Shown here: piece by piece, positions 1 to 35,300 of the stretch
Position numbering within the stretch: the stretch's first letter is position 1
Layout of the letters: every line of letters starts with the position of its first letter
NCBI GenBank assembly: GCA_003218975.1
Contig: QHPD01000120.1
Location: 1 to 35,300 of the forward strand
Origin: Verrucomicrobiota bacterium
GTDB taxonomy: Bacteria > Verrucomicrobiota > Verrucomicrobiia > Chthoniobacterales > UBA10450
DNA: 35,300 nucleotides
Reading direction: 5' to 3'
Made by a program: the position numbers and the translations under genes
Notes under the pieces: generated by a model
Seen by the model: the letters and a program-made list of their open reading frames with translations, nothing else
What the model was told of the DNA's origin: nothing
Database searches by the model: none

Positions 1-125
1 AAGTCATCATCTTTCACTCATTCAAAGCGGCCGATAGCGCTGCGCCTCGTCCACGATAGCTGCGGATTTCTCCGGCAAAGGGTCATCATCCTTGCTCTCG
101 CTCAGCGATTGATTCCAGCGGGCAA

Positions 126-242
126 ATGATCTTCGTTGCTGACACGCATCGCAGCGATGGAAAGCGCTTCGTTGTGCGTGCGGATGAGAAATTGACGGCG
201 TTTCTCGAACTTGAAGCGGCGATTCGAGCCGTCACTTCATAA
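126..242 (+). CDS. Possible small hypothetical protein (38 aa)
   Basis: A short open frame starts at ATG 126 and stops at TAA 240-242. The frame is open upstream to a TAG at 57-59, so this could also be the 3' end of a decayed gene. The product is charged and helix-prone, with stretches such as DGKRFVVRADEKLTAFLELE. I do not recognise a family and see no clear ribosome binding site. It could be a real small protein or a remnant. It lies in otherwise gene-poor DNA at the window edge. Confidence 0.3.
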   Translation: MIFVADTHRSDGKRFVVRADEKLTAFLELEAAIRAVTS

Positions 243-301
243 AATCAAAGCGACTCATCACAACGGCCAGCCGTTAGCTCGAGCGATTGGTTAGGCGTCC
301 A

Positions 302-658
302 TCACCGCGGAGTAGCACTGATTTCTGCTGGCTCTGTCGGTGACGCGCGCGCCCGGTCGAGAGCGCTCTGCCAGCCCGCCTGGGCCTTGGCCACTGCTGC
401 TTCCTCGGACTCTGGCATCTCTTCCCAAGCATCCACCCAGGCGGCAACGGGTTTATGCTGTGCATCTACCGCTCCAGTCGGCAAGGGGCTAGATGAAACC
501 CGCCACGTTCTGCCGGTGATAGTGTCCACCCGATAGACGGACTTGACCGTCTTTCCGTTTTCCGATGAGGTCTCGTCCACGCCATAAAGCTGGTATCGAG
601 GTCCTTCTGGCGGGCGGTACACGCGGAGCAGCACCACACACGTGAGGCGGTCGCGCAT
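302..658 (-). CDS. Hypothetical protein, possibly secreted, with a start in doubt
   Basis: A 118-aa frame of good coding character (for example VYRVDTITGRTWRVSSSPLP and a WVDAWEEMPESEE stretch) followed by a helical Ala/Glu-rich tail. I do not recognise a family. The ATG at 658 is internal to a second frame beginning at 687, whose first residues (MKAIVITIIACATAS) look like a signal peptide. The secreted N-terminus and the conserved-looking body are therefore in different frames that overlap around 640-660. Either the 118-aa form is real and cytoplasmic, or one frameshift separates a signal peptide from its mature domain. Confidence 0.5.
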   Translation of the reverse strand: MRDRLTCVVLLRVYRPPEGPRYQLYGVDETSSENGKTVKSVYRVDTITGRTWRVSSSPLPTGAVDAQHKPVAAWVDAWEEMPESEEAAVAKAQAGWQSALDRARASPTEPAEISATPR

Positions 659-1010
659 GCGATGATCGTGATGACGATTGCTTTCATCGGCTATGCTTGC
701 GGCGTACCGTCGCTATTTCATTTGTCGGGTATAGAAAGTAGAAACTTGGAGCGAAAGTCTAGCGAATATTCGGCTTGAAAGGCTGTCCCGCAAGGCCGTT
801 AAAACGCCCGGAGAGCCTGATCCGCTGTCCTGAGTCACCGGCGCTGCCAGACGCAGAAATTCGGGCGCACAGGCGCGGGAATGGTCATTTGCATGACACT
901 GCATGACACTTTTGGTTCCGCAAACCCGTATTTTCTTTCATTTCCAGCCTTTTGGCCCGGCGACCGAAAATGCGCCTTTACCCTCGTGTTTTCCCTCTGG
1001 AAAGTGGGTT
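659..1010. other. Stretch without a recognised gene
   Basis: No convincing coding frame on either strand. The only structure noticed is a perfect tandem duplication of the 10-mer gcatgacact at 891-900 and 901-910, about 100 bp downstream of the 3' end of tRNA-Phe, which is on the minus strand. Confidence 0.6.
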
Positions 1011-1083
<73 letters not shown>

Positions 1084-1182
1084 GTCATCGGCTGATGTCG
1101 ATCTTGTATTTACGTCGCGCCGCGGGTTTTCACTAAAGCAGAAAACATCCCACGCTCAATGGCTAAGCTCTGACGCCGAACA

Positions 1183-1293
1183 TTGTAGCGGCGGTCTGTG
1201 ACAGTCGAATCGTGGCGCAACTTTGTAAGTTGCGTTGACGAGCCTCGCAAATTGCAAACTTGCGCCACACTCCCTGCGCGCCCGGGGGCGCGC
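1183..1293. repeat. Cluster of palindromic repeats downstream of aat
   Basis: Three adjacent structures. First, 1183-1209 begins with the TGTAGCGGCGG head also seen near 7399 and at 16301-16360. Second, 1212-1268 is a paired-hairpin unit: outer inverted ends GTGGCGCAA/TTGCGCCAC enclose a perfect hairpin (1217-1233) and a second imperfect one. Third, 1276-1293 is a perfect GC-only palindrome (8-bp stem, 2-base loop) just downstream of the aat stop. The last could act as a transcription barrier for aat, but it has no T-tract. Confidence 0.7.
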
Positions 1294-1299
1294 CATACC

Positions 1300-1866
1300 C
1301 TAAAATTTTCTGGGCAATTCCAACGCTCTCCGTAGGACACGCAAATAGTGAGTGCGCGAAATTTCGATTGCGCCGAATTGCGCGAGATGCGGTGTAAGCC
1401 ATTGCGTGTCGAGCAGAGCGAACTTCCTCACATGTAGGTGTTCTACCAGGGCCACCAGCGCGACTTTGGAAGCGTCCCTGACCCGGTGAAACATCGATTC
1501 GCCGAAAAAAGCGCCGCCGATCGCAACTCCGTAAAGCCCGCCGGCCAGTTCATTCTTGGTCCACGCCTCAACTGAGTGCGCATAGCCAAGATCGTGCAAG
1601 CGCTCGTAGCTCTCGACGATTTCACGATTGATCCATGTGTCTTTGCGCGCAGCACAGCCGCGAATCACTTCGCCGAATTGGTTGTCGATCTTGATTTGAA
1701 AAATTTCTTGTCGCCAGACGCGGCGCAAGGCATGGGGAACATGGAAGTCTTCCAGCGGAATGATCGCGCGCGGGTCAGGTGAGAACCAGCCGATGGAATC
1801 GTCTTCCATCGCCATCGGAAAAACGCCAAGCCGATAGCCTTGCAGCAAAAGTTCGGGCGGTATCAT
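1300..1866 (-). CDS. aat: Leucyl/phenylalanyl-tRNA--protein transferase
   Basis: Cytoplasmic aminoacyltransferase of the N-degron pathway. It adds Leu or Phe from aminoacyl-tRNA to proteins with N-terminal Arg or Lys, marking them for ClpS/ClpAP-type degradation. Family signatures are visible: GYRLGVFPM near the N-terminus, WFSPDPRAIIPL, the central TWINREIVESYERLH region and GGAFFGESMF. I take the ATG at 1866, giving 188 aa (MIPPELLLQGYRLGVF), because Aat proteins normally start close to the GYR..G.FPM motif. A longer frame to 1929 adds 21 non-family residues. The DNA just upstream is AT-rich with repeated TTAAAAAGTT-like words. The gene stands alone, divergent from the lipoprotein-guaA pair. 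Confidence 0.95.
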   Translation of the reverse strand: MIPPELLLQGYRLGVFPMAMEDDSIGWFSPDPRAIIPLEDFHVPHALRRVWRQEIFQIKIDNQFGEVIRGCAARKDTWINREIVESYERLHDLGYAHSVEAWTKNELAGGLYGVAIGGAFFGESMFHRVRDASKVALVALVEHLHVRKFALLDTQWLTPHLAQFGAIEISRTHYLRVLRRALELPRKF

Positions 1867-2025
1867 GGCAGACAGAGTTAAAAAGTTAAACTTTAAAAGG
1901 CCACAACGGGAAAGCATTTGCCGTTTCAACTATTCAACTTTTTAACGGATCACTCGATTTCGTTCCGCAATTGGCATTCCGCAATCCCCAATTGCAATAC
2001 AGCGCTCGCTTCCTAAGATAAGCAG

Positions 2026-2244
2026 ATGAAGCGCCTCTCGATCCTCTGCCTCTGCGGACAAGCCTCGCTCCTAATCGTTTGGGCAGCTGTAGGCGGCTGC
2101 GCCGATCCGCTGGAACAACGTAGCACGCAAGAGGCGCAAGCACAGCTTGAACGTGGCGTCACCGGGCAGGGAACGCTTATTCCAATGGAGCGGTCTCCGG
2201 AGGATCCGGCAGGGGAGCATAGTGTGCCGCAAACTCATCCATAG
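2026..2244 (+). CDS. Small lipoprotein upstream of guaA
   Basis: A 72-aa protein with a lysine/arginine start (MKRLSIL), a hydrophobic segment and a lipobox-like VGGC ending at Cys25, so it is probably processed by signal peptidase II. The mature part is short, polar and rich in Gln, Glu and Pro. I do not recognise a family. Its stop (2242-2244) is 3 bases before the GTG start of guaA, so the two genes are very likely co-transcribed and translationally coupled. A lipoprotein has no evident role in purine synthesis, so the link may only be expression control. Confidence 0.7.
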   Translation: MKRLSILCLCGQASLLIVWAAVGGCADPLEQRSTQEAQAQLERGVTGQGTLIPMERSPEDPAGEHSVPQTHP

Positions 2245-2247
2245 AGC

Positions 2248-3873
2248 GTGAAAACCCTCGCCCCATCAGCACACTCAAAAATTCTTATTCTCGATTTTGG
2301 CTCGCAGTACACGCAGGTGATCGCCAGACGTATCCGCGAGTTGCAGGTGTATTCCGAGATTGCGTCGTTCAACATTTCTGCAAAACAAATCGCCGCTCTT
2401 GCGCCGAATGGAATAATTCTTTCCGGCGGCCCGGCGAGTGTTTATGACAAGGGCGCACCGCAAATTGATACGGAGATTTTTTCGCTAAACATTCCGGTGC
2501 TGGGAATTTGTTACGGGCTGATGCTGATGGCCCATCATCTTGGTGGCCAAGTCGTGTTCACAGGACGACGCGAGTATGGCCCCGGCACGTTGCGAATCAC
2601 GAATCGGTCAGAACTCTTGGAAGGATTAGGCCACCAACTCGACGTCTGGAACAGCCACGGCGATGAGGTCACAGCGTTGCCAAAGGGTTTTCGCGTCGCC
2701 GGGACCACCGAGGGTTGCGACTTCGCAGCGGTGGAAGATCCACAGCGCAAACTCTACGGATTGCAATTTCATCCCGAAGTCGCGCATACGCCGCGTGGCA
2801 AAGAGATCCTGCATAATTTCGTCTATCACATCTGCCAGTGCGCGATGGATTGGACCATGGGCTCGTTCATCGAAGAAGCTTGCGCGCGCATCAGGAAACA
2901 GGTCGGCGACCAAAAAGTGGTGCTCGGTTTGAGCGGCGGTGTGGATTCCTCAGTAACCGCGGCGCTTCTGCATAAAGCGATCGGCGACCAGCTCACCTGC
3001 ATTTTCGTCAATAACGGACTGTTGCGCGCGCGCGAGGAAGAAATCGTGCAACGTGTCTTCGGCGAAAATTTTCACGTCCGTTTAAAATATGTGGACGCAA
3101 GCGAACGCTTTCTCGCGCTGCTCAAGGATGTGACCGATCCTGAAACCAAACGAAAGCTCATCGGCAATGAGTTCATTAAAGTTTTTCAACATGCGACTGA
3201 GGAGTTACTCGAAGAAGACCGAGGAAACGGTGAGCACAGACTCGCCGCAGCGAGTCCGTCCAGTGGCGGACACGGCGGCTACAAGTTTCTCGCTCAGGGC
3301 ACGCTGTATCCGGACGTGATTGAGAGCGTCTCAATCGAGGGCAATCCGGCTCAGGTGATCAAGAGCCATCATAACGTGGGCGGATTACCGGAAAAGATGC
3401 ACTTCGAGCTCGTCGAGCCGGTGCGGCAATTATTTAAAGACGAAGTGCGCCAGGTTGGATTGCAGTTAGGCTTGCCGAAAGAGATCGTTTATCGTCAGCC
3501 GTTCCCGGGGCCGGGCCTCGCGGTTCGCATTCTCGGCGAGGTCACACCTGAGCGATTATCCATCTTGCGGGAGGCGGACACAATCGTACAAAGTGAAATG
3601 GAAGCTGCCGATTGGTATTACAAAGTCTGGCAATCATTCGCCGTCTTGCTTCCGGTGCAATCGGTCGGCGTTATGGGCGACCAGCGCACCTACGAAAACA
3701 CCATCGCGTTGCGCATTGTGGAAAGTCGGGACGGCATGACCGCGGATTGGGTGCGCATCCCCTACGAATTGCTTGCGCGCATTTCGAATCGCATCTGCAA
3801 CGAAGTCAAAGGCGTCAACCGCGTTGTTTTCGATGTCTCCAGTAAACCACCCAGCACCATCGAGTGGGAGTGA
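2248..3873 (+). CDS. guaA: GMP synthase (glutamine-hydrolysing)
   Basis: Cytoplasmic enzyme that converts XMP, ATP and glutamine to GMP. The N-terminal class I glutamine amidotransferase has nucleophile Cys88 in GICYG and the His175/Glu177 pair in QFHPEV. The ATP-pyrophosphatase P-loop SGGVDSS is at 229-235, and the dimerisation domain ends in the family tail KPPSTIEWE. It starts at GTG 2248, 3 bases after the upstream lipoprotein. The 541-aa length exceeds E. coli GuaA because about 20 extra residues (about 325-345, Gly/Ala/Ser-rich) lie between the EELLEE helix and KFLAQGT. The core of that insert is encoded by a palindromic repeat at 3239-3271, in frame. All catalytic motifs are intact, so the enzyme should be active. 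Confidence 0.97.
3239..3271. repeat. Palindromic repeat inserted in frame in guaA
   Basis: GACTCGC (3239-3245) and GCGAGTC (3250-3256) form a perfect 7-bp hairpin. GTCCG (3254-3258) and CGGAC (3267-3271) form a second hairpin that shares three bases with the first, so the two are alternatives. The same two-hairpin design with closely similar bases recurs at 33208-33243 in non-coding DNA. It encodes about residues 331-342 of GuaA and coincides with an insertion relative to other GMP synthases. Confidence 0.75.
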
Positions 3874-3893
3874 GAGAATTTTGAGCCGCCGCG

Positions 3894-5423
3894 CTAATCG
3901 ATCTGCGCGATGGCGCTCATGAATTCGGCGAAGTCTTTGCCATTGCGCGCCGCGTGATTGAGCGCGTCGAGCCGCGGATCCATCGCCGCCTCGGGTAGAG
4001 CGATGCGCCGTGCTTGCGATCCGTTTGCAAAAACAATTTCGTCCCACTGGATCGAGGAAATCTCATCGTTGAAACGCGCCACCGCACGGCCGCGGAAAAA
4101 TGCGCGCGTAGTTTCCGGCGGGTTAAAAATCGACGCCTTGATTTCCTCTTCGCTGGTGAAACGGCGCATCAAGTTTTTGCGCACCAACTCGTAATACAAG
4201 CCCCGCTCAAGATCGACATTGTGATATTCGAGATCGATTGATTGCAGCCACGGGTCGCTCCAGGAAAGTTTTTCTTCCTCTTGTAGTGTGTTCAGCAAGA
4301 ATTTCTTCGCCGCCCAATCGACGCGCTCCCGCGCCAACATCACATCGCGCTCCAGATCGTTGAGGACACTTTCCCATTCGCGCAAAACCCATTGTCGCTC
4401 TTCGCTCACGCCCGCCTGAGACGGGTGGATCTTGCTGGCCGCCTGCAAGTAAATACGCTGCACCTCAATGGCCGAAATTTTCCGGCCATCTGTAAGTTCG
4501 ATGATCCAATCGTGGGTTTGATCGCGGCTAATTGATTTGTTCGCATGAATCGGCTGGGCGATCTCGAGTTGCGGCGCCTCCCCGCGTTCAATCAGGTCGA
4601 GCACCAGCGAGGTCGTGCCGATTTTCATGGCGGTTGCCCATTCGCTCATGTTCGAGTCTCCCAAGATGAGGTGGAAACGGCGAAACCGGCTCGCGTCGGC
4701 ATGCGGCTCGTCACGCGTGTTGATCAGCGGGCGGCGATTCATGGTGTCGATGCTGACCACCACACTAAAAAAATCCGCGCGTTGCGAAATTTGATAGACG
4801 CCTGGCTCACCCGATGCGCTCTCTGCTTCGACGCCCAACTTGCCCGCACCTGCGAAAATCTGGCGTGTAATGAGAAACGGTAGGATCCCGGCGACGATCC
4901 GGTCCCATGCGACGTTGCGACGCACCAGGTAATTGTCGTGACAGCCGTAACTGTGCCCGACGAAGTCGGTGTTATTTTTGTAAAGCCGAACTTCGCGGTT
5001 GGGCGGCAACTTTTGGTTCCGACGCCGCGCGCACTCGGCGAGGATCCGCTCGCCAGCTTTCTCTTGTGCGACTATTTGCCGGAGCGTCGTGCACTCCGGC
5101 GTAGAATACTCCGGATGCGCGTGATCGTTGTAAAAGCGGGCGCCGTTCGAAAGGACAAGATCACTTTTTATTTCCTCAAAACTGAGGGTGCGATTTTTAT
5201 CAATCTCGTAATAAGCTGACTCATCCGTGTCCTGAAGCAGTTCACGTGCGCGAAAACCGCGAGCGTCGAGATGCGGATCCTCCAGCTCATAGTCCCACTT
5301 CATCAGCGCGCCGTGCTCAGTATAGCGCCGCACTAACTCGATGGATTCGGCCACAACATCAACCATGTCCGCGCCGCTAACGGTGATGCCGTATTCGGTC
5401 TCAAGTCCGAAGACGCGTTTCAT
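3894..5423 (-). CDS. dop: Dop-like deamidase/depupylase of the Pup-ligase superfamily
   Basis: A 509-aa glutamine-synthetase-fold enzyme that in the Pup system deamidates the C-terminal Gln of the modifier and removes it from substrates. Visible signatures are GLETEYG (Glu8, Glu10), the Dop-loop region WDYELEDPHLDARGF after residue 43, NDHAHPEYSTPEC with Asp100 at the catalytic aspartate position, YKNNTD, INTRDEPHAD and GDSNMSE. The Dop-loop and HAHPEYS favour Dop over the ligase PafA, which lacks that loop. The gene starts 25 bases after the ATPase stop and is convergent with guaA (20-base gap). No pafA, pup/UBact or 20S genes are present in the window. Confidence 0.93.
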   Translation of the reverse strand: MKRVFGLETEYGITVSGADMVDVVAESIELVRRYTEHGALMKWDYELEDPHLDARGFRARELLQDTDESAYYEIDKNRTLSFEEIKSDLVLSNGARFYNDHAHPEYSTPECTTLRQIVAQEKAGERILAECARRRNQKLPPNREVRLYKNNTDFVGHSYGCHDNYLVRRNVAWDRIVAGILPFLITRQIFAGAGKLGVEAESASGEPGVYQISQRADFFSVVVSIDTMNRRPLINTRDEPHADASRFRRFHLILGDSNMSEWATAMKIGTTSLVLDLIERGEAPQLEIAQPIHANKSISRDQTHDWIIELTDGRKISAIEVQRIYLQAASKIHPSQAGVSEERQWVLREWESVLNDLERDVMLARERVDWAAKKFLLNTLQEEEKLSWSDPWLQSIDLEYHNVDLERGLYYELVRKNLMRRFTSEEEIKASIFNPPETTRAFFRGRAVARFNDEISSIQWDEIVFANGSQARRIALPEAAMDPRLDALNHAARNGKDFAEFMSAIAQID

Positions 5424-5448
5424 CGAGAAAAGAGATGGAGCATCCGCG

Positions 5449-7131
5449 TTAAATTACGCCAGAAGGCCGCTTGGCCGAATCGCTCGTAGGTCGGATTGGC
5501 GAAATTTTGACGACGTTTTCCGGATCGTAATCAATCAGCTTGAGCCAGTCTTCGGTGATGTCAGTAGTGGGGAAAATGTCATTCTCCACGTACTCGGCGT
5601 TGAAGGCGAGTTGCAGATCGGTTTCCCGAATCCCTTCCTCCTGCTGGGTAGCAATAGCTCGTTTAATCGCCAGGGCTTTCGCCCTCTCGACAATCGAGGC
5701 AACGATCGCGCCGCTGATGAGGTCGCTGCGGTAAAGGGTCTCTTTGCGGCCGCTGCGCAATGTCACCTCCAGAAATTTGTTTTCATCGCGGCGCGTGAAT
5801 TGCCAGTCCACAAACCGTTCGATCAAACGCTCGATCGAGGGGCCGATTCCATCGGCTTCTTTCGCGAGGACACCGTCGTAGGGCAAATCGTCGGTGAGAT
5901 AAATGCGGTAGATTTCTCGCGAGCCTTGTTTGTCCGGGCGATTGACTTTGATTTTTCGGTCAATCCGGCCAGGACGCAAAATCGCAGGGTCGATTAGGTC
6001 GGCGCGATTGGACGCAAGAATAATCACTACGTCGTTGAGCGAATCGATTCCGTCCATTTCCGAGCAAAACATCGGGACAAGCGTGGAAAGAATATTTGAG
6101 TAACGCGACGCACGCCGCGTGCCAAGAATCGATTCGGCTTCGTCGATAAAAAGGAATGGCATAAAACCTTCGCTGCGTTTCTCCCGAGCGGTGGCAAAAA
6201 TTTCGCGCACCATTCTTTCCGACTCGCCCACCCACATGTTCAGGATCTCCGGCCCCTTCACGTGCATGAAATATTCATGCATCTCGGCGCCGGTTTTTTC
6301 GCGGAGTTGCCTGGTCAAGTTATAGGCGGTCGCTTTGCCGATGAGCGTCTTTCCGCAGCCCGGCGGACCATACAGCAAAAAACCTTTCGGCGTGGCGTGC
6401 TGAAATTTCTTGAAAAGATCGACATGCAACAGCGGAAGCTCGATCGCGTCCTTGATTGCTTGAAGCGCGGTCTCCTGGCCACCGACCTTTTCCCATGGCA
6501 GCTCCGGCACATTGTCGAGGTAATACTCCTGAGATTTTGTGCTGGAGAGCATCTCAAGCGCCATCCGGTAATTCGAGTCAACGCGGACCTCGTCGCCGGA
6601 TTTCAAGGTGGAATGTGCCAGATCGGCCGATCGCTGGAGCACCATCGAGTGCAATCCGTGCTCCGAGCCAACACGCAACCGATCCTTGCCCAGAATCTCT
6701 GTGATTTTTGTCACCGGTCCCGCTGTCTCAAATCCGAGATCGCCGACAATGACGAAGGCCTCGTTGACGAGCACGCGTGTGCCTTTTTTCAATTTTGCCA
6801 GCGGAATGCGCGGATCGACATTGCAATAGTAATCGGCGCCTCCCACCACAATATGCGCGGTGTCTTTCGAAGTGGCGCCGAGAAACGTGCCGATCCGGTT
6901 CGCGGGCGACGTCACTTTCTTAATGACTTCCTCAAGCTTTTCGATCATTCGGCGCGCGTCGACCATTGTCTCCTGCTGGTCGTAAATTTGCGGGCGCAAC
7001 TCCAGAAGCTCGCGTCGCGTCGGATCGCCTGGAGGCAATGATGCGATCACACGATCAAATGAATCGAGAAGATTATCCGGACCCGCGTCCCCTTCCCCGC
7101 CCTGCAATCCTTCGCTGCGCTCGTCGCTCAT
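5449..7131 (-). CDS. ARC/Mpa-type proteasomal AAA ATPase
   Basis: A hexameric AAA unfoldase that normally recognises pupylated proteins by its N-terminal coiled coil and feeds a 20S proteasome. Regions in order: acidic N-terminus, coiled coil about 45-75 (RRMIEKLEEVIKK), tandem OB folds about 76-200, Walker A GPPGCGKT (255-262), pore-loop region with MWVGESE (about 299), Walker B LFIDE (327-331), and the SNRADLIDPAILRPGRIDR second-region motif with arginine fingers. I use ATG 7131 (560 aa) rather than TTG 7146. The C-terminus ends in RPSGVI and lacks the GQYL/HbYX-like tail with a penultimate Tyr that Mpa/ARC uses to dock on the 20S core. It is the first gene of an operon with dop. Confidence 0.93.
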   Translation of the reverse strand: MSDERSEGLQGGEGDAGPDNLLDSFDRVIASLPPGDPTRRELLELRPQIYDQQETMVDARRMIEKLEEVIKKVTSPANRIGTFLGATSKDTAHIVVGGADYYCNVDPRIPLAKLKKGTRVLVNEAFVIVGDLGFETAGPVTKITEILGKDRLRVGSEHGLHSMVLQRSADLAHSTLKSGDEVRVDSNYRMALEMLSSTKSQEYYLDNVPELPWEKVGGQETALQAIKDAIELPLLHVDLFKKFQHATPKGFLLYGPPGCGKTLIGKATAYNLTRQLREKTGAEMHEYFMHVKGPEILNMWVGESERMVREIFATAREKRSEGFMPFLFIDEAESILGTRRASRYSNILSTLVPMFCSEMDGIDSLNDVVIILASNRADLIDPAILRPGRIDRKIKVNRPDKQGSREIYRIYLTDDLPYDGVLAKEADGIGPSIERLIERFVDWQFTRRDENKFLEVTLRSGRKETLYRSDLISGAIVASIVERAKALAIKRAIATQQEEGIRETDLQLAFNAEYVENDIFPTTDITEDWLKLIDYDPENVVKISPIRPTSDSAKRPSGVI

Positions 7132-7164
7132 TCTGGTTTGGGTCAATCCGCCGAACCAAGTGCC

Positions 7165-7192
7165 ATTATAGCTTTATCGGACACATTCGCAA
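7165..7192 (-). promoter_or_regulatory. Candidate promoter of the ATPase-dop operon
   Basis: On the minus strand, TTGCGA (7192-7187) is followed after 16 bases by a perfect TATAAT (7170-7165), about 33 bases before the ATG at 7131. This matches a housekeeping sigma-70-type promoter with a weak -35. No strong ribosome binding site is visible before the ATG. Confidence 0.5.
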
Positions 7193-7304
7193 TGTTCGAC
7201 GCCGTCATTATAAAAATGTTCAACCAGGATGTCCATCGCGCGTTGCAGGAAAAAGTGGAAGTACCTGTTCTTCATGCCGAGATACAGGCACATGCTCCTC
7301 GACA

Positions 7305-7400
7305 AGCCGTAGACCCGCGACCGCGGACTACGGCTGCTCGCGTGCAGATGCTGGATGCAGCGTCACGTTGCTTGCGGCTGAGGACAGCCGCCGCTACAGT
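7305..7400. repeat. Palindromic repeats upstream of tRNA-Asp
   Basis: 7305-7335 has perfect inverted ends AGCCGTAG/CTACGGCT with a smaller GC palindrome between. 7374-7391 is a perfect 7-bp hairpin (GCGGCTG/CAGCCGC), and the adjoining CGCTACAG reads on the minus strand as the CTGTAGCGGCGG head shared with 1183 and 16360. A run of seven T at 7400-7406 follows on the plus strand, so the second hairpin resembles an intrinsic terminator, although the spacing is long. Confidence 0.6.
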
Positions 7401-7411
7401 TTTTTTCGCTA

Positions 7412-7485
7412 GGAGCCTTAGCTCAATTGGTTAGAGCGCCGCCCTGTCACGGCGGAGGTTGCGGGTTCGAGCCCCGTAGGCTCCG
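7412..7485 (+). tRNA. tRNA-Asp (GTC)
   Basis: The acceptor stem GGAGCCT (7412-7418) pairs with AGGCTCC (7478-7484), followed by discriminator G. The D arm, the anticodon loop CTGTCAC (anticodon GTC) and a GGTTCGAGCC T arm are all present. CCA is not encoded. No attachment-site duplication was noticed downstream. Confidence 0.97.
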
Positions 7486-7589
7486 GATTTATCTTCCTTG
7501 AGAAAATAACCCGGCGCTTTTTCGATTGAGCAGCCCGGCGCGCATTTATCGAAAAGGCACATCCAAGGTTGCCGCGTCGCACGTTTGGA

Positions 7590-7871
7590 ATGTTAATGAA
7601 CAATGGCGCTACAATTTACAACGGGCGGCACACTGTCGATCAAACATTGATGGCGATGCAGGAAATCGAACGCTATTGCACAGCGCATCCCAACAGTCCG
7701 GTCGCGATACGTCATCCGCGGCTTTCCATTCGCGGTCGCACTTTTATCGCGTTACTGGGTCCAAGTATCGAGGAGGGCATCGCCGGCTTTGGCGACACTG
7801 TTCCAGCGGCGCTGCGCGCATTCGACATGCAATATTCGCGTTCTCTCACGCCACCTGGTGACCGCGATTAG
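7590..7871 (+). CDS. Hypothetical protein (93 aa)
   Basis: The frame codes for a compact protein with a helical centre (QTLMAMQEIERYC) and a conserved-looking stretch with VAIRHPRLSIRGRTF and IEEGIAGFGDTVPAALRAFD. I do not recognise a family. The last motif has the look of small proteins whose C-terminal helix follows an FGDT/VPAALRAF segment. I chose ATG 7590. A TTG at 7569 would add seven residues and ATG 7596 would remove two. It stands alone between tRNA-Asp and the convergent doxX gene. Confidence 0.6.
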   Translation: MLMNNGATIYNGRHTVDQTLMAMQEIERYCTAHPNSPVAIRHPRLSIRGRTFIALLGPSIEEGIAGFGDTVPAALRAFDMQYSRSLTPPGDRD

Positions 7872-7913
7872 TTTGCCAGCACCGAGGCAGATTCCGACAA
7901 CGTCAGCAAAAAG

Positions 7914-8390
7914 TCACGTGGTGTTTCGGGAGGTGACAGCCGCATCAAACGACCACTTTTTCCCGGCCCCGACGATGAGGAGAAAAACAAGTCCAAGCCA
8001 CATGGAAAAATCGGTGCGCGCCTCGTGCATCATGCTCCAGAAACCATAGCGTGGCAGTTTCATCAGCGAGAAACCCCAGAAGCCATCACCGAGAAGCACC
8101 GGGACTTTGGTCGAAACAATTGCAACACTGATGTCGATGAGCAGCACAATCGCTGCGAGCCGGGTTAGCAATCCGATGATCAACAGCGCACCACAAACAA
8201 CTTCGCATCCACCAACAAACGGTCCCATGATTTGCGGCGCCGGGATGCCGATTTTTGCAAAGCGCCCGGCCGCAAGTTCCGCCGGATAAAGAAATTTCTG
8301 AATTCCCTCGGACAAGAAAACGCTGCCGGTCAACAGCCGCACCAGAACCGTCGCCGCAGGCGCATTTGTCGAAAAGAGACGGCGCATCAT
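7914..8390 (-). CDS. DoxX family membrane protein
   Basis: A 158-aa integral membrane protein with four hydrophobic segments. The family pattern is visible: VLVRLLTGSVFLSEGIQKF, then GPFVGGCEVVCGALLIIGL and LAAIVLLIDISVAI. DoxX proteins lie in the cytoplasmic membrane and are linked to redox or thiol stress, but no biochemical role can be read here. A second ATG follows directly, so the start may be 8387. It begins 3 bases after the stop of the upstream hemerythrin gene, so the two form an operon. Confidence 0.85.
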   Translation of the reverse strand: MMRRLFSTNAPAATVLVRLLTGSVFLSEGIQKFLYPAELAAGRFAKIGIPAPQIMGPFVGGCEVVCGALLIIGLLTRLAAIVLLIDISVAIVSTKVPVLLGDGFWGFSLMKLPRYGFWSMMHEARTDFSMWLGLVFLLIVGAGKKWSFDAAVTSRNTT

Positions 8391-8393
8391 GAC

Positions 8394-9119
8394 CTAAATC
8401 CTGGGCGTGAACTGCGCAAGATCGTAAATGCCGAATCGCTTTTCAATACCCGCTACCTTGTCCACAACCTTCTCGAACCCATCCTCGCCGAATAGCTGAT
8501 CTTCTTTCTTCTCGAAATCCTCGCCCAGAGAATCGAACTCATGCGGTGAAACGATCTTGCGAAAAGCAGGGAAGAGAACCGTATCCTCGCGGGCTTCGTG
8601 AGGATTGTACATGCGGATGAACTGTTGCATGGAAGTGATGAGCTGCGCCCGCTCGGATTCGTTCTTCAGTGATTGCAAATTCGCGAACCGCAAAGTGATG
8701 TCCGTGACGCGCCGTCCAGCCTGATGCTGAGTGCGGAGCACTTTCACCAGATCGACGAGCTGATTGGCTTTTTCGAAGCGCGGGAAAAGAAAATCTTCCT
8801 CGAGCTTTTCGTGATAATCCTCGACAAAGCTCCGAATAATTCCTGCGGCATCTGCCAACGCGTCCGGCGGAAAATCCTGTTTCGCATTGAGACAACGCAA
8901 CGCCTCGCCGTAAATCAGAAGCACGCGCTTTAATACGCCATGCTCGCGCATCAAATCTTCCGGCGGGCCAACCTCGATTTCTTTTTCCTCCCCCTTCTTT
9001 TCCTTTTCCGCGCCAGGCAGCTGTCCCGCTCCCGCCAAAGCTGCGCCACCTAGAATGATGCCGTTCCTGAGAAAGACTCTGCGATTAAAAGCTCGCTCGC
9101 CTTGATACCGATCTTTCAT
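8394..9119 (-). CDS. Tat-exported hemerythrin-domain protein
   Basis: A 241-aa protein. A twin-arginine signal is visible (NRRVFLRNG at 12-20 followed by a glycine/alanine-rich hydrophobic stretch), then a Lys/Glu-rich linker and a four-helix hemerythrin/HHE domain. Likely di-iron ligands are His60, His103, Glu107, His132, His174 and Glu178 (REHGVLK, DYHEKLEEDFLFPRFE, RTQHQ, NPHEAREDTVLFPAF). Such domains bind O2, NO or other small oxidants, here outside the cytoplasm, folded with cofactor before export. It is co-transcribed with doxX, consistent with an envelope redox function. Confidence 0.88.
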   Translation of the reverse strand: MKDRYQGERAFNRRVFLRNGIILGGAALAGAGQLPGAEKEKKGEEKEIEVGPPEDLMREHGVLKRVLLIYGEALRCLNAKQDFPPDALADAAGIIRSFVEDYHEKLEEDFLFPRFEKANQLVDLVKVLRTQHQAGRRVTDITLRFANLQSLKNESERAQLITSMQQFIRMYNPHEAREDTVLFPAFRKIVSPHEFDSLGEDFEKKEDQLFGEDGFEKVVDKVAGIEKRFGIYDLAQFTPRI

Positions 9120-9200
9120 ATTGCGATCCGCCTTTATTCAAATCGGAGAATCGAGTCCCAATTCGCTAACGGGTGTATCAGGGCGGAAAAAGCGTGGAGT

Positions 9201-9521
9201 TCACCGCCGCGTGATGTGAATCGATAGAATGTGGCTTTGATGGCGGGCAAGCAGATAATCGACAAAGTCGCCAATGATTGAGTTCGGCTTGTTTCCCAAT
9301 TTTGTTACGACCCGACAAATCAGAGTCCTGCTGCGTCCGTGCCATTCCAGATTGATCGCGCCGTGCGCGGCTTCGCTATGGATTTTCGCCCATCCGTGCG
9401 GACGGCCTGGGCGCTGGTGTTCAGTGGGAATCAGATCGAAGCGCCGGAGTTGCGGATCCGTCATGATCTTTTCCCGCAAAGATCCGCGCCCGCTCGCGAT
9501 GACTTGAATCACGGTTTGCAT
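9201..9521 (-). CDS. Hypothetical protein (106 aa)
   Basis: A frame of good coding character with no hydrophobic segment. Visible stretches are PHGWAKIHSEAAHGAINLEW and a C-terminal helix IIGDFVDYLLARHQSHI. I recognise no family. ATG 9521 is the longest start. An internal ATG at 9464 (MTDPQLRRF) gives 87 aa and may be the true start, because the first 19 residues look less structured. It lies between the hemerythrin operon and the GNAT gene, on the same strand as both. Confidence 0.6.
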   Translation of the reverse strand: MQTVIQVIASGRGSLREKIMTDPQLRRFDLIPTEHQRPGRPHGWAKIHSEAAHGAINLEWHGRSRTLICRVVTKLGNKPNSIIGDFVDYLLARHQSHILSIHITRR

Positions 9522-9576
9522 TCACGCCTAGGTTCAGCAGGAAATCAGTTCTTTTGCAATGCTTGTTTCATGTGAT

Positions 9577-9624
9577 GCAGGCAATCCTGCCTGCAAGTAT
9601 TTCCACGCAGACAGGATTGTTTGC
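9577..9624. repeat. Paired-hairpin repeat after the GNAT gene
   Basis: Two hairpins, 9577-9594 (perfect 6-base arms GCAGGC/GCCTGC) and 9607-9624 (GCAGACAGGATTGTTTGC), are themselves near inverted copies of each other, so the whole unit can fold as one cruciform. It ends one base before the GNAT stop codon (9626-9628) and could serve as its transcript end, although no T-run is present. Confidence 0.65.
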
Positions 9625-9625
9625 G

Positions 9626-10186
9626 TTACGGCAGCAGCGAGCGGTACATGACGTAAACATCAACATATCCTTTCTCAAGATGGCGGAACGCGCCCGGCAA
9701 AGTGCCAACGATCTTGAAACCGAGCTGCTCCCAAAGATGGATTGCCGGCGTGTTCGTAGAAACCACAAAATTGAATTGCATGGCGCGAAAGCCCATTCGA
9801 CGGGCCTCGCTCAGACAATGCTGGGCCATTCCTCGTCCGACTCCCGAGCCTTGTGCATCTGACGCCACCATAAAGGCGGCGTTGGCGACATGAGAACCGC
9901 CGCCAGCCTGGTTAGCTCGCAAAATGTAGGCGCCAACGATGACCCGAGCTTTTGTGCCTCCTCCGGGGGACGGCGTTGCCGCCCCTGGGAAGCCAACGGC
10001 TTCCCCTACAGATTGCCGATCAAGTTCGGCAACGTAAGTATGCGCATCGGCGCGAAAGCAATAAGCGAGCGCCTGCTCACGGGACATTTTCGGATCGAAC
10101 GCGTAAGTATCGCCAGCGGCGACAATCTCATGAAAAATCTTCCAGATTACGTCGCGATCCGCTTCGGTTGCTGCGCGTATTTTCAT
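9626..10186 (-). CDS. GNAT family N-acetyltransferase with an in-frame repeat insertion
   Basis: A 186-aa acetyl-CoA-dependent acetyltransferase. The N-terminal beta strand and helix are MKIRAATEADRDVIWKIF. The acetyl-CoA loop is DAQGSGVGRG (about 110-119), followed by the helix AQHCLSEARRMGF, and the C-terminal segment NTPAIHLWEQLGFKIVGTLP is typical. The substrate cannot be predicted. Residues about 60-78 (EAVGFPGAATPSPGGG) interrupt the usual 'VAELDG..VVGTYIL' strand pair and are encoded by a two-hairpin repeat at 9965-10010. The insert sits in a surface turn between beta strands, so activity may be kept. A single gene with no clear partner. Confidence 0.88.
   Translation of the reverse strand: MKIRAATEADRDVIWKIFHEIVAAGDTYAFDPKMSREQALAYCFRADAHTYVAELDRQSVGEAVGFPGAATPSPGGGTKARVIVGAYILRANQAGGGSHVANAAFMVASDAQGSGVGRGMAQHCLSEARRMGFRAMQFNFVVSTNTPAIHLWEQLGFKIVGTLPGAFRHLEKGYVDVYVMYRSLLP
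9965..10010. repeat. Palindromic repeat inserted in frame in the GNAT gene
   Basis: Hairpin one is GGGG(A)CGGC-GTT-GCCGCCCC at about 9966-9985. Hairpin two is GGGAAGCC-AAC-GGCTTCCC at 9987-10005. Read on the minus strand it begins TGTAGGGG, the same head as the intergenic elements at 22059, 22350, 24773 and 30821. It contributes about 16 codons without a stop or frameshift. Confidence 0.75.
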
Positions 10187-10235
10187 CGCTTCAAATCAAA
10201 GGCTCTCTTTTCTTGCTCATGTTCATAGCTCTCCA

Positions 10236-10815
10236 CTAACAAAACGCCAACCACGCAGCGAGCGCGGCGAGCTTCTGTTCTACCCGCCACGCCCCTCGGT
10301 AGATCGGCCAAAATTTTGCATCATATGGTTGAGGTCCTTGCTCGATTTTTTCAGTTGCACAGTAGCTTTGGCATAAATATCGCTCTTGATGAGAACGTCC
10401 GTACGGATCCGGTGCGCATGCAAGGCCTCCTCGATTACTGAGCGAAATAACTGGCCTCGAACGCGTGCGCGCGAATGTGCGGATTGGCGATTGAAGCGGG
10501 ATCGATCCGGTTTCCCACTACAAGCACAGCGCGCATGATCCGATAACCTCTTTGCCGATAACCGGTGAGAAGTGTCGCAATCTACTGTTGCGCAATGCAT
10601 CGTACCATGCGCACGCGCCAGTTTACTTTTCTCGTGTCCGTTTCGAGTTTTCCCATCGCGGCATGATACGGTTGTCGGGTCTCAGGAAACCGCGAATCGT
10701 ACAAATCGATCAGCCGGTTATCGCACAACTGAGGGGAATCAACCGAACCCGTAAGCGAAACCACCGCTGCCCAGCCGGATTTTATCCGAAAACCCACAGC
10801 AGTTTCAGCTCTCAC
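10236..10815 (-). pseudogene. Degraded hypothetical gene with one nonsense and two frameshift lesions
   Basis: One protein can be followed across three frames. Part one starts at GTG 10815, overlapping the TGA of the upstream gene as GTGA, and runs through GWAAVVSLTG, ETRQPYHAAMGKLE and RMVRCIAQQ. An in-frame TAG follows at 10582-10584, and the same frame continues as IATLLTGYRQRGYR and MRAVLVVGNRIDPASIANPH. A shift near 10445 leads to FRSVIEEALHAHRIRTDVLI and MMQNFGRSTEG. A second shift near 10290 leads to WRVEQKLAALAAWLAFC and a TAG at 10236-10238. The intact length would be about 190 aa. I do not know its function. Sequencing error could explain part of this, but three lesions in one gene favour real decay. 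Confidence 0.65.
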
Positions 10816-11879
10816 CTGCTTTGGAACGTGACCGGCACCGTCACGGCGCCTTCTCGGCCGGGCGCAGATTTCCATTGCCGCAAGGTATTGATCGCCGCTT
10901 GATCGAAGAATTTGTTCCCTGTCGATTGGACGGCCTGGACGTTCGTCACGTTACCCTTCCCGTCGAAGGTCAGCCGAAATTGACCCGAGCCTGAGACGCG
11001 CGATCCTGAAACTTCCGGCGGAAAGCTCGGCGCAGGCGCATAGACCAAACGCGGTTTCGCCGTGGGTGTTGCCTTCGGCGTGGCGCGGGCTTCAGCGATT
11101 CCCGGCCATTTAGCCACAGCATTGGCTTCAATTTTGGAGAGCAACTCCTGGATGCTGCTCGACAGCCGGACCACGGCTTTTTCGCCCACCGACACGATGA
11201 TACCGACACCTTTCCCGTCGGTATCCACCACGGGTGACCCGATCGAGTTGGGAGAAACCGCTGCTGCGATCTCCAAACGGTCAGACTCTTCCGTTGAAAT
11301 TATGGCTTCACGAGCCGCTCCATCACTTCCGGCCAATCCGCTTCCCACGACTGCAACCCGCGTACCAATCGGCAGATTCACATTCGGGTTGAGCGCTAGA
11401 AATGGCGCCCGTTTTACATCAGCTTGAAGGATCGCAAGATCGAGCGCTGTCGAAACACTAAGGATCCCGCTCACGTTGTAAATTCCGCCATCAGCCGTTT
11501 TAGCGACGGCGTTGATCCCCTTTTCAGTTGCGCGTGCGGTGGTGACCAGTTTGCCATCGGCCGAAATAAAAAAGCCGGTTTGTGTTCGCAGCGACTTGCC
11601 CGACGAATCAAAGACACTGACCCAAATCACAGAGGGACGGACGCTGTTCTCCAGCTTCGATAGATCGACAGCGGGACTCTGCTCGGCTTTTGCCATCGGT
11701 GATTCACTGCCTGACGGTGACAAACTTGGCTGTGACGCGGGGCTCGTGATCGCCGGTGATAAAGGCGATTGCTCTGCGCGCGGTTCGCCAGCAATCTGGC
11801 TCTTTGGTTTGGGCCCGCAGCCCACCGGCACAAAGAGAGCCAGACCAAGCAAGTATACGAGCAGCAGCCGGAGATTCAT
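10812..11879 (-). CDS. Lipoprotein with inactive trypsin-like domain and TonB C-terminal domain
   Basis: A 355-aa protein from ATG 11879. Signal peptide with lipobox PVGC (Cys21), Ser/Pro-rich linker (about 35-70), chymotrypsin-fold domain (about 75-260) and TonB C-terminal domain (about 285-355, GQFRLTFDGKGNVTNVQ and ALNTLRQW-like AAINTLRQWKSAP). In HtrA-like proteases the first triad residue lies in TNAH; here TTAR places Arg116. Asp147 in DLAIL is kept. The serine loop reads SPNSIGSPVV, putting Ile213 where the nucleophile is expected. It is therefore predicted to be a non-catalytic binding protein anchored in the envelope. The longer frame to 11954 adds an unlikely leader. Its stop overlaps the start of the degraded gene downstream. 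Confidence 0.8.
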   Translation of the reverse strand: MNLRLLLVYLLGLALFVPVGCGPKPKSQIAGEPRAEQSPLSPAITSPASQPSLSPSGSESPMAKAEQSPAVDLSKLENSVRPSVIWVSVFDSSGKSLRTQTGFFISADGKLVTTARATEKGINAVAKTADGGIYNVSGILSVSTALDLAILQADVKRAPFLALNPNVNLPIGTRVAVVGSGLAGSDGAAREAIISTEESDRLEIAAAVSPNSIGSPVVDTDGKGVGIIVSVGEKAVVRLSSSIQELLSKIEANAVAKWPGIAEARATPKATPTAKPRLVYAPAPSFPPEVSGSRVSGSGQFRLTFDGKGNVTNVQAVQSTGNKFFDQAAINTLRQWKSAPGREGAVTVPVTFQSR

Positions 11880-11959
11880 TTGCCTCCTTGGAAAAGTATT
11901 GTGGCGCCTTTTCCGACACCTAATCAAGACGACAAAATTTACTGCTCTGTGCACCGCGA

Positions 11960-12220
11960 CTACTCGAGAAAATAAACGTCCGGCTTGTCGCTCACTCCCG
12001 CCCGTTGCATTGCCTGGCGCAGATCATCTGAGGCGGCGAATGCTTGGGCCTTGTCAAGATCTTCCACTGAAAAGAGCAGAATCACTTCATTCGGATTCTC
12101 GGTGTTGCGCAACAGATGAACCTCTTTCAGCCCAGCCTTCTGCCGTGCGGGAAGATGCTCGTGGTAAACCGATTTCCACTTGGCAAAGTCAGTGACTTTA
12201 TGACGAATCAGGATGTACAT
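11960..12220 (-). CDS. Dimeric alpha/beta-barrel (ABM-like) protein
   Basis: An 86-aa cytoplasmic protein starting at ATG 12220 (MYILIRHKVTDFAKWKSVY). The order strand (YILIRHKV), helix (FAKWKSVYHEH), strands (EVHLLRN, EVILLFSV) and helix (LDKAQAFAASDDLRQAMQRAG) is that of ferredoxin-like dimeric barrels of the antibiotic-biosynthesis-monooxygenase/YciI type. No cofactor or catalytic residue can be assigned. A longer frame to 12274 adds 18 residues of no barrel character. It lies last in the minus-strand run after the Rieske gene and the 49-aa protein, with a 50-base gap, so it may be co-transcribed with them. Confidence 0.75.
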   Translation of the reverse strand: MYILIRHKVTDFAKWKSVYHEHLPARQKAGLKEVHLLRNTENPNEVILLFSVEDLDKAQAFAASDDLRQAMQRAGVSDKPDVYFLE

Positions 12221-12270
12221 GATGGATTGATCTCCCTTCTGTCGCTGTTTTAACGCCGCTGCCAAATGAG

Positions 12271-12420
12271 TCAATGCTGTTTAAAATACTGCACTGCTTT
12301 TTCGTGCTCCTTCGCCGCAGCTTTCGTCTTGAACGTGCCGAGATTCCTTCGTTTCCCGGTCTTCGGATCTTTCTTGCGGGAATACAGCCGGTACTTACCG
12401 GATTTCAGTTTCCTGATCAT
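12271..12420 (-). CDS. Small basic protein (49 aa), coupled to the Rieske gene
   Basis: A short frame of very lysine-rich sequence: MIRKLKSGKYRLYSRKKD, then KTGKRRNLGTFKTKAAAKEH and a final helix. Its ATG (12420-12418) overlaps the TAA of the Rieske-domain gene as TAATG, the usual sign of translational coupling. The pattern 'SGKYRLYSRK...GKRRNLGTFKTKAAAKEHE' resembles the N-terminal arm-binding segment of tyrosine recombinases and other small nucleic-acid-binding beta-sheet proteins, but the catalytic part is absent. RNA or DNA binding is therefore a guess. Confidence 0.75.
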   Translation of the reverse strand: MIRKLKSGKYRLYSRKKDPKTGKRRNLGTFKTKAAAKEHEKAVQYFKQH

Positions 12421-13259
12421 TAGGATTTCTCCGTGGCGCGCGGCACGGCGATGCAGATTTTGCCGTCGCGCGTCTCGACTTTAAACGTTTTCAAATCCAC
12501 TTTGGCCGGGCCATGAGTCACTTTGCCCGTGCGCACGTCGAAACCGGAGTTGTGCCATGGACACTGCACGTTGAAGCCTTCTAAATCGCCCTCGGAGAGC
12601 GGGCCGAAGCGGTGGGTGCAAAATTCTTGGAAGGCGTAAAGCTGATTATCGATCTTCGCGATCGTTATTACCTCACCATTAATTTGCATGCGCAAAGTTT
12701 CCTTTTCGCCGAGGCGTTCCGCCTCCGGAATCGGAACAAAAGCGAACTCGCCGTTTTCACGCGCCGTAAAATGCAGCGTCTGCACTGGTGTTGGCGTTCG
12801 CCGTTTATGACGGCCGACGCTAATGCCTTCCGCATAAACAAGGCGGCCGCCCAGATATCCAGATGCAGACAGAAGCACGATGCCGATCAGTGAAAGTACA
12901 AGGGGACCGATGGGCGTTTGCAATTCGTTGAGCGAGGAAGAGCGCACGCCCAAATTAATTCCGTAGAGTCCGACGACGATCAGATTTAAAGTCAAATGCG
13001 CTGTCGCAGTGCGTCTCCCCGGATGATCGCCGCGGATGTCGGTGTAATCGACGAACCCAGGCACTGCAGCGATGAGCGCCATGATAATTCCCAGCAGCAT
13101 GGCGTAAAAGGCGCCACGAACAAGGTCCGGCGTCGATCGGAACGCGAAGCTCGCCAGATCGAGCAAGAGACTCAGGATAAACAGCCCAATCGGAAAATGA
13201 ACCAGGAGCGGATGCAGCGGATGTCGCAACGGTTTGCCTTCGAGAAAATCTTTCAGCAT
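12420..13259 (-). CDS. DUF2231 membrane protein fused to a Rieske [2Fe-2S] domain
   Basis: A 279-aa protein. The N-terminal half is a DUF2231 membrane domain with about four hydrophobic segments (HPLHPLLVHFPIGLF motif, then segments at about 50-70, 88-104 and 118-138). A linker follows, then a Rieske ferredoxin domain (about 170-275) with cluster ligands Cys214/His216 (CTHRFGP) and Cys233/His236 (CPWHNSGFD). The fused layout suggests a membrane-anchored electron carrier with the cluster facing the cytoplasm or periplasm; topology is not certain. It starts 7 bases after the neighbouring DUF2231 gene ends, so the two are one operon. Its stop overlaps the next start. Confidence 0.9.
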   Translation of the reverse strand: MLKDFLEGKPLRHPLHPLLVHFPIGLFILSLLLDLASFAFRSTPDLVRGAFYAMLLGIIMALIAAVPGFVDYTDIRGDHPGRRTATAHLTLNLIVVGLYGINLGVRSSSLNELQTPIGPLVLSLIGIVLLSASGYLGGRLVYAEGISVGRHKRRTPTPVQTLHFTARENGEFAFVPIPEAERLGEKETLRMQINGEVITIAKIDNQLYAFQEFCTHRFGPLSEGDLEGFNVQCPWHNSGFDVRTGKVTHGPAKVDLKTFKVETRDGKICIAVPRATEKS

Positions 13260-13266
13260 GTCGATC

Positions 13267-13782
13267 CTACTCCGGTGGAAGATTGGCGCCGCCTACCTCG
13301 GCGATTCTGCGCCATTTCTTTTTCGACATTCGCGCGACGCTGATGCCGTAATTGTAAGTCATCAGCCCACCAAGATAGGCCGAACCGATTAACAACACGG
13401 TGCCAACAATCGACAGCACCAGCGGCGCGCCTTCAATAACAGTGGCTTGGCGAAACGTTTGCACGCGCAGGCCGAGGTTGATCGCAAACAACACGGCCAC
13501 CGCCAGATTCAGGATCATGTGATACAACCCGATTTTCCACGCAGGGTTTTCCTTCTTAACCCCGCTCCAATCGACCACGCCGGTCGGCACAGCCAGCAAC
13601 GACGCCACCAATCCGAAAATGATCGCGTAAAAGGACAAGCGCACCATGGCATTACCGTTCCATCGCGAGAGCAGATCGAAGATGAGCGCGCTTGGCCACA
13701 TCGCCATTGGCACGTGCACAAGGATCGGATGCATTGGATGCTTCAGCCACTGGCCTTTCAAGAAAGCGAGTAACCATTTCAT
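13267..13782 (-). CDS. DUF2231 membrane protein
   Basis: A 171-aa integral membrane protein from ATG 13782 (MKWLLAFLKGQWLKHPMHPI). The family signature HPMHPILVHVPMAMWPSALIFD is followed by three more hydrophobic segments, and the protein ends in a short basic tail. It is a paralogue of the membrane half of the neighbouring DUF2231-Rieske protein, and the two probably form a complex. DUF2231 proteins may bind haem through the histidines of the HPxHP..VH motif, but this is not proved. A frame extending to 13824 adds 14 residues without support. Confidence 0.88.
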   Translation of the reverse strand: MKWLLAFLKGQWLKHPMHPILVHVPMAMWPSALIFDLLSRWNGNAMVRLSFYAIIFGLVASLLAVPTGVVDWSGVKKENPAWKIGLYHMILNLAVAVLFAINLGLRVQTFRQATVIEGAPLVLSIVGTVLLIGSAYLGGLMTYNYGISVARMSKKKWRRIAEVGGANLPPE

Positions 13783-13862
13783 GATGTGAAGCCCACCGCA
13801 CTCCATCGAGTATTCGCAGACCAAATGGACTCCGCGCGTCCACGAGGTGGATCTCTGGACCG

Positions 13863-14321
13863 CTAATGAGCAGCTTTTCGTTTAGCCGCAGCTTGAAAAC
13901 AAAGCGCGAGCAGGGCGGCGAGAATTGCGAGATTGGTCGCGATGTGAGCGGGGAAACTCCAATGTTGGCTGGCATGACCGAAACAGCCGCAGGTGATATC
14001 GAGGCCGCGAACTTTCGCAGCGACAGTCGCGAGCGTGAAGACTAGAACCAGCGCGGTCAAGATCGACAATCCTCCGCGATAGAGGAATCTGAGCACAAGC
14101 GCGATGCCGCAGAAAATTTCCAGCCAGGGCACATAAAACGCCAGTGCGACGCCGATCGTCCATGGAAGAATTTTGTAATTATCGATGTCGCTGGCGAATC
14201 GAACTGGATCGAACATTTTGAGCGCGCCCGCATAGATGAAAATTCCGCCGACGATAAGATCGACAATACGCCAGAGGATGTTCGAAGTTCGAAGTTTCAG
14301 GTTGAATGTGGCGCTCGTCAC
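13863..14321 (-). CDS. MauE/DoxX-like membrane protein
   Basis: A 152-aa protein with four predicted membrane segments. The MauE-like signature is visible: an N-terminal IVDLIVGGIFIYAGALKMFDP, the PWLEIFCGIALVL segment and the cysteine pair CGCFG (Cys111, Cys113). Members of this family help form disulfides or feed reducing power to periplasmic partners, for example methylamine dehydrogenase maturation. The start is GTG 14321 and not certain, because the preceding bases contain repeated GTGACGAG words. It follows the rhodanese gene with a 17-base gap, in line with a shared thiol-redox role. Confidence 0.82.
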   Translation of the reverse strand: MTSATFNLKLRTSNILWRIVDLIVGGIFIYAGALKMFDPVRFASDIDNYKILPWTIGVALAFYVPWLEIFCGIALVLRFLYRGGLSILTALVLVFTLATVAAKVRGLDITCGCFGHASQHWSFPAHIATNLAILAALLALCFQAAAKRKAAH

Positions 14322-14338
14322 TGGTTACTCATCACTCG

Positions 14339-14764
14339 TCACTTCTTCTTGAGCCATTCTTCCCAGCCACCTTCAAGGACGAAGACGTTTTTGAGTTGCG
14401 CCTCGTCACGCAAACGGCGCGCGACTTCGCGACTGGCATTGCAGTTCAGGCTGCTGCAATAAACCACAACCTTTTTCGACGGCGACCACGCCGCCAGAAA
14501 CTGCGGCAGCAGCGCATTCCAGCGGTCCTCGTTCAAGGAGAAAGCTCCGGGCACATGATTGTGCGCGAAATCTTCGTCCGGGCGCGCATCGACCCAGATG
14601 GCACTGTCGCCCCACGCGCGCGCCTGTTCCACGCTGACCATTTCCGACGCCGGAATAGAGGAGCGCCACGAAATTTTGTCGTGAAAATAGAGCGCCTCCC
14701 CGATTCCGGGAACAAGCGCAAGCGCCGCGAGAACGAGCGTCTGGTAGACCAGTGCAGACTTCAC
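14339..14764 (-). CDS. Membrane-anchored rhodanese-like protein
   Basis: A 141-aa protein with an N-terminal hydrophobic segment (5-25) that acts as anchor or signal, then a rhodanese domain (about 42-138). The segments WVDARPDEDFAHNHVPGA and FVLEGGWEEWLKK are diagnostic. The active-site loop is YCSSLNCNASR with the candidate catalytic Cys103; Cys108 is a further cysteine within the loop. It would handle sulfane sulfur or thiol oxidation in the envelope. Its ATG overlaps the DUF1573 stop by four bases (ATGA). Confidence 0.9.
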   Translation of the reverse strand: MKSALVYQTLVLAALALVPGIGEALYFHDKISWRSSIPASEMVSVEQARAWGDSAIWVDARPDEDFAHNHVPGAFSLNEDRWNALLPQFLAAWSPSKKVVVYCSSLNCNASREVARRLRDEAQLKNVFVLEGGWEEWLKKK

Positions 14765-15426
14765 CGGCTATTGATGGCCGGCGCCGTAGTGACGCGCGCA
14801 GTGGCGTAAAATGTCTTCGGCGAACCTTCCGGTTGAATCGTCAAGGTCGCAGCGATGGGCTGCTTCGTGTCCTTGGGTTGCACACTGATTTTGAACCGGC
14901 CGTTGCCTGCTTCTGAAACCTTCGCCTCAAAATCCGGAATCGATGAAGCGACCTTCAAATGTTTCACCGGAAAATCTTTGGCTGCGCTCACCCCGATCGT
15001 CTTGGGATTAGGCGCTTCACCTTGTTGCCAAAACACGAACGTAGGCGTGATCGCCAGTTGCTGGGGAATGACCGCCTTCAAAGTCAATACGCTGGTGGTG
15101 CTCGCCGGATCGTCGGTTTCCACCGTCACCGTCTTCACTTGCGTCCCGGTACGATCGCCAATGTTGAAGGTGGCCGTGATCTCCCCTTTGTCTCCGGGCG
15201 GCACTTCGTCCTTCTGAGTTTGCGCAGCCGTGCAACCGCACGAGGTACGCACCGATTTAAAGTGGACGGATTTGTCGCCCGTGTTCTGATATTTGAAATG
15301 CCCGATCGCCTGTTTGTCGGCAGGCGTTGGATGCAATTCGATCGTGGTCTGCTCCCACTTCAATTCGGCTTGTGCCTTGGCGCAAATAACGATCGATAAC
15401 GCGAAGACGAAGATCTGAGCTCTCAT
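14761..15426 (-). CDS. DUF1573 secreted protein
   Basis: A 221-aa protein with a signal peptide (MRAQIFVFALSIVICAKAQA) followed by Ig-like beta domains. The DUF1573 hallmark is seen at about 45-75: FKYQNTGDKSVHFKSVRTSC and GCTAA with Cys63/Cys65, then VPPGDKGEITATFN. Proteins of this kind are exported, and the two-cysteine CGC may bind a metal or be a substrate for thiol exchange. Four-base overlaps on both sides (rfbD stop upstream and rhodanese start downstream) show one tightly packed transcript. The co-location with rhodanese and MauE-like genes is typical of this phylum-level cluster, though the function is unknown. Confidence 0.9.
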   Translation of the reverse strand: MRAQIFVFALSIVICAKAQAELKWEQTTIELHPTPADKQAIGHFKYQNTGDKSVHFKSVRTSCGCTAAQTQKDEVPPGDKGEITATFNIGDRTGTQVKTVTVETDDPASTTSVLTLKAVIPQQLAITPTFVFWQQGEAPNPKTIGVSAAKDFPVKHLKVASSIPDFEAKVSEAGNGRFKISVQPKDTKQPIAATLTIQPEGSPKTFYATARVTTAPAINSR

Positions 15427-16295
15427 TCTTTACAATAGGAGCGCCTAATATAGTCAGCAACGGCATCGCGCCAAGGCCGCGGTGATGCACTAGTCAGCTT
15501 GGTATATTTTGCGGTTGAAAGGACCGAATAAACTGGCCTACGCGCCACCCAGCGGGTCATGTCTTTCAATTTCACAGCGCCGACCGTTTTCGCTTTGACC
15601 AGCACGCTGAATGCCTGGCAGCAGTCAAGCGCCCACTGCGCGTATTCCTGCCAACTGCATTCGCCGGCGTTGGCGAAATGCAGAATGCCGCCTTCGACGT
15701 TGCCATTAAAAAAACGCGGCAGCATTTCAGCGATATCCAACGTGTAAGTAGGCGTGGAAAATTTGTCCGCGATCGCCTCGATATACTCTTCTTCGCGAGC
15801 GCGTTTGATCATCGCATCGATGAAACTCGGCCGGTCCGGACCAAACACCCACGAGACGCGCACGATCAAATGGCCGTCTTGCGCGGCGAGCACGTTCTTT
15901 TCGCCGGCCAGCTTGGAGTCGCCATAAACACTGATCGGTTTCGCTTCATCTTCTTCCGTGTACGGCTTGCGCTTCTCACCATCGAAAACGTAATCCGTGC
16001 TGAAGTGAATAAGCTTCGCGTTCTTCTCGCGGCAAATTTCGGCGAGCACACGCGGCGCCTCAGCATTGCTGCGAAAAGCCTGATCGCGCTCCGTCTCGCA
16101 AAGATCGACATTGGTGAACGCGGCGGCGTTAATCAGGACATCGAAAGCCGTCCTACGAAGCTTCTCGCGAATTACATCAAAATCCGAGAGATCGAGCTGC
16201 GCGTGATTGAAGCCGGTGACTGCGAATTTGTTATGATATTCGCGCGTAAGCGCCGCTCCGAGCCGGCCAGCCGAGCCAATGACGACAATTTTCAT
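15423..16295 (-). CDS. rfbD: dTDP-4-dehydrorhamnose reductase
   Basis: Short-chain reductase that makes dTDP-L-rhamnose from its 4-keto precursor with NAD(P)H, in the cytoplasm. Start at ATG 16295, 290 aa. The Rossmann glycine motif GSAGRLG is at 7-13, the NAAAFTNVD segment near 57, the STDYVFDG strand near 99, and the catalytic Tyr124/Lys128 in VYGDSK. The extended frame to 16334 would translate part of a palindromic repeat and is rejected. The rhamnose genes rfbA and rfbC are not in the window. Downstream it overlaps the DUF1573 gene by four bases, so sugar and redox genes share a transcript. Confidence 0.93.
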   Translation of the reverse strand: MKIVVIGSAGRLGAALTREYHNKFAVTGFNHAQLDLSDFDVIREKLRRTAFDVLINAAAFTNVDLCETERDQAFRSNAEAPRVLAEICREKNAKLIHFSTDYVFDGEKRKPYTEEDEAKPISVYGDSKLAGEKNVLAAQDGHLIVRVSWVFGPDRPSFIDAMIKRAREEEYIEAIADKFSTPTYTLDIAEMLPRFFNGNVEGGILHFANAGECSWQEYAQWALDCCQAFSVLVKAKTVGAVKLKDMTRWVARRPVYSVLSTAKYTKLTSASPRPWRDAVADYIRRSYCKE

Positions 16296-16300
16296 CCTTC

Positions 16301-16360
16301 TATAGCGGCGGTCTCTGACCGCCGGTTTTATCAAGCGACGATCAGAGATCGCCGCTACAG
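16301..16360. repeat. Paired-hairpin repeat between rfbB and rfbD
   Basis: Outer inverted ends TAGCGGCG (16303-16310) and CGCCGCTA (16351-16358) enclose two hairpins, each with a related GGTCTCTGACC or GATCAGAGATC core. Both ends show the TGTAGCGGCG-type head, in inverted orientation, as at 1183 and 7399. It fills almost the whole gap between the rfbB stop (16362) and the rfbD start (16295), so it may modulate the rfbD message. Confidence 0.75.
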
Positions 16361-16361
16361 T

Positions 16362-17351
16362 TCAATATCGTCCCGTGCGCTCGAGCAATGGTTGCCACCA
16401 GGATTGATTGTCGATGTACCATTGAATAGTTTCCTCGAGGCCTTCTTTGAAAGTGCGCCGCGGTTTCCAGTTTAATTTCCCTTCGGCAAACGAGGAATCG
16501 ATCGCGTACCGACGGTCGTGCCCGGGTCTGTCAGTCACAAACGAGATCAAGCTCTCTGGTTTTCCAAGTCTTTGCAGAATCAGTTTCACAACATCGAGAT
16601 TTACCATCTCGCCGTCGCCGCCAAAGTTGTAAACCGATCCCGGTTCACCCTCGAAAAGCGCGGCCACAATGGCGGCGCAATGATCGGTCACGTGGATCCA
16701 GTCGCGCACGTTCATACCGTCGCCATAGACCGGGAGCGGTTCGTCGCGCATCGCTTTGATGATCATGAGCGGAATCAGTTTTTCCGGGAATTGGTAGGGA
16801 CCGTAGTTATTCGAACAACGAGTCACCAGCAGGTCCTGGCCGTACGTCTTGAACGAGGCGAGCGCCAGAAGATCGGCGCCGGCTTTGCTAGCCGAATACG
16901 GTGAACTCGGATCGAGGGGCGATTGCTCGGTGAATTTGCCAGTGGCGCCGAGCGAGCCATAGACTTCATCTGTCGAAATTTGAACGAAGCGCTGCACTCC
17001 GTGGCGGCGCGCGCAATCGAGCAGCACACTCGTGCCGACAACGTTCGTGTGAATGAAATTAAGCGGTGAATTGATGCTACGATCAACGTGCGATTCGGCG
17101 GCAAAATTGATGACCGCGTAAAATTGATGCTCAGTCATAAGCGCGTCCATCTGGTCGGCGCTGGCGATGTCGGCTTTGAAAAATTCGTAGCGCTCGCCAT
17201 GTTCTTCGACCACGCCGGCGAGATTGGCGAGATTGCCCGCGTAAGTAAGCACATCGACGTTGGTCACGTACGCGGGCTTGTAATGCTGCAAAATATACCG
17301 AATGAAGTTGCTCCCTATGAAGCCGCAGCCGCCCGTCACCAGAATGCGCAT
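16362..17351 (-). CDS. rfbB: dTDP-glucose 4,6-dehydratase
   Basis: NAD-dependent short-chain enzyme that converts dTDP-glucose to dTDP-4-keto-6-deoxyglucose, the common precursor of rhamnose and other deoxysugars. Start at ATG 17351, 329 aa. Seen are the NAD motif GGCGFIG (7-13), the NFAAESHVDRS segment near 82-92, the STDEVYG motif with active-site Thr127/Asp128/Glu129, the catalytic Tyr152 and Lys156 in YSASK, and the RCSNNYGPYQFPEK substrate-binding loop. It works together with rfbD. The nearby membrane glycosyltransferase-like genes may use such sugars in surface polymers. Confidence 0.96.
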   Translation of the reverse strand: MRILVTGGCGFIGSNFIRYILQHYKPAYVTNVDVLTYAGNLANLAGVVEEHGERYEFFKADIASADQMDALMTEHQFYAVINFAAESHVDRSINSPLNFIHTNVVGTSVLLDCARRHGVQRFVQISTDEVYGSLGATGKFTEQSPLDPSSPYSASKAGADLLALASFKTYGQDLLVTRCSNNYGPYQFPEKLIPLMIIKAMRDEPLPVYGDGMNVRDWIHVTDHCAAIVAALFEGEPGSVYNFGGDGEMVNLDVVKLILQRLGKPESLISFVTDRPGHDRRYAIDSSFAEGKLNWKPRRTFKEGLEETIQWYIDNQSWWQPLLERTGRY

Positions 17352-17397
17352 TGCAGCGCGTACTAGCAGCGACACAGCAGACGTCAAGCATCACCGG

Positions 17398-17540
17398 TCA
17401 CGCAAAAGACATGACGGTAACAAAGGTCAACGGCTGACCAAGAATGAATTTCCGAAGCAGATACTTGATGCTGCCTTTGTGATTCATAACAAGTGGTGCT
17501 CGCGCATGAGCTCCGCGAGAAAGGTCTGATGGTCGAACAT
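17398..17540 (-). other. Two tiny overlapping open frames
   Basis: An 18-codon frame (ATG 17540, MFDHQTFLAELMREHHLL) ends in a TGA that overlaps the ATG of a 29-codon frame (17487-17398, MNHKGSIKYLLRKFILGQ then a hydrophobic end). The ATGA overlap and the peptide composition hint at real small genes, but the size makes chance possible. They are divergent from the glycosyltransferase-like gene, whose assumed TTG start is the same base position. Confidence 0.25.
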
Positions 17541-19183
17541 TGCGAATCTTTGTGCGCCTTGTGAGAGAAATTCTGAAAACTGAAATCAAAACGGAAGAAA
17601 ACGCATTAGCAGATTTTCCGCTGCTCCGCGATCAACTGGAGACGTGGAGAACGCGGTTTGCAGCAGCGGGCTGGACGCCATGGCTGATACTAGGGCTAGC
17701 TGTTTTGCTGCGCTTTTTTTGGCTTGGCATCAAGCCACCGCATTTTGACGAAGGGATCAACGGCTGGTTTGTCGATCAACTGGTCAAGAATGGTTACTAC
17801 AAATATGATCCCACCAATTATCATGGCCCCCTTCACTTTTATGTTCTGCTGCTTTCGGAAAGCTTGTTTGGTCGAAATGTTTGGGCGTTGCGCTTACCGG
17901 TTGTGCTGGTGAGCATCGGCTGCGTTTGGTTGACCCTGAAATTTGAGGCGCTTGTCGGAAGGACGGTCAGCCGAATGGCCGCGCTTGCCATGACGGTATC
18001 GCCCGCCTTCGTTTTCTACGGGCGCTATTCAATCCACGAAGTCTGGCTGGTGCTTTTCTCAATGATGTTTATCTTCGGCCTGCTCGGTCTCTGGAAATTT
18101 GGGACGCCGAACTACCTCTGGCACGCCGGGATGGGTGTGGCTGGCATGATCCTGTCGAAAGAGACTTACATCATCCATCTCGGCTGCGCGGCGCTTGCGA
18201 TTCCGACTCTGATGATCTCAAACAAACTCAATCCCCTCCCCGACGCGAAGCCGGCCCGGCAAACGTGGACCTATGTCGATCTTGCCATAGTCAGTGGAGT
18301 CGGGATCGCAATTATCGTTTTCTTTTACTCGGGAACGTTCTTTCACTGGAGCGGCGTAAAAGGAATTTGGCAGGCATACAAACCCTGGTTTGCCACCGGC
18401 GAGCAAGGTCACGGTCATGAAAAACCGTGGTACTACTGGCTGAAATTAATGGCGCCGTCTTTTGAAAAAGGAAGGGCCGATTACCTGGGTTACGAATTGC
18501 CAGCGCTTGCCGGCATTGTTCTCTGTTTGTTCTGCCAGAGCTTCAAGAATTTCAGTCTGCGTTACCTCGCCATTTACAGCATCGGCACCCTAGTTGCGTA
18601 CAGCTATGTTAACTACAAGACGCCGTGGTGCATCATCAGCTTTATCTGGCCTTTCCTATTTACGTTTGGCGCGGCGGTCCTGCTTATTCCTCCCAGATTT
18701 CTTCGTGCAACATATGTTGTGTCAGCCATTTTTTTGTGCGTTTCGCTGGGATCTACAATCTGGCTGAACTATTTCCGTTGCACCACCGATACTGAGCCCT
18801 ACGTGTATGTTCAGACTTACAATGACATCTACAAATTAACCAAGCCGCTGTTGCAATTGGCAAAACGCAATCCGGTCTACTATCAACTGACCGGGCATTT
18901 GATTCGGTCGAGCGTTTATCCCCTTCCATGGATTCTCGGCGACTTTCCAAATGTCGGCTACTACGAGCACGGCAACATGCCTCAAAACCTTGACGCCGAT
19001 TTCCTCCTCGTGGAGCAGGACAAAATCAAAGAGGTCGAATCGAAGCTGAAAAATGCTTATTACACCGACACGCTGACGATTCGTAATTATCAGGACCTGT
19101 CGAAGCTTTATCTGAGCGCGAAGGTTTTCAGAGAATTTTTTCCAGGGCGATCGCCGGATTTTGCAGGCAAGGGATCGGGCTAG
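17540..19183 (+). CDS. TIGR03663-type membrane protein (GT-C fold, Agl23-like)
   Basis: A 547-aa polytopic membrane protein. After a soluble N-terminus comes a membrane segment (about 52-65) and the motif PPHFDEGINGWFVDQLVKNG, in which the Asp-Glu pair in the first loop is the usual metal/donor site of GT-C glycosyltransferases. The YDPTNYHGPLHFY segment, typical of the TIGR03663 group, follows, with about ten further membrane helices. The likely role is transfer of a sugar from a lipid carrier to an exported glycan or protein. The start is uncertain: TTG 17540 has a modest AGAAAGG about 14 bases upstream, and GTG 17552 or 17561 are options. It lies 15 bases upstream of a second membrane protein. 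Confidence 0.8.
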   Translation: MRIFVRLVREILKTEIKTEENALADFPLLRDQLETWRTRFAAAGWTPWLILGLAVLLRFFWLGIKPPHFDEGINGWFVDQLVKNGYYKYDPTNYHGPLHFYVLLLSESLFGRNVWALRLPVVLVSIGCVWLTLKFEALVGRTVSRMAALAMTVSPAFVFYGRYSIHEVWLVLFSMMFIFGLLGLWKFGTPNYLWHAGMGVAGMILSKETYIIHLGCAALAIPTLMISNKLNPLPDAKPARQTWTYVDLAIVSGVGIAIIVFFYSGTFFHWSGVKGIWQAYKPWFATGEQGHGHEKPWYYWLKLMAPSFEKGRADYLGYELPALAGIVLCLFCQSFKNFSLRYLAIYSIGTLVAYSYVNYKTPWCIISFIWPFLFTFGAAVLLIPPRFLRATYVVSAIFLCVSLGSTIWLNYFRCTTDTEPYVYVQTYNDIYKLTKPLLQLAKRNPVYYQLTGHLIRSSVYPLPWILGDFPNVGYYEHGNMPQNLDADFLLVEQDKIKEVESKLKNAYYTDTLTIRNYQDLSKLYLSAKVFREFFPGRSPDFAGKGSG

Positions 19184-19198
19184 CCATTGCTCATTTCG

Positions 19199-21223
19199 AT
19201 GAAGTGGCTTTCGGCCGGCCTGATCTTTGTCAATTTGTCGGCTGTTTGCGGCCTTCTTTTGGGAATGGCCGGCAACGGTTTGACCAGATTGAGTGCGCTC
19301 CTTGCACTGATATCCGGCGCGGCGTTCGCTGTGGCTGCTTATCTCGGAACTTTTGACGCAGTTATTCGAGAGCCGGTCGCCAATTCTCCGGTAGGAGAAC
19401 AAAAATCCACAGAGTCTGGACAGCGGCAAACAGACGCAGATGCGCAGGAGCAGGTTTCATCGCCACTCTGGCGCTATCGTCATATTTGGTTTTGGGCGAT
19501 GGCAATCTGGTTCGCGGTGTTCGCAGTGCGCTCGTTTTGCTGGCTTCTCTACATCGACGGAAACGAATTGAAAATTCAGTCGCCGTATAACTTGGGCGAT
19601 CTTTCCCTGCACATCACACTGATAAGAAATTTCGTGAACGGCATCGCGCTGTGGCCGGATAGCCCGATCTATGTTTTTGGCAAGCTAAGGTATCCGGCCG
19701 GAATCGATTTGTTCAACGCTTTGCTCTGCCTGGTCCATATCGATCTGATCCGCGGCTTAGTTTGGACTGGATTGATTGCGTCCCTTGCCACCTTCTACGC
19801 TTTTTTTCGTTGGGCCGGTACATTCGGCGTCGCCGGTTTTCTGTTTAACGGCGGTGCAGCCGGCTTCAAATTTTTCAAGACACTCAAGTTTCTCGACTAT
19901 CAGGGTGAAAAAACCATTGCGTGGAAGAGCATTGCGCTAACCATGTTTGTGACGCAGCGCGGTTTGCTTTACGCAATTCCAGCAGGCCTACTTTTGCTCT
20001 GGCACTGGCGCGCAAAATTTTTCCGCGAAAATGCGCAGGATCGACATTCCGGGCCTCTGCCTTTTTGGGTTGAGCTCTCGTTGTACGCTTCCATGCCGTT
20101 GTTTCACGTGCACACTTTCATCGCGCTTTCGGCTGTGCTCGTTTCTTTATTTGTTTGTGGCGACTCCGCCATTCGCAAACACGTGGCAATCTTAATGGGC
20201 GCGGCGCTGCTACCCGCCACTTTCTTCGTCGCACTCGTTAGCGATAACTTTCATGCCAGCTCCATGGTGCAATGGGATCCCGGCTGGGTGCTCCATGATC
20301 ACGACATGGGACGCGGCTCGTGGTTGGAATTTTGGCTTGTAAACTTTGGCCTTTGGTTCCCACTGATACTCGTCCTCCTCGCTATGTGCGGCTTGCGCGC
20401 GTACAAATCTGGCGATTACTGGAAATTTGAACTTTTCGCGACGATAGCGGCCCTCACGTTTGGCCTCGCCTTCTGGCGCATTGCTGTAAGTGGACCAAAA
20501 TGGCAGCCTGACGTATTTCTCGCGCTTGGCCTGAGCTTGCTTGCCTGGTTTGTATGGCACGTTCGTCATGGCGGTCCAACTTGGAACAAGAAGCTCCCTG
20601 AAGAAATCACATTTCTCACAGCAGCCATTGCTATTTTTCTCGCAGGGATGCTCTTCGAGTTCGCAGAATGGGGATGGGACAACTTGAAGTTGATGATTTG
20701 GGGTTACTTTCTTGTCCTCCCGTTTCTGTGGAGGGACCTCATCGCCCGTTGGGACTTTCCGGAGCGGGTGGCACTTTGCATCGTACTCTTTAGTTCCGGA
20801 CTTATTAGCCTGCTAGGCGGACTCGCTGCCGGGCATCCCGGCTTTGAATTGATTGATCGGGCCCGGCTCGATGCGGTTGGACTGGCGGTTCGAGCTTTGC
20901 CGGTCGAGGCTCGTTTCGCCGCCTATCCGACCTACAACCACCCACTGTTGCTCCAAGGCCGAAAAGTTGTCCTGGGTTATCCGGGCCACCTCTGGACAGA
21001 AGGCATCAATTACGACAACGAATCCGCCTTGCTATCGACATTGATGCGGGGAGATAGCGGCTGGCGCGAAGCCGCGCAGGCGTTACGGGTCCGTTACATT
21101 TTCTGGGGCCAGGACGAAATGACGAATTACCCATCGAGCAGCCGACCATGGGAAATTACAACGCAGCGAGTTGGGTCTGGCGATTGGGGAGCAATTTACG
21201 ATCTCTTGCCAACGAATGGTTAA
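19199..21223 (+). CDS. Large polytopic membrane protein, possibly a GT-C glycosyltransferase
   Basis: A 674-aa protein (ATG 19199; a TTG at 19187 would add four residues). It has an N-terminal pair of hydrophobic segments, a polar Gln/Ser-rich loop (about 65-90), then about 12 hydrophobic segments and a C-terminal soluble part (about 560-674) with YPTYNHPLLLQGRKVVLGYP and GHLWTEGINYDNE. The LGDLSLHITLIRNF and RYPAGIDLFNALLC loops resemble the acceptor loops of GT-C-like proteins with unknown donors. I cannot name a family with certainty. It follows the TIGR03663 gene by 15 bases in one operon and overlaps the convergent PHP gene by four bases. Confidence 0.75.
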   Translation: MKWLSAGLIFVNLSAVCGLLLGMAGNGLTRLSALLALISGAAFAVAAYLGTFDAVIREPVANSPVGEQKSTESGQRQTDADAQEQVSSPLWRYRHIWFWAMAIWFAVFAVRSFCWLLYIDGNELKIQSPYNLGDLSLHITLIRNFVNGIALWPDSPIYVFGKLRYPAGIDLFNALLCLVHIDLIRGLVWTGLIASLATFYAFFRWAGTFGVAGFLFNGGAAGFKFFKTLKFLDYQGEKTIAWKSIALTMFVTQRGLLYAIPAGLLLLWHWRAKFFRENAQDRHSGPLPFWVELSLYASMPLFHVHTFIALSAVLVSLFVCGDSAIRKHVAILMGAALLPATFFVALVSDNFHASSMVQWDPGWVLHDHDMGRGSWLEFWLVNFGLWFPLILVLLAMCGLRAYKSGDYWKFELFATIAALTFGLAFWRIAVSGPKWQPDVFLALGLSLLAWFVWHVRHGGPTWNKKLPEEITFLTAAIAIFLAGMLFEFAEWGWDNLKLMIWGYFLVLPFLWRDLIARWDFPERVALCIVLFSSGLISLLGGLAAGHPGFELIDRARLDAVGLAVRALPVEARFAAYPTYNHPLLLQGRKVVLGYPGHLWTEGINYDNESALLSTLMRGDSGWREAAQALRVRYIFWGQDEMTNYPSSSRPWEITTQRVGSGDWGAIYDLLPTNG

Positions 21224-21993
21224 CGCAGGCCGTAAGAATCCAGTGAGCCGCTGATGAGCCGTCGCCGTTTTCGGCGTCGTCGGAACGGGTGTGCGAGGAA
21301 AATAAAATACGCCGTGCTCACAAGATCGACCAAGCTAGCGGGAGGACTGGTCAGTCTAACCGGCCCGGTTCGTAGCGCAGTGAATACGCTCTCGACCGTC
21401 AGCTCCGGCGGCTTTGGGATGCTCGTGTAATGGCGTCCAAACGCGTGCAGCCGGTGTGCATCGGATGTGGCGACCAACGGTTTGTTAAAGCGCGTCGCCA
21501 CTTTTGCCGCCCGTCGATTTGGGTTGAAGAGACCCTTGTGAAAATGGCAAAGCTCAATCGCATCGAAACAATCTATTTCTTCCAACAGCCGGGCGCCAAT
21601 TGAGCTGCCAAAAACGTAGAACGGATGCGGCGCAATGATGAAAACAGAGCTGCCACGTCGCGCTCGCAGTTCCCGCAGATCATCAAAATCCTTCAGCCTG
21701 GCAATCTCTTCGCCAGTCACATTGAGCACAAGGACATGGGCGCCGCACAGGCGCACCTCTGCCGCGGGAATAAGGAGAATGCCCATTGCTGCCGCATCGG
21801 CGAACACTTCTTGTCGATCGAAGACCGCGTCATGCAGCGTGATCGCGAGAACGCGAAATCCGAGAGCGCGCGCGCGTTCCAGCAATTCGTGCGCGGAATA
21901 ATCGACCGCGTCTTTAGGATCATCCAGCGTATGGATATGAAGATCGACTTTGACCCATTCTTGGTTCGTGCTTGTTGCCGTGATCATGCTCAT
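21220..21993 (-). CDS. PHP-domain metal-dependent phosphoesterase
   Basis: A 257-aa protein. The PHP metal site is visible: KVDLHIHT (His19, His21) at the start, TLHDAV (His54, Asp55), PAAEVR (Glu79), the APHPFY loop, and the C-terminal TSDAHRL pair (Asp, His). Such proteins hydrolyse phosphoesters with a trinuclear metal centre. The substrate (nucleotide, sugar phosphate or histidinol phosphate) is unknown. The last about 45 residues form a hydrophobic then very basic tail (PFRRRRKRRR), unusual for the family, that may bind membrane or nucleic acid. It is convergent with the preceding membrane gene, with overlapping stops. Confidence 0.85.
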   Translation of the reverse strand: MSMITATSTNQEWVKVDLHIHTLDDPKDAVDYSAHELLERARALGFRVLAITLHDAVFDRQEVFADAAAMGILLIPAAEVRLCGAHVLVLNVTGEEIARLKDFDDLRELRARRGSSVFIIAPHPFYVFGSSIGARLLEEIDCFDAIELCHFHKGLFNPNRRAAKVATRFNKPLVATSDAHRLHAFGRHYTSIPKPPELTVESVFTALRTGPVRLTSPPASLVDLVSTAYFIFLAHPFRRRRKRRRLISGSLDSYGLR

Positions 21994-22058
21994 GCTCGGT
22001 TCGAGAAGTTAATCGCAGATCATGCGGATTTCATTCGCGTCCGTTCGTACCGTGGAAG

Positions 22059-22110
22059 GGTAGGGACGCCGCGCTGCGGCGTCCGGTCGGCGCAGCGCGC
22101 CGACCCTACC
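22059..22110. repeat. Paired-hairpin repeat upstream of tRNA-Leu
   Basis: Outer ends GGTAGGG (22059-22065) and CCCTACC (22104-22110) enclose two near-perfect hairpins: 22065-22083 (GACGCCGC-GCT-GCGGCGTC) and about 22085-22105 (GGTCGGCGC-AGC-GCGCCGACC). It is related in layout to the units at 22350, 24773, 30821 and 9965. Confidence 0.8.
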
Positions 22111-22214
22111 ATCATTCGTCGCGCGGCAGGCGAGCAAGAGCGTGAATAAGAACAGCAAAGGAAACTTGCGAGGTGCCCCGGTCTGCGGAAAGTTTTCACG
22201 CTCGCTCGCAATAA

Positions 22215-22295
22215 GCTCGGGTGGTGGAATGGCAGACACGTACGTTTGAGGGGCGTATGCCGAAAGGCATGCGGGTTCAAGTCCCGCCCCGAGCA
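22215..22295 (+). tRNA. tRNA-Leu (GAG)
   Basis: Acceptor stem GCTCGGG (22215-22221) pairs with CCCGAGC (22288-22294), then discriminator A. The anticodon loop TTGAGGG gives GAG. A long variable arm (TGCC-GAAA-GGCA) and a GGTTCAAGTCC T arm mark a class II leucine tRNA. CCA is not encoded. It is flanked on both sides by GGTAGGG repeats. Confidence 0.96.
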
Positions 22296-22349
22296 CTTTT
22301 TTGATCTCATAAAGTGGCTCGTTGCGACCGCGCGAACATGCTCTCGGCC

Positions 22350-22401
22350 GGTAGGGACAGCGCGCTGCGCTGTCCGGACGCCGCAGCGTGGCGGCGCCAC
22401 C
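22350..22401. repeat. Paired-hairpin repeat downstream of tRNA-Leu
   Basis: Head GGTAGGG, hairpin one GGACAGCGC-GCT-GCGCTGTCC (22355-22375), then an imperfect GC hairpin with a centre like that at 22085-22105. The closing CCCTACC end is not preserved (reads GCGCCACC), so this copy is partly decayed. It ends 54 bases before floA. Confidence 0.7.
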
Positions 22402-22454
22402 ACCAGCAATTAGACCTTTGCGCCCTGTTGCGCTTCCGATAGGATTCGAGCGTC

Positions 22455-23471
22455 ATGGAATCGCTTTATCTCATCGGGATCGCGGTGCTGGCGCTATTCG
22501 CGTTCGTGCTCGCGATTGTTCTTTTCAATTTTTTCGGTCTCTGGCTCCGGGCGCGAATCGCAAATGCGCCGGTCAGCCTCGGGAAAATGATTGGGATGCG
22601 ACTGCGAAAAGTCCCAGTCGGCTTGATTGTCGATAATCGCATCACGGCAGTGAAAGCGGGTCTGGATGTCCGCAGCGATCCGCTGGAAGCACATTATCTG
22701 GCAGGCGGCGACGTCAGCCATGTGGTTCTAGCCTTAATCGCCGCTGATAAGGCAGGCATTTCGCTCGATTTCAACCGGGCCTGTGCTATCGACCTGGCCA
22801 CAAAAGGCACCGGCAAGACGGTGCTGGAAGCCGTGCGCACAAGCATTAATCCCAAGGTCATTGACGCGCCTAATCCTGCCATGGGCCGCACAACGATTGA
22901 TGGCGTCGCGCAGGATGGCATCGGCGTAAAAGTGAAAGCGCGTGTTACGGTGCGGTCGCATCTCGATCGCTTCGTTGGCGGCGCAACTGAAGAGACGATC
23001 ATCGCCCGCGTCGGCGAAGGCATCGTGAGCGCAATTGGTTCCGCCCATTCCTACAAGGAAGTGCTAGAAAACCCCGATCGGATTTCGAAGACGGTGCTCG
23101 CCAAGGGTCTGGACAGCAATACAGCGTTTGAAATTCTCTCCATCGACATCGCCGACGTGGATGTCGGCGATAATATCGGGGCGAAATTGCAGACCGAACA
23201 GGCCGAGGCAGACAAGCGCGTCGCGCAAGCGAAAGCCGAGGTACGTAGGGCAGCCGCGGTGGCCGTAGAGCAAGAGATGCGTGCCAGGACGCAAGAGATG
23301 CGTGCAAAAGTCGTCGAGGCCGAAGCACTCGTGCCGCAAGCGATGGCGGACGCATTCCGCTCAGGGAACCTCGGGATAATGGATTATGTGCGAATGAAAA
23401 ATGTTCAGGCAGATACTTCGATGCGCGAATCCATTGCCGGCGGAGAGCGCCCACGGCCAGAAGGAACGTGA
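22455..23471 (+). CDS. floA: Flotillin-like protein FloA
   Basis: A 338-aa membrane scaffold protein. An N-terminal hydrophobic segment (6-30, [19 protein letters not shown]) anchors it. An SPFH/band 7-type domain follows (about 40-240, with [19 protein letters not shown] and [13 protein letters not shown]), then an Ala/Glu/Lys-rich coiled coil (about 243-300: [20 protein letters not shown]) that drives oligomerisation. FloA organises membrane microdomains in bacteria. It overlaps the next gene by four bases (GTGA), forming the operon floA-nudix-LOG. Confidence 0.95.
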
Positions 23472-23995
23472 TTCGCAGTCCTTTGTCGCCAGACCACGCA
23501 AAGAAATCTTCGCGAAGTCGCGTTAGCGGGGGACTACTGATGTTTCGCTGCAAAGGCGACGCGTTGGAAGTGCTGCTTGTCCATCCCGGCGGACCATTCT
23601 TTGCCAGGAAAGACGAGGGCGCGTGGACAATCCCGAAAGGTGAAGTTCTGCCTGGCGAAGATTTGCTTGCACGCGCGCAAATCGAATTTGAGGAAGAACT
23701 CGGAATCCGGCCGCGCGGAAGGTGGATTGAGCTTGGATCGATCAAGCAGCGTGGCGGCAAGACCGTTCACGCCTGGGCTTTTGAAGGCGATTTGCCTGAG
23801 TCTTTCCAACTCAAATCGAACACGTTCGAAATAGAATGGCCGCCGCGCACAGGGAAAGTGAAGCAGTTTCCGGAGATCGATCGGGCAGAATTTTTCGCGG
23901 AGGAAACCGCGCGGCGAAAAATGAATCCGGCACAAATGCCATTTCTAGATCGTTTGCACTCTGCGCTTCAGCGTATCGAGAACAGAGAACGATAA
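23468..23995 (+). CDS. Nudix hydrolase with a variant Nudix box
   Basis: A 175-aa protein starting at GTG 23468 inside the floA stop. Strand [12 protein letters not shown] leads into [20 protein letters not shown] and IEFEEELGI. The Nudix box keeps Gly, the first Glu and the EExE cluster, but the Arg expected in GX5EX7REUXEEXGU is Ile. The Arg normally positions the catalytic Glu, so the activity may be altered or the substrate unusual. Members cleave nucleoside diphosphates linked to other groups. The substrate cannot be inferred. The stop overlaps the next start as TAATG. Confidence 0.87.
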
Positions 23996-24762
23996 TGCGA
24001 CCGCTAGACCCTTCCAATTCCGCCGCGTCTTCAGGACGCGCGGATCAAATTTTCCTCGAGGGAGCGCGCTCCCGTTTCGCCGAGTTTTTCACTCTCTTGC
24101 GCGTGATGCGCGATTTTTTGCGAGGCTTTCGAACTCTCCATTTCGTAGGTCCATGCGCAACTGTCTTCGGCTCGTCTCGCATCAAACTCGACGATCGGCA
24201 TTACGAGTTAGCTCGAAAAATGGGCGCGGCGATTGCACGTCTCGGATTCACAGTGATGACTGGTGGCGGTCCCGGCATAATGGAAGCGGCAAACCGCGGC
24301 GCGAAAGAAGTCGGCGGCCGCTCCGTTGGCTGCAATATCGAGCTTGCGTCCGAGCAAGCCGCAAACGCGTACCTCGATCGCTGCGTGCGGATGCATTACT
24401 TCTTCGTCCGCAAAGCGCTCCTGGTGAAGTATTCGTATGCCTTTGTTGTCATGCCTGGCGGCGCAGGCACGCTCGATGAGTTATTCGAAGCGGTCACACT
24501 CATTCAAACCGGGAAGATCAAAAACTTCCCGATCGTGATCATGGGAACCGATTACTGGAAGGAACTGATCGGTTTCATCGATAAAATGGCGCAGCGAGGA
24601 ACGATTAGCGCTTCCGATCTAAGCCTGATCTACGCCACCGATTCAGTGGACGAAGCCATCACGCACATTCAAAGCAAAGCTATCGAGCCATTCGGACTTA
24701 AACGCGTCGCGCGCATCCGCCGGCATTTCCCCTGGCTCGGCGAGCGCGGCTTGTCGCACTGA
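23995..24762 (+). CDS. LOG family protein (Rossmann-fold nucleotide-binding)
   Basis: A 255-aa protein from ATG 23995, translationally coupled to the nudix gene. The signature motifs GGGPGIMEAAN (90-100) and PGGAGTLDE (154-162) define the TIGR00730/LOG group, of which several members cleave nucleotide 5'-monophosphates to base and ribose 5-phosphate. The N-terminal about 40 residues are an extra helical extension (FAEFFTLLRVMRDFLRGF). A longer frame to 23836 is a shadow of the nudix gene. A link with the nudix hydrolase in nucleotide salvage or housecleaning is plausible. Confidence 0.9.
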   Translation: MRPLDPSNSAASSGRADQIFLEGARSRFAEFFTLLRVMRDFLRGFRTLHFVGPCATVFGSSRIKLDDRHYELARKMGAAIARLGFTVMTGGGPGIMEAANRGAKEVGGRSVGCNIELASEQAANAYLDRCVRMHYFFVRKALLVKYSYAFVVMPGGAGTLDELFEAVTLIQTGKIKNFPIVIMGTDYWKELIGFIDKMAQRGTISASDLSLIYATDSVDEAITHIQSKAIEPFGLKRVARIRRHFPWLGERGLSH

Positions 24763-24772
24763 ACCATGCGCA

Positions 24773-24827
24773 GGTAGGGGCGATTGACTCAATCGCCCCC
24801 TAGGCGGTTCGGTGAACCGCCCCTACC
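24773..24827. repeat. Paired-hairpin repeat at the 3' end of S74 gene 1
   Basis: Ends GGTAGGG and CCCTACC enclose GGGGCGATTGA-C-TCAATCGCCCC (24777-24799) and GGCGGTTC-GGT-GAACCGCC (about 24803-24821). It lies between the convergent LOG and S74 genes, 13 bases from the S74 stop. A close copy lies in the same relation to the S74 remnant at 30876, so repeat and gene end probably moved together. It may also act as a two-way transcript end. Confidence 0.8.
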
Positions 24828-24839
24828 GTTACTGTAGCT

Positions 24840-26165
24840 TTACGGATTGTTGACAACCGTTGATGGTGGCACGCTTTGCAGCTCAATCTGTGCGTTCACT
24901 TTCTGGATTTGCGCTGCTTGCTCTTTCAGGCTTGCGGCGAGGGCTTTAATTTCCCTCTGCTGCTCCGCGGCAGTTGACTGAGAATCTTTCTGCTGTTGCG
25001 CGATCGTCGCTTGCTGCTTTTCAACGGTCGAATTTAGTTGGGTAATCCTCGCTTCTTGTTCCTGCACTTTGCGATGCTCTTTGAGGAACTCGTTGAGCAA
25101 CATCGCGTTCACGGCGTCGTAGCGAACGGTATAGATTTCACCGTTCTCATCGCGCACCACAAGGTCCGGATTCACTTTCGCTACTTCTTCGGCGATCAAA
25201 CCAAACTGCGGCGTGTTGGTCGCATCGCTCTTGTAGTGAAACGTCACCGGTTTAAGTGCCAGGATGGCCTCGCTGGTTTGGTCAATCGGTTTAATCCCCT
25301 CCTTAAAGCGCCGCGAAGAACTGGCCGTACCAAGCTGACCGTTGGAGTCTATTAGGACCGGTACGGCATTTGCGAATCCCGTTGTCCTCCCGCGAATCCC
25401 GGCGATGAAAGTTCTAGTCTGAAATGATCCGATGCGGATAGTGGCGGACTCGGCAGCAACACCGGCGTTGCCGATATCGATATTATTATTGCCCGCGGTG
25501 AGATTAGAACCGGCTCTAAAGCCCAAAGCGATGTTGTTAGTTCCGTTGTTGCTAAAGAGCGCTTCAACACCAACGGCCGTGTTGAGCGCGCCAGTGTCGT
25601 TGATCACGAGCGCCGAGCCGCCGATGGCCGTGTTGCGATTGCCGGTGGTGTTATTTACTAGCGCTACAGAGCCAACAGCCACGTTGTAAAAACCAGTGGA
25701 GTTGAATCTTAGCGCTTGATCGCCAACAGCCACGTTGTTAAAGGCGGTGTTGGCATTGAGCGCTTGGAAACCCATGGCCACGTTGGCACTGCCTATGAGG
25801 TTGCCCGCAAGCGCTCCCAGTCCAACGGCCACGTTCTCGAAGCCCGAGATGTTGCTGGCAAGGGCATTAGCACCTACCGCTGTGTTACCGCTGCCGGTGT
25901 TAGACTTGAGAGCCTGACCGCCTACGGCCGTGTTGAAGCCGCCGGTGGTGTCGGACTTGAGCGCGGCAAAGCCGAAAGCCGTATTGAGTTGGCCACTGGT
26001 AAGGCTTAGCAGGGCATTAAACCCCTCAGCCGTGTTGAAGCCTGGATAGCCTCCGTCCGGTGCCGGGGTCACTGCTTGCGCTCTCGGTGAAAGCGCAAAG
26101 CAGGCCAGCACGAGCGGGATCAGAAATAGTGGAGTTGATTTTTTGAGTTGAATCAATGGGTTCAT
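24840..26165 (-). CDS. S74-capped NTAVG-repeat secreted protein, copy 1
   Basis: A 441-aa exported protein. Signal peptide (about 1-31, STPLFLIPLVLACFALSPRA then QA), a Pro/Gly-rich linker, then about 250 residues of repeats of the form N-TAVG-x-x-AL (left-handed beta-roll, as in trimeric YadA-type heads). The intramolecular chaperone of peptidase family S74 follows (SSRRFKEGIKPI with the Ser/Lys dyad, QFGLIAEEVAKVNPDLVV and VRYDAVNAMLLNEFLKEH), then a C-terminal coiled coil rich in Gln. S74 domains assist trimer folding and then cut themselves off. A surface fibre or adhesin is inferred. Start at ATG 26165, with AGGAAGAA just upstream. The frame to 26393 only reads the 199-bp repeat. Confidence 0.88.
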   Translation of the reverse strand: MNPLIQLKKSTPLFLIPLVLACFALSPRAQAVTPAPDGGYPGFNTAEGFNALLSLTSGQLNTAFGFAALKSDTTGGFNTAVGGQALKSNTGSGNTAVGANALASNISGFENVAVGLGALAGNLIGSANVAMGFQALNANTAFNNVAVGDQALRFNSTGFYNVAVGSVALVNNTTGNRNTAIGGSALVINDTGALNTAVGVEALFSNNGTNNIALGFRAGSNLTAGNNNIDIGNAGVAAESATIRIGSFQTRTFIAGIRGRTTGFANAVPVLIDSNGQLGTASSSRRFKEGIKPIDQTSEAILALKPVTFHYKSDATNTPQFGLIAEEVAKVNPDLVVRDENGEIYTVRYDAVNAMLLNEFLKEHRKVQEQEARITQLNSTVEKQQATIAQQQKDSQSTAAEQQREIKALAASLKEQAAQIQKVNAQIELQSVPPSTVVNNP

Positions 26166-26280
26166 GGGTTCTTCCTTTCCTTTTCCCCGCTGAGTTGATT
26201 CTGCGATTGCGGGTCCGGAAGGGGCGAAGAACCTAGCGGGGAACTGTCCTCCGCCTGATTCAGATCCGTTTAACGACGCC

Positions 26281-26479
26281 GAGTTTTGAAAAAATTCGGT
26301 CAATCTGTCAAGCCTTAACTCTCTCCGATGCGCTGGGGGTCTGGAACGGCGATGCCAATTCGGAAAAGCGCACCCCCGAGCAATCGCCATCAATTTCTGT
26401 AAGGTAGCCCTCTCGCGCGCGCGCGTACGCGTAACATGTCAGTGGTGCTGGCGGTCAATAATTTCCGATGCTCCACGAT
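26281..26479. repeat. 199-bp direct repeat, left copy
   Basis: Bases 26281-26479 and 28108-28306 are the same over 199 positions by direct reading, in direct orientation, 1827 bp apart. The unit spans the upstream region of S74 copy 1 and, at its right end, the 3' terminus of copy 2 (codons SWSIGNY and stop at 26455). It contains a GC-alternating run, CGCGCGCGCGCGTACGCG. Confidence 0.93.
26306..26311 (-). promoter_or_regulatory. Candidate -35 box of S74 copy 1
   Basis: A perfect TTGACA on the minus strand (26311-26306), 141 bases before the ATG at 26165. The identical box lies at 28138-28133 (before S74 copy 2) and a TTGACA followed by a T-rich stretch is at 34913-34908 (before copy 3). No convincing -10 box is visible; in each case CAAAA follows the T-run. 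Confidence 0.4.
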
Positions 26480-27963
26480 GCTTTAATTTCCCTCTGCTGC
26501 TGCGCAGCAGTTGACTGAGAATCTTTCTGCTGTTGCGCGATGGTCGCTTCCTGCTTTTCAACGGTTGAGTTTAGTTGGGTGATCCTCGCTTCTTGTTCCT
26601 GCACTTTGCGATGCTCTTTGAGGAACTCGTTGAGCATCATCGCGTTGACTGCTTCGTAGCGCACACCCAAGATTTCGCCCTTCTCATCGCGCATGATCAA
26701 GTCTGGATTTACCTCAGCGACATCTTCGGCAATTAGACCAAATTGCGGCGTGGCGGTATCGGTCTTGTAGTGGAAGGTGACCGGCTTGAATGCCAGGATC
26801 GCTTCGCTTGTCTTGTCCATCGGTTTAATGTCCGTCTTAAACCGACGCGAGGAAGGGGCTGCCGAGCCGAGCTGACCGTTGGCGTTAATCACCACACCCG
26901 CAGTTGCCCCGCTGGGTGTAACTCCGACAATGCCGCCGATAAAGCAGGCGGTCTGTTTGTCTGTGCCAGTTGCTAGGCCAATGCGGGTGACGTGGTCGTC
27001 GGTAGCAGCACCGCCGACAAGTGCGCCGATATCGATATTCCAACTGCCCGATGTGATGTCGGCACCGGCCAAAACACCGACAGCCGTATTGGTGAAGCCG
27101 GTGGTACTAAACCCGGCGTCGAGACCGACAGCCGTATTCCCGCCGCCAATAGTGGTGCTGTAGAGCGCTGCGAAACCGACGCCTACGTTGCTAGCACCGC
27201 TTGTCAAATGAGCAAGTGCTTCATAGCCAAACGCGTCATTCATTTGGCCGGCGCTGGTGGCGCTAGTAAGCGCCTTAAAACCCACGGCCGTGTTGTAACC
27301 ACCGAGAGATTGTCCGGTGACCGGAAAATCCGTAAGGCCAACGGTGATGTTAGCAAGGGCCGCATAACCGACAGCCGTATTGGCACTACTGGTGGTGTCG
27401 CTTACCAGCGCTAGAGCACCGATGGCCGTGTTAGGACCGACGTCTTGGTTCGAGCCGAAGGTCCCGGCGAGAGTGCCCCCGGTAGTGTCAAAAAAGAGCG
27501 CTTGATAGCCAACGGCCGTGTTTTGACTGACGGTGCTGTGATTAAGCGCTTGGAAACCCATGGCCGTGTTGCTATTGCCTGTGAGGTTGTTGGCAAGGGC
27601 TCCCTGCCCCAAGGCCATGTTGAAGCTACCGCCGGTGTTGAAGACGAGGGCATTTTCTCCTACCGCCGTGTTGTAGCCGCCGGTGTTATTGCTCAAGAGT
27701 GCCTGAGCACCCACCGCCGTGTTGCTACCGCCACTGGTGTCCGCCCGGAGCGCCTTAAAGCCGAGAGCCGTGTTGAACGTGCCCGTAGTAAGGCTGAAGA
27801 GGGCATTAAATCCCTCAGCGGTGTTGAAGCCGTTATAGAATCCATCGGGTGCCGGCGCCGGCAAAAGCTCCGGCGTAGCTGCTTGTGCCCTTGGCAAGAG
27901 CGCAAAACACGCCAGCGCGACCGACGCGAACGTGAGATAAATAGATTTAGTTATTGTTTTCAT
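26455..27963 (-). CDS. S74-capped NTAVG-repeat secreted protein, copy 2 (chimeric C-terminus)
   Basis: A 502-aa paralogue of copy 1. Signal peptide (MKTITKSIYLTFASVALACF then ALLPRAQA), about 300 residues of NTAVG-type repeats, S74 domain (SSRRFKTDIKPMDK; QFGLIAEDVAEVNPDLIM; VRYEAVNAMMLNEFLKEH) and coiled coil. The coiled coil breaks off after EIKA and ends in SWSIGNY. Those last codons come from an FG-GAP gene end, so about 30 native residues are replaced. The N-terminal half is nearly the same as copy 3 in DNA (about 27550-27905 against 34392-34746) and unlike copy 1, while the C-terminal half is closest to copy 1. No ribosome binding site is visible. Confidence 0.88.
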   Translation of the reverse strand: MKTITKSIYLTFASVALACFALLPRAQAATPELLPAPAPDGFYNGFNTAEGFNALFSLTTGTFNTALGFKALRADTSGGSNTAVGAQALLSNNTGGYNTAVGENALVFNTGGSFNMALGQGALANNLTGNSNTAMGFQALNHSTVSQNTAVGYQALFFDTTGGTLAGTFGSNQDVGPNTAIGALALVSDTTSSANTAVGYAALANITVGLTDFPVTGQSLGGYNTAVGFKALTSATSAGQMNDAFGYEALAHLTSGASNVGVGFAALYSTTIGGGNTAVGLDAGFSTTGFTNTAVGVLAGADITSGSWNIDIGALVGGAATDDHVTRIGLATGTDKQTACFIGGIVGVTPSGATAGVVINANGQLGSAAPSSRRFKTDIKPMDKTSEAILAFKPVTFHYKTDTATPQFGLIAEDVAEVNPDLIMRDEKGEILGVRYEAVNAMMLNEFLKEHRKVQEQEARITQLNSTVEKQEATIAQQQKDSQSTAAQQQREIKASWSIGNY

Positions 27964-27998
27964 GGCAAGAATAATAAATCGATAGACGTGCTGTGCCT

Positions 27999-28053
27999 AT
28001 CGGGGAGAAACCCGATCTTGTGGGGTAAGTCATCCCCGATTGGCTTATCGGGG
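27999..28053 (-). promoter_or_regulatory. Two hairpins in the leader of S74 copy 2
   Basis: ATCGGG/CCCGAT pairs 27999-28004 with 28011-28016, and CCCCGAT/ATCGGGG pairs 28034-28040 with 28047-28053. They lie 36-90 bases upstream of the ATG in the presumed 5' UTR (transcribed from right to left). A copy of the first region reappears at the window end (from about 35278). I cannot assign a riboswitch class; RNA structure that tunes translation is possible. Confidence 0.4.
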
Positions 28054-28107
28054 AGATTGAGGCCAGATGTTCAGTTTCACCTAATTCAGATCTGTTCTGA
28101 CGGCGCG

Positions 28108-28306
28108 GAGTTTTGAAAAAATTCGGTCAATCTGTCAAGCCTTAACTCTCTCCGATGCGCTGGGGGTCTGGAACGGCGATGCCAATTCGGAAAAGCGCAC
28201 CCCCGAGCAATCGCCATCAATTTCTGTAAGGTAGCCCTCTCGCGCGCGCGCGTACGCGTAACATGTCAGTGGTGCTGGCGGTCAATAATTTCCGATGCTC
28301 CACGAT
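28108..28306. repeat. 199-bp direct repeat, right copy
   Basis: The same 199 bases as 26281-26479. Here it overlaps the 3' end of the dehydrogenase/FG-GAP gene, where the reading frame is shifted relative to the left copy so that the protein ends in GASEIIDRQHH. It continues into the 5' region of S74 copy 2. Weaker similarity extends some 25 bases further to the left of both copies. Confidence 0.93.
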
Positions 28307-30158
28307 CCCCGTTGAAATCGCCTGAACCCGCGATGCTCCACGATGTCGCCACGAATCCCAAACTCACACTGGAGTTACGCGTGGTGCCATTCATGAGCCA
28401 GATAACGCGCTGCCCAGTGGAGTTGTTCTGCCAAAGAATGTCCGGTTTGCCGTCCCCGTTAAAATCGCTCGAACCGGCGATGCTCCACGCTGTCGCCACC
28501 GTTCCTAAACTAACAGTGGATGTATGCGTGGTACCATTCATGAGCCAAATAACGCGCTGCCCAGTAGAGTTGTTCTGCCAAAGGATGTCCGCCTTGCCGT
28601 CCCCGTTAAAGTCGCTGGAACCAGCGATGCTCCACGATGTCCCCACGGTTCCCAAACTAACAGTGGATGTATGCGTGATACCGTTCATGATCCAGATCAA
28701 GCGCTGCCCAGTAGAGCTATTTTGCCAAAGAATGTCCGCCTTGCCGTCCCCGTTAAAGTCGCTCGAACCCGCGATGCTCCACGATGTCGCCACGAATCCC
28801 AAACTCACAGCGGAGGTACGCGCGGCGCCGTTCATGAGCCAGATCAAGCGCTGCCCAGTAGAGCTGTTTTGCCAAAGAATGTCCGCCTTACCGTCGCCGT
28901 TGAAATCGCTCTTCACGGGCAACGCCACGATTTTGAAGACGCTCCCGTTGGCGTAGTCGGTAATGTAAAGCTCGCCATTCGAATCTTCGCCTAGAGAGGA
29001 GGGATGTCTCAGCGTAAAGCCGCCGGCTCTCGTCGGAAAAAGCTGCGCGGTAATGTTCTCGAAGTTTGAAGCAATGGCGCCGTTGTAATTCAGAGTGAAT
29101 ATTTGACCATTGCCCGGACCCGATTCCGGACCGAGGTAATCGGCAAACATATAAACCCCACGCAAATTCGGGATCCGCTGGCCGCGATAGACATAACCCC
29201 CGATCACTGTCCGACCGACCGTCCGTGGATAATCAAATATCGGATCGACCGCGCCCGGTGGCGGGGGGGTGCCAGGAAAGGCAGGATTCTGTATGCTTCC
29301 TTCGCGAACACGCCAGCCGTAATTTTCGCCGCCACCGGGATTCGTTGGTTGTTGCACGTCGATTTCCTCGCGGGTGCTTTGCCCGACATCCCCGATGAAC
29401 ATCCTGCCGGTCTGGCGGTCGAAGCTGTTCCGGAATGGATTACGCAATCCGAACGCCCAGATTTCTCCTCGCGCTCCGGTCACGCCGACAAAAGGGTTAT
29501 TCAGCGGAATCGTGTAGGTCCCGGCTGCGGAATTAATGTGAATGCGGAGCATTTTGCCGAGCAAAGTCGTCAAGCTTTGTGCATTGCCGCCCGGTTCGAT
29601 GTGGCCCGTTCCCTGGTCGTTTGCGCCGCCGCCGTCTCCCGTGGCGATGTACAGATTGTTCGCATCACCCGCGCGCGGACTGAAGCCGATCCATCCTCCG
29701 TTGTGATTGGCTTGCGGTTGATCGAACGTGAGCAGGATTCTTTCACTGGTCGGGTCCGCGATATTAGGATTGGCCGAGACGGTGAATTGCGAGATGTGCG
29801 TCACGCCATTGCCAAAAGCGCCGCCGGGGACGGTGAAGTTGAGATAGAACTTTCCATTTGTGGCGTAGCTTGGATCGAACGCCATGCCGAGCAGACCTTG
29901 CTCGCCTCCGGCGGCCAAACCAGTGAGGGCGAGAAAGGGAGTCGAGTTAAGCGTGCCGGTGGCGAGGTTCAGAATTCGAATTCGCCCGTTCTGCTGCACG
30001 ATAAATAATCGCTCGGAATCTCCAGGTGGCGCTGTGACGAAGAGCGGCTGAGTCAGGCCGGAAGCAACCCGGAATGCATCGATTCCCGCCACGATCTGCG
30101 CCTGCAGGCCGGCCAGCGAAATCGCCGCGAGAATGAAAGAGCAGATTGTGGTCCTCAT
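28266..30158 (-). CDS. PQQ-dependent sugar dehydrogenase-like protein with FG-GAP repeats
   Basis: A 630-aa exported protein. Signal peptide MRTTICSFILAAISLAGLQA, then a glucose/sorbosone dehydrogenase beta-propeller (about 25-410) with ASGLTQPLFVTAPPGD, GEQGLLGMAFDPSYATNG, NHNGGWIGFSP, GLRNPFRNSFD and GENYGWRVREG. Four 49-residue FG-GAP/VCBS-like units follow (417-612), each with DFNGDGKADILWQN, which form extra beta-propeller blades with calcium-binding loops. A fifth unit stops after DFNGD and the protein ends out of frame in GASEIIDRQHH. Oxidation of an aldose or similar sugar in the periplasm is likely, with PQQ supplied from elsewhere. A native end such as SWSIGNY seems to have been lost by deletion or recombination. 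Confidence 0.88.
   Translation of the reverse strand: MRTTICSFILAAISLAGLQAQIVAGIDAFRVASGLTQPLFVTAPPGDSERLFIVQQNGRIRILNLATGTLNSTPFLALTGLAAGGEQGLLGMAFDPSYATNGKFYLNFTVPGGAFGNGVTHISQFTVSANPNIADPTSERILLTFDQPQANHNGGWIGFSPRAGDANNLYIATGDGGGANDQGTGHIEPGGNAQSLTTLLGKMLRIHINSAAGTYTIPLNNPFVGVTGARGEIWAFGLRNPFRNSFDRQTGRMFIGDVGQSTREEIDVQQPTNPGGGENYGWRVREGSIQNPAFPGTPPPPGAVDPIFDYPRTVGRTVIGGYVYRGQRIPNLRGVYMFADYLGPESGPGNGQIFTLNYNGAIASNFENITAQLFPTRAGGFTLRHPSSLGEDSNGELYITDYANGSVFKIVALPVKSDFNGDGKADILWQNSSTGQRLIWLMNGAARTSAVSLGFVATSWSIAGSSDFNGDGKADILWQNSSTGQRLIWIMNGITHTSTVSLGTVGTSWSIAGSSDFNGDGKADILWQNNSTGQRVIWLMNGTTHTSTVSLGTVATAWSIAGSSDFNGDGKPDILWQNNSTGQRVIWLMNGTTRNSSVSLGFVATSWSIAGSGDFNGDRGASEIIDRQHH
28323..28910. 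repeat. Tandem 147-bp repeats encoding FG-GAP units
   Basis: Four near-identical 147-bp units in direct tandem, each coding for 49 residues (DFNGDGKADILWQN to SWSIAGS). High nucleotide identity suggests recent expansion and makes this a likely spot for copy-number change. The word TCGTGGAGCATCG of each unit is also the point where the 199-bp repeat joins at both of its copies. Confidence 0.85.
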
Positions 30159-30181
30159 TTGTGGGAAGCATTATTCCCGTA

Positions 30182-30232
30182 GCCCATCCTACATGCTCGT
30201 AATGGCTATCCGAGGCGCTTGCGAGGATGGGT
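30182..30232. repeat. Inverted repeat upstream of the dehydrogenase gene
   Basis: GCCCATCCT (30182-30190) pairs with AGGATGGGT (30224-30232), one G-T pair, about 24 bases upstream of the ATG at 30158. On the minus strand the unit contains GTAGGATGGGCTAC. It could be another palindromic repeat or a leader hairpin. The rest of 30233-30412 shows only the direct repeat TATATAAGTc/TATATAAGTa near 30285 and no gene. Confidence 0.4.
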
Positions 30233-30415
30233 CTCACAGCCTAAGTCAGCAGAGGAGATGCCAACCAAAATCAAATCCATATAAGTCTATATAAGTAGCT
30301 GGTAAATTAGCTATTGAAAATTACACCAGATCAATGCCCGCCTCAGACAACCGCAGAAGATCGCGCGCGATTTCGTTGAGGGCGGCTTGCGTTGGGACCG
30401 ATGGCGTGATTTTGA

Positions 30416-30547
30416 CACTCAATCAGTAATGCAATCGGGTATGCGAAGGTTTTCAGCCGTTCACATGATGCTGTGATTCGCGTTTGCGATGAAGCTGGCG
30501 ACGTGATCGAAACTCGCGAGCACACGGGCGATTTCAAAGAGTGGTGA
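30416..30547 (+). pseudogene. Fragment of a repeated hypothetical ORF (copy 1)
   Basis: A frame without a start codon, open from a TGA at 30413, reads ISNAIGYAKVFSRSHDAVIR then VCDEAGDVIETREHTGDFKE and W, stop at 30545-30547. The coding look and the matching piece at 32711 (IANAIGYAKFYSRSDDAVIR) show that both derive from one repeated short gene. The function is unknown. Confidence 0.5.
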
Positions 30548-30588
30548 GGGATTTTCCGTCATTTCCGGCGCCTGTTACGGCGCCGTAG

Positions 30589-30795
30589 GCTGCAAACGCT
30601 GTATCATTTGTTTGTGCTGCGCGATTCGGTTATTTTAATTTTACGGGCAAGACAAAAAAGCGTGGCCGACCACGAATACGCACGGCCGAATACTGGCGCG
30701 AGTATTACACGCGCAAGCAGCGGGAGTGGCGTGCTGCCCACCTGCGAATTGGAACAGGGCGAAAACAACGAAACAAAAAGCCGACACGCTGCTAA
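30589..30795 (+). pseudogene. Small basic ORF with AT-hook-like motif and no start codon
   Basis: An open frame from after TAG 30586 to TAA 30793-30795 codes for a strongly basic peptide with KTKKRGRPRIRTAEYWREYY followed by TRKQREWRAAHLRIG and a basic end. KKRGRPR has the GRP core of AT-hook DNA-binding motifs. No ATG, GTG or TTG lies in frame before the motif, so the 5' end is missing or it is translated from a rare start. Probably a remnant of a DNA-binding protein. Confidence 0.4.
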
Positions 30796-30820
30796 AGCAT
30801 GACGGCCTGATTGCGAAATT

Positions 30821-30873
30821 GGTAGGGAAGATTGACCTCAATCGCCCAGGCGGTTCGGTGAACCGCCGCTACC
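30821..30873. repeat. Paired-hairpin repeat beside the S74 C-terminal remnant
   Basis: GGTAGGG head, GATTGA-CC-TCAATC core, GGCGGTTC-GGT-GAACCGCC second hairpin, GCTACC end. It is nearly the same as the unit at 24773-24827, with some decay in the first stem. It lies 3 bases from the S74-like stop at 30876. Confidence 0.75.
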
Positions 30874-30875
30874 TT

Positions 30876-30947
30876 TTACTGATCGTTGAGGACCGTTTGC
30901 GGAACAGGTTTGCTCACTTCAAGCTGGGCGCTCACTTTTTGGATTTG
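30876..30947 (-). pseudogene. C-terminal remnant of an S74/NTAVG gene
   Basis: On the minus strand the end of a family member can be read as QIQKVSAQLEVSKPVPQTVL, NDQ, stop, against QIQKVSAQLEVNKPAPQTVL, NNQ, stop in copy 3. Similarity breaks up before 30960, where the proC stop lies (30977). Only about 24 codons survive. Confidence 0.75.
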
Positions 30948-30976
30948 CGAAGGCCTGATCTTTTTCAAAACGGCGG

Positions 30977-31825
30977 TTATTTCTCGAAGATCAGCTCGCC
31001 GGCGCGGTGTGTGGCTTTGACGACCGCCTTGATCAGCGTGACGCGCAGCTTCCCTTCTTCGAGTTCGAGGATGCCGTCAATGGTGCAGCCAGCCGGGGTA
31101 GTGACGGCGTCCTTTAGGAGCGCAGGATGGTCGCCGGTTTCCAGAACCACACTCGCCGACCCCTTCATCGTCTGCGCCGCGAGGAGGGTGGCTACATCGC
31201 GCGGCAAACCAACTTTCACGCCGGCTTCGGCAAGCGATTCCAGAATGATGTATGCGAACGCAGGCCCGCTCGCTGAAAGGCCAGTCACTGCGTCCATGTG
31301 CTTTTCATCAAGCACTATCGTAAGCCCCACAGCGTCGAACATGCTACGAGCAATTTCAAGATGGCCCGTTCCCGCATGAGTACCTTGGCAAATCGCCGTC
31401 ATCCCGCAGCCGACCGCGGCGGGTGTGTTTGGCATCGCTCGAACGACCGCCACTTTGTTGTGCTTACCGCCACTGGCGGCAGCGAGTTGCTGCTCCAAAT
31501 AGGTCGTCGGCACGGAAGCTGCAACGGAAATAAGCAGCGTCTGCGCGTTAATTTCAGGGGCGATCTCCTGCAACACCTCCGCCACAGCCTGGGGCTTTAC
31601 CGTCAGCAGAATGATGTCAGCACCTCTAACCGCTTCGCGATTGTCGTTGGTTACCCGGACGGCCAGCTCTTTTGCGAGCGCGGCTGCCCTCTCCGCATGC
31701 TTTACCGTCGCGGTGACGCGGCTGGACACAAAGAGCCCTTGCTTCAGGTACGCACGCAATAGAATCCCACCCAGCTTGCCCGCGCCTAGCACGGCCAGTT
31801 TCTTATCGGAAAGTTTCAGGGACAT
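30977..31825 (-). CDS. proC: Pyrroline-5-carboxylate reductase
   Basis: Cytoplasmic NAD(P)H enzyme for the last step of proline synthesis. Start at ATG 31825, 282 aa. The Rossmann motif AVLGAGKLGGILL is near residue 10, TVKPQ marks the beta-alpha-beta unit (near 75), RAMPNTPA near 130 is diagnostic, and the C-terminal helical domain has SGPAFAYIILESLAEAGVKV and TPAGCTIDGILELEEG, the substrate/dimer region. A frame to 31858 adds 11 residues without support. It stands alone, followed directly by S74 remnant DNA. Confidence 0.95.
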   Translation of the reverse strand: MSLKLSDKKLAVLGAGKLGGILLRAYLKQGLFVSSRVTATVKHAERAAALAKELAVRVTNDNREAVRGADIILLTVKPQAVAEVLQEIAPEINAQTLLISVAASVPTTYLEQQLAAASGGKHNKVAVVRAMPNTPAAVGCGMTAICQGTHAGTGHLEIARSMFDAVGLTIVLDEKHMDAVTGLSASGPAFAYIILESLAEAGVKVGLPRDVATLLAAQTMKGSASVVLETGDHPALLKDAVTTPAGCTIDGILELEEGKLRVTLIKAVVKATHRAGELIFEK

Positions 31826-31974
31826 GCTCAATTTTTGTGTAAACGCGAAGCGGTTCACCTATTGTTTGCGATGTTGGTTGCGGCGTCAATAAGGCGGCCT
31901 CCAGTGAGAAATTACGGCGACGCCAGCGGGGCAAATCAGAACCGCACCTTCATCCGGCGGCGACCGGCCACATC

Positions 31975-32127
31975 TCATGCTTGCAGCAGTTCTCGGCTGA
32001 TCGCCCGATCTTTCAACGCGTCGGCACTAGATGCCCAAGCGATCAGTTCAAACGCTTCTTCGAACTCCAACAACCGTACGCGCAGAGTCTCAATTAAGCG
32101 ATTGCGGCCAGCCTGATACCTCATCAT
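31975..32127 (-). CDS. Possible small helical protein (50 aa)
   Basis: ATG 32127 (a second ATG follows) to TGA 31975-31977. The peptide is helical and amphipathic: RNRLIETLRVRLLEFEEAFE then LIAWASSADALKDRAISREL. The frame is open upstream to about 32187 (with WKKFLKAAVYVFHHHPG), so the start could lie further up or be lost. I recognise no family. It is on the proC strand, 149 bases upstream of proC. Confidence 0.45.
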   Translation of the reverse strand: MMRYQAGRNRLIETLRVRLLEFEEAFELIAWASSADALKDRAISRELLQA

Positions 32128-32196
32128 CGCAACCGTGGTTCCCGGATGGTGGTGGAAAACGTAGACCGCAGCCTTTAAAAACTTCTTCCAGTTCCG

Positions 32197-32574
32197 CTAC
32201 GCCGTTGATTGCTCTTGCGAGAGCTGAGATTCCCTGACTGCCTTTGTCTTCAAATCAACCTCGTACGTTTTGCCGCGCTCCGAAGTCACTATGAGCATGC
32301 CATTCTGAACTCCCAGTGCCTTAATGAAAATCCACTGAACATCTTCTTCTAGCCTCGGGTCAATGCGATTGCCGAAGATTGTCAACTCCCAGAGTTTCCT
32401 GTTGGTCTGGATATCCCAGGCTTCGATGTATCCGCGGCGGCCATCGTCATTTGGCGCGACATATCGAATCCCTTCGTGAATAACCGGCTCAACCTTTGCT
32501 GGAGCAGCGCGCTTGGCGGGCGCCAACTGCGGCATCAGCACCACCGTAAACAATATGACGATGGATCGTGTCAT
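32197..32574 (-). CDS. Secreted hypothetical protein (125 aa)
   Basis: Signal peptide MTRSIVILFTVVLMPQLAPA, then a mature domain of beta strands with GIRYVAPNDDGRRGYIEAWD, IQTNRKLWELTIF and GMLIVTSERGKTYEVDLKT. The 'YIEAWDIQTNRKLWE' unit resembles a single blade of PQQ/WD-like propellers, and the 'GMLIVTSERGKTYEVDLKTK' end resembles another. The domain is too short for a whole propeller, so it may bind to another protein or be a stand-alone pair of blades. Transcription is towards the small ORF and proC. Confidence 0.7.
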   Translation of the reverse strand: MTRSIVILFTVVLMPQLAPAKRAAPAKVEPVIHEGIRYVAPNDDGRRGYIEAWDIQTNRKLWELTIFGNRIDPRLEEDVQWIFIKALGVQNGMLIVTSERGKTYEVDLKTKAVRESQLSQEQSTA

Positions 32575-32710
32575 AAGTGCGAAGTAGCCTGCGTTTGGTC
32601 ACCGCCTCTGCCTTGGTCCAAGAATTTCGCCGCGGCGTTTGGTTGTGCATTACGGATTTGTGCAGCGCAGATTTGAGATGGTTGCATAGCTGCCAGATAA
32701 CCAACCGCGA

Positions 32711-32784
32711 ATCGCCAATGCAATCGGCTACGCCAAGTTTTACAGTCGCTCAGATGATGCCGTGATCCGGTTTACGATGCGGCT
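32711..32784 (+). pseudogene. Fragment of a repeated hypothetical ORF (copy 2)
   Basis: Reads IANAIGYAKFYSRSDDAVIR on the plus strand, matching the piece at 30416-30547 (SNAIGYAKVFSRSHDAVIR). Similarity stops where an S74 N-terminal remnant joins at 32785, so one element was broken by the other or both by a recombination event. Confidence 0.5.
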
Positions 32785-32931
32785 GAAGCCCGGATAGCCT
32801 CCATCCGGTGCCGGCGAAACTGCGTGCGCACTTGCTGAAAGCGCAAAGCAAGCGAGCATGAGCGTAATGAGGAAGAAACCGTATCGTAAAGCCGATGCGT
32901 TAATCGGATTTGTTATCGATAGTGTCTTCAT
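32785..32931 (-). pseudogene. N-terminal remnant of an S74/NTAVG gene
   Basis: From ATG 32931 the frame codes for MKTLSITNPINASALRYGFF, LITLMLACFALSASAHA (signal peptide) and VSPAPDGGYPGF, the same order as the start of copy 1. It then leaves the family at the next codon and ends in unrelated residues. The NTAVG repeats and S74 domain are missing. Confidence 0.75.
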
Positions 32932-33334
32932 AATTTTAGAGACTGATTCTGGGATCCACTGATGTTCTGGGGATCTGCGGGACGACGTTCTGGGAAAGTC
33001 GAAGAGGGTGAAGAACAAATTGTAGCCACGCGGCTACGGCACCTCGTTCGACGTCCTCATGAATCGAGCCGCTCGTTCTTGACCCCGGCGTTGCGCTGAG
33101 GTGCTGGTCGCCCCCACAATCGGCGCCTTCGCCAATGGAGTGACTGCTCGGGGACTGGACAAAATCCAAGTTCGCGCGGCCAGATCATCGGTATCGGTGC
33201 GCGACGAGGCTCGCCGCGGGACGAGTCCGTCCGGCTGGCGGACTTGGAAGTTTTGGCAAGTGCAATCACGGAAAACGTCGCGGCGCTCGCCGTGGCGAGC
33301 GCCGCTAAACTCATCGAATAAAACCAGGCTAGCT
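32932..33334. other. Stretch without a recognised gene
   Basis: No convincing coding frame. A minus-strand frame (33057-33314) starts with a small Ala-rich hydrophobic stretch but passes through the palindromic repeat at 33208 and has no family look. The stretch probably holds old repeat and gene debris. Confidence 0.5.
33208..33243. repeat. Palindromic repeat, intergenic relative of the guaA insert
   Basis: GGCTCG (33208-33213) pairs with CGAGTC (33222-33227), one G-T pair, and GTCCG pairs with CGGAC (33239-33243). Layout and bases match the in-frame guaA element at 3239-3271, with the second hairpin sharing bases with the first in both. Confidence 0.7.
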
Positions 33335-34812
33335 TTACTGATTGTTGAGCACCGTTTGCGGTGCTGGTTTGTTCACTTCAAGCTGAGCGCTGACCTTCTG
33401 GATTTGTGAGGCCTGTTCTTTCAGGGCGGCAGTAAGGGCTTGAATTTCCTTTTGCTGCTGTGCGACAGTCGCTTGGAAGTCCTGCTGTTGCTGGGCGATA
33501 AGCGCCTCTTGCTTTTCGACTGTGGACTTTAGCGCCTTCACTGTCTGATGCTCTTTGAGGAACTCGTTGAGCATCATGTTATAGATCGCGTTGTATCGGA
33601 CATTTTCGATTTGCCCCTTCCCATCGCGGACTGCCAATTTGGGATCGACCGCAGCTACGTCTTCGGCGATCAGCCCGTAATCAAGGTTTTGGTTTGGATC
33701 GATCTCCTTCTTGTAGTGGTAGGTGACTGGTTTGAGCTGGTAGAGCGCTTCGCTAGCGTTGTCCATGGGCTTGATGTCTTCTTTGTAGCGTCGCGATGAG
33801 GTGCCGTGACCCAGTAAACCCGTTGACAGGTTTACAGTGACAAAGTCCACGGTGCCCGCAGCAGCAGGCTGGGCAGTCGTGTTAATGTTGCGGATAAAGG
33901 TGTGGTTGCTGGTGTTGTCACCGACGACGTTTCTGCCGATACAAACCATGTTATTGGCTATAGTGGTGGCTTCGCCGGCACTTTGGCCGATAAGGGTATT
34001 GCCATCACCGCTGGTAACGTTGAGCCCCGCTTCATCACCGACGGCCGTATTACGCCGCCATCGATGTTGGTCTGGAGCGCTTTAAACCCAAAGGCGTTGT
34101 TGCGCTCTCCGATGGTGTTGTGCTGGAGCGCAAACGAACCGACGGCCGTGCTGGGGTCACCCGTCGGGTCCGCATCGCTGAATTGTAATGCGTTCCAACC
34201 AACGGCCGTATTATTGCCGGACTCTGTGTTGGTCTGGAGCGATTGACCGCCAAGGGCGGTGTTGTTGAAGCCGATCGTGTTGCTATTGAGCGCTACAATA
34301 CCTGTAGCCGTGTTGTCGTCGCCAGTTGTGTTGCTGAAGAGCGCTGAGAAACCGACCGCCGTGTTGTCATCGACAGTGTTGTGATTGAGCGCTTGGAAAC
34401 CCATGGCCGTGTTGTTATTGCCTATGAGGTTGGAGGCAAGAGCTCCCTGCCCCAAGGCCATGTTGAAGCTGCCGCCGGTGTTGAAGACCAGGGCATTTTC
34501 ACCTACCGCCGTGTTGTAGCCGCCGAGGTTATTGTGCAACAGTGCCTGAGCACCCACCGCCGTGTTGCTACCGCCACTGGTGTCCGCCCGGAGCGCCTTA
34601 AAGCCGAGAGCCGTGTTGAAGGTGCCAGAGGTAAGGCTGAAGAGGGCATTAAATCCCTCAGCGGTGTTGAAGCCGTTATAGAATCCATCCGGGGCCGGTG
34701 CCGGCAAAAGCTCCGGCGTAGCTGCTTGTGCCCTTGGCAAGAGCGCAAAACAGGCCAATACCAGTGGAATAACGAGCAGGGTTGTTGTTTTGAGTTTTAT
34801 TGATTGTTTCAT
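33335..34812 (-). pseudogene. S74-capped NTAVG-repeat protein, copy 3, with one frameshift
   Basis: From ATG 34812 the frame gives a signal peptide (TTTLLVIPLVLACFALLPRA) and about 250 residues of NTAVG repeats up to LQTNIDGG near 34050. There one base is missing. The right sense resumes in another frame as NTAVGDEAGLNVTSGDGNTL, then SSRRYKEDIKPMDN, DYGLIAEDVAAVDPKLAV, NAIYNMMLNEFLKEH and the coiled coil to TVLNNQ at 33335. Total 1478 bases, not a multiple of three. It could be a sequencing slip or a true loss. Upstream are TTGACA at 34913-34908 and an AAAGAAAGAT stretch before the ATG. Confidence 0.8.
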
Positions 34813-35218
34813 GTTTGGATCTTTCTTTGTTAGGATCTTTGGTTTTTTGGTTTGTGTTTGGGTGCTATTTTCTGCGGCGACGCTTTTGCCAAAAAAAATG
34901 CCTAACGTGTCAAGAAAAATCACAATCTTTCTTAGGCAGAAGTCTTGTCATTTTCATCGGTTTCCTTCGTCTGCATGTAAGTATGCTGAATTCCCGCATG
35001 CTTGTATATAGGACCTTAGTCCAATGCGATTCAGAGCGTGGAGAGAGCTCACTCGCTCGCCTTGACCGCGGGCGGATTCCAGCGTCCGGCGAGCGCCTCA
35101 GGCTTGGGCGCATAGAGCCGCATCGTCATGCCGAGGACGATCCCGCCTCATTATTGTCTGCCTTCTTGAGCTGTGATTCTCTTTAACTGGCGGAGGCGCT
35201 CATCGACCATCGAGCGCT
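34813..35218. other. Region upstream of S74 copy 3, with possible gene debris
   Basis: Bases 34813-34930 are the AT-rich leader and candidate promoter of copy 3. On the minus strand at 35049-35210 short frames read MVDERLRQLKRITAQEGRQ and, in the same frame after TAA TGA, GGIVLGMTMRLYAPKPEALA then GRWNPPAVKASE. They look like decayed coding DNA, but no family is recognised and no intact gene is present. Confidence 0.4.
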
Positions 35219-35300
35219 AGCGCAAAGCACGCCAGCGCGACCGGCAAGAATAATAAATCGATAGACGTGCTGTGCCTATCGGGGAAAAGCCCTGATTTTC
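35219..35300. repeat. 5'-region remnant of a further S74 gene at the window end
   Basis: The bases follow 27899-27922 and then 27964-28015 with few changes, but the roughly 40 bases in between, which in copy 2 hold the start codon and first signal-peptide codons, are missing. The join reads GCGACC-GGCAAGAATAA. The copy runs past the window edge, so its full extent is unknown. Confidence 0.7.

Follow-up and report, generated by a model that had tools for sequence, protein, structure and literature searches.

Dispersed UBact-proteasome genes and an ATPase with a tyrosine-free, putative docking tail in a Verrucomicrobiota genome related to Candidatus Udaeobacter

Results

The window analyzed here, a stretch of 35,300 nucleotides, is the entire contig C123 of a Verrucomicrobiota genome near Ca. 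Udaeobacter (3.06 Mb in 165 contigs, 96.9% complete), whose close relatives include Ca. Udaeobacter and further Chthoniobacterales soil genomes. On its minus strand it contains a gene for Dop, the deamidase/depupylase of the UBact pathway, with its Dop loop (3894..5423), and, separated from it by 25 bases and on the same strand, the gene for an ARC/Mpa-type proteasomal AAA+ ATPase (5449..7131). As had been described from the sequence alone, and as confirmed by the open reading frames and ARAGORN, the pair is flanked by guaA and a tRNA gene. The guaA reading frame (GMP synthase; 2248..3873, plus strand) is convergent to dop, and tRNA-Asp(gtc) (7412..7485, plus strand) lies on the other side; both are neighbours outside the system. 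In relatives, guaA adjoins the Dop gene in 22 of the 42 loci with room downstream. Genome-wide family searches placed no modifier or 20S gene on contig C123. The earlier statement that a modifier and a proteasome are lacking locally therefore holds for this contig, but not for the genome, about which the absence tells nothing because the window is only one contig.

The Dop protein comprises 509 amino acids and matches PF03136 (Pup_ligase) with 548 bits. It scores higher against the Dop model TIGR03688 (480 bits) than against the PafA model TIGR03686 (399 bits), and among solved structures Dop is its best match (E=2.5e-118). In the alignment to solved Dop the motifs GLETEYG and NDHAHPEYSTPE are retained, in agreement with the sequence-only reading, by which the catalytic residues are intact.

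The ATPase matches the proteasome ATPase model TIGR03689 with 458 bits, and both proteasomal OB domains as well as the AAA domain were found (PF17758, PF16450, PF00004). Its start is the ATG at 7131, the open reading frame tool having placed it at a TTG at 7146. The nearest solved relative is M. tuberculosis Mpa (E about 1e-103), and the architecture consists of a coiled coil, tandem OB domains, the AAA domain, beta-grasp elements and a free C-terminal tail; the predicted model contains the coiled coil, the OB strands and a disordered C-terminus. The Walker A motif GPPGCGKT (6346..6369, minus strand), which is invariant in an alignment of 35 sequences, and the Walker B motif FLFIDE are both present, and here too the earlier description proved correct. 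Dop and the ATPase, like the PafA and the 20S alpha and beta subunits described below, score under the respective NCBIfam equivalog cut-offs, which for Dop and the ATPase appear to be tuned to actinobacteria.

The whole genome was searched for PafA, a modifier of 50-80 amino acids and 20S subunits, and all of these were found. UBact is encoded on contig C122 (C122:57605-57757) and scores 82.6-83.8 bits, where the curated cut-off is 35 (NCBIfam NF033388); it has 58 amino acids and a C-terminus reading ...KRYRQRTGQ (VDPNQSKRYRQRTGQ). It is directly followed downstream by the genes for a 20S beta subunit (PrcB; 100 bits in the genome family search and 170 bits against TIGR03690, 20S_bact_beta) and then for a divergent 20S alpha subunit (PrcA; 78 bits against TIGR03691, 20S_bact_alpha), for which the nearest solved chains are M. 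tuberculosis PrcB and PrcA, respectively. A second PF03136 protein (416 bits) is encoded at C101:11-1324, where its gene begins the contig. This protein scores 325 bits with the PafA model versus 292 bits with the Dop model, below the cut-off; the Dop loop is absent from it, and its best match among solved structures is PafA. On these sequence features it is best read as PafA. Modifier, 20S alpha and beta subunits and a separate PafA-type ligase are hence encoded in the same genome as ARC and Dop, as one of the options raised earlier had foreseen, and the genes do not form one cluster here but are distributed over three contigs. Most UBact proteins end in RTGQ, but some, those of close relatives included, end in RTGE (L005, L040-L068, L234, L243-L246); the requirement for Dop to deamidate the modifier therefore differs between genomes.

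A single cluster is usual for UBact-proteasome genes, although it is not essential. The order ARC-Dop-UBact-PrcB-PrcA-PafA was found as one cluster at loci L155 and L160 as well as in four further Verrucomicrobiota genomes that are complete or nearly so. These four resemble Methylacidiphilaceae, a family name that we infer for them, and three of them are single contigs. This single cluster is the ancestral arrangement, which has been split in the Udaeobacter family, where ARC and Dop remain together, UBact, PrcB and PrcA remain together, and PafA lies apart. In the near-complete genomes G070 and G220 the ARC-Dop and UBact-PrcB-PrcA groups are located on different contigs of 367-846 kb. As these groups sit on separate large contigs, the split is real and no effect of assembly fragmentation. 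In genome G039, roughly 4 kb separate PafA from the UBact group, and the two are on opposite strands. An even more dispersed arrangement is seen in G050 (L234-L238), with UBact-PrcB, PrcA, Dop, ARC and PafA over five contigs, and G056 encodes two different 20S beta subunits on separate contigs (L239, L240).

Co-occurrence was tallied from the search tables for 58 genomes, ranging from genus to order level. Each of the 17 genomes of at least 90% completeness that carry the ATPase also has 20S genes, and ARC was found without any 20S match in three genomes only, which are 75-84% complete. Twelve order-level genomes without the ATPase were also without UBact and Dop/PafA. Furthermore, one order-level relative that is 96% complete (L233, G057:C66:6000-22000) carries UBact-PrcB-PrcA and no detectable ARC, Dop or PafA, which may reflect a true loss or an assembly gap.

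A penultimate tyrosine is the accepted hallmark of ATPase-ring docking on the 20S proteasome and of its opening. The window ATPase ends in ...KRPSGVI; as noted earlier, it does not carry a tail of the GQYL type. Its last residues, RPSGVI (5452..5469, minus strand), form a tyrosine-free tail with a terminal [V/I/M][I/V] motif that is a putative docking element. Among 75 distinct 60-residue C-termini of ATPase homologues, 72 end in [V/I/M][I/V], and none has a penultimate tyrosine as in GQYL or HbYX. Of the remaining three, L126 runs into the end of its contig, L115 is a fusion, and L151/L080 is truncated. Column entropy amounts to 0.93 and 0.70 bits at the last two positions and to about 3 bits in the linker before them; that the last residues are conserved although the linker in front of them drifts indicates that the tip of the tail is under selection. 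The same type of tail is shared by ATPases encoded inside complete proteasome clusters, e.g. SGVV, SAVV and RQVV. Hence, the ATPase does have a conserved hydrophobic tail, although of another type, and the earlier claim that a docking tail is missing is probably incorrect.

Two of the exceptional ends can be described further. At L115:2027-5101, ARC and Dop form one reading frame of 1025 amino acids. The ARC tail is lost at the junction, as are the initial Dop residues with the GLETEY stretch, and a deletion or assembly artefact is therefore likelier than a working fusion. At L151:1069-2690, ARC is cut after ...FPTTDI and ends in THTQHLT, so that the last beta strand and the tail are gone.

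In the structure of M. tuberculosis Mpa with the 20S core, the tail tyrosine forms a bond with Arg26 or Glu119 of the alpha subunit, Lys52 binds the terminal carboxylate in one of two binding modes, and the backbone of the tail glycine (Gly606) meets Asp144 of the neighbouring alpha subunit (PMC9599533). Verrucomicrobial alpha subunits are divergent overall. In an alignment of 65 of them, some rows of which are near-identical or repeated, the equivalents of both K52 and D144 are kept in 65/65 sequences; the position of Arg26 is occupied by S, P, G, T, L or A (R/K in 0/65) and that of Glu119 by L or I (65/65). The alpha subunit of the actinobacterium Nonomuraea, taken for comparison, where the ATPase tail is GQYL, keeps R26, K52, E119, D144 and S146. 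Plasmid records contained two actinobacterial ARCs with GQYL and one matching alpha subunit, and a scan of viral contigs for ARCs of other phyla gave distant AAA proteins only. A model of the alpha subunit computed from a two-row alignment (L155, L160) had a mean pLDDT of 41.5 and was excluded from the analysis. According to the comparison of tail and pocket, the tyrosine contact has been lost on both sides jointly, and for the carboxylate contact the alpha partner is retained. This covariation is one contrast between Actinomycetota and Verrucomicrobiota sequences and no proof of co-evolution.

Discussion

Overall, we propose, with a probability of roughly 85%, that the window pair belongs to an ordinary, complete UBact-proteasome pathway that is dispersed in three loci and in which docking tail and pocket have been rewired to do without the tyrosine. 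By homology, Dop in this Ca. Udaeobacter-like organism would deamidate UBact from ...RTGQ to ...RTGE and would also cleave UBact off substrates, and the C101 PafA would ligate it to lysines. The ARC ring would then capture the UBact-tagged proteins, unfold them and thread them into the 20S core built from the C122-encoded PrcB and PrcA. For this, ARC would dock by a tail ending in Val/Ile-Ile/Val in place of the GQYL tyrosine, and this tail may also open the gate. The terminal carboxylate would be expected at the invariant alpha lysine (K52 in M. tuberculosis) and the backbone around position -4 of the tail at the invariant aspartate (D144), with the tyrosine-holding R26 and E119 replaced by small or hydrophobic residues. 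Given the tail type in 72 members and the pocket, tyrosine-free docking is the likeliest mode. That the terminal [V/I/M][I/V] seats in the alpha pocket, and that co-evolution has led both tail and core to depart from the HbYX/GQYL rule, we regard as somewhat better than an even bet.

The tail could instead be non-docking, ARC binding the alpha ring mainly via the beta-grasp or other surfaces and the tip being kept, e.g., for ring stability. The beta-grasp hairpin of M. tuberculosis Mpa makes critical contacts to the 20S core (PMC9599533), Cpa binds the core without a tyrosine motif (PMC6017811), and the tail is disordered in the predicted model. However, strong conservation of the two terminal residues after a variable linker and invariance of the carboxylate-binding lysine and its neighbouring aspartate speak for a docking role, and we consider a non-docking tail rather unlikely.

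A further option from the sequence-only reading, that ARC and Dop unfold or release UBact-tagged proteins without a 20S core, is compatible with the sequence in that tagging may have proteasome-independent roles. ARC and Dop are moreover alone at the window locus and paired in most relatives. Nevertheless, UBact and 20S genes lie in the same genome, the deeper relatives have all six genes in a single cluster, and the co-occurrence of ARC with 20S genes across genomes, without exception in the 17 most complete ATPase carriers, argues against a core-free role. Such a role is thus very improbable, and an orphan status of the ARC-Dop pair, with neither modifier nor core, was rejected, since both were found by the whole-genome search: the complete set is encoded elsewhere, and homologues that coexist with 20S genes also end without the usual tail. 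Finally, a frameshift, truncation or assembly error as the origin of the unusual tail was rejected as next to impossible: damaged ATPase ends do occur, as at L115 and L151/L080, but 72 distinct homologues share this type of ending, and they come from independent assemblies, single-contig genomes included.

The proposed pathway shares UBact, Dop, a PafA-type ligase, ARC and the 20S alpha and beta subunits with the UBact-proteasome system of Gram-negative bacteria (NF033388), from whose single cluster the Udaeobacter family differs by having three loci. With the Pup-proteasome of Actinomycetota (M. tuberculosis Mpa, PrcA/PrcB, PafA and Dop) it has in common the enzyme set, the ATPase architecture and the equivalents of Lys52 and Asp144, whereas GQYL is replaced by x-V/I-I/V, R26 and E119 are exchanged, and UBact takes the place of Pup. 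Binding of the 20S core through the C-terminal residue without a penultimate aromatic, as proposed for the tail, is known from the 11S/PA28 activators (PMC6017811), which, unlike ARC, are not ATPases and open the gate through activation loops.

Pup-type conjugation in Verrucomicrobia is already known since 2008: in the portion of the account by Iyer et al. (2008, PMC2588565) considered here, Pup-conjugation genes are reported for Methylacidiphilum together with proteasome genes in the neighbourhood. The phylum and the pathway are the same; the genes form a single cluster there and are split here. Nothing about the ATPase tail was found in that portion. Within a limited body of open-access literature we found no publication on Udaeobacter proteasomes and no description of the dispersed arrangement or of a tyrosine-free tail with an altered pocket. 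Thus, the UBact-proteasome system is known, and the tail and pocket variant seems to be undescribed.

Our results indicate that the absence of a GQYL motif and of neighbouring 20S genes is an unsafe criterion for calling an ATPase an orphan. If the proposed docking mode is true, the Verrucomicrobiota, in which the tyrosine and its socket partners have been replaced and the carboxylate-lysine contact has been kept, would represent a natural experiment that parts docking from gate opening.
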